From contig NZ_CP051206.1 in assembly GCF_012516395.1 (NCBI RefSeq), positions 4,469,334-4,533,333 on the forward strand: DNA of 64,000 bases, given 5' to 3'. The notes beneath the pieces are model-generated. The model saw nothing but the letters and a program-made list of their open reading frames with translations, was not told the DNA's origin and searched no databases. Positions 1 through 64,000 of this stretch are shown here, piece by piece (within the stretch, counting starts at the first letter, position 1; each line of letters opens with the position of its first letter). Origin of the DNA: Dolichospermum flos-aquae CCAP 1403/13F. GTDB taxonomy: Bacteria; Cyanobacteriota; Cyanobacteriia; Cyanobacteriales; Nostocaceae. Made by a program: the position numbers and the translations under genes.

Positions 1-106
1 TTCAGCCAAGTTTGACAGCCTGTCGTTTGACTAATGCAACGAAATCAAATGAGAATTAGGGAGGATATTTGCACCGATTCAGACATTGTTGTCGAGAGAA
101 CACCAG

Positions 107-445
107 ATGAAAAAGATTGTCTCAGTATTATTATTAGGCATAGCTATCTTCAACTTTGCCTTCAGTAGTCCTGCTTTGGCCGCAGACGCAGCCAGTGGAG
201 CTAAAATATTTAGTGCTAATTGTGCTTCTTGTCATGCGGGTGGCAGAAATTTAGTTAATGCTGCCAAAACCCTGAAAAAAGCAGATTTGGAAAAGTACGG
301 TATGTACTCGGCTGAAGCAATTGTTTATCAAGTTACTAATGGTAAAGGTGCTATGCCAGCCTTTAAGGGTCGGTTAAAAGCAGAGCAAATAGAAAATGTA
401 GCTGCTTATGTCCTACAACAAGCTGATAACGGCTGGAAGAAGTAA
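107..445 (+). CDS. petJ: cytochrome c6 precursor
   Basis: Soluble c-type cytochrome of the thylakoid lumen that carries electrons from cytochrome b6f to photosystem I, replacing plastocyanin in low copper. The 112-residue precursor starts at MKKIV (an upstream in-frame ATG at 86 would add seven non-signal-like residues). It has a hydrophobic export signal ending around the ALA of residues 23-25. The mature part has the haem-attachment motif CASCH at residues 39-43 and the axial methionine in GAMPAF (Met83). Mature length of about 87 residues is normal for cytochrome c6. The gene stands alone, with a hairpin just downstream. Paralogues of the c6B/c6C type cannot be excluded by eye, but the [11 protein letters not shown] stretch fits classical PetJ. 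Confidence 0.95.
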
Positions 446-476
446 ATTTACATCTAATTTGATGGTTTAACAATGT

Positions 477-509
477 GCGGGGCTTTTTGTCCCGCTCAGT
501 CTTTTTATT
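477..509 (+). terminator. probable terminator after petJ
   Basis: GCGGGGC and GTCCCGC form a seven-pair stem (one G-T pair) around a five-T loop, 31 bases after the petJ stop, followed by a short T-rich run. The T run starts several bases after the stem, so efficiency is uncertain. Confidence 0.5.
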
Positions 510-733
510 AGTAATTAGATTTAGTAACCACTGTACAACCAAAAATATCATCAGCATGGTAAATGGCTTTTCTTTAATATCTTAATATTTTCATAAATTC
601 TCCATTCCATGAATAAAATAAATTAATTATTCCCTGCCTAAATAGAAAAATTCATCAAAGCATAGATGTTGTTGATATCATCTTTTAGTGGATTCTAAAT
701 CAAGAAAATAATTATCATAAATAGCCAGAAAAT

Positions 734-2131
734 ATGGAATTTTCAAGTGTCACTATAGAACAGCGCGAAAAAGAAGCTGAAGCATTAAAGACTTTTCTTT
801 TCTTTAGTCTAATTGGTTCATTGGTATTACATATTGGGATACTAGCTTTAGCTATTAACAAATTTTTTCTCAAATTCCCTGAAGTTAGAGAAGAACCCAT
901 TGAAGTGACAATTCTGGAAACAATACCCCAGGAAGTAAACCAACTACCAGTAGAGATAAAATCCCTAGCAAAAACAAATTCCGGTGGTGGTGGAAATAAA
1001 GGTGGCGGAATTTCTACACCAACAAAAACAGCCCTGAATATGATTAAGTCTTCTGTCGCACCCATAACCAAACAGGCTCAACTAAAAATCACTACTAACC
1101 TTATCAGTAAACAATCCCAAACACTTACAAATCGTGAACCAGCGAAAATATTAACTCCTGTACAAACTAACCCAATAGAAAACACAACTCCTGAACCTGC
1201 GACAACACCACCCCCAGTAGAAACAAAACCAATACAAAAATTAGATGAAAACGCAAATACCCTAGCGTCTACTCAACCCCAAGTGCAGACAAAACCCACA
1301 AAAATCACACCATTAAAGTCAGAAACTCAACCTAATGCTAGTTCCAACAATATCCCTAGCAACTCCACCGCTTCCACACAGTTACCGCAGAATAAAAATA
1401 TTTTAGGCAATTTAGGCGATCGCTCAAGAAATAGTTTAGGTACTGGAAACGGTACTGGTGTTGGTAATGGAATTGGAAATAGTACAGGTAATGGTACTGG
1501 TTCAGGTACTGGTGTTGGTAATGGAATTGGAAATAGTACAGGTAATGAAAGTGGGAATAAACCAAAATCAGAAAATACACCAATAGCTACCGCACCGAAA
1601 CCTCCCATAGAAAACAGTTCTAAACTGAATCGTGCGGATTGTATCCAGTGTCAAATTAAGTACCCAGATAGAGCCAGACAGCGTGGCATAGAAGGAAATG
1701 CAGAAGTTGCTATTGATACTGATAGCCAGGGTAATGTTACGCGAGTTCGGTTAGTCCGTTCCAGTGGTGATAGCGAACTAGATCAAGCCGCTCAACAAGC
1801 TGCACAAGAGTGGAAATTAACACCCACAGCAGAGGGAAGAGAAGGGGTAAGAGCCTCAGTTAACTTTGCCATTAAAGGATCACAGCGTCACCGTAAACTT
1901 CAAGAACGGCAAATACAAAAACAAAGAGCAACCACCAAAAAAAACCCTGAAAAAGCGACTTCTACCTCTACTCCTATCGAATCTCCTCAATATAATCAAC
2001 AAAAAATAACTCCTATTATTACTGATATTCCCTCCGAAAATACAACTAAACAGAGAGAAGAATCTGCACCTTCTGAGAGTCAACAGATATCACCACCAGC
2101 ATCTGCAACTACATCACCTACTGAGTCTTAG
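734..2131 (+). CDS. TonB-family energy transducer-like protein
   Basis: A 465-residue protein built like TonB: short cytoplasmic N-terminus, one membrane segment (about residues 24-46), a long Pro/Thr/Asn/Gly-rich periplasmic linker, and a TonB C-terminal domain at about residues 305-383 (YPDRARQRGIEG, then a DSELDQAA...EWKLTP core). TonB proteins transmit proton-motive force from ExbB/ExbD to outer-membrane siderophore or cobalamin receptors. No exbBD or receptor gene is nearby. An unusual Lys/Thr/Ser-rich tail of about 80 residues follows the TonB domain, whereas classical TonB ends with that domain. The linker contains an internal tandem repeat (see 1451-1547). Family assignment is secure; substrate is unknown. 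Confidence 0.85.
   Translation: MEFSSVTIEQREKEAEALKTFLFFSLIGSLVLHIGILALAINKFFLKFPEVREEPIEVTILETIPQEVNQLPVEIKSLAKTNSGGGGNKGGGISTPTKTALNMIKSSVAPITKQAQLKITTNLISKQSQTLTNREPAKILTPVQTNPIENTTPEPATTPPPVETKPIQKLDENANTLASTQPQVQTKPTKITPLKSETQPNASSNNIPSNSTASTQLPQNKNILGNLGDRSRNSLGTGNGTGVGNGIGNSTGNGTGSGTGVGNGIGNSTGNESGNKPKSENTPIATAPKPPIENSSKLNRADCIQCQIKYPDRARQRGIEGNAEVAIDTDSQGNVTRVRLVRSSGDSELDQAAQQAAQEWKLTPTAEGREGVRASVNFAIKGSQRHRKLQERQIQKQRATTKKNPEKATSTSTPIESPQYNQQKITPIITDIPSENTTKQREESAPSESQQISPPASATTSPTES
1451..1547 (+). repeat. 54-bp in-frame tandem repeat in TonB linker
   Basis: The block starting ggtactggtgttggtaatgg at 1451 recurs at 1505 with a 54-bp period; the second copy matches for about 43 bases. 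It encodes a Gly/Asn/Thr-rich 18-residue unit (GTGVGNGIGNSTGN core), so copy-number change alters linker length without a frameshift. Confidence 0.85.
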
Positions 2132-2307
2132 AGGATGTATCTCAAGAAAATTTGATAGCAAATTTGTTTCTACAAGAATCAATAGGAAATCGGTAGATCT
2201 TCAAAGTATAGATATGGTAGGGATGGGAGGGATAATTCATGAATTACCCCATCTGACTAGAATGTAGGGTGGACAATGCCAACCATCATGTTAAATTAAT
2301 AGATCTG

Positions 2308-2445
2308 TTAATCTTCGTGATCATCAAAGGGATCATCTAATTCCTGGCTTGGGGGTCCAAAAGATGTGTAAATTGCCATACCAGTAATAGCAACTAACGC
2401 CGCACAAAAGGAAATTCCAAGCACCGTAGCGGGTTCTAAGTCCAT
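2308..2445 (-). CDS. psbN: photosystem II assembly protein PsbN
   Basis: A 45-codon reading frame on the minus strand encodes MDLEPATVLGISF, a hydrophobic helix and the diagnostic PsbN tail YTSFGPPS followed by the acidic end DDPFDDHED. PsbN is a one-helix thylakoid protein needed for photosystem II assembly. Length is two residues above the usual 43. In many cyanobacteria and chloroplasts psbN lies opposite psbH; I see no psbH in the flanks (2132-2307 and 2446-2659). Confidence 0.9.
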   Translation of the reverse strand: MDLEPATVLGISFCAALVAITGMAIYTSFGPPSQELDDPFDDHED

Positions 2446-2592
2446 AAATTTAGATACATATTATCACAGCGATATTTATAGAATATTACAAAATTTAACT
2501 TATCGCACATTACATAGTTAAAGCATGATCATCTCACCCTCGTAAATTGGCCAAGGTATTGATACTCCGTAAATAATGTTATGCCCAATTTA

Positions 2593-2621
2593 TTGACAAA
2601 ACATTAAAAATATGTTAATAA
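2593..2621 (+). promoter_or_regulatory. sigma70-type promoter for purA
   Basis: TTGACA at 2593-2598 and TAATAA at 2616-2621 are separated by 17 bases and lie 39 bases upstream of the purA start. This is a near-consensus -35/-10 pair. A consensus match only; no start-site data. Confidence 0.6.
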
Positions 2622-2650
2622 TGGATCTTTGTGGAAACTTTACCCTTTAA

Positions 2651-3988
<1,338 letters not shown>

Positions 3989-4073
3989 TCAGTGGTCATT
4001 GGTCAGTGGCAAGATAACTGACAACTGACAACTGACAACTAACAACTCACAACTTAACAACTTAACAACTTAT

Positions 4074-4373
4074 ATGGCAATCACACTCGAATCTAAAACC
4101 CGCCCAGAAGGTAGCAAACCCAGAGCTTTGCGCCGTTCTGGATTAATTCCCGCCAACTTGTATGGTCACAACGGGATTGAATCAATTTCTCTAGTTCTTG
4201 ACGCTAAAGTTGTAGAACGTTTGCTCAAGCAAGTTATTCCTAATAAAACCCAAGTGGAACTCAGCATTGCTGAATTAGAGTGGACTGGTACAACCGTGCT
4301 TCGTGAAGTTCAGATTCACCCAGCCAAAGGCACACCTTACCACATCAGTTTTTTTGCTGGTGCTAAAGGCTAA
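4074..4373 (+). CDS. rplY: 50S ribosomal protein L25 (short form)
   Basis: 5S rRNA-binding ribosomal protein. The 99-residue protein has the L25 signature [18 protein letters not shown], then IPANLYG. It lacks the C-terminal TL5/CTC extension of longer homologues, so it is the short form. It follows purA by 85 bases of STRR-like sequence (repeated acaactgacaact motifs) and is followed by a strong hairpin terminator. Confidence 0.9.
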
Positions 4374-4397
4374 AATTCAGGTAATAATAACGAAGAG

Positions 4398-4422
4398 AAC
4401 CAGGGTTAGCCCTGGTTTTTTT
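4398..4422 (+). terminator. rho-independent terminator after rplY
   Basis: AACCAGGG and CCCTGGTT form a perfect 8-bp stem with loop TTAG, followed directly by a run of T. It lies 24 bases after the rplY stop codon. Confidence 0.9.
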
Positions 4423-4469
4423 GTGGTAAAAAGGCAAGAGTATCAAAATCCCTCTTACCACTAACCACT

Positions 4470-4610
4470 GTACGGGCGAAGCATTTGGAGAACTATTTTT
4501 GGCAATGACCGATAATTTATCTTCCAAATGCTTCGCTGTACGGGCGAAGCATTTGGAGAACTATTTTTGGCAATGACCGATAATTTATCTTCCAAATGCT
4601 TCGCCCCTAC
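4470..4610 (+). repeat. two copies of GGGCGAAGCATTTGGA palindromic element
   Basis: Two adjacent units (4470-4537 and 4538-4610) each begin GTACGGGCGAAGCATTTGGA and end in the reverse complement TCCAAATGCTTCGC. The inner sequence is AT-rich. The same roughly 73-bp unit recurs at 21629, 21718, 31597 and in a five-unit array at 44321. The flanks (ctaaccactg / ctaaccacta) belong to another common repeat. Mobile MITE-like element; no transposase of matching ends is visible here. Confidence 0.9.
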
Positions 4611-4630
4611 TAACCACTAACAACGAACCA

Positions 4631-6169
4631 ATGACACAAACCAATCTCCCAAATTTAATTTCACAAATGTTACAACCAGGATTTTATCCTCATTCTGTAA
4701 CAGAACCAATTCAATTAATTCAAACTCATATTTCCTATGTGATCCTCACAGGAGATTATGCTTACAAACTGAAAAAACCAGCCAACTTTGGTTTTTTAGA
4801 CTTTTCCACCTTAGAAAAACGACAACATTTTTGTCAAGAAGAATTGCGCTTAAATCAACGTGGTGCAGGTGAATTATATTTAGAAGTTCTACCCCTAACT
4901 TTAGTTGGTGAACAATACCATTTAGGGGGAACAGGAGAAGTTGTAGAATATGCAGTAAAGATGCGTCAATTTCCCCAAGAAGCCCTTTTTAGTGAACTTT
5001 TTGCCAGTGGAAATTTGCAAGAAAGTCATTTGGAAGAATTGGGAAGAGTTGTCGCTCAATATCATGCTGAATCAGTCACAAACGATTATATTCGTAGTTT
5101 TGGGGAAGTCTCACAAATACGATTAGCAATTGATGAGAATTATCAGCAAACTCAAAACTATATTGGTAGACCTCAGACACAAGAGCAGTTTGAGGCAACA
5201 AAACAATATACAGATAACTTCTTTGTCCAACATCCAGAACTATTTAAAAGCAGAATTGACAATAACTATATTTGTGAATGTCACGGCGATTTACACCTCA
5301 GAAATATAGCTCTTTGGCATGACAAAATTATGCTATTTGACTGCATAGAATTCAATGAACCTTTCCGGTTTGTGGATGTTATGTATGACGTAGCATTTAC
5401 AGTTATGGATATTGAAGCCAGAGGAAGGAAAGACTTAGGAAATGCCTTTTTAAATGCCTATGTAGAGCAAACTGGAGACTGGGAAGGTTTACAGGTATTA
5501 CCTTTATATTTAAGCCGTCAGGCTTATGTGCGAGCTAAGGTAAATTCCTTTTTATTAGATGATCCTAACATCCCGGCTGCGGTAAAAGAAGAATCTGCAA
5601 AAACCGCATCTGCATATTATCGTCAAGCGTCGGAATATACTAAACCCCAACAGGGAAAACTGATTTTGATGTCGGGTTTATCTGGTGCTGGTAAAAGTAC
5701 CACAGCTAAATATTTAGCCCGAAAACTCAATGCAGTTCATCTCCGTTCTGATGCTGTGCGTAAGCATTTAGCAGGAATTCCCCTCTTAGAAAAAGGTGGG
5801 GATGAAATCTATACACCGGAAATGACGCAAAAAACCTATAGCCGATTGTTAGCATTAGGAATTATACTGGCTAATCAAGGTTGGTCTGTAATTTTAGATG
5901 CCAAATATGATCGTCAGGATTTACGGGAAGCAGCTATTTCTCAAGCTACACAGCATCAATTACCTGTACATATTATCAACTGCACCGCACCGTTAGAAGT
6001 TGTCACAGAACGACTGCTGAACCGCACTGGTGATATTGCTGATGCAACTGCTGATTTATTAGCATCCCAAATCAAGCAATCTGAACCATTTACAAATCAA
6101 GAACAACCTTATATAAGAGTTGTAGATACAACTCAACCGCTAGACACGCAATTATCAGAATTGATTTAA
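4631..6169 (+). CDS. aminoglycoside phosphotransferase-like / P-loop kinase fusion
   Basis: A 512-residue two-domain protein. The N-terminal half is an APH-type kinase fold with the catalytic-loop motif HGDLHLRN near residue 218 and a metal-binding DCIEFNEPFR stretch after it. The C-terminal domain has the Walker A motif GLSGAGKST near residue 349 and resembles small P-loop kinases (gluconate or shikimate kinase-like). This architecture occurs in many bacteria as a bifunctional APH/ATP-binding protein of unknown substrate; a resistance role is not implied. It is flanked by two repeat-rich gaps, so it is probably transcribed alone. Confidence 0.8.
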   Translation: MTQTNLPNLISQMLQPGFYPHSVTEPIQLIQTHISYVILTGDYAYKLKKPANFGFLDFSTLEKRQHFCQEELRLNQRGAGELYLEVLPLTLVGEQYHLGGTGEVVEYAVKMRQFPQEALFSELFASGNLQESHLEELGRVVAQYHAESVTNDYIRSFGEVSQIRLAIDENYQQTQNYIGRPQTQEQFEATKQYTDNFFVQHPELFKSRIDNNYICECHGDLHLRNIALWHDKIMLFDCIEFNEPFRFVDVMYDVAFTVMDIEARGRKDLGNAFLNAYVEQTGDWEGLQVLPLYLSRQAYVRAKVNSFLLDDPNIPAAVKEESAKTASAYYRQASEYTKPQQGKLILMSGLSGAGKSTTAKYLARKLNAVHLRSDAVRKHLAGIPLLEKGGDEIYTPEMTQKTYSRLLALGIILANQGWSVILDAKYDRQDLREAAISQATQHQLPVHIINCTAPLEVVTERLLNRTGDIADATADLLASQIKQSEPFTNQEQPYIRVVDTTQPLDTQLSELI

Positions 6170-6326
6170 TTTTTGTCTAGGAAGTCAGGGTTTACCATTG
6201 CTCGTAAGTGTCAAATTAACGTAAAATTCATAGCCCGTCGGGGAATAAATTCCCTGTCTAGTAGCTCAAGTCATCTAAAGATGACTAAAACAAACCAAAA
6301 ATTTTTAGTGTACGTTAGTACACTTT

Positions 6327-6435
6327 TCTCGTTCCCATACTCTGTATGGGAATGAATTCTAAAAGGCTCTGCCTTTAATAACATTTGAGGCAGAGCCTCC
6401 ATGATAGCATTCCCAGTCAGAGACTGGGAACGAGA
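6327..6435. repeat. 109-bp inverted-repeat element (TCTCGTTCCCA ends)
   Basis: Terminal inverted repeats TCTCGTTCCCA and TGGGAACGAGA enclose three hairpins. The left-end arms read CCCATAC/GTATGGG, while the equivalent right-end arms read CCCAGTC/GACTGGG, so two stem positions changed in a paired manner. The central hairpin uses ggctctgcct/aggcagagcc. A right-half copy lies at 52419-52470. Confidence 0.75.
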
Positions 6436-6467
6436 TATAATTATTCTTTCTCCTGACTCCTAATCTT

Positions 6468-6980
6468 ATGGCACCGAAAAATAATCTGCTAGGCGATATT
6501 TTCTCTTCTTCACCTAACTTTCTTTCTCAACTGTTGTTTGGATTATTCTTATTTATTATCTCCAGCATTGCTCATGCTTCAGTTCCTCTGAGTCTATTCA
6601 TAGCTATTATGGGTGGTGTTACTTTGGGGTGGTTCACATTTGCCAATGATAATAGTTCTGAACCTGCTACTGTCGCATCTAATGATGGTATTGATGCTGG
6701 ATTAAAATATTGGTTGTTTTTTATGATGGGCTGCCTTTTCCTCGGTTATTCAGCCCCTGTGAGTATTGTGTTCGGTGCTATTGCTGGAGTTGGTGGTGGC
6801 TGGATAATTGGTTGGTGGCGCAGTGAAGAAGCGTTACAAACTCAATTATCTGAGGAGATTGTGGAAGAAGAAGAGACAGAACAGCCCAGTGAGAGAAATG
6901 CGAAAAGACGCAAAAGAAAACCTACTAAACGTTTCCGTCGGGAATCTGCAACTTTCAATTTTCGCTTTTGGGAAAAGTAA
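6468..6980 (+). CDS. conserved-type membrane protein, function unknown
   Basis: A 170-residue protein I do not recognise. Hydrophobicity suggests four membrane segments in two pairs (about residues 17-50 and 80-118, the second rich in Gly: AGVGGGWIIGWW). A glutamate-rich stretch and a strongly basic tail (KRRKRKPTKRFRR) follow, presumably cytoplasmic. It starts 18 bases upstream of the YdcF-family gene, so the two are probably co-transcribed. No catalytic motif is visible. Confidence 0.7.
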   Translation: MAPKNNLLGDIFSSSPNFLSQLLFGLFLFIISSIAHASVPLSLFIAIMGGVTLGWFTFANDNSSEPATVASNDGIDAGLKYWLFFMMGCLFLGYSAPVSIVFGAIAGVGGGWIIGWWRSEEALQTQLSEEIVEEEETEQPSERNAKRRKRKPTKRFRRESATFNFRFWEK

Positions 6981-6997
6981 TTAATAATTAACTAATT

Positions 6998-7789
6998 ATG
7001 TTTTTATATTTATCTAAAATCCTACCACTATTTTTTTACCCTTTGGGATTGGCAAGTGTGAGTTTAATAGTGGCTTTAGTAACTTTACGAAAACGTCCCC
7101 GGATTGCGACTATAGCTATTTCTTTATCTTTAGCTTTGTTGCTAATATGTAGTAATGCTTGGGTGGCTAAATCCTTGGTACGCAGCCTAGAATGGCAAAA
7201 TATCCCCGCTACTCAAATCCCCAATGCTGAAGCCATTGTAGTTTTAGGTGGTGCAACTAAATCAGCAACTTGGCCACGGGTGACAGTAGATTTAAGTGAA
7301 GCCGGCGATCGCGTAATTTATGCCGCACAACTTTATTTTCAGAAAAAAGCCCCTATAATTATCCTTAGTGGTGGCCGGATTGATTGGCGCGGTAGTGGTT
7401 CGCCAGAATCAGCAGATATGGCAAATATTCTCACATCTATTGGTGTTCCAGCAACAGCAATTATTCAAGAACCTGATTCTTTCAATACTCATGATAATGC
7501 TGTCAATGTCCGTAAAATTCTTGAAGCTCGCCAAATCAAAAAAGTATTATTAATTACCTCAGCAATACATACGCCGCGATCGCTCAAAATTTTTCACCGT
7601 CAAGGTATGGATGTCATTCCCACACCAACCGATTTTCTTGTTAGTCAAGGTGAATTTCAAGAACTTACCAGCACTCCAAAAGCCGCAATTCTCAATTTAC
7701 TCCCTGATACTGAAAATTTAAACCAATTCACAAGTGCATTAAAAGAATATATTGGTACTTTTATTTATTGGTTACGAGGTTGGTTATAA
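6998..7789 (+). CDS. YdcF family membrane protein (DUF218)
   Basis: A 263-residue protein with two N-terminal membrane helices (about residues 5-52) followed by the DUF218 domain: AIVVLGG at about residue 76, an ILSGGR motif, and ITSAIHTPRSLKIF towards the end. Family members (SanA, YdcF, ElyC) act at the envelope and are linked to peptidoglycan or envelope integrity; the exact reaction is not established. Probably an operon with the upstream membrane protein. Confidence 0.85.
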   Translation: MFLYLSKILPLFFYPLGLASVSLIVALVTLRKRPRIATIAISLSLALLLICSNAWVAKSLVRSLEWQNIPATQIPNAEAIVVLGGATKSATWPRVTVDLSEAGDRVIYAAQLYFQKKAPIIILSGGRIDWRGSGSPESADMANILTSIGVPATAIIQEPDSFNTHDNAVNVRKILEARQIKKVLLITSAIHTPRSLKIFHRQGMDVIPTPTDFLVSQGEFQELTSTPKAAILNLLPDTENLNQFTSALKEYIGTFIYWLRGWL

Positions 7790-7860
7790 TAATTCATGAA
7801 ATCAGAATTAATATTCCCAAGTATAATCAAATTAAGTTTAAATAACAAGGAGTGGAAAAG

Positions 7861-8517
7861 ATGTTGTTAGAATTAAAGCGCATCCATGTACCACCAGGAC
7901 AAACAGTAATATTGCAAGATGTCACCTGGACAGAATTAGAAACTATTCTTGAAGAATTAGGAGAACATCGTGCAGCGCGAATTGCTTATGACAAAGGAAT
8001 ATTAGAAATTATGGCACCATTACCAGAACATGAAGACGATAAAGAAATTATTAGTGATTTAGTTAAGGCTTTATTGGAAGAATTAGACATTGAATTTAGA
8101 TGTCTTGGTTCTACCACATTTAAAAATCAATTTATGGAAAAAGGGATAGAACCTGATCAATGTTTTTATATTAAAAATGAAGCTTTAATTCGAGGAAAAA
8201 AGCGATTAGATCTAACAATAGATCCTCCACCAGATTTAGCCTTAGAAATTGATATTACTTCCCGCACTCATGCAAATATTTATCAAGCCTTAAAAGTTCC
8301 AGAATTATGGCGTTTTGAGAATAGTAATTTAAGAATAAATATCTTACAAGATGGGAATTATCTAGAATCTCAGTCAAGTTTAAATTTTCCTAATTTACCT
8401 TTAATTGCAGTAATTCCCCAATATCTTCAACAAAGTAAAACCGCAGGGAGAAATGCGACACTTAAAGCCTTTAGAAATTGGGTAAAACAGCAACAGTTAT
8501 CCTCTGAGTCTAAATAA
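7861..8517 (+). CDS. Uma2-family putative endonuclease (DUF820)
   Basis: Uma2/DUF820 proteins have a PD-(D/E)XK nuclease fold, are very numerous in cyanobacteria, and have no settled function. The 219-residue protein shows the family core (PLPEHEDDKEIISDLVKAL, then PPPDLALEID as the acidic strand pair). ATG 7861 is preferred over GTG 7852, since AAGGAG at 7846-7851 is well spaced only for the ATG. The next Uma2 gene follows with no gap (stop 8517, ATG 8518), so the two form a tandem operon. Confidence 0.85.
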   Translation: MLLELKRIHVPPGQTVILQDVTWTELETILEELGEHRAARIAYDKGILEIMAPLPEHEDDKEIISDLVKALLEELDIEFRCLGSTTFKNQFMEKGIEPDQCFYIKNEALIRGKKRLDLTIDPPPDLALEIDITSRTHANIYQALKVPELWRFENSNLRINILQDGNYLESQSSLNFPNLPLIAVIPQYLQQSKTAGRNATLKAFRNWVKQQQLSSESK

Positions 8518-9084
8518 ATGACAACAACATTTCTGGCAAAAATCATTACCATAGAAGAATTCTTAAAACTGGGTTTTATTGATGAGTCACCACCATGGGA
8601 ATATATTAACACAGAAGCAATTCAAAAACCTATGGGCGGAGGTAAACACAGTTTATTACAAAAAAGATTAGTTGCAGTAATTGACACAGCAACAAGTGAT
8701 TATGAAGCATTTCCAGAACTGCGGTGTAGCTGTGGTAATCGTTCCGTAGTTCCTGATATTGCAGTTATTGATAATAATCAAATACCATTAGATGAAAGCG
8801 GTGATATTATTAGCAGTGGGATTAATTTTGCACCAGATTGGGTAATTGAAATTCTGTCACCGGCTCAAAGTCAAACCAAGGTAACTGGCAATATTTTACA
8901 TTGTATTAAACATGGTACTAAACTTGGATGGTTACTTGATCCAAATGAGCGTTCAATTTTAGTTTATCAGCCTCATAGTTTACCAGATTTATTAACTGGA
9001 ACAGATATATTACCAGTTTTAGAAGGGGTAAATTTAACAATCACAGTTGAGGAAGTATTTGGTTGGTTGCAAAGGAAAAAGTGA
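8518..9084 (+). CDS. Uma2-family putative endonuclease (DUF820)
   Basis: Second Uma2/DUF820 protein, 188 residues, directly abutting the first. Core motifs seen: SVVPDIAVIDN (first acidic strand) and PDWVIEILSP (second acidic strand), then TKVTGNILHCI. It belongs to a different subgroup from its neighbour, so this is not a simple tandem duplication. Its 3' end (ttgaggaagtatttggttgg... to the stop) recurs as a loose fragment at 11287-11324. Confidence 0.85.
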   Translation: MTTTFLAKIITIEEFLKLGFIDESPPWEYINTEAIQKPMGGGKHSLLQKRLVAVIDTATSDYEAFPELRCSCGNRSVVPDIAVIDNNQIPLDESGDIISSGINFAPDWVIEILSPAQSQTKVTGNILHCIKHGTKLGWLLDPNERSILVYQPHSLPDLLTGTDILPVLEGVNLTITVEEVFGWLQRKK

Positions 9085-9089
9085 TATAT

Positions 9090-9470
9090 TTAACCCTCAA
9101 AAATAACTTGATTATTCAACCAAACAACTAAATCAGCTTTACTGGTAAAATCTAACAACGCTAAACCTAAGTTCTCCAAATCTTCCACAGACAACTTATT
9201 AATTTTTACTTGTAAATCCTGACTAAATGCACCTATACGCCGTTCAAGTAGACGCATTAGACATCTCCGAGAATTAAATGTGCATGACCTGAAACCCTTG
9301 TAGATACGTTCCATGGAACGTATCTACAATCTTTTTCGGAGATGTCTATTACAAAATTGAAAATTACCTCATAACGAACTTCTTGATAATATCTGGTATT
9401 TTTTAAATCACTAATACTAAACATTCTTGCTAACTCCTGGGAACTGAGACGGGGTAATTTACAGGGCAAG
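9090..9470 (-). pseudogene. remnant of Rpn/DUF4351 nuclease C-terminus, broken by MITE
   Basis: The minus strand encodes the C-terminal third of a DUF4351-containing, Rpn-type PD-(D/E)XK protein. The readable parts are PRLSSQELARMFSISDLKN and INKLSVEDLENLGLALLDF. The next copy at 9600-10435 carries the same segments at high identity. The remnant has lost its N-terminal half and is interrupted at 9259-9347 by an 89-bp palindromic element. It represents a partial tandem duplication followed by decay, not a working gene. Confidence 0.8.
9259..9347. repeat. 89-bp palindromic MITE-like element
   Basis: Ends are AGACATCTCCGAG and TCGGAGATGTCT. The centre has a perfect hairpin (GTAGATACGTTCC with its complement). 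Both flanks read ATT, a possible 3-bp target duplication. A second 89-bp copy lies at 50087-50175 with GTAGAGACGTTCC in the stem and matching change on the other arm. The element sits inside the DUF4351 remnant. Confidence 0.85.
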
Positions 9471-9599
9471 CGCATCTTATTTTTAGAATGCTTACTGGAC
9501 AAAGGTTTTGACGATTGTTAATTTTTGTAACTAAAGGTTGAAACCCTTGCTGGGCATGGATTACAGAATTTAGGTGCGTTTGCCCTGGGGTAATTTAGT

Positions 9600-10435
9600 T
9601 TAACCATCTGCAATATTTTGATTATTCAACCAAGTAACCAAATCAGCTTTACTGGTAAAATCAAACAAAGCTAAACCTAAATTCTCCAAATCTTCCACAG
9701 ATAACTTATTGATTTTTACTTGTAAATCCTGACTAACTCCACCTATACGCCGTTCAATTATACGCATAGTGTAATTTAAAGCCTCCTCATAACGGACTTC
9801 TTGATAATATCTGGTATTTTTTAAATCACTAATACTAAACATTCTTGCTAACTCCTGGGGACTGAGACGGGGTAATTTATAGGAAATAATGGTCTGGATT
9901 AAATCTAACAAATTTTTCTGCAATCTTTCATCCGGTAAATCTGATCTTGCTTGTGATAATAAATTTCTCGCTAAAGCTGGAACTTCTTTTTCTTTCTCCA
10001 CCACTAACTTAATAATACCTAATCCCAAGGATGTTTGTATATCCACCAGTTCATCCAAATATAACCGAGTTACCAAAGGACTTTCTAGCAAATAGCGATA
10101 GGGTTCTATTTCTGTGGGTTCTATACTACGTTTAGCAAATAAAACCACAGCTTGCCAGGGTGTAGTAGAAGCATAGAGATGTAAATAAAGAAAAATCTCT
10201 GAAAAAAAGCGAGAATAAAAATCCTCATCTCTTTGAAATTGTACCTCTACAAAATAAATAGGTATTTTTTCTTGATTATTTGTAGGTAGAAATACACCAT
10301 CAATTCTAAACGCTGTTTGTTTTAGTTCTACAGAGGCAAAATCATAAGCATTTGCTTCACTAGGGGGTAAATTAATTCAAAAAAAGATTGCGGTAAGGTT
10401 TGAAAAATGCGATAAAAAATAGAATCGGTTTTCAT
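9600..10435 (-). pseudogene. Rpn-family putative nuclease/transposase, frameshifted
   Basis: Rpn-type proteins (PD-(D/E)XK recombination-promoting nucleases, often with a DUF4351 C-terminus) are abundant in cyanobacteria. The start is at MKTDSIFYRIFQTLPQSFFELI (10435 downwards). The frame then shifts near 10376, where the minus strand reads gaattaatttaccccc, as if one or four bases were lost. The other frame continues with LPPSEANAYDFASVE, FRIDGVFLP, PIYFVEVQFQRDEDF and the long C-terminal part to the stop at 9600. The catalytic D and ExQ residues are therefore intact but out of frame with the N-terminus. A sequencing error is possible. Confidence 0.75.
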
Positions 10436-10651
10436 GGATATTGCTATTAAATATTTTTGTAAATGTTGAGTTAAGAGGAACTATCAAACATGATACAATA
10501 GTAATCATGGAAAATATCATATTAACTTCAACACACTAACATTTAAACGAGGATGATTAATGGTCAAACCCTATACTGATGAGAATTTTCTTCAATTATC
10601 TGGAAAGTTTTAATTAACTAAAGATTGCATTCTGAAATTAACTTGAAGTAG

Positions 10652-10660
10652 TGATATAAT
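10652..10660 (+). promoter_or_regulatory. extended -10 promoter of toxin-antitoxin pair
   Basis: TGATATAAT is an extended -10 element (TGnTATAAT) 29 bases upstream of the antitoxin start. No good -35 hexamer is visible. Such promoters are usually repressed by the antitoxin, but no operator was identified by eye. Confidence 0.45.
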
Positions 10661-10689
10661 GATATACAGGAATTATTGAAAACCAAAAT

Positions 10690-10953
10690 ATGTTAAAATA
10701 CTTAACAATTACAGAAGCGCAAGAGCAACTTTTAGATTTACCAGATGATTTACAAGAAGAACCAATAATCATAACTAGGCATGGTAAACCCGTAATGGCG
10801 GCTATTAGTTTTGAGCAATATGAATCTTTGCTAGAAACATTAGCAATATTATTTGATCAGGAATTTAGTCAGCAGTTACAAGAAAGTATAGCTCAAGCAG
10901 ACAGGGGAGAAACTATTAGTTGGAATGATGCAAAACTCAAACTCGGACTTTGA
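10690..10953 (+). CDS. Phd/YefM-family antitoxin
   Basis: An 87-residue protein with the Phd/YefM N-terminal fold (YLTITEAQEQLLDLPDDL, then PIIITRHGKPVMAAISFEQYESLLETL). These proteins bind their operator as dimers and neutralise the partner toxin with the C-terminal segment. The gene overlaps the downstream toxin frame by 29 bases, the usual coupling of type II modules. Confidence 0.88.
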   Translation: MLKYLTITEAQEQLLDLPDDLQEEPIIITRHGKPVMAAISFEQYESLLETLAILFDQEFSQQLQESIAQADRGETISWNDAKLKLGL

Positions 10954-11272
10954 TAAACCACAATCTGATCAAATTGAATTTGAAATTCAGTTAACACCTT
11001 TAGCTTTGGAGATGTTTGTGAATATTAAAGATAAACGTCACCAAAAAGCTTTGAGTTCAAAGATTGACAAATTAAAAATAGAACCTGAAAAACAGGGAAG
11101 ACCTTTAACTGGACAGTTGATTAATTATCGTAGCGTTAGGGCTGTAGGACAACGCTACCGTATAATTTATCAAGTGGAAAAGGATAAAGTTGTGGTTTTA
11201 GTAGTTGGTGTAGGTTTAAGAAAAGAAGGTGATAAGGGAGATATTTATCATCTATTGCAGAAATTATTATAG
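10925..11272 (+). CDS. RelE/ParE-superfamily toxin
   Basis: A 115-residue protein. After an N-terminal extension of about 18 residues it shows the RelE/ParE pattern IQLTPLALEMFVNIKD, GRPLTGQLINYRSVRAVGQRYRIIYQV and VVVLVVGVGLRKEGD. The basic and aromatic residues in the RAVGQRYRIIYQ strand are those typical of RelE-like mRNA interferases, but target (mRNA cleavage or gyrase) cannot be decided by eye. It overlaps the antitoxin gene. The start at 10925 could be later, trimming the extension. Confidence 0.85.
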   Translation: MMQNSNSDFDKPQSDQIEFEIQLTPLALEMFVNIKDKRHQKALSSKIDKLKIEPEKQGRPLTGQLINYRSVRAVGQRYRIIYQVEKDKVVVLVVGVGLRKEGDKGDIYHLLQKLL

Positions 11273-11280
11273 TTTGTAAT

Positions 11281-11669
11281 ACGCAATTGAGGAAGTATCT
11301 GCTTGGTTGCAAAGGAAAAAGTGATAAATTTATGCAACACTATTTTTGATAAGAAAAATATTAAATATTCTTAAACCTATTCTAATATATGTGTCAAAGT
11401 TGGCAAGTAAACATAAGGCTGAAGTATCGAAGGGTTCCAACCGGTAGCCTCCTGAATAAATCCTCCTTTCTCTGCATACGTAGAATTCCAAAATTTATCT
11501 ATTACTGGAAGTTCTAGTTAAGGAAATGTAGGTTGGGTTGAGCGATAGTGAAACCCAAAATTACCAAGGATTTTGTTGGGTTTCGTTCCTCAACCCAACC
11601 TACGATATAACAATGTTTTAGCCTTAACCGAACAGTATTGAATCCCAAGGATGTTTGTATATCCCTAGT
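11281..11669. other. gene-free gap with relic fragments of neighbours
   Basis: No gene. Bases 11287-11324 repeat the 3' end of the Uma2 gene at 8518-9084 (ttgaggaagtat, ggttgcaaaggaaaaagtgat). Bases 11641-11665 repeat part of the Rpn pseudogene (aatcccaaggatgtttgtat, also at 10021). These are footprints of duplication and deletion between the accessory genes. A palindromic repeat lies between them (11528-11603). Confidence 0.75.
11528..11603. repeat. GTAGGTTGGGTT palindromic repeat
   Basis: GTAGGTTGGGTTGAG at the left end and CTCAACCCAACCTAC at the right end form a 15-bp perfect terminal inverted repeat. Inside, gaaacccaa and ttgggtttc form a second stem. A half-copy occurs at 42384-42413. 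Repeats of this type are common in bacterial intergenic DNA; no ORF inside. Confidence 0.85.
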
Positions 11670-14351
11670 TTAATTGGGTGCATATAGTCCAACAATTTTG
11701 ATTCCCTGTTTTTCTTTTTCTGCTAGTTCTAAATTCAATGTCAGCAGTTTTTCTAATATGTCATCTTCTGGGGTGAATTTATAAGCGTCCATTACCAGTT
11801 TATCTAATTGTTGATGGAGTTTATAAAGTTGACTGCTGGGTTCGTTGAAGAATTTATTATATAATGTGGTGATTCCCCATTGTTTTGTTTCCATTTGTTG
11901 AGTTCGATATTGATGGAGTTCTTCGGCTTTGGTGCGGATTTTTTCTACTATTTGAATATCTGCTGTTTGCGGAAATGGGAAGGTTTCAAAACAGGTTGTA
12001 TTAGTGTAGCGAGTTCTATCTTCTAAAGTTGAACTTTGCGCTTTTACCCACATTCGATGTAAATTAGATGTGAGAATCCCCAAAATATAAAAATCATCTG
12101 AAGCAATTACCATATTAGCTTCACAAGGTAAAATAGAAACATCCACAGGTGTAAAAATCACCCACTTAGCAATTTTTGGAATAGCGAAATAATAAGATAG
12201 AGAAGACATTGCTTGTCTCATAGCTGGTCTTTTTTCGCCAAATTTCCACCAATTAATTCTTCTTGCGTCTCTACGGTTTTGATCTCTTTCTGGTTTGACT
12301 TTTTCCTGTACACGCTGAAAAGGTAATTGATATTCACTTGCTTCTTCTATAGATAAATCATTAAGATCAATTACCCAATCTAATGTTAAACAGGAATTAA
12401 TTAAAGTTTTACCATCAATCATGGGTTTTAAAACATCTGCATTTTTAGAATCAATTTTTATCCATTCTCTAGCTTCTTCTTCAGATATTATAAATCCTTT
12501 TCCACCAAGCGCACAAGACTCAAAAGAGAAATTTTTATTTGCTTGTAATTTTACAGCGTTTGTAACTGATATCTCACTTTTTAAAGAAGAGGTAATAAAC
12601 GGAACTTCAACACTATCTAAAAAGTTTTGTTTTTGTTTTTCCTTTGTCCAATTAGCAATACTCACATGAACCGCAGCATCTCCAGACCAAGTTTGAGTAG
12701 AAATTGCATCATGAATAATTCCACCTTTACTAACAATATAATCTAAACTGGCTTTTCTCCCAGAAACCTGAGCAATAGAATTTGTACCGACTAATCCTCC
12801 TCTGCCTTTATCATCTAATAAATCAGCAGCTTTTCTAAACCAAAATACACAAAAATCTGGCTGTCCTTTAACATCTGGAAAAGCTTTATATAGCTTCTCT
12901 GCATATTCATCTCCTAATTCTATTCGTAGTTTTTTACCACCTAAAAATGGCGGATTTCCTATTATTGCATCAGCTTTTGGCCATTCACTAAATAAAGCAT
13001 CTTGACAAACAATATTATTATCTAAAGTATCTAAAGGTAAAGCAGGTTCAGTTAACTGTAAATTATCAATAGCAATTTTTCGCGCTATCGTCAAAGTCAC
13101 CCTTGCTAACTCTACCGCAAAAGGGTTTGTATCCATGCCATAAAATTGCAAAGGTGTTACTAAACCCATTTGCATTTGTTTATTTTTTGATTTACTCAAA
13201 GATTGAATTTTTTCTAATAACAATGTTTCAATTCTTTTTAATTCTTGATATGCTAAATAAAGAAAGTTACCCGAACCACAAGCCGGATCTAAAACACGAT
13301 AACTTTGTAATTCTATTTGCAGTGATGAAAGTTCTTTAACTGTATTTGCAGTTTCTATCCTATCTTCCCAATAACGGCTAATTGTGGGACGGACAATTTT
13401 CATAATATCCACTTCGGAAGTATAATGAATTCCCCTCGCGTGACGTTCTTTTTTATCTACTGTTCCTTCAAATAAATTGCCAAAAATAGCCGGACGGACT
13501 TTACTCCAATTTTCTCGCGCTGACACATCTAAAAAATTTAATTCTTCTCTGGTTAATTCAATTGTATGAATTTGGGAAAATAAACCGCCGTTAAAATAAT
13601 CCACTCCTTGATAACGTCCCGCTGGTGTTTTTCCTGGTTGATTCATTTCTCGAAATAAACCACCCAAAACATCATAGGAACTTGCACCATTCATACAATC
13701 TTGGACACAAGAAATAAACATATCACGGGGTAACAGTTGTCTCTTTTCCGCAAACATCGCTAAAACACATTGTAAAATAAATCGCTGTGCTGTTAACTTT
13801 TCAATTCCCCTATTTTCTAACTCTAATAATAATTCTCCCATGCGACGGGCAGCTTTCACAGTTACTTCTACTTGGTTATTTTGGAATACAGGCGTTTTTT
13901 GCCCTAATTCCATAAATGCCAATGCTCCTGACCGTTCCGGCAGTTGTTCCAGTGATATTTTATCTACAGGTGTATCTAATTGAATATCAAAATCAAAGAT
14001 CCAAAATTCATCAAAATTACATAAAATCACATATTTAGGACGATTTGGGACTAACCGCATCCAATAATCAAAGGCTTGGGAATAATGTTTATTTAAGTCT
14101 TCTCCGCGTTTTTTCATTTCAATTAAAACGCGGGGTTTCCAAACTAAATCAGCAAAACCAGTTTTACCAGTTTTACTACTTTTTTTAATAGCTTCCTCAT
14201 AAGTTGCACCAGCTTCTAAAGCACCTTCATGGCCAAAGGCACGAAAAAAGCGGTCGAGAAATGTTTGCGCTTCTTTGCGTTCCTGTCCGGTGATATGTTG
14301 GTTACAGAATTGTACGAATTTAGATAAACTTTCTGGTGTTGCTGATGTCAT
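11670..14351 (-). CDS. MmeI-like type IIL restriction-modification enzyme
   Basis: Single-chain enzyme expected to methylate adenine N6 on one strand and cut DNA at a distance. Domain order over 893 residues follows MmeI (919 residues). There is an N-terminal nuclease with D68-x9-E78-M-K80, matching the D-x9-ExK motif of MmeI. A helical spacer and an N6-adenine methyltransferase follow, with SAM motif VLDPACGSGNFLYLA near residue 350 and catalytic NPPF (GNPPFLGGKK). Then come a target-recognition region with FETFPFP and a helical C-terminus. No separate specificity or restriction subunit is needed and none is nearby. It stands alone, divergent from nothing, next to toxin-antitoxin and nuclease relics. 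All key residues appear intact. Confidence 0.85.
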   Translation of the reverse strand: MTSATPESLSKFVQFCNQHITGQERKEAQTFLDRFFRAFGHEGALEAGATYEEAIKKSSKTGKTGFADLVWKPRVLIEMKKRGEDLNKHYSQAFDYWMRLVPNRPKYVILCNFDEFWIFDFDIQLDTPVDKISLEQLPERSGALAFMELGQKTPVFQNNQVEVTVKAARRMGELLLELENRGIEKLTAQRFILQCVLAMFAEKRQLLPRDMFISCVQDCMNGASSYDVLGGLFREMNQPGKTPAGRYQGVDYFNGGLFSQIHTIELTREELNFLDVSARENWSKVRPAIFGNLFEGTVDKKERHARGIHYTSEVDIMKIVRPTISRYWEDRIETANTVKELSSLQIELQSYRVLDPACGSGNFLYLAYQELKRIETLLLEKIQSLSKSKNKQMQMGLVTPLQFYGMDTNPFAVELARVTLTIARKIAIDNLQLTEPALPLDTLDNNIVCQDALFSEWPKADAIIGNPPFLGGKKLRIELGDEYAEKLYKAFPDVKGQPDFCVFWFRKAADLLDDKGRGGLVGTNSIAQVSGRKASLDYIVSKGGIIHDAISTQTWSGDAAVHVSIANWTKEKQKQNFLDSVEVPFITSSLKSEISVTNAVKLQANKNFSFESCALGGKGFIISEEEAREWIKIDSKNADVLKPMIDGKTLINSCLTLDWVIDLNDLSIEEASEYQLPFQRVQEKVKPERDQNRRDARRINWWKFGEKRPAMRQAMSSLSYYFAIPKIAKWVIFTPVDVSILPCEANMVIASDDFYILGILTSNLHRMWVKAQSSTLEDRTRYTNTTCFETFPFPQTADIQIVEKIRTKAEELHQYRTQQMETKQWGITTLYNKFFNEPSSQLYKLHQQLDKLVMDAYKFTPEDDILEKLLTLNLELAEKEKQGIKIVGLYAPN

Positions 14352-14399
14352 GAGAATAAAAAATATAAACCACCACTTTTAACTTTTAACTTTTGACTT

Positions 14400-14606
14400 A
14401 GAGGGTGTTTTAAAAGTATTAGATGAAACCGATAATCTCCAGAAACCTAACCCCCTTCCCTACCTCTCCCTAACCCTCTCCTACGAGGAGAGGGAAGCGG
14501 AAAAACTTTTGTTAGCTGGAATGGGGGTTTCAAAGCCTCTCCCCGCGTCGGGGAGAGGTTTGGAGAGGGGTTTATTTATACATTAAAAACTTTTCAAACA
14601 ACCTCT
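14400..14606. repeat. inverted-repeat element with AGAGGTTGTTTGAAAAGT ends
   Basis: The left end reads AGAGGGTGTTTTAAAAGT and the right end is the complement of AGAGGTTGTTTGAAAAGT. The interior holds ctctccc/gggagagg-type stems and is about 170 bases. A 165-bp relative lies at 38316-38480 with a shorter interior. It fills most of the 297-base gap between the MmeI-like gene and metH; no ORF inside. Confidence 0.85.
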
Positions 14607-14648
14607 TGTAAACTCCCCCTTCATTACAAAACGAAGGGGGATAAAACA

Positions 14649-17600
14649 TTAAGCCGTGAAATACTTAGCCGCAGGGTGATAAGTAATAATCGCCGTTGTA
14701 GACTGTTCAGGATACAATTGCTCACTTTCATCCATGTGCATCTTCATCCTATCAACCCCCAACAACTCCAACTGCTTAAACTGATCCTGAATATTCGGAC
14801 AAGCAGGATAGCCGAAACTATACCGAGAACCTTGATAACGCTGTGCTAACATATCCCGAATATTATCTGGTTCAGAATCACCAAAACCTAACTCCCTGCG
14901 GATTCTAGCGTGAGTCCATTCAGCCAAAGCCTCAGCCACCTGTACAGCCATACCATGAAAATACAGATAGTCAGTGTATTTATTATCGGCAAATAGCTTT
15001 TGTCCAAACTCCGTGGCAACTTCCCCCACAGTCACCGCTTGCATAGGGAAAACATCAATAATTCCCGACTCCTTAGGTGCAAAAAAATCTGCAATACATA
15101 ACCGATTAAAAGACCTCTGACGGGGAAACTCAAAACTAACTCTTACCTCCGCGTCCTCCGCGTCTCTGCGGTTCGTTTCATAAATCAACAAACTATTCCC
15201 CACAGACTGACAAGGAAAATAGCCATAAATCACTTGAGGATGTAATAAATTCTCCTCAATAATGCGCTGTTTCCACTCTTCCAAAACTGGATAAACCTTA
15301 TCAGCTAAAAACGCCTGATATTCCTCCTTAGATTGTTCCTTGGGCTTGCGGAATTGCCATTGTCCAGCCACCAAAGCTTGCAAATCTAAATACCAGAATA
15401 ACTCCTCCAAAGAAATATCATCAGGTTGTAAAAACTGCGTTCCCCAAAAAGGTGGATTTGGACGTTCAATATCTACCGCTACTGCTTCAGAACGCCGAGT
15501 ATCTTTTTCTTTTGGTTCAACAGGTGTTTTATCTTTAACAGGATTATCTACTGTTTCTTGATGTCCATTAGTTGATTCTGCAACTTCATCCAAAAATCCC
15601 GTTGAATCTTCCCAATTACCTGCTGTTTTTGCAGGCATTAACTTATCCATGAAATGCAAATCAGAAAACGCATCTTTGCCATAAATAACCTTACCTTTGT
15701 AGGTATTTTGGCAATCCTGATTCACAAACTTAGGAGTTAAAGCTGCACCACCTAAAATTACCGGGACAGTAATTCCCTTTTCATTAAAAGTTTGTAAATT
15801 CTCCTTCATGAAAGCGGTAGATTTTACTAACAAACCACTCATGGCAATACAATCAGGTTGATACTGTTCATAAGCTTGAATGATGTTTTCTACAGATTGC
15901 TTAATTCCCAGGTTAATCACCTTGTAACCATTGTTAGATAAAATGATATCTACCAGGTTTTTACCAATATCGTGAACATCACCTTTTACCGTGGCAATTA
16001 CAAAAGTTCCTTTCGCATTATTCCCAGATTCCGACTTTTCCATAAACGGTTCTAAATAAGCAACCGCAGCTTTCATGGTTTCGGCAGATTGTAAGACAAA
16101 AGGTAATTGCATTTGTCCAGACCCGAACAATTCACCCACAACTTTCATTCCGTCTAACAAGAAAGTATTGATGATTTGTAAAGGAGGATATTGTTCTAAA
16201 GCTTTTGTCAATTGGGTTTCTAAACCAATGCGTTCACCGTCAATAACATGACGTTTTAAACGTTCTTCAATGGGTAAACTGGCATCAATTCCCGTATTCC
16301 GTTTAGTTTTGACTCCGGCAAAAATTGTGGTTAATTCTCCCAAAGGATCATAAATGCAGACATTACCATCAAATTTACGTTCATCATAAATTAATTGCCG
16401 ACAAACTTCTTGATGTTGTGGTTCAATCTTAGCCAGTGGTAAAATTTTACTCGCGCTGACAATTGCTGCATCCATACCCGCTTGCATAGCTTCATGCAAA
16501 AACATCGAGTTTAGTACCATCCGCGAGGCGGGATTTAAGCCAAAAGAGATATTGGAAACGCCCAACATCACATGACATCCTGGCAATTCTTGGCGAATGC
16601 GGCGAATTGATTCAATGGTAGCTTTACCATTTTCCCGATCTTCTTCAATCCCAGTAGAAATCGGTAGAGCTAAAGTATCAAAGAATATTTCTGTAGGCGC
16701 AATCCCATATTCTACAGCTTGACGGTAAGCCCGTTGGGCAATTTGAAACTTTTTCTCTGCTGTCCGCGCCATACCATCTTCGTCAATTGTCCCAATAATG
16801 ACACCAGCACCGTATTTTTTAGCTAATTCTAGCACTTTCAAAAATCGGTCTTCGCCATCTTCATAGTTGGTAGAATTGAGTAAACACTTACCACCAGCTA
16901 CCTTTAAACCCGCTTCCATTTTTTCCCATTCGGTGGAATCCAGCATTAAAGGTAAAGTTACATTATTGACAACACGAGAAACTAACTCGTGCATATCACG
17001 TACGCCGTCACGTCCCACATAATCAACGTTGATATCAAGGATATGTGCGCCTTCTTTTACCTGACTCCGCGCCATTGAGACTAAACCATCCCAGTCTTCA
17101 GCGTTGAGTAAATCACGGCATTTTTTAGAACCACTGGCGTTAAGACGTTCACCGATAATCAAGAAAGAATTTTCTTGTTCATAGGGTTGAGTCGTATAAA
17201 TTGATGCGGCTGATGGTTCTAAAATTGGTTGTCTAACTTTTGGTTTTAACTCGTGAGCAATTTCCGCCAATTGTTGAATATGTGCTGGTCGTGTCCCACA
17301 GCAACCCCCAATCACTTGGACACCCAAATCTTCGATAAAGTGCATTAACGCCATGCGTAATTCTATGGGCGTAAGTCTGTAATGTGCTTGACCGCCAACG
17401 TTTTCCGGTAAACCCGCATTGGGAATACAGGAAACTACGAAGGGGGAATGTTCTGATAAATACTTGATATGTGGTTTCATCAAGTCGGGACCAGTGGCGC
17501 AATTTAAGCCGAGAATATCAATGGGGTAAGATTCGAGGATAGTAACTACGGCGTTGATTTCTGTCCCTACCAGCATTGTTCCCATGCTTTCCATAGTTAC

Positions 17601-18182
17601 AGACACCATTAAGGCTCTTCTTTCGCCTTTTTTGGCAAAAACTTCCTCAATCCCATTTAATGCGGCTTTAATTTGCAGCACGTCTTGGCAGGTTTCTACG
17701 AGGAATAAATCCACACCACCATCAAATAAGGCTTCTGCTTGTTCAGCAAAAGAGGCTTTCATGGTGTCAAAATCAATATGTCCCAAAGTGGGGAGTTTGG
17801 TGGTTGGACCAATAGAACCAGCTACAAATCGGGGTTTTTCCGGGGTGGAAAATTCCGCAGCCACACTTTTGGCAAGTTCGGCGGCTTTCTTCGTGAGATA
17901 GTAAGCTTGGTCTGCTAAGTCATATTCTGCTAAAACTATGGACATAGAGCCAAAGGTATCAGTTTCAATGACATCAGCGCCAGCAGCGAGAAAATCACGG
18001 TGAACCTTAGCGACGGCTTCGGGTTTGGTGTGGACTAGATACTCGTTACAGCCTTCATATTGTGCGCCTCCAAAATCTTCAGCGGTAAGATTTTGGGTTT
18101 GCAGGTTTGTACCCATTGCACCGTCAAAGACGATAACGGGACGTTCAGGACTATGTAGGTGTTTGAGAAAGGGATGGGTCAT
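14649..18182 (-). CDS. metH: cobalamin-dependent methionine synthase
   Basis: Transfers a methyl group from 5-methyltetrahydrofolate to homocysteine via cob(I)alamin. Over 1177 residues the domains run: homocysteine S-methyltransferase ([10 protein letters not shown] at start, zinc ligands in the ETCQD region and GGCCGTRP near residue 295), pterin-binding domain ([10 protein letters not shown]), helical cap, B12-binding Rossmann domain with the lower-ligand motif [10 protein letters not shown], and the AdoMet-activation domain. Between the B12 and activation domains there is a low-complexity acidic linker. In the activation domain an in-frame segment reading [11 protein letters not shown] is encoded by a dispersed cyanobacterial repeat. 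The gene appears monocistronic, with a STRR between it and purC. Confidence 0.96.
15141..15180 (-). repeat. dispersed repeat captured inside metH coding sequence
   Basis: The stretch tacctccgcgtcctccgcg, followed by tctctgcggttcgttt, has the look of a repeat common between genes in Nostocales genomes (recalled, not searched). Here it is translated on the minus strand as [11 protein letters not shown] within the MetH activation domain. The reading frame stays open on both sides. Confidence 0.65.
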
Positions 18183-18297
18183 AATTGTGTGAAAGAATAG
18201 AGTTATTTTTGTAATACTAGACTTAATTTACAGCAGGAGTCAGAAGTCAGGAGTCAGGAGTCAGGAGGAAGAAAATTATTTACCAATTACCAATTAC

Positions 18298-18362
18298 CTG
18301 TTCCCTGTTCCCTGTTCCCTGTTCCCTGTTCCCTGTTCCCTGTTCCCTGTTCCCTGTTCCCT
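18298..18362. repeat. heptameric tandem repeat (CTGTTCC)9
   Basis: Nine perfect copies of CTGTTCC plus two bases, preceded by shorter runs (gtcaggagtcaggag, taccaattaccaattac). This is a short tandemly repeated repetitive (STRR) sequence of the kind known from heterocystous cyanobacteria. It lies in the metH-purC divergent region, 61 bases upstream of the purC ATG. Confidence 0.95.
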
Positions 18363-18423
18363 ACTTAAAATAGTGAAACTTTCAGATTTAAGCAGTCCAT
18401 TACCGAAAACAGTATCTACTACC

Positions 18424-19167
18424 ATGTCTGTTAATTTTAAACTCTACGAAGGCAAAGCTAAAATTCTTTACGCAACAGATGATCCAGAGATTTTGTTGGC
18501 TGATTTTAAAGATGATGCTACAGCTTTTAACGCTCAAAAACGGGGCAGCATTCAAAACAAGGGCATGATTAACTGTAGTATTTCTAGTCAACTGTTCCAA
18601 CAATTGGCAATCCAGGGGATTAAAACTCATTTTATTGATAGTCCAGCCCCCAATTTGATGAGAGTCAAAGCTGTAAAAATTATCCCCTTAGAAGTAGTGG
18701 TGAGAAATATTGCCGCTGGTAGCCTGTGTCAACAAACTGGGTTAGCGCTAGGGACTGTGTTATCACGGCCTTTGGTGGAATTTTATTATAAAGATGATAA
18801 TCTAGGTGATCCTTTACTGACAAGCGATCGCTTATTTCTCCTAGAATTAGCCACACCGGAACAAGTTGCTCAAATTACTCATCTTGCATTGGAAATCAAC
18901 GAATTTCTGAAGCAGTTTTGGGAAAAATGCCAAATTACCTTAGTGGACTTTAAACTTGAATTTGGCGTGGATTCACAACAGCAAGTGCTTTTAGCCGACG
19001 AAATTAGTCCCGATACCTGTCGTTTATGGGACATAGCCGAAACCGATACTAACCGCCGCATTATGGATAAAGACCGTTTTCGTCGGGACTTAGGAAACGT
19101 AGAAAATGCCTATCAGGAGGTTTTGCAGAGAGTATTAAAAGTAGTAGAAAGCTCCAAAGCTGAGTAA
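18424..19167 (+). CDS. purC: SAICAR synthetase
   Basis: Phosphoribosylaminoimidazole-succinocarboxamide synthase: ATP-dependent ligation of aspartate to CAIR in purine synthesis. Motifs seen from the start: KLYEGKAKILY, DDATAFNAQKRG, the central EVVVRNIAAGSL and DEISPDTCRLWD near residue 195. ATG 18424 gives 247 residues, the usual length. The longer frame from GTG 18373 would add 17 residues ahead of the conserved start and run close to the STRR. A HIP1 octamer lies within the gene (18824). Confidence 0.95.
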   Translation: MSVNFKLYEGKAKILYATDDPEILLADFKDDATAFNAQKRGSIQNKGMINCSISSQLFQQLAIQGIKTHFIDSPAPNLMRVKAVKIIPLEVVVRNIAAGSLCQQTGLALGTVLSRPLVEFYYKDDNLGDPLLTSDRLFLLELATPEQVAQITHLALEINEFLKQFWEKCQITLVDFKLEFGVDSQQQVLLADEISPDTCRLWDIAETDTNRRIMDKDRFRRDLGNVENAYQEVLQRVLKVVESSKAE

Positions 19168-19217
19168 GTAAATTTTCCAGTGATTAACAATAATGGTGTG
19201 TGGTAGTGAAGAGAAAT

Positions 19218-21620
19218 ATGATTAAAAAACATTTAACACCCGGATTAATGGCCATGGTGGCCATGACCGTCCCTTTAGCAATTGCTGTCAAAGCAAATGC
19301 CCAAACTACTGATAGTCACCCACAGACCACAGAAGTTTTGACAGTAGCAACAAACCAGCCAGAAACACAGAATCTTGTCAAAGGTGATGCTAGTGAAAAT
19401 CCAGCATCTTATCCCCTGGTAGCACCAATAGTTGGAGAAAGAGAATCTCACAAATTTTCCCCTCTTATTAAAGCTTTAAAGTCCAACTCAGCATCAGTAG
19501 ATCAGGGATCTATCGTTGTCCCAAAAGCCACAATAACTCCCATTACAGCAAAGGCCGAACCGACTCGGAAAAAACCAAATCCTTCCACAACAGCCCCCAC
19601 AACCATAAAAAAGGGATCTGAGGTTGTCCCCAAACGGACAATAGTTCCTAAAAAAACACCAGTTCCCCTAGTAAAACCGACTCAACCACCTGCGACTGAA
19701 TCCAATCAAGAAAAACTAAATCCGCCAACAGTAGCACCCACACCCAATCCAGAAGCAACCGAAGCCCGCGTATTGGTGTCAGAGGTAGTTATTAAATCAG
19801 AAACAGGACAAATCACCGCGGAACTAGAAAACCAAGTTTATAAAGTAATTCGCACCCAAGCTGGACAAACAACCACCCGTTCCCAACTGCAAGAAGATAT
19901 CAGTGCGATTTTTAGAACTGGGTTTTTCTCCAATGTCCAAGCATTTCCAGAAGATACCCCCCTTGGTGTGCGGGTAAGTTTTATTGTTACCCCCAATCCC
20001 ATTCTCTCTAAAGTAGAATTAGAAGCCAATCCTGGTACGGGTGTAGCCTCTGTCCTTCCTGCTGCCACAGCCAACGAAATATTTAGCAGTCAATATGGCA
20101 AAATTCTCAACTTGCGGGAATTAAACGAAGGCATTCAGAAATTAACCAAACTTTATCAAGACCAAGGTTATGTACTTGCCAACTTAGTTGGAGCGCCCAA
20201 AGTCTCAGAAAATGGCGTTGTCACCCTCCAAGTAGCAGAAGGGGTTGTAGAAAGCGTTAAAGTCCGATTTCGGAACAAAGATGGTGAGTTCGTAGACGAC
20301 AAAGGCAACCCAATTCGCGGACGGACAAAGGATTATATTATTACACGGGAATTAGAATTAAAATCAGGAACAGTATTCAATCGAAATACAGTACAGAGAG
20401 ATTTAGCGCGAGTATATGGACTTGGATTATTTGAACCACCTGATACTGAGCCTATATCCCTTGCTCCTGGTAGTGACCCCAGTAAGGTAAATGTACTAGT
20501 AAATGTAACTGAGCGTAATAGCGGTTCTATTGCTGCTGGGGCGGGAATTAGCTCTGCTAGTGGTTTATTTGGAACTATCAGCTATCAGCAGCAAAACCTG
20601 GGGGGTAGAAACCAAAAATTGGGGACGGAGTTACAGTTAGGAGAACGAGAACTACTATTTGACCTGCGCTTTACTGATCCTTGGATTGCTGGTGATCCTT
20701 ATCGCACTTCATATACGACAAATATTTTCCGTCGTCGTTCTGTTTCCTTGATTTTTGAAGGTAAAGATAAGAGTATTGATACCTTTGATCCTAACAATAT
20801 TACGGATACAAATCAACAAGATCGCCCCCGGATTACCCGGTTAGGTGGTGGTGTCACCTTTACCCGTCCCCTTTCCCGCAATCCTTTCAAAAATTCCGAG
20901 TGGCTGGCTTCCGCTGGACTCCAGTATCAACGGGTTTCCGGTCGTGATGCTGACGGTAATTTGAGAAAGGAAGGAGCGATATTTAATAGTAGTGGAAATA
21001 TCATCAGTGATAGAACTCCTCTCACTCTTTCGTCTTCAGGAGAAGATGATTTATTACTATTGAAGCTGGGCGCACAAAGGGATCTCCGCAATAATTCCTT
21101 ACAACCCACCAAAGGTTCTTTCCTCAGCTTTGGAGTTGATCAATCTGTACCTATAGGCACAGGTAGTGTTTTTATGACTAGGCTTAGGGGTAACTATAGT
21201 CAGTATCTACCGATTAAATTACTTAGCTTTAGCAAAAAACCCCAAACTTTGGCATTTAACCTGCAAGGGGGGACAATCTTTGGGGATGTACCTCCCTATG
21301 AAGCCTTTACCATAGGTGGTAGTAATTCAGTTCGCGGGTATGATGAGGGCAGATTAGGCACGGGTAGTAAGTATGTCCAAGCTGCTGTTGAATATCGCTT
21401 TCCGGTTTTCTCGGTTGTCAGTGGCGCACTATTTTTTGACTATGGTAGTGACTTGGGAAGTAGTACCCAATCTGCACAATTGTTAAAGAAAAATGGCAAT
21501 GGCTATGGCTATGGTTTAGGTTTGCGGATACAATCTCCACTTGGACCAATTCGCATAGATTACGGTGTCACTGATGAAGGTGATAGTCGGATCAATTTTG
21601 GCATTGGGGAAAGATTTTAA
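19218..21620 (+). CDS. Omp85/BamA-family outer membrane assembly protein
   Basis: Core outer-membrane beta-barrel that inserts other barrel proteins, here in its cyanobacterial form. From MIKKHL (an upstream GTG at 19200 adds six residues) there is a signal peptide ending near ANAQ. A Pro/Lys/Thr-rich linker of about 150 residues precedes POTRA domains at about residues 185-430 (the last with RELELKSGTVFN and LARVYGLGLF). The 16-strand barrel is at the C-terminus, with the lid motif VRGY (GGSNSVRGYDEG) and a terminal phenylalanine (NFGIGERF). It is followed by lpxC-fabZ-lpxA-lpxB, so outer-membrane protein and lipid A biogenesis are grouped. Two MITE units separate it from lpxC. Confidence 0.93.
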   Translation: MIKKHLTPGLMAMVAMTVPLAIAVKANAQTTDSHPQTTEVLTVATNQPETQNLVKGDASENPASYPLVAPIVGERESHKFSPLIKALKSNSASVDQGSIVVPKATITPITAKAEPTRKKPNPSTTAPTTIKKGSEVVPKRTIVPKKTPVPLVKPTQPPATESNQEKLNPPTVAPTPNPEATEARVLVSEVVIKSETGQITAELENQVYKVIRTQAGQTTTRSQLQEDISAIFRTGFFSNVQAFPEDTPLGVRVSFIVTPNPILSKVELEANPGTGVASVLPAATANEIFSSQYGKILNLRELNEGIQKLTKLYQDQGYVLANLVGAPKVSENGVVTLQVAEGVVESVKVRFRNKDGEFVDDKGNPIRGRTKDYIITRELELKSGTVFNRNTVQRDLARVYGLGLFEPPDTEPISLAPGSDPSKVNVLVNVTERNSGSIAAGAGISSASGLFGTISYQQQNLGGRNQKLGTELQLGERELLFDLRFTDPWIAGDPYRTSYTTNIFRRRSVSLIFEGKDKSIDTFDPNNITDTNQQDRPRITRLGGGVTFTRPLSRNPFKNSEWLASAGLQYQRVSGRDADGNLRKEGAIFNSSGNIISDRTPLTLSSSGEDDLLLLKLGAQRDLRNNSLQPTKGSFLSFGVDQSVPIGTGSVFMTRLRGNYSQYLPIKLLSFSKKPQTLAFNLQGGTIFGDVPPYEAFTIGGSNSVRGYDEGRLGTGSKYVQAAVEYRFPVFSVVSGALFFDYGSDLGSSTQSAQLLKKNGNGYGYGLGLRIQSPLGPIRIDYGVTDEGDSRINFGIGERF

Positions 21621-21628
21621 ATTGGTCA

Positions 21629-21789
21629 GTAGGGGCGAAGCATTTGGAAGATAAATTATCGGTCATTGCCAAAAAATAGTTCTCCAAATGCTTCGCCCGT
21701 ACAGTTGTCAGTGGTCAGTAGGGGCGAAGCATTTGGAAGATAAATTATCGGTCATTGCAAAAATAGTTCTCCAAATGCTTCGCCCGTAC
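21629..21789. repeat. two copies of GGGCGAAGCATTTGGA palindromic element
   Basis: Units at 21629-21702 and 21718-21789, in opposite orientation to those at 4470. They are separated and flanked by gttgtcagtggtcagt sequence. They occupy half of the 301-base gap between omp85 and lpxC and would form strong hairpins in a read-through transcript. Confidence 0.9.
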
Positions 21790-21921
21790 AGTTGTCAGTG
21801 GCTAAGAATTTTACTTCTGACTCGTGAATTCTGACTTCTGTACCTTAATAATATTTAATATTTTTCAGACAAGAATAATCAGAGTTTTGAGCAATACTAA
21901 CTACAATATTTGGATTGTTAG

Positions 21922-22773
21922 ATGATGCAGCAACATACTTTAGCTGGGGAAATTACTCAGACTGGTGTGGGGTTACACAGTGGGGTCAATACTCAAGTAC
22001 GAATATTACCAGCACCACCAGGAAGTAATCGTTTTTTTGTCCGGGTAGATTTACCGAATTCACCAATTATTCCCGCCCAAGTTGCGGCTGTGAGTCAGAC
22101 TGTGCTTTCTACTCAATTGGGTAAGGGTCAAGTCTGTGTTCGCACTGTGGAACATTTATTAGCTGCTTTGGCGGCTATGGGGGTGGATAATGCCAGAATT
22201 GAAATTGATGGACCGGAAGTACCGCTTTTAGATGGTTCTGCTCAAGTTTGGTGTGAAAGAATTGCTGAAGTTGGTTTATTTGCCCAAATGGTGAGTAATT
22301 TACCTGCACCTGTCGTTATTACCGAACCGATTTGGATTTATGAAGGTGATACTTTTGTTTGCGCCCTACCGGCACCAGAAACCAGATTTAGCTATGGGAT
22401 AGATTTTAATTTGGCGGCAATTGGTAATCAATGGCACAGTTGGTTATTAACGACAAGTTTAGAAAAATCTTCTGCTGACTTTGCTTCAGAAATTGCGCCA
22501 GCACGGACTTTTGGGTTACAGCATCAAATCGAACATCTGCAAAAGTCGGGATTAATTAAAGGTGGTAGTTTGGCTAATGCCCTAGTTTGTGGGGTGGAAG
22601 GTTGGCTAAATCCACCATTACGATTTGCAAATGAACCAGTTCGTCATAAAATCTTGGATCTAGTCGGAGATTTAAGTTTACTGGGAATTTTCCCTGTTGC
22701 TCATTTTTTGGCTTACAAAGCTAGTCATAATTTACACATTCAACTGGCACGGAAAATTTTAGAACTGATCTAA
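21922..22773 (+). CDS. lpxC: UDP-3-O-acyl-N-acetylglucosamine deacetylase
   Basis: Zinc hydrolase for the first committed step of lipid A synthesis. Seen over 283 residues: GVGLHSG near the start, [12 protein letters not shown] (zinc His in EHLLAA), [18 protein letters not shown], and C-terminal [15 protein letters not shown] (zinc His/Asp). Length is slightly below the 300-305 of proteobacterial enzymes, normal for cyanobacteria. First gene of the lpxC-fabZ-lpxA-lpxB cluster. A second ATG directly follows the first. Confidence 0.96.
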
Positions 22774-22826
22774 AATTCCCAAATTTACCCATCTTAGTGT
22801 TTAATTATTCAAACAACGTACCACTA

Positions 22827-23336
22827 ATGTCCACTATTACCGAACCTAATTCCCAGGAATTGAATACATCAAGTGAGGATAATGTCAATCCACAGACTAT
22901 AAAAACTACCTTTAGTATTGAGGAAATTCAGGAACTCTTACCTCATCGCTATCCATTTTTACTGGTAGATCGGATTATTGATTATGTACCTGGTAAAAAA
23001 GCCGTGGGTATTAAAAATGTTACCTTTAATGAACCCCAATTTCAAGGGCATTTTCCAGGGCGATCGCTGATGCCAGGTGTGCTAATTATCGAAGCCATGG
23101 CACAAGTCGGTGGGATTGTGATGACGCAAATGCCGGAATCAAAAGGAGGACTATTTGTCTTTGCTGGTATTGATAAAGTCCGTTTCCGTCGGCAAATTGT
23201 TCCTGGAGATCAACTGGTAATGACGGTGGAACTGTTGTGGGTGAAGCAGCGTCGGTTCGGGAAAATGAAAGGACGAGCGGAAGTTGATGGACAATTGGCC
23301 GCTGAAGGAGAACTAATGTTTTCTTTGATTAGTTAA
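22827..23336 (+). CDS. fabZ: 3-hydroxyacyl-ACP dehydratase
   Basis: Dehydrates 3-hydroxyacyl-ACP in fatty acid elongation, competing with LpxA/LpxD for substrate. The hot-dog fold is recognisable: [19 protein letters not shown] with the catalytic His, then [22 protein letters not shown] with the catalytic Glu. ATG 22827 (169 residues) is preferred to GTG 22797. About 30 Ser/Thr/Asn-rich residues precede the domain, longer than most FabZ. It begins 53 bases after lpxC. Confidence 0.95.
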
Positions 23337-23454
23337 AATTTATTATACCATAACAGGATTTTAGATTTTCGCCCTCACACATAACTGAACTTTGCCCGAC
23401 ACGTTTCTTAATTGAATAAATTAGCAAGTAGCACTTAGTTTTGGAGATTCACCT

Positions 23455-24270
23455 TTGAAAACACTTATTCATCCAACTGCTGTCATCCATCCTAATGCGG
23501 AACTCCACTCAACAGTGCAAGTCGGCGCTTATGCTGTGATCGGCGAGAATGTTAGAGTTGGTGCAGACACTGTAATTGGCGCTCATGTCGTCCTAGAAGG
23601 CCTTTGTGAAATTGGTACGGGAAATCAGATTTTTCCCGGTGCAGCTATCGGTATGCAGCCCCAGGATCTCAAATACGTGGGAGAACCGACTTGGGTAAAA
23701 ATTGGTAACAATAATTCCATCCGTGAATACGTGACGATTAACCGCGCTACTGGCAGGGGTGAAGCGACGGTAATCGGTAATGGCAATTTATTAATGGCTT
23801 ATGTTCATGTAGGTCATAATTGCCTGATTAAAGATTCTGTCATTATTGCTAATTCTGTAGCATTGGCGGGTCATGTACATATTGAATCACGAGCTAGACT
23901 GAGCGGCGTTTTAGGTGTGCATCAATTTGTTCACATAGGAACTATGTCTATGGTGGGCGGAATGACACGCATTGATAGGGATGTCCCTCCTTATATGTTG
24001 GTGGAAGGAAATCCGGCGAAAGTGCGATCGCTCAATTTGGTAGGATTAAAACGTTCGGAAATGGCTGCTAGTGATTTCCAATTAATTAAAAAAGCTTTCC
24101 GTCTTCTCTATCGTTCTGATTTCCTATTTAAAGATGCTTTACAAGAGTTAGAAAATTTAGGAGATTCAGAACAATTAAAACATCTTCGCCGTTTTTTACT
24201 CCTTTCCCAAATGCCCGGAAGACGCGGTTTAATTCCCGGAAAGGGCAGAAAATCTGTCAGTGATGAATAA
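23455..24270 (+). CDS. lpxA: UDP-N-acetylglucosamine acyltransferase
   Basis: Transfers a 3-hydroxyacyl chain from ACP to UDP-GlcNAc. The 271-residue protein shows the left-handed beta-helix hexapeptide pattern from its start (HPTAVIHPNAELHSTVQVGAY), GMQPQDLKY, the catalytic His region (MAYVHVGHNC), and the C-terminal helical domain. The only suitable start is TTG 23455. Third gene of the lipid A cluster, 118 bases after fabZ. Confidence 0.95.
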   Translation: MKTLIHPTAVIHPNAELHSTVQVGAYAVIGENVRVGADTVIGAHVVLEGLCEIGTGNQIFPGAAIGMQPQDLKYVGEPTWVKIGNNNSIREYVTINRATGRGEATVIGNGNLLMAYVHVGHNCLIKDSVIIANSVALAGHVHIESRARLSGVLGVHQFVHIGTMSMVGGMTRIDRDVPPYMLVEGNPAKVRSLNLVGLKRSEMAASDFQLIKKAFRLLYRSDFLFKDALQELENLGDSEQLKHLRRFLLLSQMPGRRGLIPGKGRKSVSDE

Positions 24271-24362
24271 TGAATAGTCAGTTAGATGTAGGGACGGGGT
24301 TTTCCCGTCCTTAAAGTTTACCAGTTACTCTGTTTTTGTCGGACGAATATGGATTTAATGAA

Positions 24363-24420
24363 CCACGAAGGAGCGAAGGCAGCGAAGGAAGAAAAGAAGA
24401 AGAAGAAGAAGAAGAAGAAA
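24363..24420. repeat. GAAGGAGCGAAGG repeat with AAG run
   Basis: The repeat ccacgaaggagcgaaggcag is followed by an uninterrupted (aag)n tract from about 24394 to 24420. A relative of the first part lies at 58318-58352 (ccacgaaggagcgaaggtag). The gap 24271-24475 holds nothing else recognisable. Confidence 0.8.
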
Positions 24421-24475
24421 GTAGGTAATTTTCAACTGGGAAAGGGCGTAAAAATCTCAAATCTAAAGTTTTAAA

Positions 24476-25633
24476 ATGCGGATATTTATTAGCACTGGCG
24501 AAGTTTCTGGGGATTTACAGGGTTCGCTTTTGATTGCAGCACTGCAACGTCAAGCTGTTGTTACGGGTTTGATATTGGAAATTATCGCTTTGGGTGGGGA
24601 GAAAATGGCGGAAGCTGGGGCGAAAATTTTGGGGGATACTAGCGGTATTGGTTCAATGGGTTTGATTGAGTCTTTGCCTTATGTTATCCCTACTTTAAGG
24701 GTACAACGCCAAGCGATCGCTTACTTAAAGAAAAATCCCCCTGATTTAGTAGTCTTAATTGACTATATGGGGCCAAATCTGGGAATTGGCACATTTATGA
24801 GGGAAAATTTGCCAGATGTACCTGTGGCTTATTATATCGCTCCTCAAGAGTGGGTATGGTCTATGAGTTTTCAGAATACCAACCGCATTGTTGGTTTTAC
24901 AGATAAACTATTAGCAATTTTCCCTGAAGAAGCGCGATATTATCAGCAAAATGGGGCAAAGGTTTGTTGGGTAGGACATCCTTTAATTGATAGAATGGCA
25001 AATGCACCAAATCGAGAAATTGCCAGAGAGAAATTAGGAATTAAACCCGCAGAAATCGCAATTACCCTGTTACCAGCTTCCCGTCATCAAGAATTAAAAT
25101 ATCTTTTACCAATGATTTTTCAAGCTGCCCAAAATATCCAATCTAAATTACCAAATGTCCATTTTTGGATTCCTCTATCTTTGGAAACATTTAGACAACC
25201 AATTACAGCAGCAATTAAAGATTACGGTTTAAAAGCTACACTAGTATCAGATCAACAAAAGGATATTTTTGCTGCGGCTGATTTCGCAATTACTAAATCG
25301 GGAACTGTCAATTTAGAACTTGCATTATTAAATGTCCCCCAAGTTGTAGTTTATTGTCTTCATCCCATTACTGCTTGGATTGTGCGTCATATTCTTAAAG
25401 GTTCAATTCCCTTTGCTTCTCCAGTAAATTTAGTTGTCATGCGGGAAATTGTTCCCGAATTTTTACAGGAACAAGCCACAGCCGATAATATTGTTGAAGC
25501 AGCCATGGAATTGTTATTAAATCCTGAAAAAAGACAAAAAACTTTATTAGATTATCAAGAAATGCGCCATTGTTTGGGAGAATTGGGAGTATGCGATCGC
25601 ACTGCAAAAGAAATTTTAGCAATGAAAAAGTAG
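24476..25633 (+). CDS. lpxB: lipid-A-disaccharide synthase
   Basis: Glycosyltransferase joining UDP-2,3-diacylglucosamine and lipid X. Over 385 residues: N-terminal STGEVSGDLQGS, GIGSMGLIESLP, LIDYMGPN, YYIAPQEWVW, LLPASRHQEL and C-terminal TKSGTVNLELALLNVPQVVVY, all standard LpxB motifs. Last gene of the lipid A cluster. A DNA methyltransferase gene starts only 12 bases downstream, so that cassette could be co-transcribed with lpxB. Confidence 0.95.
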   Translation: MRIFISTGEVSGDLQGSLLIAALQRQAVVTGLILEIIALGGEKMAEAGAKILGDTSGIGSMGLIESLPYVIPTLRVQRQAIAYLKKNPPDLVVLIDYMGPNLGIGTFMRENLPDVPVAYYIAPQEWVWSMSFQNTNRIVGFTDKLLAIFPEEARYYQQNGAKVCWVGHPLIDRMANAPNREIAREKLGIKPAEIAITLLPASRHQELKYLLPMIFQAAQNIQSKLPNVHFWIPLSLETFRQPITAAIKDYGLKATLVSDQQKDIFAAADFAITKSGTVNLELALLNVPQVVVYCLHPITAWIVRHILKGSIPFASPVNLVVMREIVPEFLQEQATADNIVEAAMELLLNPEKRQKTLLDYQEMRHCLGELGVCDRTAKEILAMKK

Positions 25634-25645
25634 ATAATAGTTAAA

Positions 25646-26893
25646 ATGGCAAAAACCCGACCAATTGCAGTTGACTTGTTTGCAGGTGCAGGAGGAATGA
25701 CGTTAGGCTTTGAACAAGCTGGTTTTGATATTCTGGCATCTGTGGAAATAGATCCAATTCATTGTGCAATCCATAAATTTAACTTTCCCTTTTGGACGGT
25801 GATCTGTAAAAGTGTAGAAGAGACAACAGGGAAGGAAATTAGGAATAGTTCTCAAATTGCTAATCAAGAAATTGATGTGGTTTTTGGTGGTCCACCATGT
25901 CAAGGTTTTTCATTAATGGGAAAACGTTCTTTTGATGATCCAAGAAACTCTTTAGTTTTCCATTTTATTAGATTGGTTGTAGAATTACAACCCAAGTTTT
26001 TTGTATTAGAAAATGTCAAAGGAATGACAGTAGGAAAACACCAAGAATTTATTGCTGAAATCATTAATCAATTTACTGAAAGTGGTTATCAAGTTGATGC
26101 AAATTATCAAGTTTTAAATGCAGCTAATTATGGAGTACCACAAAATCGGGAAAGATTATTTTTACTAGGTGCGCGTGAAGATTTAGAATTACCGAAATAT
26201 CCAGAAAAGATGATATTCCCTAATCTAAAATCTCCTACAGTTTGGGACGCATTACAAGATTTACCAGTCATAGAAAACTATCCAGAATTATATCAACAAG
26301 ATTGGATATTAACTGAATTTAGTAAACCTAGTAATTATGCTAAAAAACTGCGTAATCTGGCAACTGCAAAAAATAACTATGCCTATAAACGTCAATATGA
26401 TCTGACCTTACTAACATCAAGTTTAAGAAGCAAACATTCACCTGAATCTATGGAAAGATTTGCATCAACACCTCATGGTAAAATTGAATCAATTAGTCGT
26501 TTTCATAAACTTGATCCTCATGGTTTATGTAATACTTTAAGAGCCGGAACACCCAGTAATAAAGGTGCATTTACTTCTCCTCGTCCCATCCATCCTTTTA
26601 TCCCCAGATGTATCACTGTCAGGGAAGCTGCACGGTTACATTCCTATCCTGATTGGTTTAGATTTCATCCCACAAAATGGCATGGTTTTCGACAAATTGG
26701 TAATTCTGTTCCTCCGCTTTTAGCGCAAGCAGTCGCAGAGGAAATTATTAGAGTTTTAGATATCACATCTTCTCAAGGTCAAGGTGTTAAAAAATTAGGG
26801 GACATTAGTTTATTGAAACTTAATATGTCAACAGCCGCAAAATATTTTGGAGTCAATCCTCATGTTATAGAACCGAGAACTAGGAAAAAATGA
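25646..26893 (+). CDS. DNA (cytosine-5-)-methyltransferase
   Basis: A 415-residue C5-cytosine methyltransferase with intact motifs in canonical order. Motif I is DLFAGAGGMTLGFEQAGF (residues 10-27), IV is GGPPCQGFS with nucleophile Cys85, and VI is ENV (122-124). Motif VIII is QNRERLFLLGAR, followed by a variable target-recognition region, then IX (RxREAARL-type: ITVREAARLHSYPDWF) and X (GFRQIGNSVPPLLAQAVA). The recognition site cannot be inferred. No recognised cognate endonuclease is adjacent; instead a deaminase-like gene and an unknown gene follow in the same direction. The codon use is more AT-rich than lpxB, suggesting insertion of a cassette. Confidence 0.95.
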   Translation: MAKTRPIAVDLFAGAGGMTLGFEQAGFDILASVEIDPIHCAIHKFNFPFWTVICKSVEETTGKEIRNSSQIANQEIDVVFGGPPCQGFSLMGKRSFDDPRNSLVFHFIRLVVELQPKFFVLENVKGMTVGKHQEFIAEIINQFTESGYQVDANYQVLNAANYGVPQNRERLFLLGAREDLELPKYPEKMIFPNLKSPTVWDALQDLPVIENYPELYQQDWILTEFSKPSNYAKKLRNLATAKNNYAYKRQYDLTLLTSSLRSKHSPESMERFASTPHGKIESISRFHKLDPHGLCNTLRAGTPSNKGAFTSPRPIHPFIPRCITVREAARLHSYPDWFRFHPTKWHGFRQIGNSVPPLLAQAVAEEIIRVLDITSSQGQGVKKLGDISLLKLNMSTAAKYFGVNPHVIEPRTRKK

Positions 26894-26981
26894 ATTTTTG
26901 GCATTTATTTAGCGCATTTATTTAGCTAATATAGTAATTTTACTGTGGCTGCATTAATTATTTGATTATTATAAATCCAAT

Positions 26982-27449
26982 ATGGAAGAACCAGATTTAA
27001 TCTCAGATGCGGCTAATATTCGAGAGATATATTTTCCAGAGATATCTCCTAATCCTAACAGACCATTTCCGAAAGGTAATATTGCTATTGTCGAGGTACG
27101 ATTAGAAGATGGTAAAGCTTTTGGAATGGGTGCAACATCTAGAGCCAACAGTCCAGCACCTCTACCAGAACCTAAGTCAAGGGGGGGAAATTTTGAACCT
27201 GCTGTAGATTCTCACTCAAAACGTATTATGGATACTGATGCGGAATATAAGGTTTTGTCAGCCATTGCAGAAACTTTAGAATTTATCTACAATAAGGATA
27301 ATAACCGCGTTAGAGGGCAACTGTATCTTTACACAGAAAGAAAACCTTGTGAAAGTTGTCAAGGTGTTATAAATCAATTTGAGCAAAGATTTCCTGAGAT
27401 AAAAATAACTATCTCCTGGACATATCCTTATCCTCCGAGTAGCAATTAA
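26982..27449 (+). CDS. zinc deaminase-like protein (BURPS668_1122-type)
   Basis: A 155-residue protein with the deaminase-fold signature: D86-A87-E88 (DAEYKVLSAIAE helix) followed by TERKPC123-ES-C126 and QGVINQFEQRFPEIKI. The pattern resembles the BURPS668_1122 family of toxin-type deaminases, where Asp can replace the first zinc His; this family name is from memory. Those domains usually sit at the C-terminus of secreted polymorphic toxins. Here the protein is free-standing, without signal peptide or delivery domain, and lies between a C5-cytosine methyltransferase and an unknown gene (2-base gap). A nucleic-acid deaminase in a defence or modification cassette is an inference. Confidence 0.65.
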   Translation: MEEPDLISDAANIREIYFPEISPNPNRPFPKGNIAIVEVRLEDGKAFGMGATSRANSPAPLPEPKSRGGNFEPAVDSHSKRIMDTDAEYKVLSAIAETLEFIYNKDNNRVRGQLYLYTERKPCESCQGVINQFEQRFPEIKITISWTYPYPPSSN

Positions 27450-27451
27450 CT

Positions 27452-28258
27452 ATGACATTCATATTGCATGAAGTTGAAAAGTCTCCTCTCATTTTATCTG
27501 CTAAAATTCCTGATTCTTTACGTTTAGTCATAGAGAGAATTCATGGATGTTCTTATGCAGAATTATATGAAGAAAAAAACATTCAGGGAATAAGTTTAGA
27601 AAATTCTTTAATCAAAGTATTTGATGCAATAGAAAAAGAGAAAAATAGCTTAGATATAAGTTATTGCTATTTTTTTATGGCTATAGTTATGGGAATCGCT
27701 GTACAACCAACGATTAAAACTTATTTACCCGGTGAGACAGCTCGTTTTAATCGTGAAACAATAACTGGTAATATATTTCAGTATCTTTTTCGAGATTGGA
27801 TATATTCTCAACATAATTATCAGCCATATTTTAACGATAATTATCAGCCAAATTTAAACGTTTCATTTCGGGATTATCAGAATTATTTGCGACAATATCA
27901 AGCACTGGATGAAGCTGTTGATGTTTTTGAGAATATGCTGCAAGTGCTGGAGTCTGTGAAAACCAGAGCAGCCATATTAAATATATTAGATGATTGCTTC
28001 CAGGGTTATGCTATTTTTCCAGGATCACAAGGTAGACGGGAACTTTTTGATTGGTGGTTATTAGATGTTGTTCCCTCTGTTTTTTGTGGACGTTTACCTA
28101 AAAGTATTCATACTTTAAAGGGAGTTGGTAAAATGACTCAACATATTACTAAAATACGGGACTATTTTTTTAAAGTAGTCGGGAATAATCAGTCTCAAGG
28201 AAATACAAATTTGGAAAAACAAGATTTGTTGTTAAGATTTTTGGCTTCTGATAAATAA
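27452..28258 (+). CDS. unrecognised protein of methyltransferase-deaminase cassette
   Basis: I do not recognise this 268-residue protein. It begins 2 bases after the deaminase-like gene, so the two are almost certainly co-translated. It looks soluble and largely helical, with an aromatic-rich centre containing an imperfect internal duplication (HNYQPYFNDNYQPNLN, 24 bases apart in DNA). A conserved-looking CFQGYAIFPGSQGRRELFDWWLLDVVPS segment is split here as CFQGYAIFPGSQGRRE and LFDWWLLDVVPS. Possible roles are immunity protein for the deaminase or a restriction component; neither has motif support. Confidence 0.6.
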   Translation: MTFILHEVEKSPLILSAKIPDSLRLVIERIHGCSYAELYEEKNIQGISLENSLIKVFDAIEKEKNSLDISYCYFFMAIVMGIAVQPTIKTYLPGETARFNRETITGNIFQYLFRDWIYSQHNYQPYFNDNYQPNLNVSFRDYQNYLRQYQALDEAVDVFENMLQVLESVKTRAAILNILDDCFQGYAIFPGSQGRRELFDWWLLDVVPSVFCGRLPKSIHTLKGVGKMTQHITKIRDYFFKVVGNNQSQGNTNLEKQDLLLRFLASDK

Positions 28259-28349
28259 TATTAATATCTATCCCCAAATAATTTCCATATTTAAAATAAA
28301 TCTTGGTTAAATATTTTCAACTGATGATTTTTGAGAAAAGCTTATTGCT

Positions 28350-28469
28350 ATGTTTGAACTGACAATATATGAAGGTGAAGTAAGAATCGTGCAGGAGAAA
28401 CATTACAAGTTTGTTCCAGCCGATCAAATTTCTGAAACCGATTTACAAAATTATAGGAATTATACATAA
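28350..28469 (+). pseudogene. short, probably frameshifted ORF remnant
   Basis: ATG 28350 opens a 39-residue frame (MFELTIYEGEVRIVQEKHYK, ending NYRNYT). In another frame the coding-like sequence continues ([20 protein letters not shown]) to a stop at 28539, overlapping the start of cpcS. This looks like a small gene broken by a frameshift at the edge of the inserted cassette. No family recognised. Confidence 0.3.
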
Positions 28470-28528
28470 TGAAGAAGTAAATTGGAGTCAAGAGATTGTT
28501 AAAATTATGATGCAGAATAACTTTATTT

Positions 28529-29104
28529 ATGAACATTGAAGAATTTTTTGAATTAAGTGCTGGAAAGTGGTTTTCTCATCGCACTAGTCACCATTTAGCT
28601 TTTAAGCAGTCAGAAGACGGCAAATCAGACATCGTGATTGAGATGTTAGCCGCTGATCATCCAGAAGTAATCAAACTGTGTGAACAGTATGAAATTGCGG
28701 CTCATACAGCTTCCTGTGGGGCGCGAGTTACCTGGAATGGCACAATGGAATGGGACGAAGAAAAACACCAGGGTTCGACCGTTTTAGCCACAGTCCCGAA
28801 TGCAGATAACCCAGATGAAGGTAAATTACTCCGAGAAATGGGTTATGCCGAAAAAGCTCCCGTTGCTGGTAGCTATAAAATCGGTGATGATGGGGCTTTA
28901 ACTCTGATTACTGAGTATGAAACCATGTGGTCTGAAGAAAGGCTATGGTTTGCCAGTCCTAACTTGCGGATGCGAGTAAGTGTTCTGAAGCGGTTTGGTG
29001 GCTTTAGTATGGCTTCCTTCACCTCTGAAATCCGCATGGGTAGCACGGATGCTTCTAAAAAGGCTACGGAAGCCGCTAATTCAATTAACGCACCCACAAA
29101 TTAA
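28529..29104 (+). CDS. cpcS: phycobiliprotein chromophore lyase CpcS/CpeS family
   Basis: Attaches phycocyanobilin to a cysteine (usually Cys84-type) of phycocyanin or allophycocyanin beta/alpha subunits. The 191-residue lipocalin-like protein shows [22 protein letters not shown] at its start (given in parts: [17 protein letters not shown]), [10 protein letters not shown] and a central [17 protein letters not shown], typical of CpcS. It is slightly longer than classical CpcS-I owing to a Ser/Ala-rich tail. Subtype (CpcS-III or CpeS) not decided. Confidence 0.88.
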
Positions 29105-29189
29105 AACCTTAAACTACAATATTGAGGCTGGTAATTGATAATTGACAACTATTACCTGCCTCTATATCACGTTTATAGTTAAATTTGTC

Positions 29190-30674
29190 CTAAATCTGCA
29201 ATAAACGAGCTAAGAATTGGGGTAATGGTAAAATAATCAATAACAATAAAGCCATTGACATTAATCCCATAAAATCCCGTTTATTATCTAATTCTGTGAC
29301 ATCATTTAAAGCAGGTTCATCAATTAAGGGAACGAATAATAAAATAATTGCCCACAATAAAAATTCTTCTCTAATAAACGAAAGCATTAATAATAATAAT
29401 CTAGCAATTTGACCAATGAAAACAGCAGTCCGTTGTCCAAACATAGCATGAACAATGTGACCACCATCTAGTTGTCCCACGGGCATCAAATTCAATGCGG
29501 TGACAATTAATCCTAAGAAACCTGCAACTGCAACTGGATGTAAATCAATGGCAGATTTTGCGGTTAATTCACTTCCCAAGGCTAATTTTGAAAGTAAAGC
29601 TAATAAAATCGAATATTGAGGATTAAGTGCATTGGGGTTTAACATTCCGGTTTTTTCCGGTAAAGCTACTATTTCCGAATGAGCTAAACCCCAAATCAAT
29701 AAAGGTATAGTCATCATAAATCCTGCCAATGGTCCAGCAATACTGACATCAAATAAAGCTTTGCGGTGAGGGACAGGACTCCCCATTTTAATAAAAGCAC
29801 CAAATGTTCCTAAGAAATAAGGTATAGGAATAAAATAAGGCAATGTGGAGCGAATTTTATAGAATCTTGCTGTTAAGTAATGACCTAGTTCATGAGTTCC
29901 TAAAATAGTTATTAACCCTAAAGCATAAGGTACACCGTTAAAAAATAATGTCAAATAAGATTCTAGCGAATTGACTTGAAAACCTGCAATTCTCAATCCG
30001 ACAAAGGTAGTGCTAAATAAAGTTGCTACTAATAATAGTAATGCTAACCCTGGTCGAGTAATTTTTTCGGAATCGCGGTGGTTATTTTGTCTAACTACTT
30101 GAGGATTAGGAACTAAAACAAAGAAGGGTTTACCATTTATTCCTTCTTGAAATATGATGAGAAAGCGATCGCCAAATTGTCCTTCAATATTAGCTTTAAT
30201 TTGCTCATAAGCCTCACTAGCCATAGTTCGCAACTGTCCCCGACAAATTACGGCTTGGGGACGATACTCAATATTTTGCACATAATATACAGACCAGGGA
30301 AAACAATTTCGTAGTTGACTTTCTTCTGCTAAATCAATGGGACGGACTGGTACTGTTTCTTGAGCAGAATTATTACTTGCTTGTCCCTGATTTTCTGGAG
30401 ATTGATTTTGTGGATCTACGGGTAATTGCCGACCCCTATTAAACAATAGCCAATATAATAATAAACAACCCCCTGATATCCAGAGAATTAATGCTGATGG
30501 GGGAGCTTGTTTGATCCCATGTACCAGCGTCCAACCAGTCAATACAAATGCCGGTGTCATTAAAACCAACCACAATAACCATATAGGGGTTCTTGTAGCC
30601 CGTGCAACACTGTGCTGCATCATTAAATAAGTCAATGACCCCAAAACGAAAACGAGGAGAAACCAAAATGCCAT
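29190..30674 (-). CDS. site-2-type intramembrane metalloprotease (M50)
   Basis: Multi-spanning zinc protease of 494 residues, resembling the cyanobacterial/plastid EGY type. Two N-terminal membrane segments are followed by a soluble region of about 130 residues. The core has the catalytic HELGHYLTAR in a membrane helix, then PIPYFLGTFGAF, and the third zinc ligand region LMPVGQLDGGHI. Substrate unknown; the related plant proteins act in thylakoid biogenesis and some S2P proteins release anti-sigma factors. Divergently transcribed from the next gene. Confidence 0.88.
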   Translation of the reverse strand: MAFWFLLVFVLGSLTYLMMQHSVARATRTPIWLLWLVLMTPAFVLTGWTLVHGIKQAPPSALILWISGGCLLLYWLLFNRGRQLPVDPQNQSPENQGQASNNSAQETVPVRPIDLAEESQLRNCFPWSVYYVQNIEYRPQAVICRGQLRTMASEAYEQIKANIEGQFGDRFLIIFQEGINGKPFFVLVPNPQVVRQNNHRDSEKITRPGLALLLLVATLFSTTFVGLRIAGFQVNSLESYLTLFFNGVPYALGLITILGTHELGHYLTARFYKIRSTLPYFIPIPYFLGTFGAFIKMGSPVPHRKALFDVSIAGPLAGFMMTIPLLIWGLAHSEIVALPEKTGMLNPNALNPQYSILLALLSKLALGSELTAKSAIDLHPVAVAGFLGLIVTALNLMPVGQLDGGHIVHAMFGQRTAVFIGQIARLLLLMLSFIREEFLLWAIILLFVPLIDEPALNDVTELDNKRDFMGLMSMALLLLIILPLPQFLARLLQI

Positions 30675-30838
30675 ATTATCTTCACTATGTTTGATAGAAT
30701 GCCTTACCTATAATTTCTGTTACAGATTTTGATGACAAATAAGACTGCACGCCTTAATTTTTTAATCACAGTTAATAGTCATGGTAAATACACTGTAACC
30801 TGATTGTTCACCACTTCCGAATTTGAGTTTTTTCATTT

Positions 30839-31591
30839 ATGTCTTCTTTTCCTCAGCAGTCCAGTCATCAGACTAAACAACCACGCTCTATATCCCTAAA
30901 AAGCCCATCAAAGGCGGAAAATCCTTTAGTTTTGACACCCAACAGTATTTTTGCTTTTCCACCTAATCGGGACACTTTAGGAGCAACATCTTACTTCATT
31001 ATTACAAATGCAGGGAATATTCTCATAGATTGCCCAGCTTTAGAACAGATAAACCAGGATTTTTTGTCCTTGCATGGGGGAGTCAAGTGGTTTTTTATCA
31101 GTCATCGTGGTGCTATTGGTAAAGCCGCAGAATATCAGCAAATCTTAAATTGCGAAATTCTCATCCAAGAACAAGAAGCCTATTTATTGCCTGGTTCAAC
31201 TGTCACCACTTTTACTGATGAGTTCACTCTTAATGCCACAACGCAAATAATTTGGACACCAGGCCATTCTCCAGGCTCTTCTTGTCTATACTATCGTGAA
31301 TTTGACGGCGTGTTATTTTCTGGACGGCATTTACTTCCTAACCAGCACGGCGAACCTGTGCCACTACGCACTTCTAAAACTTTTCATTGGCCACGACAAC
31401 TCAAAAGCGTTAAATTATTAAGCGATCGCTTTACACCACAAACCTTAACTTATTTATGCCCCGGAGCTAATACAGGTTATCTCAGGGGTAAACCCTGTAT
31501 AGACCAAGCTTACCAAAAAATCACCAACTTGAATTTAGCAACTTTACGGGAACAGGGAACAGGGAAGGAAATTCTTCCCACTAACCACTGA
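30839..31591 (+). CDS. metallo-beta-lactamase-fold protein with degenerate metal site
   Basis: A 250-residue protein with the MBL fold: SYFIITNAGNILIDCPA, then FFISHRGAIGKAAEYQ where the metal-binding HxHxDH should be, IIWTPGHSPGSSCLYY, and GVLFSGRHLLP where a metal-bridging Asp is expected. The HxHxDH is reduced to SHRGAIGKA and the Asp is replaced by Arg, so catalysis as a binuclear hydrolase is doubtful. I believe related cyanobacterial proteins share this form, which would make it a lineage-specific change and not decay. Function unknown. Confidence 0.8.
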   Translation: MSSFPQQSSHQTKQPRSISLKSPSKAENPLVLTPNSIFAFPPNRDTLGATSYFIITNAGNILIDCPALEQINQDFLSLHGGVKWFFISHRGAIGKAAEYQQILNCEILIQEQEAYLLPGSTVTTFTDEFTLNATTQIIWTPGHSPGSSCLYYREFDGVLFSGRHLLPNQHGEPVPLRTSKTFHWPRQLKSVKLLSDRFTPQTLTYLCPGANTGYLRGKPCIDQAYQKITNLNLATLREQGTGKEILPTNH

Positions 31592-31596
31592 CAACT

Positions 31597-31669
31597 GTAC
31601 GGGCGAAGCATTTGCAGAACTATTTTTGGCAATGACCGATAATTTATCTTCCAAATGCTTCGCCCCTAC
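31597..31669. repeat. one copy of GGGCGAAGCATTTGGA palindromic element
   Basis: A 73-bp unit in the same orientation as those at 4470, starting six bases after the MBL-fold stop codon. One mismatch (gcatttgcag) weakens the outer stem. It lies between two converging genes and may act as a terminator hairpin. Confidence 0.88.
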
Positions 31670-31686
31670 TGACAACTGACAACTAA

Positions 31687-32934
31687 CTAATGACCCATTA
31701 CCAATTTTTTACTCAAAAGTTCGATAGCCGCTTGATATTGAACATCTGCCTTTGTGCCGATTTGTTCACGGTTAAGTGATGTTTGGGGAATAATTTGATC
31801 TGGCTTAATTCCCAACTTATTAATATCTCGATGGTTAGGAGTTTCATATTTAGCAATTGTCACCGCCAAACCAGAACCGTCCGATAATTCAAACAAAGAT
31901 TGAATTAAGCCCTTCCCAAAAGTCGTTTCCCCGACTAATTGGGCGCGATGATTATCTTGTAAAGCACCTGCGAGGATTTCGCTGGCGCTGGCAGTTCCTT
32001 GATTAACGATAATTACTAAAGGATCTGTGGTTAAGGCTGGACCAAAGGCTTCGTAAGTTCCCTGAATGCCTTGACGGTTGGCAGTGTAAACGATTGTGCC
32101 AGAGTCTAACCATAAACGAGCAATTTCAATTCCCGCTTGTAAGAGTCCACCCGGATTATTTCTTAAATCAAGAATATAGGCAGACGCGCCTTTTTTTTCT
32201 AGAATAGAAATAGCGTGTGCCAACTCAGTAACGGCATTGGCACTAAATTGACTCAGGGACAAATAACCAATCTTGGTTCCTTCCGGGGATAATCGTAAGT
32301 CAGAGACAACAGGATTAAGAGCAATGCGATCGCGCACCAAGATAACTTCCCGGTCCTTTTCTCCTTCCCTGCCAATTAAAAGCGTAACAACGCTGCCCCT
32401 TGATCCACGCATTCGTGCCGCAGCCTCATCAAGAGTCAAATTCTCTGTAGATAAACCCTCAATCTTCAAAATGCGATCGCGTGGTTTTAAATCCGCTTTG
32501 TCGGCTGGAGAATCTTCAATAGGTGTAATTACCTCCAAACCACCACGTGGATTGAGAGTAATTTGTAAACCCACCCCAGTTAATTCTCCAGCAGTGCTAA
32601 CTTGCAAACTGCGATACTTCTCAGGCTCAAGAAACCGGGTAAAAGGATCATCCAGGCTCTTCAGCATAGACTGAATAGTAGAATAAGCTGCTTCATGGTT
32701 GGCAAAGTTGCCTTTTAACGCCTTTTGTCGCACATCAAGCCAGCTTTGATGGTTAAAAGTCCCATCTAAATAAGAGCGATTAACAATTCGCCACACTTCA
32801 TAAACTAGCTTCTGTTCTGGGGTCAAAGCTGAAGCCGGAGGAACATATCCTGTCAACACCAAACCAAAAAGCAATAGTAGTAAACATCCTAGCCGCCAAA
32901 ACCGTTTGTGAATGAACCCTAATTTCAGTGCCAT
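31687..32934 (-). CDS. C-terminal processing peptidase (S41)
   Basis: A 415-residue Ctp protease with an N-terminal signal/anchor (about residues 13-36), a PDZ domain (TGVGLQITLNPRGGLEVITP, DRILKIEG) and the S41 catalytic core. The serine lies in GTASASEILAGALQDN and the lysine in TFGKGLIQS. Family members (CtpA, CtpB, CtpC) act in the lumen or periplasm; CtpA trims the photosystem II D1 precursor. Which paralogue this is cannot be settled by eye. It is transcribed divergently from petB. Confidence 0.92.
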   Translation of the reverse strand: MALKLGFIHKRFWRLGCLLLLLFGLVLTGYVPPASALTPEQKLVYEVWRIVNRSYLDGTFNHQSWLDVRQKALKGNFANHEAAYSTIQSMLKSLDDPFTRFLEPEKYRSLQVSTAGELTGVGLQITLNPRGGLEVITPIEDSPADKADLKPRDRILKIEGLSTENLTLDEAAARMRGSRGSVVTLLIGREGEKDREVILVRDRIALNPVVSDLRLSPEGTKIGYLSLSQFSANAVTELAHAISILEKKGASAYILDLRNNPGGLLQAGIEIARLWLDSGTIVYTANRQGIQGTYEAFGPALTTDPLVIIVNQGTASASEILAGALQDNHRAQLVGETTFGKGLIQSLFELSDGSGLAVTIAKYETPNHRDINKLGIKPDQIIPQTSLNREQIGTKADVQYQAAIELLSKKLVMGH

Positions 32935-33327
32935 CTCAGACTCAAATTCCCTAAAACTTTCTGTAATGATCAGTTGCTGATGAAATCTATCTCTCGACTA
33001 TGTTACTTTTTTTATAGAAGAAGTGCATTCTTCTCATAAACTTGCTAGTCCAAATTTGTGAGATGTCCATTCTTCCTGATCAACGATAAAATCATCTTTG
33101 GGGTCAACATAGTTAACGTTGGCTCGTAAAGACAAGATACAGGAAGATTTCTCAAAAATAGGGTGAGTTACACCCGAATTTACGCTCGTGGACAAATAGA
33201 AGCCCATTCTCTTGGATGAAGCGAGAAGCGAACCCTCTAACTGAGGTTAGTTGAATAGTCACTCATGACTAAGCTTCGCATCACAAAACTTATCAACCGC
33301 AATCTATTTTTAGGAACTTAGGATTGT
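32935..33327. other. ctp-petB divergent leader region
   Basis: A 393-base gene-free stretch between divergent ctp and petB. It contains several short inverted repeats (for example cttctc...gagaag near 33197-33227) and presumably the petBD promoter and leader. No recognisable riboswitch or coding sequence. Confidence 0.5.
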
Positions 33328-33975
33328 ATGGCTAACGTTTATGACTGGTTTGAGGAACGCTTGGATCTCCAAGAAATTGCTGATGATATCACCACCAAAT
33401 ACGTACCTCCCCACGTTAACATCTTCTACTGTTTAGGTGGAATTACCCTAGTATGCTTCCTGATTCAGTTCGCCACTGGATTTGCGATGACATTCTACTA
33501 CAAACCTACAGTTGCTGAAGCTTTCTCCTCTGTCGAGTACATCATGAATGAAGTCAACTTCGGTTGGTTAATTCGCTCCATTCACCGCTGGTCAGCCAGC
33601 ATGATGGTATTAATGATGATTCTCCACACCTTCCGCGTTTATCTAACTGGTGGCTTCAAAAAGCCCCGCGAATTAACCTGGATCAGTGGTGTTATCCTCG
33701 CAGTTATCACCGTTTCCTTCGGTGTAACAGGCTACTCTCTGCCTTGGGATCAAGTTGGTTACTGGGCTGTAAAAATTGTTAGTGGTGTACCAGAAGCCAT
33801 TCCCGTAGTCGGCGTTCTCATCTCCGATTTACTCCGTGGTGGTTCTAGTGTTGGTCAAGCTACACTTACCCGCTACTATAGCGCTCACACCTTCGTTCTT
33901 CCTTGGTTAATTGCCGTCTTCATGTTGTTCCACTTCCTGATGATTCGCAAACAAGGTATTTCTGGACCTTTGTAA
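33328..33975 (+). CDS. petB: cytochrome b6
   Basis: Core transmembrane haem protein of the cytochrome b6f complex in the thylakoid. The 215-residue length is exactly typical. It starts [12 protein letters not shown], has the paired haem-ligand histidines in [10 protein letters not shown] and [11 protein letters not shown] (first two ligands) and [10 protein letters not shown] / [14 protein letters not shown] at the end, with the c-type haem cysteine in FYCLGG. petD follows 182 bases downstream. Confidence 0.98.
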
Positions 33976-34157
33976 TCAAAGTTATTAGCAAATAGGCAAA
34001 ACTTGTGTTTCCAGATCATCGTAGTTTGTTTTAAACTAAAGAGAAAATAACTTGTAAGTTGTAGACATAAACTACCATCGGAAACTTGAGCTAGTTGTAT
34101 TGTTGATAGCTTTCACCAATTCTTTAACTTCACTTCAGTCGGAGAGCGAATTTAAAA

Positions 34158-34640
34158 ATGTCAACGCAAAAAAAACCGGATCTGAGCGATCCCAAATTGA
34201 GAGCTAAACTTGCCCAAGGCATGGGTCACAATTACTATGGTGAACCTGCTTGGCCCAACGATTTGCTCTATATATTCCCAGTCGTCATTATGGGTTCTTT
34301 CGCCTGTATTGTGGCTCTAGCAACTCTAGATCCCGCGATGATCGGTGAACCAGCCAATCCTTTCGCTACTCCTTTGGAAATTTTGCCAGAGTGGTACTTA
34401 TATCCTGTATTCCAGATTCTCCGCTCATTACCTAGTAAACTATTAGGTGTATTAGCAATGGCTGCTGTCCCCTTGGGACTAATTCTCGTTCCTTTCTTGG
34501 AAAACGTGAATAAGTTTCAAAACCCCTTCCGTCGCCCTGTAGCAACAACAGTATTTCTTTTTGGGACTCTTGTTACCCTGTGGCTAGGTATTGGTGCTGC
34601 ACTCCCATTAGACAAATCCTTAACTTTAGGATTGTTCTAA
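34158..34640 (+). CDS. petD: cytochrome b6f complex subunit IV
   Basis: The 160-residue three-helix partner of cytochrome b6, which together correspond to mitochondrial cytochrome b. Start [15 protein letters not shown], the Qo-site motif PEWY ([15 protein letters not shown]) and the C-terminal [14 protein letters not shown] are standard. Usually co-transcribed with petB; petC and petA are not in this window. Confidence 0.98.
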
Positions 34641-34980
34641 GATAGTTCAGTCAAAACTAAATCCAGTAACGTCTGTAATTTTCAAGAGCATATACGGGAT
34701 AATATCTGACAAACAACTAGTACAATACGGCGTAAGTTAAGCAACCATTAAAAATCCCTGAAAAGCTTATACCATCTGCTTTTTAATTTTTAATTGTTAA
34801 TTTTTAATTCCGCCCTGCGGTACTAGCCGTAAATCTTTTATGGTCTACTTGTTACTGATATTTCAAAAGAGATATGCTTTTGAAGATCAACAGACGTTAA
34901 CTAAATTCCTAAATGTGAAATTATCAAATCACAAAAAAACGCAAATACTTTTCAATTACTTTCTATTCAAGTCACGGTCA
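34641..34980. other. petD downstream gap
   Basis: A 340-base stretch without a convincing gene. It includes a common AT-rich repeat (tttttaatttttaattgtta, then atttttaattccgccctgcgg). The open frame from 34840 only extends the anti-sigma gene upstream and lacks family similarity. Confidence 0.5.
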
Positions 34981-35424
34981 ATGCTTAGCATAGTGCAGCA
35001 AGACCATCAAACGGTAAAGAGCGATCTTAAACTCTTGATCCAAGTACAACAATGGTTTGAAGAATTCTGTGAGCGATATTTACCTAAATATGGCTGGTCA
35101 GATACCCAAGTTTATTGTCTTAACCTAGCATTAGCAGAAGGCTTTACCAACGCAGTTCGTCATGCTCATCATGCTTTACCACCGGAAACAACTATAGAAA
35201 TTCAAGTCAGTTTATGGATTGATAAACTGGAAATAAGAATTTGGGATTATGGAAAACCATTTAATCCTGACGTGATCACTGAGCCAGAACCGGGGACTCT
35301 GCAAGTAGGTGGATATGGGTGGTTTTTACTCCGCCGTTTGGCAGATAAAGTAGTCTATGAACGTGATTCAGATACTAGAAATTGCCTGTTAATTGTTAAA
35401 TATTGTTTAGAAGGACAACATTAA
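34981..35424 (+). CDS. RsbW-like anti-sigma factor / ATP-binding protein
   Basis: A 147-residue HATPase-fold protein of the RsbW/SpoIIAB group. The N box is LALAEGFTNAVRHAHHAL and the G1 box is IWDYGKPFNP, followed by GGYGWFLLRRLADKV. Family members phosphorylate anti-anti-sigma proteins or bind sigma factors. ATG 34981 is preferred to the upstream frame from 34840, whose 47 extra residues look random. No partner STAS protein is adjacent. Confidence 0.85.
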   Translation: MLSIVQQDHQTVKSDLKLLIQVQQWFEEFCERYLPKYGWSDTQVYCLNLALAEGFTNAVRHAHHALPPETTIEIQVSLWIDKLEIRIWDYGKPFNPDVITEPEPGTLQVGGYGWFLLRRLADKVVYERDSDTRNCLLIVKYCLEGQH

Positions 35425-35716
35425 GAATCAGCACCGCCAAGGGGAAGTTAAAAGTCAAAATGATGACAGTTTGGGGTTATTGTCTGATATTTCTGGTGAT
35501 CAGACGCAACGAAAGCAATTTTCTTCCGCATCAAAAATAATATTTAAAGAAGAATTAATATTTCATGATCGTCTAGCTGATTTTTGCATAATAACCTCGC
35601 AAGCAAACTTGAGGATTGTATATTTAGAAGCAATGGCTGATGAAATACCTGTATTACTGGGGGATAACCCAGGACTAAACTCGCTATCCTAGAGTCAATA
35701 GCACAAAGAAAGAGAC

Positions 35717-36088
35717 ATGACCTTTAAAAACTTGCAATTCAATTTTGAAAAGATCCGCCCTTGGTTGACCCTGTTAGCAATCGCCTGGCTATTAGCATCA
35801 TTGGGATTAGGCTGGTTAGTTAATTCTTTAGTAATTATTTTGGGGTTATTGTTTTTTTTACCTGTGGTAGCATTCTTGGGGTTTCGTTGGTGGTTAGCAA
35901 AAAATCTAGTTACTAACCAGTGTCCCGTATGTGGATATGAATTAACAGGGGTAAATAATAGCCAAGTACAATGTGTTAACTGCGGTGAACAACTATTAGT
36001 TAAAAACTTTCAATTCCAACGCTTCACACCGGAAGGAACAATTGATGTGACAGCGGTTGAAGTTCAAGCCCAATCACTGGAAGATTAG
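35717..36088 (+). CDS. small membrane protein with zinc ribbon
   Basis: A 123-residue protein with two N-terminal membrane helices (about residues 17-57) followed by a zinc ribbon, CPVCGYEL and CVNCGEQL (four cysteines, 19 residues between pairs). A C-terminal stretch reads FTPEGTIDVTAVEV. It does not match a named family I know; the layout occurs in hypothetical cyanobacterial proteins. The gap before it (35425-35716) has no convincing gene. Confidence 0.7.
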   Translation: MTFKNLQFNFEKIRPWLTLLAIAWLLASLGLGWLVNSLVIILGLLFFLPVVAFLGFRWWLAKNLVTNQCPVCGYELTGVNNSQVQCVNCGEQLLVKNFQFQRFTPEGTIDVTAVEVQAQSLED

Positions 36089-36100
36089 CACCGCAAGGCG

Positions 36101-36133
36101 GAAGTCAAAAGTCAAAAGTCAAAAGTCAAAAGT
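36101..36133. repeat. heptameric repeat (AAGTCAA)n
   Basis: About four copies of gtcaaaa/aagtcaa in tandem after the zinc-ribbon gene, preceded by caccgcaaggcggaag. A similar leader (caccgccaaggggaagttaaa) follows the anti-sigma gene at 35432. STRR-type sequence. Confidence 0.8.
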
Positions 36134-36224
36134 AAGATGGAGTAAGATTTTTGGCGATTGGGAATGGTTGTCTCATTTACGCCGCAGTGTATTAGTAAGT
36201 TGTCGGTTGTCGGTTGGAATCTAT

Positions 36225-36746
36225 CTAGAAGGGTGAACTCATGAAAGTTGCCCATTGATCTAGATTTTTGAAAAAATGTGGTTGTTGTAGTTCAGAAAGC
36301 CAAAGAATCAAGGCATCCTCATTGTTATCTTTGTAATAACCCCGTCGTTTTCCCGCAGTTTTGAAACCAAACTTTTGATACAAAGAAATAGCAACGTAGT
36401 TAGAATCGCGGACTTCGAGGGTAGCTCTTTCCAAACCAAGATCAGCCGCAGTTTGCAGAAGGGAATATAATAAGGCTTTTCCTAGCCCTTGACCATGATA
36501 TTGGGGATGAACTGCCAAAATTGTAATGTGTGCTTCTTCTAGAATTGACCAAAAGCACCCCATTCCCAAGAGTTCAGAATGATTAAAAGGGGAAAATAAA
36601 CCCAAAAAATGACTATTAGGACTTTCTAACTCCCGCAGGTAGCCTTCCATAGTCCATAAACCATCAAAACAAGCTTTATCTAGTTCTAATAGTTCAGTTA
36701 AATTATCTGTGGTTAAAGATTGAATTTTTAAGTCGGATGAAATCAC
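36225..36746 (-). CDS. rimI: ribosomal-protein-alanine N-acetyltransferase
   Basis: GNAT-family acetyltransferase of RimI type, which acetylates the N-terminus of ribosomal protein S18. Seen: acceptor-site region CFDGLWTMEGYLREL, acetyl-CoA loop VHPQYHGQGLGKALL, and C-terminal LEVRDSNYVAISLYQKFGFKTAGKRRGYY. The start is uncertain: GTG 36746 (173 residues) fits family length, whereas TTG 36779 lies inside a taccaattaccaatt-type repeat. Confidence 0.88.
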   Translation of the reverse strand: MISSDLKIQSLTTDNLTELLELDKACFDGLWTMEGYLRELESPNSHFLGLFSPFNHSELLGMGCFWSILEEAHITILAVHPQYHGQGLGKALLYSLLQTAADLGLERATLEVRDSNYVAISLYQKFGFKTAGKRRGYYKDNNEDALILWLSELQQPHFFKNLDQWATFMSSPF

Positions 36747-36871
36747 AATTTTTGAGGATTGAGGAAGGTTAATTACCAATTACCAATTATCCATTACCAA
36801 TGAGAGGTTAAACTGGAAATCAGGACATATACTCATGGCCTGATTTTTCACAAAGACAACTCTTATTAGTT

Positions 36872-38284
36872 ATGGTATCGACTTACCCCGTCGAATTTCA
36901 ACTTTCTGGCCGTCAATATTTACAGTCAACAACTGGTGACAGTGCTGATATTTCTCCTAACCAACAACTCTTACCTTTGACAGCAAGAGTTAATGATCAT
37001 GATCATCTGGAAATCGGTGGGTGTGATGTCACAACCCTAGTTGAACAGTTTGCTTCACCTTTATATATTTTAGATGAGGAAACCCTGCGGACAGCTTGTA
37101 GGCAATATCGAGATACCTTTAAGGAATATTACCAGGGAGAATCTCAGGTACTTTATGCTTCTAAGGCATGGAATTGTTTAGCTGTTTGTGCCATTGTTGC
37201 CTCAGAAGGGTTAGGAATTGATGTAGTATCCGGTGGCGAACTTTATACTGCGCTGAATGCGGGTATGAGTCCTGATAAGATTTACTTACATGGAAATAAC
37301 AAATCTCATGATGAGTTAGTTTTAGCGATTCAGTCTGGATGTACTATTGTAGCGGATAACTGGCATGAATTAGATCTGCTGGTGAAGATAGCAGGGGAGA
37401 ACACAGAAAATTCTGATCTTTCACCCATTCGGATTATGCTACGCTTAACTCCCGGGATAGAATGCCATACTCACGAATATATTCGTACTGGACACTTAGA
37501 TAGTAAATTTGGTTTTGATCCCCATGGTTTACAAGAAGTATTTGCTTTTGTAAGTAAGCAGCCTAGTTTAAACTGTGTGGGGTTACACGCTCATATTGGT
37601 TCACAAATTTTTGAACGTCAACCACATAGAGATTTAGCTGCTGTGATGGTGCAGTGGTTAAGAGATGCGGCTAAACATGGATTAAAGGTGACAGAATTAA
37701 ATGTTGGTGGTGGTTTAGGGATTAGATATACAGAATCTGATGATCCACCAAGCATTGTGGAATGGTCTAAGGCGATTTGTGAGGTTGTACAAACTGCTTG
37801 TATCTCGGAAAATCTGCCTTTACCAAAGTTACTCTGTGAACCAGGGCGATCGCTCATAGCCACATCTTGCGTCACTGCTTATACTGTTGGTGCTACGAAG
37901 GTTATTCCCGAAATTCGCACCTACGTAGCGATTGATGGCGGAATGTCCGATAATCCCCGCCCTATCACCTACCAATCAGTTTATCGGGTAGTAGTTGCTA
38001 ATAAAATATCTACCCCCTGCACTGAAACGGTCACATTAGCTGGTAAACACTGCGAATCAGGGGATATTCTGATTAAAAATGCCCAACTACCAAAAACTGA
38101 AGCAAATGATATTCTCGTAGTTATGGGAACTGGTGCGTACAATTACAGTATGGCATCTAATTACAATCGTCTCCCCCGACCGGCAGCAGTTGTAGTGGCA
38201 AATGGTGAAGCAAATTTAATTTTGCAGCGCGAAACTTATCAAGATTTGATTCGACAAGATTGCCTACCGGAAAGACTTAAATAG
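36872..38284 (+). CDS. lysA: diaminopimelate decarboxylase
   Basis: PLP enzyme converting meso-diaminopimelate to lysine. The 470-residue protein has the PLP lysine in YASKAWNCLAV (about residue 96), the GIDVVSGGELYTAL segment, HAHIGSQ, GGGLGIRY, and CEPGRSLIA. An N-terminal extension of about 40 residues ahead of the fold is seen also in other cyanobacterial LysA. Monocistronic; a MITE lies 31 bases downstream. Confidence 0.96.
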   Translation: MVSTYPVEFQLSGRQYLQSTTGDSADISPNQQLLPLTARVNDHDHLEIGGCDVTTLVEQFASPLYILDEETLRTACRQYRDTFKEYYQGESQVLYASKAWNCLAVCAIVASEGLGIDVVSGGELYTALNAGMSPDKIYLHGNNKSHDELVLAIQSGCTIVADNWHELDLLVKIAGENTENSDLSPIRIMLRLTPGIECHTHEYIRTGHLDSKFGFDPHGLQEVFAFVSKQPSLNCVGLHAHIGSQIFERQPHRDLAAVMVQWLRDAAKHGLKVTELNVGGGLGIRYTESDDPPSIVEWSKAICEVVQTACISENLPLPKLLCEPGRSLIATSCVTAYTVGATKVIPEIRTYVAIDGGMSDNPRPITYQSVYRVVVANKISTPCTETVTLAGKHCESGDILIKNAQLPKTEANDILVVMGTGAYNYSMASNYNRLPRPAAVVVANGEANLILQRETYQDLIRQDCLPERLK

Positions 38285-38315
38285 TCATTAGTCCTTGGTC
38301 ATTAGTCATTAGCTA

Positions 38316-38480
38316 AGAGGTTGTTTGAAAAGTATTAGATGAAACCAATAATTTCCAAAAACCTAACCCCCCAGCCCCCCTTCCCTGCGAGGGAATGGGG
38401 GTTTCAAAGCCTCTCCCCGACGCGGGGAGAGGTTTGGAGAGGGGTTTATTTATACATTAAAAACTTTTCAAACATCCTCT
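38316..38480. repeat. 165-bp inverted-repeat element with AGAGGTTGTTTGAAAAGT ends
   Basis: Second member of the family seen at 14400-14606; ends AGAGGTTGTTTGAAAAGT and ACTTTTCAAACATCCTCT. Its interior again carries ctctcccc...ggggagagg stems but is about 40 bases shorter. It lies between lysA and the structured element at 38525. Confidence 0.85.
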
Positions 38481-38524
38481 AAGAACCAATGACTAATGAC
38501 TAAGAATCCAGATGTCTTGACACT

Positions 38525-38940
38525 CTCATGGCTTCAGCCACTGAGATTCTGCGGACAGAGTAAAACTCTCGCTGCGACCGTCAAACGCCGACTAAACGCT
38601 CAAAACAACTACCAACTAAGGTGTTGAAATTGCGCTTACTTTTGTTCAAAATGCTATGGCTAAAGCCACGCTGCGCTATCGGAATCTGTCACTAAGCCTG
38701 TGGCACGGTACGCTCAGTCAACCTGCCATTGCTTGCTCTTTCTCGTCATACTGCCGTTAGAAAATCTAACCGTTGTTTCACAGGAGCCGGGATTTCTCCG
38801 TACTAGGATGCTTCAATACGTAGACAATAATTCTTACTCGCAATTTAATTTTACCACAAATGTCACGGCGACTTTAATCGCTCGTGTCGCTTCCCTCTCA
38901 GGTCTGAAGACTCTGAGTTTCCTGCATACGGCGAGGTTTT
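38525..38940 (+). ncRNA. HEARO/omega-RNA-like structured mobile element, copy A
   Basis: ORF-less 416-base element. The left end has a hairpin: CTCAT, GGCT-TC-AGCC, a bulged A, then CTGAG (38525-38545). The right end has GCGA...TCGC (38868-38881) and a hairpin CTCAG, GTCT-GA-AGAC, bulged T, CTGAG (38897-38917). Exactly 23 bases later comes ATGA, the start codon of dacA. Copy B (47358-47779) has the same architecture, with stem bases changed in pairs. Paired end hairpins with an extrahelical base are typical of IS200/IS605-superfamily ends, and integration next to ATGA is described for HEARO (IscB omega-RNA) elements. The interior is diverged from copy B but folds locally. Class assignment is inference. 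Confidence 0.55.
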
Positions 38941-39894
38941 ATGAGAGATTGGTGGAAGCAATGGCTGATAAACCTGGGAGATAGGTCACAGTCCTTGTTC
39001 CTTGGGACTCTGGATATAATGTTAGTGCTGGCACTGACATACATGATCCTGGTTATTATTAGTGAACGGCGCACTTTATGGATGGTGCGAGGGTTTATAG
39101 TCTTAATGCTCTGCTCGGCACTCAGTGGCAAATTGGGATTACCCCTCCTAAATTTTGTCCTGGAAAAATTGGTGATTGGCTGTGCTGTGGCTATGGCTGT
39201 GGCACTGCAATCAGAATTTCGCCGTTTTTTAGAACAATTGGGACGTGGTGAATTTTGGCAGTTATTTCGGAATAACGCTAGAGCAATTCCTAAGTCGGAT
39301 AGTGTAATTGATGAAATTGTTGATGCAATTAAAGAGTTATCAAAAAATCGGATTGGCGCTTTACTAATTTTAGAAACTACAGGACCTATTGAAGAACAAG
39401 ATTTCTCCGTTCCAGGAGTGAAGCTAAATGCTGAAGTTTCTAAAGAACTGATCCAAACTATTTTTCAACCGAAAACTTTGTTACATGATGGAGCAACGTT
39501 AATTCGTGGTTCGCGCATTGTATCATCTGGTATAATTTTACCACTTTCAGGACGCACAGCGTCGCGGCAGTTGGGAACACGCCATCGGGCGGCAATGGGA
39601 ATTACTGAAAGGGTCGAAAATTGTATTTGTGTTGTTGTATCAGAAGAAACGGGTTCTATTTCCTTAGCGGAAAAGGGAACTCTATATAGACCACTAACTA
39701 TTAAAAAGCTCAAAGAGTCTTTAGAGACTCGATTCTCTCCCACTGTAGATCGGGAAGCTCATGCACCTGGTCTTTTCAGTTTAGTTCGTCAACTTGGTGA
39801 TCAATCACTAAAATTAATGTCCCGGTTACTTAGACTACCTTGTCTTCGACACGCTACCCGTAGAGGTACGACCGCTTCTCAAGATAAAAAATGA
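38941..39894 (+). CDS. dacA: diadenylate cyclase CdaA
   Basis: Makes cyclic di-AMP from two ATP, a second messenger for potassium and osmotic homeostasis. The 317-residue protein starts [13 protein letters not shown], has three membrane helices (about residues 22-100) and the DAC domain with DGA in [11 protein letters not shown] and RHR in [10 protein letters not shown]. The start is directly preceded by the structured element 38525-38940, which must supply or carry its 5' leader. The stop overlaps the uppS start (ATGA), so the two genes are translationally coupled. Confidence 0.95.
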
Positions 39895-40640
39895 AAACAC
39901 AACAAACTGAATTGCAATATTTACCTCTTGATTTAAAACAAGAATTACTCCCTCAGCACGTCGCGGTAATTATGGATGGTAATGGCCGATGGGCAAAAAG
40001 TCGTGGTCTACCCCGGATGATGGGTCATAAAGCCGGTGTAAATGTTCTCAAGGATTTACTGCACTGTTGCAAAGACTGGGGAATTAAAGCACTAACTGCC
40101 TATGCTTTTTCAACGGAGAATTGGCAAAGACCAGAGGAGGAGGTAGAATTTTTGATGAATCTATTTCAGCGCGTTTTACGACAAGAACTGCGGGAAATGG
40201 TGGAGGAAAATGTGCAAATTCAGTTTGTGGGTAATTTATCGGCTTTACCACAGGCTCTTCAGGCTGAGATTTCCCATTCTATGGATCAAACTAAGGATAA
40301 TCGCAGTATTCGGTTTACAATAGCGACTAATTATGGGGGTAGACAGGAGATTTTACAAGCTTGTCGGGCGATCGCTCAAAAGGTAAAAGCAGGTTTAATC
40401 AACCCTGAAGATATATCTGAAGAAGTATTTGAAGCTCATTTATATACGGCTGGAATAGCAGATCCAGATTTATTAATTCGCACCAGTGGAGAAATGCGAT
40501 TATCGAATTTCTTACTTTGGCAAATGGCTTATAGTGAAATTTATATTTCTGATACTCTCTGGCCGGATTTTAACCGTCATGAATTTCATCGCGCTTTATC
40601 TGCTTATCAACAACGAGAACGTCGTTTTGGGAAAGTCTGA
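39891..40640 (+). CDS. uppS: isoprenyl transferase (undecaprenyl diphosphate synthase)
   Basis: Cis-prenyltransferase making the C55 lipid carrier for cell-wall synthesis. Seen over 249 residues: [20 protein letters not shown] with catalytic Asp, [31 protein letters not shown] and [22 protein letters not shown]. It overlaps dacA by four bases. Confidence 0.96.
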
Positions 40641-40679
40641 CAATTTTGGATTTTAGATTGGTGCCAAATTTAAACTTTT

Positions 40680-40725
40680 AAATCCCAAATCCCAAATCCC
40701 AAATCCCAAATCCCAAATCCCAAAT
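40680..40725. repeat. heptameric repeat (AAATCCC)6
   Basis: Six tandem copies of AAATCCC between converging uppS and the DUF3143 gene. STRR-type repeat. Confidence 0.95.
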
Positions 40726-40729
40726 TAGA

Positions 40730-40996
40730 TTATGTCCCTGAAAAAACGGCTTCTTCGATATCTTCCCGACTCAGGGAATATTTAAAGGAACGTTGAATAT
40801 CTTGACGGTTTTCTCCTGATTGAAAATAGCGAACTGTAATTTGTTCAGTATCTAACCAAAGTTCCGCTTCCCAACTAGATCGTTGGACACGCCAACAATG
40901 TAGTTGGGTATCGTCTTGTTGACAACCTTGGTTTTTTAGCCATTGTTCAATTTGTGGTAAAGAATGACTATACAGTGGCGTATTAGCGGAAAGCAT
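40730..40996 (-). CDS. DUF3143 domain protein
   Basis: An 88-residue cyanobacterial protein of unknown function: LYSHSLPQIEQWLKNQGC, then HCWRVQRSSWEAELWLDTEQITVRY given here in parts (HCWRVQRSSWEAELW). ATG 40996 is chosen over the upstream TTG. DUF3143 genes are commonly found beside a small J-domain gene, as here (55 bases apart, same strand), suggesting a shared role. Confidence 0.82.
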   Translation of the reverse strand: MLSANTPLYSHSLPQIEQWLKNQGCQQDDTQLHCWRVQRSSWEAELWLDTEQITVRYFQSGENRQDIQRSFKYSLSREDIEEAVFSGT

Positions 40997-41051
40997 AAGC
41001 AATTCAATTCAATTCAAAATTATTGGTGATTTTAGAGGTGAGAAATTGAGT

Positions 41052-41531
41052 TTAACTGATTGCTTCTCCACGGAGAATGGCGATCGCAATCGCTAATAGC
41101 ATACAACCAACAATGGTTAACCCCAAAATAAATAATACAAATATTTCTCCAGAAGACAAAGGGCGATCTGTAGCATCAAGATACATTGATTTGGAAAAAT
41201 CGTAAGGCTTATGTACAGACTGGTTTAAATCGGGTGGTGCTTGAATTACGCCAAAACGGGAATAACCCACTTTCAAATCATAGCTCAATCGTCGTTCTGG
41301 GTTACAGAGGGTAGCGTAGGCTGTGTTTATTTGCTGAAATTTAGCAGTAGCAATATTAGCAGGTAATTCTGTCGTATCTGGATGATAGAGTTTGCTCAGT
41401 TCTCGATAAGCGCGACGAATATCAATTACTGATGCTCCAGGATAGAGTCCTAGCAGGGAGTAATAGGTAATTTCGCTGCTGTGTGGGACTTCCTCATTTT
41501 GGTTTACGGTTTTTTGAGTCACTTTGCTCAA
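41052..41531 (-). CDS. membrane-anchored J-domain protein
   Basis: A 159-residue co-chaperone-like protein. The J domain is at about residues 22-86 with the HPD motif in LSKLYHPDTTELP. One C-terminal membrane helix (about residues 130-152) anchors it. No zinc-finger or substrate-binding domain. It should stimulate a DnaK at the membrane. The frame begins with TTG 41531; GTG 41522 is an alternative. Confidence 0.85.
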   Translation of the reverse strand: MSKVTQKTVNQNEEVPHSSEITYYSLLGLYPGASVIDIRRAYRELSKLYHPDTTELPANIATAKFQQINTAYATLCNPERRLSYDLKVGYSRFGVIQAPPDLNQSVHKPYDFSKSMYLDATDRPLSSGEIFVLFILGLTIVGCMLLAIAIAILRGEAIS

Positions 41532-41627
41532 AGAAGTTTTTTATATTCTAAATCTCTTGGGTAGCTATAGCAGAAACAGCCACAAAACATCTTATAATAT
41601 GTATTATTCAGCATTTTATTAGATGCG

Positions 41628-41987
41628 ATGCCAACTAGAATTAATCTCCAAAATATCCAAACTCTTACCGATTTCAAACGTAACGCCAAAGACTACGTAG
41701 AAAAAATTAAGTCTACAAAATCCCCACTGGTGCTGACTGTCAATGGCAAAGCTGAGGTTGTAGTGCAGGAAGCACAAGAATTTCAACAGATGTTAGATCG
41801 ACTGCAAAACCTTGAGGAAGAACTGCAAAAACTCAAATTAGCAGCTTTACGCAATGAAATTAATATTGGTATTCAGCAACTAGAAAACGGTGAGTACACT
41901 GAATATGATGAAGAGTCACTGACCAATTTTTTTGCAAATATTAAAGGGCGAGTCCAGAAAAATTTGGCTGATAGTGGTTCTGTATGA
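41628..41987 (+). CDS. Phd/YefM-family antitoxin
   Basis: A 119-residue antitoxin with the Phd fold: QTLTDFKRNAKDYVEKIKST, then LVLTVNGKAEVVVQEAQEFQQML. The C-terminal half is helical and acidic, likely the toxin-binding region. A TATAAT lies at 41593-41598. The stop overlaps the toxin start (ATGA). Confidence 0.88.
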   Translation: MPTRINLQNIQTLTDFKRNAKDYVEKIKSTKSPLVLTVNGKAEVVVQEAQEFQQMLDRLQNLEEELQKLKLAALRNEINIGIQQLENGEYTEYDEESLTNFFANIKGRVQKNLADSGSV

Positions 41988-42313
41988 GTCAATTTCGGAT
42001 TTCTAGCCAAGCAGCAGGAGATATTGAGAATATCTGGAAATACGTGGCGCAAAATAACTCCAAAGCTGCTGATAAAATGTTTGATACATTGCGAACCACT
42101 TTTCCCAAATTAGCCAAATTTCCCCAAATGGGTAAAGAACGCCCTGAACTAGCTTATTCTCTGCGAAGTTTCCCTGTAAAAAGCTACTTAATTTTTTACC
42201 GAGCCATTGATCAAGGTATTGAAATTGTCCGTATCTTACATGGTTCACAAGATATAGAGGGAATTCTTCATGATCTAGAAAATACAGAGGATGAAGAAAT
42301 AGCCCTGGAATAA
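41984..42313 (+). CDS. ParE/RelE-family toxin
   Basis: A 109-residue toxin of the ParE type: FRISSQAAGDIENIWKYVA, FPQMGKERPELAYSLRSFPVKSYLIFYR (split here: MGKERPEL and YSLRSFPVKSYLIFYR), and EIVRILHGSQDIE. The last segment with RILHG is characteristic of ParE. Members poison gyrase or cleave mRNA. Overlaps the antitoxin by four bases. Confidence 0.9.
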   Translation: MSQFRISSQAAGDIENIWKYVAQNNSKAADKMFDTLRTTFPKLAKFPQMGKERPELAYSLRSFPVKSYLIFYRAIDQGIEIVRILHGSQDIEGILHDLENTEDEEIALE

Positions 42314-42429
42314 ATAGAATCTGATATGAATTATCAATTGACAATTGATAGCTACCTGTGCAAAATTAATTGAATATTTTAAATGTTGGGTTTCCTTGCG
42401 TCAACCCAACCTACATAAAGTGTATTTTT

Positions 42430-43170
42430 TTATAAAATGTCAGGGTCAATATTCAATTCTCTGAGTTTGGCAGCTAAACGTTCTGCACGTTGTGTGGCTT
42501 CTTCTGCGAATTGGGTCTGTTGTTCTGCGAGTTGGGTTTGTTGTTCTGCACGTTGGTTTGCTTGTACTCCATATTCTTCTGGTGTTAGCATTAATTGTCC
42601 TTCTGGCATAAAATAACGCAATTTACCGTCATGGACACCCAAATATAAATTTAGTTGCTGACTCCATAATAAACCTTGAGAATTGGGTTCTATCGGTTGA
42701 TATGTTCCACCAAACAAGATAAAACCAGCAAATTCTAAATTTTGCGGATTAAACCAGAAATATTCAGGTGTGCGGAAAATATCTTGATAAATTTGTTTTT
42801 TTAACCCTTTATCAGTGGACGCAGTAGAGGGAGAAAGCAATTCTATAATAAGGTTAGGATATTTACCACCTTCCTCCCAGACTACCCAACTATTTCGCTC
42901 GCGGTTTTCTGTATCCAGCACTAGGAAAAAATCTGGACCACGAAAATCTTTAATTTTAATTTGCCGAGGACTGTAATAAACAGTCATGTTCCCGGCAACA
43001 AAATAGTCATTAATTTTATTTATATCTCGCCACCACCAATTGAGACATTGGATTAGTAGTAGCATTTGTTGTAGATGTAAAGATGATTCCAAAGGGGGTT
43101 CGTCACTTTCTAGATTACTTGGTGGAAATACTACATCTAAACCGGGTTCAATATTTTGGGTGACGGTCAT
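42430..43170 (-). CDS. Uma2-family putative endonuclease (DUF820)
   Basis: A 246-residue Uma2 protein of the longer subgroup. The acidic core is FRGPDFFLVLD and YPNLIIELLSPSTASTDKG. The C-terminus carries a heptad-like run of RAEQQTQLAEQQTQ repeats ending in AAKLRELNIDPD, likely a coiled coil. The repeat is visible in the DNA (gttctgcgagttgggt units, 42490-42560). Third Uma2 gene in the window. Confidence 0.85.
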   Translation of the reverse strand: MTVTQNIEPGLDVVFPPSNLESDEPPLESSLHLQQMLLLIQCLNWWWRDINKINDYFVAGNMTVYYSPRQIKIKDFRGPDFFLVLDTENRERNSWVVWEEGGKYPNLIIELLSPSTASTDKGLKKQIYQDIFRTPEYFWFNPQNLEFAGFILFGGTYQPIEPNSQGLLWSQQLNLYLGVHDGKLRYFMPEGQLMLTPEEYGVQANQRAEQQTQLAEQQTQFAEEATQRAERLAAKLRELNIDPDIL

Positions 43171-43301
43171 AGCTGCAAGTTAGTGAGGGATCTATTTTCA
43201 TGGTAACAGATCCAGGAATCTAAAATTCTCTACCCACTCTGCATCTGAGCCATCTGTGGAGAGATTAATTTCTCTTGTTGCTTCTGTAGTTTGTTTTATT
43301 G

Positions 43302-44297
43302 TTAAATTAAATCAGCGCGAGGTTTAAAGGTTTCTATTTCTCGTAATTTTTCATAAAGTTCTCGTTCTTGAGGACTAATATTTTTGGGAGTTACTATCTG
43401 AATTTCCACTAATTGATCACCACGTTGACCAGTTTCGCCAGGGTAGCCTTTATTACCAAGACGGAATCTTTGCCCAGACCGAACACCAGCAGGAATGGTC
43501 ATTTTTACTGGACCATCAAGGGTAGGTGCTTCGACTTGTCCGCCTAAAGTTGCTTCACTGGGAGTTACAGGGACTTGACAGAAGATATTAATGCCTTCTA
43601 ACTTAAACAAAGGATGAGGATCAACGGTAATTTTTAAGTATAAATCACCACCACTAATTCCCTGATTTCGCAGGCGGATAGTTTGACCTGTTACCATAGC
43701 TGGGGGCATAGTCACTTCGAGAGAACGTCCATCTTCTAAACGTATTCTTTCATTACCACCTTGATAAGCTTTTTCTAAAGGTAAGGTTAATCTAGCTTCG
43801 ATATCCCGACGGGTAGCACGGGGTGGCGGGGTATTAACTGTATATGCAACTTTGGTTCTGGGACTGCGAAAGGGGTCGCTAGTGCTGGTACTTCCGGGAC
43901 TACTTTTGGGATCTTTGCGATTGCTGACACCAATTACTTGATTAACAAAACTTTCAAAATCGTTAAATTGGCTGGGGTCTACTTCTTGACTAGAACGAGC
44001 GTTAGCGCGGTTATCCCAACCTTTAGGCTTGGGAGTTTGTTTATTGCCAGCAAAGCCGTTTTGTTGCCAATAGCGGCTAAATTGGTCATATTGCGATCGC
44101 CTGCTAGAATCAGAAAGGATTTCATAAGCCTCACCAATAGTTTTAAATTTCTCCTCAGCTTCCTTATTCCCCGGATTCAGGTCAGGGTGATATTGTCTAG
44201 CTAAACGCCGATAAACCTTCTTGATTTCTTCACTGGTGGCATCTTTAGAAACCCCTAAAATTTCGTAATAATCCCGAAAGTTCTGCAAATTTTGCAT
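43302..44297 (-). CDS. DnaJ-type co-chaperone (CbpA-like, no zinc finger)
   Basis: A 331-residue Hsp40 with J domain at residues 7-73 (HPD in LARQYHPDLNPG) and a Ser/Lys-rich linker. Two C-terminal beta-sandwich domains follow (TLPLEKAYQGGNERIRL and PVTPSEATLGGQVEAPTL). No CxxCxGxG zinc modules are present, so it is a type B J-protein. dnaK lies upstream on the same strand, separated by a 540-base gap filled with a MITE array. Confidence 0.93.
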   Translation of the reverse strand: MQNLQNFRDYYEILGVSKDATSEEIKKVYRRLARQYHPDLNPGNKEAEEKFKTIGEAYEILSDSSRRSQYDQFSRYWQQNGFAGNKQTPKPKGWDNRANARSSQEVDPSQFNDFESFVNQVIGVSNRKDPKSSPGSTSTSDPFRSPRTKVAYTVNTPPPRATRRDIEARLTLPLEKAYQGGNERIRLEDGRSLEVTMPPAMVTGQTIRLRNQGISGGDLYLKITVDPHPLFKLEGINIFCQVPVTPSEATLGGQVEAPTLDGPVKMTIPAGVRSGQRFRLGNKGYPGETGQRGDQLVEIQIVTPKNISPQERELYEKLREIETFKPRADLI

Positions 44298-44320
44298 AAT
44301 CTGTTAAATGTTAGTTGTCA

Positions 44321-44725
44321 GTAGGGGCGAAGCATTTGGAAGATAAATTATCGGTCATTGCCAAAAATAGTTCTCCAAATGCTTCGCCCGTACAGTGGTC
44401 AGTTGTCAGTTGAAGCATTTGGAAGATAAATTATCGGTCATTGCCAAAAGTAGTTCTCCAAATGCTTCGCCCGTACAGTGGTCAGTTGTCAGTTGAAGCA
44501 TTTGGAAGATAAATTATCGGTCATTGCCAAAAGTAGTTCTCAAAATGCTTCGCCCGTACAGTGGTCAGTTGTCAGTTGAAGCATTTGGAAGATAAATTAT
44601 CGGTCATTGCCAAAAATAGTTCTCCAAATGCTTCGCCCGTACAGTGGTCAGTTGTCAGTTGAAGCATTTGGAAGATAAATTATCGGTCATTGCCAAAAAT
44701 AGTTCTCCAAATGCTTCGCCCGTAC
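44321..44725. repeat. five-unit tandem array of GGGCGAAGCATTTGGA element
   Basis: Units start at 44321, 44412, 44495, 44578 and 44661. The last four have an exact 83-bp period, including the spacer agtggtcagttgtcagtt, and have lost the leading gtaggggc. Each unit keeps the inverted ends GAAGCATTTGGA and TCCAAATGCTTC (one caaaatg variant in unit 3). It fills the dnaK-dnaJ gap. Not a CRISPR: the units are palindromic mobile elements and the spacers are identical. Confidence 0.93.
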
Positions 44726-44836
44726 AGTGGTCAGTTGTCAGTTGCGCTTCTACTTATGACTGACCCTGCAAATCAAATATTGGGAAAGATTTTTGAATGT
44801 AGATCAAATATAGTTAATCTAAAATCTAAAATCGAA

Positions 44837-46897
44837 TTATAACCAATCATCGTCATCATCCCAGTTATCCTGATAGCTAGGGCGTTTGCTGCGAGTGGGA
44901 CGAGTTTCATAATTGGCAGAACGATTTTGATTTTCCCTGCCATAATTCCTGTTAACACCTCGGTTAGATGAATCTCGTTGGCGATAGTTATCTCTGTAAA
45001 CATCCCGTTCCGGTTCTTTTTCTTTGTCACCCACAAAGATTTCCCGGATAGCACCAAATAAATCTTCATCTTCATCCTCAGCATAATACTGACGGACTTC
45101 TCTATTCAGTTCATACAGAGCATCTTGTAAATCAGCATAAGCCTGATCAATACCGCGATCTTCGTCAGCTTGTAAACTTTCTCGTAAATTCCGGCAAATA
45201 TTATCAATGCGTTGACGACGGTTGCGGGCAAATTGCATTCCCATTTCCAAAGCTACTTCTCGCAGTTGTCGTTCTGCTTGTAATATTAACGCTTCGGCGC
45301 GGGTCCGTTTTTCAACTCGTTCCTTCCTTTCTCTATCAACATTGGCATATTTTTGGGCATCCTGAATCATGCGGTTAACTTCTGACTCACTTAAAGTAGA
45401 AGCGTCTTGAATAGTAATGCTTTGTTCTCTGCCAGTAGTCCGATCTAGGGCTGTTACCTGGAGAATCCCATTAGCATCAATATCAAAGGATACTTGCACT
45501 TGGGGAATGCCTCGCGGTGCGGGAGGAATGCCATAGAGTTTAAACCGTCCCAAGGATTTGTTATCTGTGGCCATGTCCCTTTCACCTTGGACAATATTGA
45601 TTTCTACGCTATTTTGGTTATTTTCAGAAGTAGAAAAGATGTCAGAACGACGGACTGGGATAGTTGTATTGCGGGGGATGAGTTTTTTCATGACACCACC
45701 GATGGTTTCTAAGCCCATAGATAGGGGTGTGACATCTAAGAGGAGAACATCTTTAAGTTCCCCAGCCAGAATACTGCCCTGAATAGCTGCACCCACAGCG
45801 ACGACTTCATCAGGATTGACGTTTTCGTTGGGTTCAATGCCAATTAAGTCTTGAACTAGCTGTTTCACCATGGGCATTCTCGTAGAACCACCAACTAATA
45901 CGACTTCTTCAATATCTACAGGAGAAACTCCGGCATCTTTTAACGCCCGCTTAACTGGTGTTCTGATTCTACCCAGTAAGTCTACACATAAACCTTCAAA
46001 TTGCGATCGCGTCAGCCGAGTTTCTAGGTGTTTTGGACCGTCCTCCGTGGCGGTAATGAAGGGTAAATTAATATCGGTGACACTAACCGCCGAAAGTTCA
46101 ATTTTCGCCTTTTCTGCGGCTTCCATTAACCGTTGCAAAGCTTGGCGATCGCGTCTTAAATCTACACCTTCTGCTTCTAAAAACTGTTCCGCTAACCAAT
46201 CAACTACTTTTCGATCAAAATCATTACCACCGAGTTGAGTATCTCCACTGGTAGATTTAACCTCAAATACGCCATCACCCACATCTAGTAGGGACACATC
46301 AAAAGTTCCCCCACCCAAATCAAACACAAGAATAGTTTCTGTGTAACCTCGATCTAATCCGTAAGCCAAGGATGCCGCTGTGGGTTCGTTGAGAATCCGT
46401 AAAACATCTAAACCAGCAATTCTACCCGCGTCACGGGTAGCTTGGCGTTGGGAATCATTAAAATAAGCCGGAACAGTAATCACAGCCCCGGTAACAGGTT
46501 CACCTAAATAACGACTAGCATCATCAGCTAATTTTTTCAGCACCATAGCCGAAATTTCTTCTGGGGAAAATTCCTTATTCAGCCGGGGACAGGCAACTTT
46601 AATATTGCCAATTTCATCTTTGCGGATAGTGTAAGGAACACGCTTAGAATCCGGGTTTAATTCCCCATATTTGCGCCCAATGAAGCGTTTCACGGCAAAA
46701 AAGGTATTTTGGGGATTAAGGACGGTTTGCCGTCTGGCCATTTGCCCCACAACCCTTTCCCCTTCTTTACTAAAGCCAACGACGGAGGGGGTTGTTCGCA
46801 TTCCTTCTGCATTGGCAATCACCACCGGCTTGCCACCCTCCATGACGGCGACTACTGAGTTGGTTGTACCCAAGTCGATGCCAACTACCTTGCCCAT
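44837..46897 (-). CDS. dnaK: Hsp70 chaperone DnaK
   Basis: ATP-driven chaperone of 686 residues. Motifs: [17 protein letters not shown] at the start, [39 protein letters not shown], and substrate domain [13 protein letters not shown]. The C-terminus departs from classical DnaK: after the lid it has an Arg/Asn/Asp-rich tail ending WDDDDDWL. Cyanobacteria carry several DnaK paralogues; this resembles the one with a charged tail, so the number is left open. Downstream lies the dnaJ-like gene beyond the MITE array. Confidence 0.96.
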
Positions 46898-47357
46898 GCG
46901 TTACTCGTCTCCTGTTGCGTGTTTTGTAAATTTATTATGATATGATAATACTGCTTTTAGCTTGGTGCTAAATCAGGTCAACAATCCAATTGCAATAGTC
47001 ATTAAATCAGAAATATCCAATGATAACAGCATTGCTACTTGCTACAGGATAGCATTTAGAAAGAGGCAAGAGGTAAGAGGCAAGAGGCAAGAGGCAATTA
47101 CACTTCACTTGCGATTACGATTATGGCTTCTGATGGGCTGGGATCTCGTAATTATCTCGCAAACTGTCATGAATTTTCACCCAAGTTCCGTCTCTGCGCC
47201 AGTTGAATTAATAAAAAAAGTGAAATGATAAGAAAAGTTAAAAATTTCAAATAAATATAGTACGTATAATTCGCAGTGTTGTGTGTGTGATATAAAGTCA
47301 ATTATGGGTTTTCAGAATCCATCAAACAACTCGTCTGAATATTGCTAGTGTCAGTAA
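46898..47357. other. dnaK upstream gap with STRR
   Basis: A 460-base gene-free stretch. A heptameric run of gaggcaa/gaggtaa units lies at 47061-47098. No coding sequence or known RNA is evident until the structured element begins at 47358. The sequence just left of that element (atattgctagtgtcagtaa) would be the guide position if it is an omega RNA. Confidence 0.5.
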
Positions 47358-47779
47358 CTCAGCCCTAAAGGGACTGAGCTTGTAAGAAATTGCAAGCTGT
47401 ACTGACCAGTCTAAGTCTTAACTGACTACGTTTTTTGAGTCACGACACCCTGGAATGCGTAGCTAGTTCCCTGCTCTGTCGCTTGTGATTAAACAGTTTC
47501 AAAGTCACTGAAACAGTGTTGCAAGCCTAACAAGCTCTTAAAACATTGACGAAGCTAACATTACCCCAGAAATGGGAGGCTCTTCGGAGCAACACATTAT
47601 GCGTACAGAGTTGGGAAATTTGAATCGGTAATTGTCCCGTTGAAAGTACACCACAAAAGTACCCCGAATTTCTCAACTCCAAGGCGGTAATGAAAAAATA
47701 TTCACAGCGGTTAAAACCGCCCGTGTCGTTTCCCTCTCAGGGCTAAAGCCGCTGAGTTTCACGCTTACCGGGTATTCTT
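47358..47779 (+). ncRNA. HEARO/omega-RNA-like structured mobile element, copy B
   Basis: ORF-less 422-base element. The left hairpin is CTCAG, CCC-TAAA-GGG, bulged A, CTGAG (47358-47378), followed by a CTTG...CAAG hairpin. At the right are GCGGTT-AA-AACCGC (47707-47720) and the end hairpin CTCAG, GGCT-AA-AGCC, bulged G, CTGAG (47736-47756). ATGA follows after 23 bases and is the start codon of the secreted-protein gene. A long-range stem is likely (GAGTTGGGAAATT near 47610 with AATTTCTCAACTC near 47670). Shares architecture, spacing and covarying stems with copy A at 38525. Confidence 0.6.
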
Positions 47780-48313
47780 ATGATGAAATTTACTCTATCT
47801 CGTCTTTTGCCTTTAGTTGTTGGTAGTGCTGCTGCTAGTGTCCTTGCTAGTATGTCTCCTGCTAAGGCGATTACATTGAATGTCAATGGTCAAAATGTAA
47901 CCGCCGATAAAATTACAGTCAATAAGGGCAATTTTGAAAAGTCCATCGCTCAAATTAAGCACAGTCCTTGGTGGGAAAATTCGGGATTAGCGGAGATGTT
48001 GTCTAACGATGAGAAGGCAGAAGGTGGAAAATTTGTATACAGTGCGGTTAAGACCTACGCTGGAATTATTAAGGTAAACTTTTGGAGCAAAGGAGCAGAC
48101 GAATATAAAGGAGCAGACGAATATATCGAAATAAATCCCATAAATTTTGGAGCGAATCAAATCCAGCACGTTGTCGTACAAGTGCCCTTTGATATTTCCG
48201 GAAGCGCTACCATTCCCGCAGTCGGCGCTCTACTCTTGGCCGCAAGATGGAAAGCTAGAAAAAGCATAGCATCAAAAACCCGCACTGCCAACCCTGATGT
48301 AGCGGTTTCCTAG
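47780..48313 (+). CDS. secreted protein with C-terminal sorting-like tail
   Basis: A 177-residue protein with a clear signal peptide (about residues 1-30, ending SPAKA). The central domain has no catalytic motif, and the tail SGSATIPAVGALLLAARWKARKS resembles cyanobacterial C-terminal anchor signals (short motif, hydrophobic stretch, basic end). The hydrophobic part is shorter than normal, so anchoring may be impaired. An in-frame 15-base duplication gives GADEYKGADEY. The start codon ATGATG abuts the structured element 47358-47779. Function unknown. Confidence 0.65.
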   Translation: MMKFTLSRLLPLVVGSAAASVLASMSPAKAITLNVNGQNVTADKITVNKGNFEKSIAQIKHSPWWENSGLAEMLSNDEKAEGGKFVYSAVKTYAGIIKVNFWSKGADEYKGADEYIEINPINFGANQIQHVVVQVPFDISGSATIPAVGALLLAARWKARKSIASKTRTANPDVAVS

Positions 48314-48497
48314 GTGGACAATTGTTGGGGTGACGCTTTGTGTTTAGACCTGACCTTGGGCGTACTGCTATTTCTGATGCCTAAACTCGTCAAAAACCGA
48401 CTACCCCAACTACATTTTTCTTGTTTCTTTTTTAGTGGGTTATATCGCTTGCAAAAGCATTTGTATCGTTTACAAGCAATTTATACCATTGCCATAA

Positions 48498-48704
48498 CTA
48501 TACTAAGACTTCTACTTGTTTAGTTTCAATAGTCAATGGCAAGCCAATCTCTGCCCTCACTTGTAAGCAAGCAGAAATCGCATCTTGAATATTCTCTAAA
48601 GCCTCTTCTTTTGTCGCTCCCTGACTAATGCAACCAGGAATACTAGGACATTCAATAATCCAGACACCATCTTCATCTCGATCAATCGTGACATTGAATT
48701 TCAT
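48498..48704 (-). CDS. orphan HicB-family antitoxin-like protein
   Basis: A 68-residue HicB partial-RNase-H-fold protein: FNVTIDRDEDGVWIIECPSIPGCISQGATKEEAL with the usual GCISQG turn (split: DEDGVWIIECPSIPGC, ISQGATKEEAL), then NIQDAISACL. HicB normally neutralises HicA, an mRNA interferase of about 60-80 residues. No HicA frame is present on either side, so this is an orphan or solo regulator. It lacks a DNA-binding extension. Confidence 0.85.
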   Translation of the reverse strand: MKFNVTIDRDEDGVWIIECPSIPGCISQGATKEEALENIQDAISACLQVRAEIGLPLTIETKQVEVLV

Positions 48705-48813
48705 ACTAAGTTGTAGTTAAGTAATACCTGTATTTTAGCTTTGAAAATTTCGATTATTAGTCTTAATGGAAGATTACCGCAGATTCTCGAAAAAAGTCAA
48801 TTGCTGGTGTATT

Positions 48814-49509
48814 TCACAAATTGCCATAAACGGGAATTGCTGCACCACGGACATCCTTGGCTGCTTCTGAGGCTAAAAAACAAATAACTTGGGCAATAGA
48901 TTCGGGTTTTACCCATTTATCAGCGATTTCTGTGGGTGTACCTACTCTGTTAGCGGGGGTATCAATGACACTGGGGAGAATGGTATTAGCGGTAATGTTA
49001 GTACCTTTGGTTTCATCGGCTATCGCTTTTGTTAAGGCTATCACTCCAGCTTTGGCCGCAGAATAAGCCGCTAATTGTCCTGCTGGTTCAGCACCAGCGC
49101 GAGAACTGACGGTAACAATCCGCCCATAGCCGTTTTCTAACATACTTTTAAGGCTATATTTGCAAGTCAAAAAAGTTGTATTTAAGTTGATATCTATTTC
49201 CTGTTTCCAATCATAAAAGCTGTATTCGTGAGTTTTTCCTTTAGAAAATCCACCAACTAAATGAATTAACACATCTACTTTTGTCATGCGACTGACAAGT
49301 TTTTCTACTGAGGCTTCATCTTCTAAATTAGCAGGAATAAAATGAATTCTGGCAAAATCCGCCGGGGCAATAATTCCTTTGAGCCGTTCTACATCTTTAG
49401 GATTACGATAAGGAATAATCACATCTGCACCTTGGGCTATAACTGCGGGTGTTACACCCAAACCTAGTCCACCTGTGCCACCTGTAAGTAAAACTTGTTT
49501 GCCTTTCAT
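48814..49509 (-). CDS. short-chain dehydrogenase/reductase
   Basis: A 231-residue SDR oxidoreductase. The NAD(P) loop is LLTGGTGGLGLGV at the start, then LIHLVGGFSKG (NNAG-equivalent), catalytic Ser in VTVSSRAG and YSAAK (Tyr/Lys). ATG 49509 has a good upstream AGGAGT and starts directly at the fold. The longer frame to 49665 runs through a MITE and is rejected. Substrate unknown. Confidence 0.9.
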   Translation of the reverse strand: MKGKQVLLTGGTGGLGLGVTPAVIAQGADVIIPYRNPKDVERLKGIIAPADFARIHFIPANLEDEASVEKLVSRMTKVDVLIHLVGGFSKGKTHEYSFYDWKQEIDINLNTTFLTCKYSLKSMLENGYGRIVTVSSRAGAEPAGQLAAYSAAKAGVIALTKAIADETKGTNITANTILPSVIDTPANRVGTPTEIADKWVKPESIAQVICFLASEAAKDVRGAAIPVYGNL

Positions 49510-49541
49510 AAAAAGATGCACTCCTTGGATATTCTTTATTC

Positions 49542-49722
49542 GGCGTTGCTGATAGCCTGCGTGGCGTTCGCGGTAGCGTGCCGGAGGCATTAGCCATATT
49601 GAGGTATGAAATTCCCAAATTGAACCTTTAAAACTCTTACCTTTGAGTCTACTCTTCGAGATCACGAAGCGTGATTGCGCCTTTGCGTGAGACTAAAATT
49701 CATACCCTTAATCAGCAACGCC
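49542..49722. repeat. 181-bp MITE with 12-bp ends and 8-bp target duplication
   Basis: Perfect terminal inverted repeats GGCGTTGCTGAT and ATCAGCAACGCC, flanked on both sides by the direct repeat CTTTATTC (49534-49541 and 49723-49730). Non-coding interior with another common repeat (gcgtggcgttcgcggtagcg). It sits 33 bases upstream of the SDR start codon. The transposase family is not identifiable from the ends by eye. Confidence 0.9.
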
Positions 49723-50086
49723 CTTTATTCAAGATAGCGTGGATTTTCCAGAATCAATTTCATGATTTTGTTTCGCGCAATCTCTCTTAGATATCCCGCA
49801 GATGTAGGCACAAAGGGGCAAAAGAAGAAACACACAGTGCTGTCATAGAGACGCGGGATTTGGCATATCTAATTAGGGCTGGGCTTGCTACACAAACAAA
49901 GTCCGCACTTCGACAAGCTCAGTGACCGCCTGCGCGGACTAAGGAAAAATCAAGAATTGAAACCCACGCAGGTGGGTTTTGCCTGTGTAGACGCGGTTTC
50001 TAACCGCCCGTTTAACGTTAACTTGACACCTATAATCACTGCTAAAGCCCTACCTTCACAGACAACTTTTTCAGCAAACCTTAATT

Positions 50087-50175
50087 AAACATCTCCGAGA
50101 ATTAAATGTGCGTGACTTTAAACCCTTGTAGAGACGTTCCATGGAACGTCTCTACAATATTTTTCGGAGATGTCT
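50087..50175. repeat. 89-bp palindromic MITE-like element, copy 2
   Basis: Same length and ends as 9259-9347 (AAACATCTCCGAG and TCGGAGATGTCT, with ATT on both flanks). The central hairpin has GTAGAGACGTTCC where copy 1 has GTAGATACGTTCC, with the matching change on the opposite arm. The surrounding gap 49731-50323 holds other short repeats (cccacgcaggtgggttttg; gacaagctcagtgaccgcctg) but no gene. Confidence 0.88.
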
Positions 50176-50323
50176 ATTGAAGACAGTAACTAAGTAGGTT
50201 GGCGTTGAAAATTGTCGTTATGGCAAGGCAAAAGGCAATCATGCAAGAGTGAAGAGAGTTTAGGCGATTTTACTTTTCTTTACACAGATTGGTTTTATTG
50301 TGTTCACCTACTTATGTTAAATG

Positions 50324-50641
50324 TTAAAGCTTTGTTTGCAGATGTTGTACTAATTGTGGTGCTTGCACAACACCTTCAATTCTATCTACAGGCTGTCCTT
50401 GCTTAAATAGTACCAAGGTTGGTAAAGCCGCAATCCCGTATCGGCTGGCTAATTCTGTATACTTTTCCGTATCAATCTTGACAATCCGCAAACGGTTTTT
50501 CAATTGACTGTTGACTTGTTCTAAAATTGGCACCATCATTTGACAAGGACCACACCAGTCAGCATAAAAGTCTACCAATACGGGTACATCTGAACCAGAT
50601 AGCATTTCTTCAAAGCTGTTGAATTCTTTTTTAATGGTCAT
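50324..50641 (-). CDS. trxA: thioredoxin
   Basis: A 105-residue thioredoxin with the redox motif WCGPC (FYADWCGPCQMMVPIL), the cis-proline segment AALPTLVLFKQG and the usual end. It reduces disulphides of many enzymes in light-linked regulation. The FYADWCGPCQMM context and Gly-rich loop fit a conventional m- or y-type-like thioredoxin; exact type is open. Confidence 0.95.
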   Translation of the reverse strand: MTIKKEFNSFEEMLSGSDVPVLVDFYADWCGPCQMMVPILEQVNSQLKNRLRIVKIDTEKYTELASRYGIAALPTLVLFKQGQPVDRIEGVVQAPQLVQHLQTKL

Positions 50642-50734
50642 AACACACCAGTTTTTAATTAATTGTTTGTTTTCATGTTAGTTCTTAGAATCTGGAATTT
50701 GTATATGTTTATATTTTTTATAGATCCCCTTTTG

Positions 50735-50767
50735 AGATCCCCGACTTCTTAAAGAAGTCGGGGATCT
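50735..50767. terminator. hairpin after PDH E2 gene
   Basis: AGATCCCCGACTTC pairs with GAAGTCGGGGATCT, a long perfect stem 13 bases beyond the E2 stop codon (minus strand). The same motif with variation occurs at 63115-63147. It is a dispersed repeat that probably works as a bidirectional terminator. Confidence 0.7.
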
Positions 50768-50779
50768 GAGTATTAGTGC

Positions 50780-52093
50780 TTACATTGTCAAAGACTGAGG
50801 ATTGGTTTCAATCAATTTTGCTAAGTCTTGCAAGAATCCGGCGGCATCAGCACCATAAATGATACGATGATCACAGGTAACAGTTACTTGCATTTGTTGA
50901 CGGACACCAAATAGGCCGTCGGCTGTGGCTACTACTTGGGGACGTGATGCGCCAATGGCTAAGATAGAACCTTGTCCAGGCGGTAAAATGGCATCAAAGG
51001 TATCTACACCAAACATTCCCAAGTTGGAGAGGGTGAAAGTACCGCTGTTATATTCTACTGGTTGTAGTTGTTTAGCTCTAGCGCGTTCTACTAAAGATTT
51101 CCAATTGCGAGATAAAGAGTAGATATCAACTGCATCTGCATTTTGTAAAACGGGTGTGATTAAACCACCATCATCCATGGCTACGGCGACAGAAACGTTA
51201 ATATTAGGGTGATTGACAATTCCTTGATCTGAGTAGCTGGCATTAAGGATGGGGTGTTTTTGTAATGTTATGGCTACAGCTTTGGCTAATAGCGCGGTCA
51301 TTGTCACACCTTTAGACTTAATTTGTTTGTAAAGTTTATCGAGTCCATCGGTGCTAATTGTGTAACTGACACGGAACACAGGTACAGATAAACTGGCTAC
51401 CATGCCCCGAACTACTGCATTTTGTAAGGTTGTGAATGGCACTACTTGACCAGGAACGGCACTAGTAACTACTGGTGTGGCGACAGGTGCAGGTGCAGCT
51501 ACGGGTACAGGTGCGGCTACAGGTGCAGGTGCGGCTACAGGTGCAGGTGCGGGAGTGACAACGGGGGTAGTAACGGGTTGGACTTTACCGACTGCCACTT
51601 CTATATCTTCCGCCACAATACGACCGTAGGGACCACTACCTGTGAGAGTATTTAAATCAACTTTGAGTTCTTTGGCTAGTTTGCGAGCGCGGGGTGAAAC
51701 TACGACTCTGCCGGGTTCATGGTTAGAACCATTTTGAGATGGGGTGGCAGGGGCGGCAATTGCGGCAGCGGGTACGGGTATAGGGGCAGGTGTGGAGGGA
51801 GCAGCAGCACCGTCTGCGTTGGCTAAGGACTGGGCTGTGGCGATTTCTGCTTCTGTTTCGGCAATGTATGCGATCGCTGCGCCGACTGGGGCAGTTTCAC
51901 CGGCGGGAACAATGATATGGGCAAGATATCCTTCATAGAAGGTTTCCACGTCCATATCAGCTTTATCTGATTCGACAACCACCACTGTTTCGCCTTTCTC
52001 CACTTTATCTCCAGGCGACTTGACCCAGGAGACAATTTTGCCTTCGGTCATGGTGGAACTCAGCGCCGGCATAAATACTTCGTTAATGCTCAT
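50780..52093 (-). CDS. pdhC: dihydrolipoamide acetyltransferase (PDH E2)
   Basis: Core acetyltransferase of pyruvate dehydrogenase. The 437-residue protein has one lipoyl domain with the lipoyl-lysine in ESDKADMDVETF (about residue 44) and an Ala/Pro linker. The E3-binding domain is VVVSPRARKLAKEL and GSGPYGRIVAEDI, followed by a second linker of APVAAP repeats and the catalytic domain ending in CDHRIIYGADAAGF (His/Asp pair). The MPALSSTMTEGKIVSW start is standard. E1 and E3 genes are not adjacent, as usual in cyanobacteria. Confidence 0.95.
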   Translation of the reverse strand: MSINEVFMPALSSTMTEGKIVSWVKSPGDKVEKGETVVVVESDKADMDVETFYEGYLAHIIVPAGETAPVGAAIAYIAETEAEIATAQSLANADGAAAPSTPAPIPVPAAAIAAPATPSQNGSNHEPGRVVVSPRARKLAKELKVDLNTLTGSGPYGRIVAEDIEVAVGKVQPVTTPVVTPAPAPVAAPAPVAAPVPVAAPAPVATPVVTSAVPGQVVPFTTLQNAVVRGMVASLSVPVFRVSYTISTDGLDKLYKQIKSKGVTMTALLAKAVAITLQKHPILNASYSDQGIVNHPNINVSVAVAMDDGGLITPVLQNADAVDIYSLSRNWKSLVERARAKQLQPVEYNSGTFTLSNLGMFGVDTFDAILPPGQGSILAIGASRPQVVATADGLFGVRQQMQVTVTCDHRIIYGADAAGFLQDLAKLIETNPQSLTM

Positions 52094-52498
52094 GATATGG
52101 TGGTTTCAGAATCAATTATATATGGACTTCAATCTACGAATTTTAACAGTTTTGTGATCAAGTGGGTGATTTTTTGGAAAAATCAGATGATTGATAACTA
52201 TCTGTTTTTCTGCACAAAACACAACCGATTACTTGATTGTCAGCGGTTTTGGGCAGTTGAATAGATTTTTATGAGAAGATAGTTCTTCCTTATCAATTAT
52301 ATGATAACAAATTCAAAATCATTTGTCAACTCCCTTAATTATTAATTTCCCCCCTACTCAGGGTAGTGGTTAAGCGTAATGCTGATTGGTGTCAACTTCA
52401 TGGATAAGCTTGTAACTGTAGAGGCAGAGCCTCTGTGATAGCATTCCCAGTCAGAGACTGGGAACGAGATATGCTAAACTTCTACTTCAGTGCTAATG
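52094..52498. other. E2 upstream gap with half-copy repeat
   Basis: A 405-base gene-free stretch. Bases 52419-52470 carry the right half of the TCTCGTTCCCA element (gaggcagagcctctgtgata, then cattcccagtc...gactgggaacgagat), nearly identical to 6387-6435. Upstream is AT-rich sequence with no clear motif. Confidence 0.7.
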
Positions 52499-52948
52499 TT
52501 AGATATCTCCGCGAATTTCTTCGACAATACCATCACGGAGGACAACTTCAACCTGCATTTTACTAATCAAATTATCACCTAGTTCAATCCGGAAAAAGCT
52601 TTCCATTTGAAATTGATTAACTTCTTGATCTAATTCCAATAATTGTACTTGCTGGAGGTTTTGCAGCATTTGGTTTTTCTGCTCTAGAAGTTCACTTTTC
52701 TTTTGACTGACTTGCAGTTGAATGTTGTCAATTTGTTGGAGTGTTTGGGGTCCTGGTGGTTGCACACTCTGTTTTTGAATGGCGCTAACTGCTCTTTGTC
52801 CTTCAACGTCTAATTGTTGCAGTTGTTGGTCAACTTGATTAATTTGACCTTGTAGTTGCTGTTGTACTTCCTCTTTCCAGAGACTAGTAACTATGGCTTT
52901 GACATTAATCGGGCGTTTTAAAAGCAATTGAGGGTTGGAAACATCCAT
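52499..52948 (-). CDS. YlqD-family protein
   Basis: A 149-residue protein: short N-terminal strand segment (LLLKRPINVKAIVT), a long Gln-rich coiled coil (about residues 24-105) and a C-terminal beta segment (FFRIELGDNLISKM, VVLRDGIVEEIRG). This matches the YlqD family as I recall it; function is unknown. It stands upstream of a repeat gap and downstream of the acyl-ACP synthetase gene on the same strand. Confidence 0.75.
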   Translation of the reverse strand: MDVSNPQLLLKRPINVKAIVTSLWKEEVQQQLQGQINQVDQQLQQLDVEGQRAVSAIQKQSVQPPGPQTLQQIDNIQLQVSQKKSELLEQKNQMLQNLQQVQLLELDQEVNQFQMESFFRIELGDNLISKMQVEVVLRDGIVEEIRGDI

Positions 52949-53079
52949 AAAAATTGTCCGTTCACTCTTAAATAGTTTGTAGTGTGGAGGGGAGTTAGGA
53001 GAAAGAAAAAAGAAAATTCCTTTCCTCTGCTTCCCTATATCTCCATTAAGTTCTGAAAGATTATCTGCGATTTAGGGAA

Positions 53080-55044
53080 TTATTTGGCAAACATTGCGTT
53101 AATAATATCGCAATATCGGGCCATGACAACGTGACGACGGATTTTGAGCGTTTGTGTCATGAGTCCATTTTCAATTGAGAATTGTTCCTCAATGAGTTTG
53201 AACGGTCCAACACGATCATCGGCTCGGTAGCTGGGACGGTTTTGAACTTCCCGATTTAATTCCTGACGAAACAAATCCTGGACTATTTTACTCTCTAAGT
53301 CAATTTTTTGACTATTATTTTGAGTTTCTGCCCATTTTTCTAAGGCTTCTAGGTTGGGAACAATCAAAGCGCCAATACTCCGTTGATCTTGCCCTACTAA
53401 CATGATTTGGTCAATATAGGGTGATCTTAAACAAGCATCTTCTATGGGCTGGGGTTCGATGTTTTCCCCATTGGTTAAAACAATGGTGTCTTTTGCTCTA
53501 CCTGTTAATACTAAGTCATTTTCAGGAGTTACCCAACCTAAATCACCGCTATCAAACCAACCTTCTGTGTCTATGGCTTTGGTTGTGGCTTCGGGATTTT
53601 GATAATAGCCCTGCATGATTTGTGGCCCTTTGAGCAGGACTAAACCCCGTTCTCCCACTGGTAGAGGTTGACGAGTCTCAGGATTGACAATTTTCACTTC
53701 TGTACCGGGAATGGGTTGTCCTGAAGAACCCCGTAAATTTCGCCAAGGACGACGAGCATTAGTTACTGGTGAGGTTTCTGTTAAACCATAACCTTGTAAA
53801 ATTTCCACCCCAACAATTTCAAAAAAGTTATCTATATATGCAGGTAGCGCCCCACCACCACTAATAACGTGCTTGATGTTGCCGCCAGTAGCTTCTCGCA
53901 CTTTGGCATAAACTAATTTTTCACCGAGTGCATGGAATAATAATAAACCCAATTCTGTTATTTTGGCTTGGGAACGTTCAATAAATGAAGCGTGAATGTG
54001 ATTTAAACTCAATCCCTGGCAAATACGCCGTGCTTCAATATATTTCTGGCTCATTTCTAGTAAGAACTTCACCAAACTTTGTTTTTTGGCTGGTTGTTCG
54101 CGGAATTGCTTTTGCACTCCTTCATAAATTGATTCCCATAGTCGAGGAACAGCAATCATGTAATTGGGTTTAAATTTCTTTAAATCCCCTTTCACAGAAC
54201 GCAAATTAGTGTAAATTTGGGTACAACCTTGAGAAAGTAGGAAATATTCTCCACTGCGTTCATAACTATGCCATGTGGGCAAAATACTGAGGGCAATATC
54301 TCCTTTTTTGGGTTGTACTACTGTTCCTAAGTTTTTAACTTGGTGCAGCAAATTTTTGTGAGATAGCATCACACCCTTGGGTTTTCCCGTAGTACCAGAG
54401 GTATAAATTAGGGTTGCTAAACTTTCGCTGCTTTGTTTGGTAGCTATTAAAGTGTTGTTACTACCAATATCTAATAATTGGGAAAAGTTCACCACTGGAA
54501 AATTGCGTTCTGTGGGTGGTACTTCATCAGAAAGGAGAACTACCAGCTTAATCGGTAATTCATTTAAGCTTTCTCCTAACTTATTTAGAGTTTTGAGATC
54601 CTCAATTACTAATGCGGTACTGCCACTATGGGAAATAATATAGAGTAATTCTTCTCGTTCTGCTTGAGCGCTACGGACTGCATTTACCGCTCCAGCGGTC
54701 ATTATACCTTGATCGGCAATAAACCAGCGGGGACTGTTATCAGCAATGAGGGAAACCCGTTCACCATAGGGAAGAGTGTCGCTATTGTTTATATTGATGC
54801 CTAATGTCTGTAAACCAGCCGCAAATTGTTGAATTTGCCCTGACAACTGACTATAGGTAATTTTTACTTCTGGTTTGGAGTGGGGGTTATGCAGGGCAAC
54901 AATATTACCAAATTTCCTGGCAGCTAAAGTCCAAATTTCTGGGAGTGACTCGACGTTTGTGTAATCTACTAAACTCTGTAATGCCAGACGTTCTCGCTCA
55001 GAAATGTTAGCCAAAAAAGAAGTTGCCGATTGGTTTTGTGTCAT
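53080..55044 (-). CDS. aas: long-chain acyl-ACP/acyl-CoA synthetase
   Basis: AMP-forming enzyme that activates free fatty acids; in cyanobacteria the single such enzyme mainly makes acyl-ACP and recycles fatty acids. Of 654 residues, the AMP-binding P-loop is IYTSGTTGKPKGVMLSHKN, then PTWHSYER, GYGLTETSPV, GWFDSGDLG and LTGRAKDTIVLTNGENIEP. ATG 55044 is preferred to TTG 55065. It includes the insertion typical of long-chain enzymes after the first motif. Confidence 0.92.
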   Translation of the reverse strand: MTQNQSATSFLANISERERLALQSLVDYTNVESLPEIWTLAARKFGNIVALHNPHSKPEVKITYSQLSGQIQQFAAGLQTLGININNSDTLPYGERVSLIADNSPRWFIADQGIMTAGAVNAVRSAQAEREELLYIISHSGSTALVIEDLKTLNKLGESLNELPIKLVVLLSDEVPPTERNFPVVNFSQLLDIGSNNTLIATKQSSESLATLIYTSGTTGKPKGVMLSHKNLLHQVKNLGTVVQPKKGDIALSILPTWHSYERSGEYFLLSQGCTQIYTNLRSVKGDLKKFKPNYMIAVPRLWESIYEGVQKQFREQPAKKQSLVKFLLEMSQKYIEARRICQGLSLNHIHASFIERSQAKITELGLLLFHALGEKLVYAKVREATGGNIKHVISGGGALPAYIDNFFEIVGVEILQGYGLTETSPVTNARRPWRNLRGSSGQPIPGTEVKIVNPETRQPLPVGERGLVLLKGPQIMQGYYQNPEATTKAIDTEGWFDSGDLGWVTPENDLVLTGRAKDTIVLTNGENIEPQPIEDACLRSPYIDQIMLVGQDQRSIGALIVPNLEALEKWAETQNNSQKIDLESKIVQDLFRQELNREVQNRPSYRADDRVGPFKLIEEQFSIENGLMTQTLKIRRHVVMARYCDIINAMFAK

Positions 55045-55268
55045 AAATGCTGATGTTAAATTCAATTAATAACCAACTATTTAATCTTTAGTTTACACAT
55101 TAATTGATCACAATTACTGAATTATCACCGTTCCATATATAAAAATCTATGCTAAACTGATTTTATATAAACTAAATACTATGGTTGAGTCTTAGGACAT
55201 TGCCATATATTTTAGTTTTAGTCAAACTGTGTTCATGTAATTTCATTTGGGGGTGATTCCCTATAGAT

Positions 55269-55508
55269 TTGATGGATGTATTATTGCTCACCGTCATCAA
55301 TGCTGGGGCTTGTTTGGCTTTGCCTAGGCTGCTATCTATGGTTTTGGTTCGTAAACCTCAACAATCTCAACCATTTGCCCTTACTCCTAGTTGCAAATCC
55401 GCCAAAATGGAAATGACCAGTTTCCCATATTGTACAGCCTACGGATTAACTGGTAGTCAATCTTGTAAATTTAGTCCGGATTTTTGTTCCCAATGTTCTC
55501 CTAATTAA
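55269..55508 (+). CDS. small hypothetical membrane protein
   Basis: A 79-residue protein with one hydrophobic segment (VLLLTVINAGACLALPRLLSM at about residues 4-24 in total, abbreviated) and a Cys-rich polar tail (CTAYG...CKF...CSQCSPN). Its N-terminal 27 residues resemble the 32-residue protein at 55860-55958 (D-LxLTxxNxxxCLxLPxLLSxxL), so the two are paralogous. No family recognised. Confidence 0.55.
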   Translation: MMDVLLLTVINAGACLALPRLLSMVLVRKPQQSQPFALTPSCKSAKMEMTSFPYCTAYGLTGSQSCKFSPDFCSQCSPN

Positions 55509-55578
55509 AGAGAATATTAGCGAATAATAGCAATCCTCAATTATTTGTGAATATATTTATTTTCTTCTCTGCGCTATT

Positions 55579-55690
55579 AATACAGCACTTCCTGGTGTTA
55601 TGAGGTACATATCTAGCGGGCAAGATGCCCGCACTACAAGAGTTTCATGATTCAACTTTGTCCCTCATAAGAGCGGAAACCGCTGTAATT
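55579..55690. repeat. 112-bp imperfect inverted-repeat element
   Basis: The left end (aatacagcacttcctggtgt, then tatgagg) and the complement of the right end (attacagcggtttccgctct, then tatgagg) align over about 30 bases with gaps. Inside is a smaller common palindrome (gcgggcaagatgcccgc). No ORF. It lies in the 351-base gap between the two paralogous small genes. Confidence 0.6.
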
Positions 55691-55859
55691 CTCGGTAAAA
55701 ACATCAATTTTCACAAATCAGACAGGATTGCTATACATAACAGGGAATAGAAAAGTTGCAAGTATTTAATTTACTTATGCAAGTCAAAGACATTCAAAAA
55801 TTCAAAAATGGTGTTTAGAATGCAAAATCAAGATGTAGTTATCACAGGGAGAGTTATTT

Positions 55860-55958
55860 ATGACTTTATTTGATGGTCTATTTTTAACAATATTGAATAC
55901 GGCTATTTGTTTGGTTTTACCAAAGCTGCTATCTCTGGCTTTATCGGCAAAAAACTAA
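55860..55958 (+). CDS. 32-residue hydrophobic small protein
   Basis: ATG 55860 with a good purine-rich site (agggagag) eight bases upstream encodes MTLFDGLFLTILNTAICLV, then LPKLLSLALSAKN. It resembles the N-terminal helix of the 79-residue protein at 55269 and keeps the LP-LLS motif. Its stop overlaps the recQ stop by four bases on the other strand. A single-helix membrane miniprotein is likely; function unknown. Confidence 0.5.
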   Translation: MTLFDGLFLTILNTAICLVLPKLLSLALSAKN

Positions 55959-58144
55959 AAATCAATATCATCTTTAATGGTTTTTTGTTTTTCTCTGCGC
56001 CATTTTGCTCTAACTAAACGAATTTCGTCAAAACTGTAGCTTTCACCTAAATTTTCCCGAATGGGTGTGAGGGCAATATCACCAACAATTTCTAAGACGT
56101 TCCAGATTTTCTTTTGGCGTTCTAAGGGGACTAATTTACTTAAATCTACAGGTTGTTTTTTCTCAATTAAATTGGAGAGATGATTGATAATTGTGGCAGT
56201 TTTAACGTTGCGTTGTTTAGCGATGTTTTCAATACTCAAACCCTGATTATATAATTCCAATGTTGTTAATTCTGTATCAGAAGGTGAGTGAGAATGGGGT
56301 GAGGAACTAACTCGATGAATCGTCTTTTCTTGTAACCCTTGTTCTTGGCGGTATTTTTGAATTTCTGCTAAGAATCTTTCGCCATATTGAGATAATTTAT
56401 GACTACCAACCCCGGAAAGATTGCCAAATTCATCTAAGGTTTTTGGTTGGCTTTGTGCCATTAATTTGAGGGTAGAATCATGGAAGATGACGTAGGGTGG
56501 TACTGCTTGTTCGTCTGCGAGTTCTTTCCTAAGCGATCGCAATTTTTGCATTAGCACTTCTACATCTGCTGCTTTGACATTTCCCTCTTCCCACGTAATT
56601 TTCTTGGCTATAGGAACAGCAATGGAAACTGGGCGTTGTTTTCGCATTACTTCCCAACTCAAAGCATTAAGTTTTAAAATTGAATAACCGTCTGCGGTTT
56701 GTTCTATTAACCCTTGATGTAAAAGTGATCTTCCTAACATTCGCCATTCATCTACTGTTTTATCTTTGCCAATTCCATAGGTAGAAAGTTGATCATGTTT
56801 ATTAACAACAATTCTCTGATTTTTCGCGCCTCTTAATATATCAATAATATGTAACATTCCATATCTTTCTTTACACCTGGCCACACAAGATAGAAATTTC
56901 ATGGCTTCAATTGTCCAATCTTGGACAGGTTTAGGATAAAGACAATTATCACAATTTCCACAATTTCCCGGAAATCTTTCCCCAAAATAACTTAATTGAA
57001 TTGTGCGTCTACAGTCTGTACCTTCTGCATAATCAATTACCTGTCTTAGTTGCTGTTTAGCTATTAATTGTTCTTGGGGATCTGGTTTTTGATTAATACT
57101 CCACTCAATGGTTTTAATATCACCATAATTGAAAAATAATGTACATTTGGAAGGTTCGTCATCTCTGCCGGCTCGTCCTGATTCCTGATAATAACTTTCT
57201 AAATTTCGCGGTAAATCGGAATGCACCACAAACCGCACATCAGGTTTATTAATACCCATACCAAAGGCAACTGTGGCTACCATTACCCGCACATCATCCC
57301 GAATAAACCGAGTTTGATTTTTTGATCTTTCATCATCACTTAAACCAGCATGATAAGGCAAAACTGAAACTTTATCATTTTGGAGTTTTAAAGTTATTTC
57401 ATCAACTTTTTTGCGAGTTAAACAATAGATAATTCCTGAACCTTCATTTTCTCTAACTATTTCTAATAATTCGGCATAAGCACGATTACTTTTAGAACGG
57501 ACTTCATAATGAAGATTTTGACGGTTAAAACTAGCAATATGAATACTGGGTTGTTTTAATCCTAATTGTTCGATAATATCAGCCCTGACTCTATCTGTAG
57601 CGGTAGCAGTCAGAGCAATTGTCGGTACATCAGGATAACGTTTTCTGAGTAATCTTAATTGCCGATATTCTGGGCGGAAATCATGCCCCCATTCTGAGAC
57701 ACAATGGGCTTCATCTATGGCAAAGGTGGAAATTCCGACTTTTTCTTTAACTACGTCTAAGAGCGGGAGAAATCGTTCACTAACGAGGCGTTCTGGGGCG
57801 ACATAAAGTAATTTTATTTTACCATTCATGATCGCTTCTTCACGGGAGCGAACTTTATAGGCATTAAGACTACTATTCAGAAATGTGGCAGAAATATTAT
57901 TAGTTCGCAGTGCTTCTACTTGATCTTGCATTAAGGCTATCAATGGTGAGACTACCACTGTTAAACCGGGTTTCAAAAGTGCCGGTAATTGAAAACACAG
58001 AGATTTACCCCCACCTGTGGGCATGACTACCATTAAATCACGATTTTCTAAGGCTTCTTCGATAATTTGCCGTTGTCCAGGGCGAAATTGATCATAACCA
58101 AAATGATGTTTTAAGGCTTTTTCTAAGTGGGGGTACTGAAGCAT
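55955..58144 (-). CDS. recQ: ATP-dependent DNA helicase RecQ
   Basis: A 729-residue 3'-5' helicase. Seen: LEKALKHHFGYDQFRPGQ, Walker A MPTGGGKSLCFQLPAL, DEAH box AIDEAHCVSEWGHDFRPEY, motif VI GRAGRDD, the zinc-binding RQC cysteines (CRRTIQLSYFGE...CGNCDNC), a winged-helix RQC and an HRDC domain (ELADEQAVPPYVIFHDSTL). A further C-terminal helix-turn-helix-like region (LTTLELYNQGLSIENIAKQR) extends beyond E. coli RecQ (about 610 residues). Confidence 0.95.
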   Translation of the reverse strand: MLQYPHLEKALKHHFGYDQFRPGQRQIIEEALENRDLMVVMPTGGGKSLCFQLPALLKPGLTVVVSPLIALMQDQVEALRTNNISATFLNSSLNAYKVRSREEAIMNGKIKLLYVAPERLVSERFLPLLDVVKEKVGISTFAIDEAHCVSEWGHDFRPEYRQLRLLRKRYPDVPTIALTATATDRVRADIIEQLGLKQPSIHIASFNRQNLHYEVRSKSNRAYAELLEIVRENEGSGIIYCLTRKKVDEITLKLQNDKVSVLPYHAGLSDDERSKNQTRFIRDDVRVMVATVAFGMGINKPDVRFVVHSDLPRNLESYYQESGRAGRDDEPSKCTLFFNYGDIKTIEWSINQKPDPQEQLIAKQQLRQVIDYAEGTDCRRTIQLSYFGERFPGNCGNCDNCLYPKPVQDWTIEAMKFLSCVARCKERYGMLHIIDILRGAKNQRIVVNKHDQLSTYGIGKDKTVDEWRMLGRSLLHQGLIEQTADGYSILKLNALSWEVMRKQRPVSIAVPIAKKITWEEGNVKAADVEVLMQKLRSLRKELADEQAVPPYVIFHDSTLKLMAQSQPKTLDEFGNLSGVGSHKLSQYGERFLAEIQKYRQEQGLQEKTIHRVSSSPHSHSPSDTELTTLELYNQGLSIENIAKQRNVKTATIINHLSNLIEKKQPVDLSKLVPLERQKKIWNVLEIVGDIALTPIRENLGESYSFDEIRLVRAKWRREKQKTIKDDIDF

Positions 58145-58526
58145 GGTAGATGGCTGCTGCGTGTCTGAGTTGTGATGAAGATATTAGGATTGTAACAATT
58201 TCGCCGTTGTCTGTGAGAATAATTAGAGGTGGTTTTGCATTCAAGCTATCAACAGCGATATAGTGATATCTGAGCGATCGCACTGGCACTATTATATATT
58301 TAGATTGAATAAACGAACCACGAAGGAGCGAAGGTAGCGAAGAAAGAAGAGTTTTAGAGAGTTTTTGCGTTAGTTCTGGTAAGTTGTGTCTGTTGGATGT
58401 TTTTTGTCATAAACTAGGTAAGCTAGTTTTAATAATTACCCAGGATTTTGTATTTTGCTATTTTGTGAAAGAATTTAACATCTGATTTATTCAGATTAAT
58501 TTAAAAAAAGCGAACCGGATAAACTT
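58145..58526. other. recQ upstream gap
   Basis: A 382-base stretch. The minus strand near 58195-58290 reads VDSLNAKPPLIILTDNGEIV in an open frame into recQ, possibly a relic of another gene. A HIP1-like gagcgatcgcac and the ccacgaaggagcgaaggtag repeat (58318-58352) are present. Nothing else supported. Confidence 0.4.
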
Positions 58527-58772
58527 ATGTTTATTAGTATTGATCAAATTAAGGAGTCTCTGAAACATTTAGAAAAGGTAGATTCTTTTTGGGGAATTAC
58601 TTTTCTAAAATTTAAGCAATTACGATTACCTGTAGGGAATACTATTGAAATATCTCTTAATAAAGAAATTAAAGATTTCTTGGAAAAATACTATCAACAC
58701 AATGGATTCCTTATGACACAGGTAGGCCAGAAGTTGATCATTTTATTCCTAAAACGGTTAAACCTGAACTAG
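58527..58772 (+). pseudogene. truncated or frameshifted gene of unknown family
   Basis: ATG 58527 opens an 81-residue frame, MFISIDQIKESLKHLEKVDS followed by WGITFLKFKQLRLPVGNTIE and FLEKYYQHNG. After about residue 59 a different frame gives a more protein-like continuation (WIPYDTGRPEVDHFIPKTV, then KPELALARELIP). This suggests a frameshift or internal deletion. It stands 170 bases beyond the 3' end of the NACHT gene. Confidence 0.4.
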
Positions 58773-58943
58773 CTTTAGCCAGGGAATTAATTCCCTGTCT
58801 AATAGCTAAAGTCGGTTAAAACCGACTAATTATTGGGTTATGATCCGGTTTCGATATTATTCGGTACTATGGTACTATCTGTATTCCGGTGGTACTATAT
58901 TTATTCGGGTTTCGATATTATTCTGAAGTTTAAGGAAGTTTTT

Positions 58944-61900
58944 CTATCTCTTGGAAATACTATAGAAAATGCTTTTGACAGTGCGGAATAAACGAGTAAA
59001 AGAGGAAGGTTGATGCCAAGTCTGATAAAATTCTGGATAAAGCATATTTTGGGCGATTTTCCCAATGAGTTGATAATGTTCATTAGTTAGCTGATAACCA
59101 CTTATGGCTTTAATTACCATAGGTTGATCACCAACGCCTATTTTCCCTAAGCTATCAGCCGCCAACCTACGGATACCCCCATCCTGTGATGTGTTGATTA
59201 ATTCAACCAAAGCAGCGATCGCTTCTGCATTACCAGGGTCTATTTCGTATAAGTTATAAGCTGCCAACCTAAGGGTCTTATTATCCTGTGATGTGTTAAT
59301 TAATTTTACTAAAGCAGCGATCGCATCTGCATTACCAGGATCTATTTCGTCTAAGTTATAAGCCGCCCATATATGGGTCTCCTCATCTTGTGATGTGTTA
59401 ATTAATTTTACCAAAGCAGCGATCGCCACTGGATTACCAATGCCTATTTTCCCTAAACTTTCAGTCACATAATTACGGATAAAAATATCCTGTGATGTAT
59501 TGATTAATTTTACCAAAGCAGCGATCGCTTCTGCATTACCAGGGTCTATTTTTCCTAAGCTTTCAGATGCGTTCCTAAGTGTCTGCTCATCCTGTGATGT
59601 ATTGATTAATTTTACCAAAGCCGTGATCGCTTCTGCATTACCAACTCCTATTTTCCCTAAGCTTTCAGCGACAATTCCACGGATGAAAGCATCTGGTAAT
59701 GTGTTAGTTAATTCTACCAAAGCAGCGATCGCAACTGGATTACCAGGGTCTATTATTCCTAAGCTTTCAGCCGCCCAACTACGGGTATACCACGAATCCT
59801 GTGATGTGTTAATTAATTCTACCAACGCAGCGATCACAACTGGATTACCAACGCCCATTTTCCGTAGGCTAAGAGCCACATAACTACGGATAACCCTATC
59901 CTTTGATGTCTTGATTAATTCTACCAAAGCAGGGATCTCATCTGGATTACCAACGCCTATTTTCCATAAGCTTTGAGCCGCCCGCCAACGGATACCCTCA
60001 TCCTGTGATGTATTGATTATTTTCACGAAAGCAGCGATCACAACCGGATTACCAACGCCTATTTGCTCTAAGTTTGCGGCCGCCAACTTACGGATATTAT
60101 CATCCTGTGACGTATTGATTAATTCTACCAAAGCTGCGATCGCAACTGGATTATCAGGGTGTATTTTCCCTAAACTAAGAGCCGCACATACACGGATAAA
60201 CTGATCCTTTGATGTCTCGATTAATTTTACCAGAGCGGCGATCGCATCTACATTACCAATACCTATATTTTCTAGGCTTTCAGCCACGAACCTATGGGTG
60301 AAATATTCTTGTACTTGTAATATCTTGATTGACTCTACGAAAGCAGTAATTGCATCTGTATTACCACCGCCTATTTTTCCCAAATTAACAACCGCCTGCC
60401 GACGGATACCCTCATCCTGTGATGTGTTGATTAATTTTATTAAAGCAGCGATCGCAACTGGATTACCAACGCCTATTTTCCCTAAGCTTTCAGTCGCCTG
60501 ATGACGGATACCCTCATCCTGTGATGTGTTGATTAATTTTATTAAAGCAGCGATCGCTTTTTGCCGGTCTGTTTCTTGTAGGGCTACATCTGCTTGATCA
60601 TGAATATTACTAACACTATTATCGAATTTCCAATTAATAATCTGCTTGACTATTTTATCTGCTTGAGAACAATGTTTAAATTCGGCTATGCCCCCAGCAG
60701 CTAAAAAATAGGCTCGATATCCATAAAAACCTTTACCCTGATATTTTCCACAGCCATCTTTAAACTCAATTAATGCCTCAATAAACTGTTCTTTTTGAGT
60801 TCTTAGATTTTCTTCTGGTCGTCCTAACCACAGCAATATTGTCTGTTTCCACTGAGGTTCAAAAATGCGGTATTTTTGTGCTTCTATGGGTTTATTTTTA
60901 TGGGTTTTCGGTAAGAAGAAATCCCAATCATTAATTGCTATTGCTGCAAAATATTCTTGAAATGAGGTATGGAAAAAAGCATAAACAGGTTTTCCCTTTA
61001 TATCCATTCCAATCTTATTAAGCCAACCTAATTTTAGGGCTAATGTTAGTTTATCATCACCTAAAAACTTTTTAACGAACCCATCCAGCAAGCGGAAACG
61101 AGAGGTTTCCCGATCTATTGCTTCCCTTGCTAATTTACCTAGATCAGTAATTAGTTCTTGACGTTGTGTTTCGCTTATTTGCGCGAATTCATCTTGTTTC
61201 CATCCGTTAAAATTATCAACTAATTGCTGATAAAATTCTGCTTGTGTATCTGGTAATTTTGCCTCTCTTCCTTGCCAATTTAAACAAAGTAGTGTTAACC
61301 GCAGAGGATTTTTAACTAAATCTTGAATCCGTTCTCTACCAGGTTCTTTTAAAGTATTAAATAACTTTCTACCCGCTTCTGCTTTTTTTTGAAAAGTAAA
61401 CCAGTTATTAATAAACTGTTCTACCTGTTCAGGATAAGAAAAATCTAAATTTCTATAGGTATCAAAATTAGAAAGTTGATTGTTACCACCATCCCATAAA
61501 TTTAACCGACAAGTTAAAACAATTCGCGCTTGATTAATATATCCACCTTCCCGAATTTGTCGAGCAATATCTGTTAAAATATTACTAGAATTTGTAGACA
61601 TTTCATCTAAACCATCTAATAATAACCATACTTTGTCTTGATTAAATTGGCCAATAAAATCATCTTTAATGTCTTTTGTAATTTCTGATATTTTACTTCT
61701 CTCAACAGCATTCCGTAACCAAATTTCATCTAAATAATCTTTTAATTTTCCATTTTCTAACTCTGCTAAAGATACCCAAATAATAATTGATTCTGAATTT
61801 TTCTTAGATAAATAATCAGCAATTTTTTGTAGTAATGTAGTTTTACCCGCTCCCGGTTCACCAATAATTGCAATGCGTTTACCTTGACTTTTTTTAGTAT

Positions 61901-62132
61901 CTTTCTTGTGAAAAACTTGGGTTAAAAATTCATTATGTTCATATTTTTGAGTTATTTCTGTCTCTTGATAAAGTGCTGAACCTTTTTCTGGAGAAATATC
62001 TTGATTATGATTGTGTTTGGGTTGTTTTTTCCGTTCTACTAAACCCATTTCTATATAAATATCTGGCAAATTAAAAGTTACCCCCTCAGCGCAAGTAAGG
62101 GGATTTGTGGTTAATTTTTGCCGTTCTTGCAA
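58944..62132 (-). CDS. NACHT-domain NTPase with HEAT repeats
   Basis: STAND-class ATPase, the group that includes bacterial NLR-like antiphage proteins. In this 1062-residue frame the NACHT domain has Walker A GEPGAGKT (residues 91-98) and Walker B LLLDGLDE (about 170-177). A winged-helix-like region follows, then 14 HEAT-like repeats of 34-36 residues (about 522-1001), the presumed sensor. The only start for this frame is TTG 62132 with no proper ribosome site. Upstream, 24 further sense codons in the same frame lead to the TGA that ends the 153-residue gene at 62205. The two were probably one protein of about 1240 residues with an N-terminal effector part. Whether the product is made by readthrough, reinitiation or not at all is open. 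Confidence 0.85.
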   Translation of the reverse strand: MQERQKLTTNPLTCAEGVTFNLPDIYIEMGLVERKKQPKHNHNQDISPEKGSALYQETEITQKYEHNEFLTQVFHKKDTKKSQGKRIAIIGEPGAGKTTLLQKIADYLSKKNSESIIIWVSLAELENGKLKDYLDEIWLRNAVERSKISEITKDIKDDFIGQFNQDKVWLLLDGLDEMSTNSSNILTDIARQIREGGYINQARIVLTCRLNLWDGGNNQLSNFDTYRNLDFSYPEQVEQFINNWFTFQKKAEAGRKLFNTLKEPGRERIQDLVKNPLRLTLLCLNWQGREAKLPDTQAEFYQQLVDNFNGWKQDEFAQISETQRQELITDLGKLAREAIDRETSRFRLLDGFVKKFLGDDKLTLALKLGWLNKIGMDIKGKPVYAFFHTSFQEYFAAIAINDWDFFLPKTHKNKPIEAQKYRIFEPQWKQTILLWLGRPEENLRTQKEQFIEALIEFKDGCGKYQGKGFYGYRAYFLAAGGIAEFKHCSQADKIVKQIINWKFDNSVSNIHDQADVALQETDRQKAIAALIKLINTSQDEGIRHQATESLGKIGVGNPVAIAALIKLINTSQDEGIRRQAVVNLGKIGGGNTDAITAFVESIKILQVQEYFTHRFVAESLENIGIGNVDAIAALVKLIETSKDQFIRVCAALSLGKIHPDNPVAIAALVELINTSQDDNIRKLAAANLEQIGVGNPVVIAAFVKIINTSQDEGIRWRAAQSLWKIGVGNPDEIPALVELIKTSKDRVIRSYVALSLRKMGVGNPVVIAALVELINTSQDSWYTRSWAAESLGIIDPGNPVAIAALVELTNTLPDAFIRGIVAESLGKIGVGNAEAITALVKLINTSQDEQTLRNASESLGKIDPGNAEAIAALVKLINTSQDIFIRNYVTESLGKIGIGNPVAIAALVKLINTSQDEETHIWAAYNLDEIDPGNADAIAALVKLINTSQDNKTLRLAAYNLYEIDPGNAEAIAALVELINTSQDGGIRRLAADSLGKIGVGDQPMVIKAISGYQLTNEHYQLIGKIAQNMLYPEFYQTWHQPSSFTRLFRTVKSIFYSISKR
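59130..60570 (-). repeat. 14 HEAT repeats visible as about 102-bp DNA repeats
   Basis: Units of mostly 34 codons with core AIAALVKLINTSQD and SLGKIGVGN. Many units keep the same DNA words (gcagcgatcgc; tcctgtgatgt; gattaattttacc), with about nine GCGATCGC octamers at the same place in the unit. The units are more alike in DNA than protein conservation requires, indicating recent expansion or gene conversion. Confidence 0.9.
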
Positions 62133-62204
62133 CTTTTCGCGGCAGATTTCTGGACAGTTAATGGGGGGTGACTTTGTCTGACCTTCCCCTTCAGACGAGT
62201 TTAG

Positions 62205-62666
62205 TCAGTAATTATAAGTTGGGCTATTAACTATATTTGTTTGACCAATGATTCCCCCCCTGTCTGCGGTCATTATTTCTGCCAATTTTGTATTATTATT
62301 AATAACTGAAGGGTGATTTTTAATTTCTTCTGCTTTCTTTTTAATTTCTTCAGCAGTCTTTGAGGTATCAGTATTCACTGAACTTTCCAAATCTAAAACC
62401 GCTTGTTTAATTTCCTCGTCCTGGATAGCTTCTGTTAATTCTATGACAGCTTGACCATAATCTAATAACTGGGTTGTATTTGCGTCCACAGCCGCAGTTA
62501 ATTGTGGTGCTAACTTCTTCTGACGTAACTTATTGATTAATTGATTTACTTTTCCCCAGATCATATCACCAGTATTTTCACCTATCTTTTCCAGAGATTT
62601 CATGCCTATTGTAGCAATAGCAGTTGCAATAGCAGTTGCAATAGCTGTAGTTATTATCAATCCCAT
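62205..62666 (-). CDS. N-terminal effector part of NACHT protein (separate frame)
   Basis: A 153-residue protein: a hydrophobic N-terminus (about residues 2-20) rich in Ala/Ile/Thr encoded by tandem gcaatagcagtt units, then SLEKIGENTGDMIWGKVN, helical segments (DYGQAVIELTEAIQDEEI), and NNTKLAEIM...GQTNIVNSPTYNY. I recall this module fused to the N-terminus of cyanobacterial NACHT proteins, ahead of a CPEICR-like linker. Here it ends in TGA and the NACHT coding sequence continues in the same frame 24 codons later (NCPEICREK visible). The hydrophobic start suggests a membrane-acting effector; that is inference. Confidence 0.75.
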   Translation of the reverse strand: MGLIITTAIATAIATAIATIGMKSLEKIGENTGDMIWGKVNQLINKLRQKKLAPQLTAAVDANTTQLLDYGQAVIELTEAIQDEEIKQAVLDLESSVNTDTSKTAEEIKKKAEEIKNHPSVINNNTKLAEIMTADRGGIIGQTNIVNSPTYNY

Positions 62667-62822
62667 AAATTTAATTTGAGGTAAGTTGGATACTAAAAAT
62701 CAAGGTTATTTTGTCTGTGGAAAGGCTGTTTTTAGCTGCTATCCTCAGTTTCTCCCCAATACTAACACAATTCCCCTAAAAAATGCCAAGATATAAATTG
62801 TGAACTTTTTTAAACTCAAATC

Positions 62823-63104
62823 ATGAAAGCAATTTGGAATGGCGCTATTTTAGCCGAAAGCAATAATACCGTAGTTGTCGAAAACAATCATTATTTCCCT
62901 GCTGACGCTATTAACAAGCAATACTTTACAGACAGTAGCACTCATACCACTTGTCCCTGGAAAGGGGTTGCTAGTTACTACAGTGTCGAAGTTAATGGAC
63001 AAGTTAACAAAGATGCAGCTTGGTATTATCCTAGCACTAAGGAAAAAGCTAAAAATATAGAAGGTTATGTTGCTTTCTGGAAAGGTGTAAAAGTCGAGGC
63101 TTAG
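62823..63104 (+). CDS. DUF427 domain protein
   Basis: A 93-residue single-domain DUF427 protein: MKAIWNGAILAESNNTVVVE, NHYFPADAIN, HTTCPWKGVASYYSVEVNG, DAAWYYPSTKEKAKNIEGYV. Family is widespread, function unknown. Monocistronic, followed by a hairpin. Confidence 0.9.
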   Translation: MKAIWNGAILAESNNTVVVENNHYFPADAINKQYFTDSSTHTTCPWKGVASYYSVEVNGQVNKDAAWYYPSTKEKAKNIEGYVAFWKGVKVEA

Positions 63105-63114
63105 TAAACAAAAA

Positions 63115-63147
63115 GATTCCCGACTTATTAAAGAAGTCGGGAATCTA
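63115..63147. terminator. hairpin between DUF427 and RHH-Mop genes
   Basis: AGATTCCCGACTT pairs with AAGTCGGGAATCT, ten bases after the DUF427 stop and 19 bases before the stop of the converging gene. Compared with 50735-50767 the stem pair C-G has become T-A on both arms, a compensated change. Probably a bidirectional terminator. Confidence 0.75.
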
Positions 63148-63166
63148 AGTTCCAAAAACAGTATTT

Positions 63167-63601
63167 CTAATCTTTGGCAATCACAATATCATTAGATTTA
63201 ATCACAGCATAGGCTTCTGTACCTTCAGATAATTCTAATTCTTCAGCGGAAACTCTAGTAATCATGGAAGTTAACTCAACTTTGTGAACAATTTCTAGAG
63301 TTATTTCTGTATTTACACTTCCAGTTGTGACTCGTTTCACTACTCCTTTCAAAACATTACGCGAACTCACTTTTAATGCTTTTTTGGGACTAACAATTTC
63401 CCATTCAGGATGCTTAGTTTCTGCTTTTTCCTGTGAAGTTGATAATGATATGGACGGTGCTGAATATTTATTAAGTCCCCGCACTAATTCCCGCAAAATC
63501 TCAGTTTTAGTCCGCTGGGAGTTTTGACAAAATTCTTCTAATATCTTGCGTTCTTCTTCGGATGTTTGAAATGTCACCCAACCCTGGTCTTTTCTTGGCA
63601 T
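63167..63601 (-). CDS. ribbon-helix-helix protein with Mop/TOBE domain
   Basis: A 144-residue protein. The N-terminal 45 residues look like a ribbon-helix-helix DNA-binding domain (GWVTFQTSEEERKILEEFC, RTKTEILRELVRGL). The C-terminal 68 residues form a Mop/TOBE molybdate-binding domain (SSRNVLKGVVKRVTTGSVNT, MITRVSAEELELSEG, AYAVIKSNDIVIAKD). A molybdate- or tungstate-responsive regulator different from ModE (which is winged-helix) is the simplest reading. No mod transport gene is in view. Confidence 0.75.
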   Translation of the reverse strand: MPRKDQGWVTFQTSEEERKILEEFCQNSQRTKTEILRELVRGLNKYSAPSISLSTSQEKAETKHPEWEIVSPKKALKVSSRNVLKGVVKRVTTGSVNTEITLEIVHKVELTSMITRVSAEELELSEGTEAYAVIKSNDIVIAKD

Positions 63602-63666
63602 AAAATTACTAATTTATTGAGTAAATATAATCCTAATACAATACTAGCAATAATCAATACAATCAA

Positions 63667-63703
63667 GGGCGCAGACCCTGCGCCCCTACAGGTTTTTTTA
63701 TAT
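63667..63703. repeat. GGGCGCAGACCCTGCGCCC palindrome
   Basis: A GGGCGCAG/CTGCGCCC stem with short loop, followed after nine bases by a T run on the plus strand. It lies just downstream of hisA (minus strand). A common dispersed cyanobacterial palindrome; may act as terminator for transcription from the left. Confidence 0.6.
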
Positions 63704-63715
63704 TGCTAATTCATT

Positions 63716-64000
63716 TTAAGCAATGCTAGAAATACCGAAATCTGGTGGTATATCTTGCAGTCTTCCCGGACCAATAGCTTGTAATCCTTCTTTGAGGAGA
63801 ATATCACCAGTATACAAGGCTTTACCAACTATCACACCTGTTACACCTTGGGGTTCTAAAGCTAATAAACTTAATAAATCGGTGACGGAACTTACGCCAC
63901 CGGAAGCAATTACGGGTATGGAAATTGCCGCTGCGAGTTCTCGTAATGCGTCTAAGTTGGGTCCTTCTAGTGTGCCGTCACGGTTGATATCAGTGTAAAT
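63716..64000 (-). CDS. hisA: phosphoribosylformimino-5-aminoimidazole carboxamide isomerase (3' part)
   Basis: Histidine pathway isomerase. Only the C-terminal 94 residues are in the window: [16 protein letters not shown] (catalytic Asp in TDI.RDGT), then [15 protein letters not shown] and [15 protein letters not shown], which are phosphate-binding motifs of the TIM barrel. The gene continues beyond 64000. Confidence 0.95.

Follow-up and report, generated by a model that had tools for sequence, protein, structure and literature searches.

Two ORF-less elements in front of ATGA

The window analysed here, a stretch of 64,000 nucleotides within a 5.15-Mb chromosome (C1) of a bloom-forming cyanobacterium, carries two elements without open reading frames of their own, E1 and E2, with E2 lying 8.8 kb beyond E1 (Table 1). 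Upstream of E1 is an ORF that, judged by eye, we take to resemble diaminopimelate decarboxylase, and directly downstream is a diadenylate cyclase gene, the product of which is 97–98% identical to DacA of named Dolichospermum strains. The protein encoded behind E2 found no match in a Pfam search and is, again judged by eye, presumably a secreted, PEP-CTERM-like protein. Each element has two end hairpins of 21 nt, and CTCAN-N11-CTGAG matches the plus strand of the window at these four places only.

The hairpins had been described in the original prediction, together with the two 14-nt hairpins, the distance of 23 nt between the right hairpin and ATGA, and the use of this ATGA as the start of the next gene. 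All of these features are present in both elements, with two qualifications: the first hairpin starts with CTCAT and does not share the CTCAR opening ascribed to all four, and the gene behind E2 could instead begin with the ATG that follows 3 nt later. The boundaries proposed for the two elements are shifted in Table 1, for E1 on the basis of empty alleles and for E2 on the basis of the HEARO model.

Table 1. Positions of the two elements, their parts and the adjoining genes within the window
Feature	Positions	Strand	Details
E1 left flank, former dacA leader	38497..38516	+	would be guide/target sequence; abuts ATGA in empty alleles
E1, non-autonomous IS605 (tnpA/tnpB type) derivative	38517..38940	+	424 nt; TTGACAC...GTTTT; delimited by empty alleles
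E1 left-end hairpin	38525..38545	+	CTCATGGCTTCAGCCACTGAG
E1 14-nt hairpin	38868..38881	+	GCGACTTTAATCGC
E1 right-end hairpin	38897..38917	+	right end common to HEARO solos
dacA/cdaA-type diadenylate cyclase gene	38941..39894	+	PF02457, E 4.5e-37; ATGA start is the insertion target
E2 left flank, expected omega-RNA guide position	47330..47349	+	predicted from IscB/IsrB anatomy
E2, solo HEARO element	47350..47779	+	430 nt; without iscB
HEARO (omega) RNA of E2	47350..47564	+	RF02033, E 8.1e-35, model 1–211 of 211
E2 left-end hairpin	47358..47378	+	within HEARO RNA
E2 14-nt hairpin	47707..47720	+	GCGGTTAAAACCGC
E2 right-end hairpin	47736..47756	+	
Gene downstream of E2	47780..48313	+	177 aa; opens at target ATGA; no Pfam match

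Assignment of the two elements

HEARO RNAs, their ORF-less copies and the ATGA or GTGA that adjoins them are already known. E2 matches the HEARO model RF02033 with 163.6 bits, against a gathering score of 83, and this is the sole cmscan match in the window at gathering thresholds. E2 resembles HEARO/IscB omega RNAs in matching the whole model and in having RTGA on its right, here ATGA at 47780, and differs from them in the missing iscB, since no ORF for this HNH endonuclease was found within E2. Judged by its sequence, E2 is a HEARO/omega-RNA element in its solo form. For E1, RF02033 gave no match in the surrounding region (38400–39100) even at E values up to 5, which rules out its assignment as a HEARO, and Rfam returned no meaningful family match. 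The HEARO-like nature ascribed to both elements stands for E2 and has to be given up for E1.

E1 belongs to a second dispersed family with long matches that are about 71–80% alike (DNA search, 21 genomes); at least eight further long copies are found in the same genome and more in relatives, and copies with a visible left end start with TTGACACT and the hairpin. One member in the same genome, L182, has the left end of E1, an ORF that we identify by eye as tnpB-like on one strand, a tnpA (PF01797) on the other strand, and a right end that reads ...GGGTATTCTT and is followed by ATGA; it is apparently a complete and autonomous relative of E1. Because L182 combines the left end of E1, tnpA, a tnpB-like ORF and the common right end, E1 is a deletion derivative of an IS605 element of the tnpA/tnpB type. 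Another copy, L214, has retained tnpB only (NF040570), and its ATGA opens an ORF of 298 aa that we take by eye for lipA. Y1_Tnp gave ten matches in the genome; one of them lies within an element that combines a left end like that of E1 with the common right end. Any omega RNA in E1 would be of the TnpB type and lie on the opposite strand. The consensus fold of five copies scored −63.6 on the minus strand and −51.3 on the plus strand, compared with means of −24.8 and −20.7 for column-shuffled alignments, and showed no covariation signal.

The last ~65 bases are common to E1 and the HEARO copies. A right end is present at 75 same-genus loci, and its hairpin fits the pattern used at 45 of them, a count that leaves out a variant closing with GCTCG. 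Full pairing is seen in 44 of these, with four different stems; in the inner 3-bp stem 99.3% of cells are paired, compared with 63.6% when the 3' arms are redealt. The claim that stem bases change in pairs, made from the two elements of the window, is therefore borne out. Among the left HEARO hairpins, full pairing is seen in 76 of 82 cases (97.6% of cells, 87.0% after shuffling); the signal is less strong here, as a single stem predominates.

The IS200/IS605 nature that had been proposed for both elements is supported by the end hairpins they have in common, the empty sites without duplication described below and the apparently autonomous relative. Subterminal bulged hairpins are a likeness to IS200/IS605 elements and their non-autonomous derivatives of the MITE or PATE type. 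Further likenesses are the insertion of E1 and of the sister HEAROs of E2 beside a tetranucleotide without duplication, and the longer relative of E1 with a Y1 tnpA and a tnpB-like ORF. The difference is that here one right end is common to a TnpB-type and a HEARO-type family of the same genome. Short ORF-less repeats like E1 and E2 have been described from a related cyanobacterium, Anabaena sp. strain 90, as type II MITEs that are unlike the inverted repeats of the IS of that genome; 132 of these 147 MITEs are intergenic, and the comparison, by description, differs in that the term 'start codon' is absent from the main text of that report (PMC3542288).

Empty alleles and insertion without duplication

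At dacA, 13 of 16 same-genus genomes lack the element and have ...AAGAATCCAGATGTC directly followed by ATGAGAGATTGG, and three are filled, namely the genome of the window (G000), G011 and G002. E1 in G000 lies exactly between GATGTC and ATGA, both of which are contiguous in the 13 empty alleles, and no duplication is seen. G011 and G002 have kept the right half beside dacA, the left half being gone. The three filled alleles may or may not go back to one inherited insertion; between G000 and G011, identity of the right half amounts to 79%. Among 80 dacA loci of named relatives, the start is ATGA in 75 and ATGG in 5, and the right-end pattern occurs directly before dacA at only one of the 80. 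In the 75 relatives with an ATGA start, each of the positions −10 to −1 is at least 96% conserved.

Two HEARO copies, in front of aroB and mutS, are filled in G000 and empty in all 15 other same-genus genomes, and their insertion left the left flank intact and produced no duplication. As they are confined to one species, these insertions are young. E1 and the aroB and mutS copies are all inserted just 5' of ATGA without target duplication. Empty sites are clear at dacA, aroB and mutS, while the gene behind E2 offers only diverged empty relatives: in G003, G010 and G015, its homologues start without an element in front, their leaders have diverged and the gene itself is poorly conserved. There is virtually no chance that the elements are ordinary conserved 5' leaders that do not move, a reading ruled out by the empty alleles (E1, L002, L016) and the dispersed copies, and in the case of E2 by its dispersed family only.

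Domestication as 5'-leader regulators, acting on the following gene like a riboswitch or a repressor, would account for the right half that persists beside dacA in G011 and G002 despite the loss of the left half. We nevertheless regard it as highly improbable, given that the downstream genes are unrelated (3-dehydroquinate synthase, MutS, an NADH dehydrogenase subunit, a response regulator and DacA) and that a single species out of 16 carries the insertions at aroB and mutS. TldR proteins, TnpB-derived RNA-guided regulators, present a likeness in that IS605-derived RNA-guided parts are reported to affect gene expression (PMC13418256). E1 and E2 differ from these systems in that no TldR-type gene stands alongside.

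Concentration of solo HEARO copies at start codons

In the genome of the window, RF02033 found 20 matches, 16 of them over the cut-off. An iscB ORF that matches the IscB model NF040563 over its whole length is present at three of the 20 loci (L009, L014, L017) and missing from 17. A right end is recognisable in 14 of these 17 solos, one of them (L018) internally shortened, and ATGA comes next in every case. This ATGA opens an ORF of at least 80 aa in 10 of the 14. The genes opened by these ten include those for 3-dehydroquinate synthase (aroB), MutS, a subunit of the proton-translocating NADH dehydrogenase type, a response regulator, and MreD-like and COP23-like proteins; an NCBIfam search with the protein behind L013 gave no match. 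In the case of L006, L010 and L011, the next gene is co-oriented and lies 102, 68 and 30 nt away.

As background we used ATGA sites with a non-coding left flank in 464 kb of the same genome. A site counted as a start if it opened an ORF of at least 80 aa, and this estimate is generous, any in-frame ATGA within the first 35 codons being accepted. By this measure, 211 of 1124 ATGA sites (18.8%) and 66 of 515 GTGA sites are starts. RF02033 was then searched in 60 genomes, that of the window included, and 41 had matches with E values of at most 0.001. We read 149 HEARO loci: the 20 of the genome of the window, 29 others and 100 of the 109 further listed matches. By ORF content, 107 are solo and 42 iscB-type, the distinction being made by an ORF regular expression, so that loci with a disrupted iscB may have been taken for solos. 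Loci without a readable right end followed by RTGA (18 of the 107 solo and 23 of the 42 iscB-type loci) are left out of the counts; among relatives, RTGA is absent after the right end at L046, L058 and L064. Right ends were set by hand for 10 plus 4 loci, and a few of the 89 counted solos have GTGA instead of ATGA.

Start codons adjoin 46 of the 89 solos, distributed over 19 genomes (binomial p 3e-12 against the 18.8% background). The excess is found in the genome of the window (10/14, p 3e-5), in other genomes of the genus (22/53, p 1e-4) and in other genera (14/22, p 5e-6); these p values are optimistic, as related insertions are counted singly, and the excess is uneven among genomes, G012 having one of seven copies at a start. 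HEARO copies stand at start codons beyond chance in the genomes examined. A catalogue of the right-end pattern made without an RNA model gave 33 matches in the genome of the window and none in the reversed control, and 16 of the 32 that were read open an ORF of at least 80 aa (p 6.5e-5); it overlaps the HEARO set and includes E1, E2 and most of the solos of this genome.

No significant excess at starts was found among iscB-type copies (6/19, p 0.13) or among E1-family copies with an ATGA right end (5/18, p 0.24). The 18 come from 28 E1-family loci looked at, 10 of which had no ATGA right end by the same test; part of the family has ATAA after the right end, and downstream of one copy, L193, is a further ATGA right end (L296, not at a start) that stands outside the 18. 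Two of the five E1-family copies at starts are those at dacA in G000 and G011. Compared directly, solos differ from the E1 family with p 0.07, from iscB-type copies with p 0.13 and from both together with p 0.03. That the E1 family is less biased is a mild argument that the HEARO RNA plays a part.

The original prediction had held that a target preference directs the elements to start codons. The concentration as such is real over many copies, but the directing preference does not follow from it, as the E1 family shows no significant excess, and it is left unproven because selection or RNA-guided retention could yield the same pattern. The excess at start codons sets iscB-less HEARO copies like E2 apart from the HEARO elements known so far. 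This concentration is the new part, the elements themselves belonging to known kinds; it was not found for HEARO or IS605 derivatives in the titles, abstract openings and best matches of the literature searched, and priority may lie elsewhere.

Possible origin of the excess

We consider it likely that the two ORF-less kinds of IS200/IS605 elements in the window are moved in trans, and that the excess of copies with a HEARO RNA at start codons came about by differential retention. The ends of IS200/IS605 elements are moved by Y1 transposases in single-stranded form and are inserted next to a tetranucleotide. E1 and E2, as ORF-less derivatives, would be mobilised in trans, with a Y1 transposase supplied by the host genome. 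Both kinds have kept one right end, and they insert without duplication just upstream of ATGA as read on the RNA-sense strand, that is 3' of TCAT on the other. Since ATGA and GTGA double as a start codon followed by A, a copy can come to lie precisely on a translation start, and its right tail then becomes the immediate leader of the gene.

In IscB and IsrB, the guide lies 5' of the omega RNA and a motif is needed 3' of the target. Passages of one study are consistent with this guide position and give the target-adjacent motif of tested IsrB proteins as NTGA or NTG for several, NTGG for another and NTG for the one from Dolichospermum (PMC9581776). The omega RNA of E2 would accordingly take its guide from the left flank and use ATGA as target-adjacent motif, and both guide and omega RNA may come from the host gene's leader transcript. 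IscB acting in trans could then remove empty alleles, comparable to the gene drive by TnpB that has been reported in plasmids (PMC11870625, preprint). On this account, the excess at starts would arise after insertion, by differential retention and not by target choice. The cause of the excess may be tolerance, RNA-guided retention or target preference.

RNA-guided retention would amount to a gene drive, with polyploidy of the host cell as its premise: IscB from other loci of the genome would cut element-free chromosome copies or incoming DNA, and elements in transcribed, conserved leaders beside start codons would persist and spread. We hold this to be possible rather than probable. Transcription of a 5' guide needs co-orientation with the next gene, which is found for the 46 solos at starts and for 34 of 40 others, compared with 517 of 851 background sites (p 0.0014; the 40 do not include three later ones). 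E1-family copies away from starts, whose TnpB-type RNA would lie on the opposite strand, are co-oriented in 7 of 12 cases with a readable neighbour, about the background level. The three iscB loci of the genome could act in trans, and the ten bases before dacA, which would be the target, are nearly invariant in relatives. The IsrB motifs NTG (Dolichospermum) and NTGA (PMC9581776) and the TnpB drive in plasmids (PMC11870625) point in the same direction. Still, iscB-carrying copies are not significantly enriched (6/19), and the co-orientation of HEARO and E1-family copies, compared directly, differs with p 0.10 only.

In nearest-copy identity, taken as a proxy for age, copies at starts were no different from the others (p 0.21, 0.22 and 0.44), and older copies favouring start codons can be rejected on these grounds. 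Retention is not favoured by age, given this similarity and the young insertions at aroB and mutS. A bias that is independent of the age proxy and is already visible in insertions of a single species would also be expected if insertion were steered beyond ATGA, be it by the transposase or by DNA that is single-stranded where translation starts. We think such a direct preference unlikely, as near-identical and hence recent E1-family copies of the genome of the window (L190, L191, L196, L197) include none at a start (0/4).

Differential retention, our preferred reading, can be extended to a more far-reaching and, in our estimation, rather doubtful scheme in which ORF-less HEAROs would be dispersed trans-acting guide RNAs that record leaders, use the start codon as motif and are fixed by a few IscBs, a Shine-Dalgarno-like tail keeping translation going. 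Outside the genus, 15 of 29 distinct right tails are of this kind, and inside it 7 of 30, where shuffles lead to expect about 5% and 3%. In this respect, copies at starts are no different from those elsewhere (p 0.47 and 0.34), which rules out Shine-Dalgarno strength as a sorting factor.

The target-adjacent motif NTG or NTGA reported for IsrB is spelled like a start codon (PMC9581776). If this coincidence places or keeps elements, the natural history of the ancestors of Cas9 would be tied to gene expression, and the persistence of guide RNAs without ORFs would be explained. For dacA, aroB and mutS, alleles with and without the element are at hand, on which a possible trans action of solo omega RNAs could be studied. 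As a minor observation, the same gene was hit in distant genomes in two instances, a presumably sqdB-like gene in G004 and G037 and a presumably DnaJ-like gene in G011 and G033, both names being assigned by eye.

Results

In the chromosome of the D. flos-aquae genome, the hairpin-bearing right end that is common to the HEARO (omega-RNA element, RF02033) and E1 (ORF-less IS605 derivative) families was found 25 times on the forward versus 8 times on the reverse strand (two-sided p 0.005). GC skew in 20 sampled stretches of this chromosome switched sign without a plain pattern. In a subset of the E1 family (L193, L194, L202, L203 and L205), ATAA takes the place of ATGA after the right end. This subset may depend on a sister transposase with a different tetranucleotide.

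A second small insertion separates dacA from the upstream ORF (Table). Sequence comparison revealed that its flanks are joined without the insert in two comparison genomes (G009 and G014), and it looks like a further MITE. In genome G002 (L224), ATGACAA repeats, each containing ATGA, stand in tandem upstream of dacA and adjoin the remnant of the element there.

Insertions in the window, at genes of comparison genomes and in chromosome C1 of the D. flos-aquae genome (G000); genes were named by eye except dacA
Feature	Locus	Position	Strand	Remarks
Second insertion before dacA		window ~38317-38480		bounded by GAGGTTGTTTGAAAAGTAT / ACTTTTCAAACATCCTC
sqdB-like gene	L030 (G004), L079 (G037)			copies at start codon, right ends differ
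DnaJ-like gene	L138 (G011), L114 (G033)			copies at start codon, right ends differ
dnaK, upstream	L003 (G000), L026 (G010), L095 (G013)			HEARO copies
Mini-element	L290	G000:C1:4650475	+	adjoins ATGA
Mini-element	L291	G000:C1:4682397	+	
Mini-element	L281	G000:C1:2678415	+	adjoins ATGA
Mini-element	L297	G000:C1:4400846	-	

Two genes each carry such start-codon copies in distant genera, and upstream of dnaK the HEARO copies of three species have no recognisable right end. In four mini-elements of ~52 nt, two of the HEARO and two of the E1 type, the left and right end hairpins are merged into a single one, probably by recombination joining both. The ATGA beside L290 starts a 164-aa ORF and that beside L281 an ORF of at least 501 aa.
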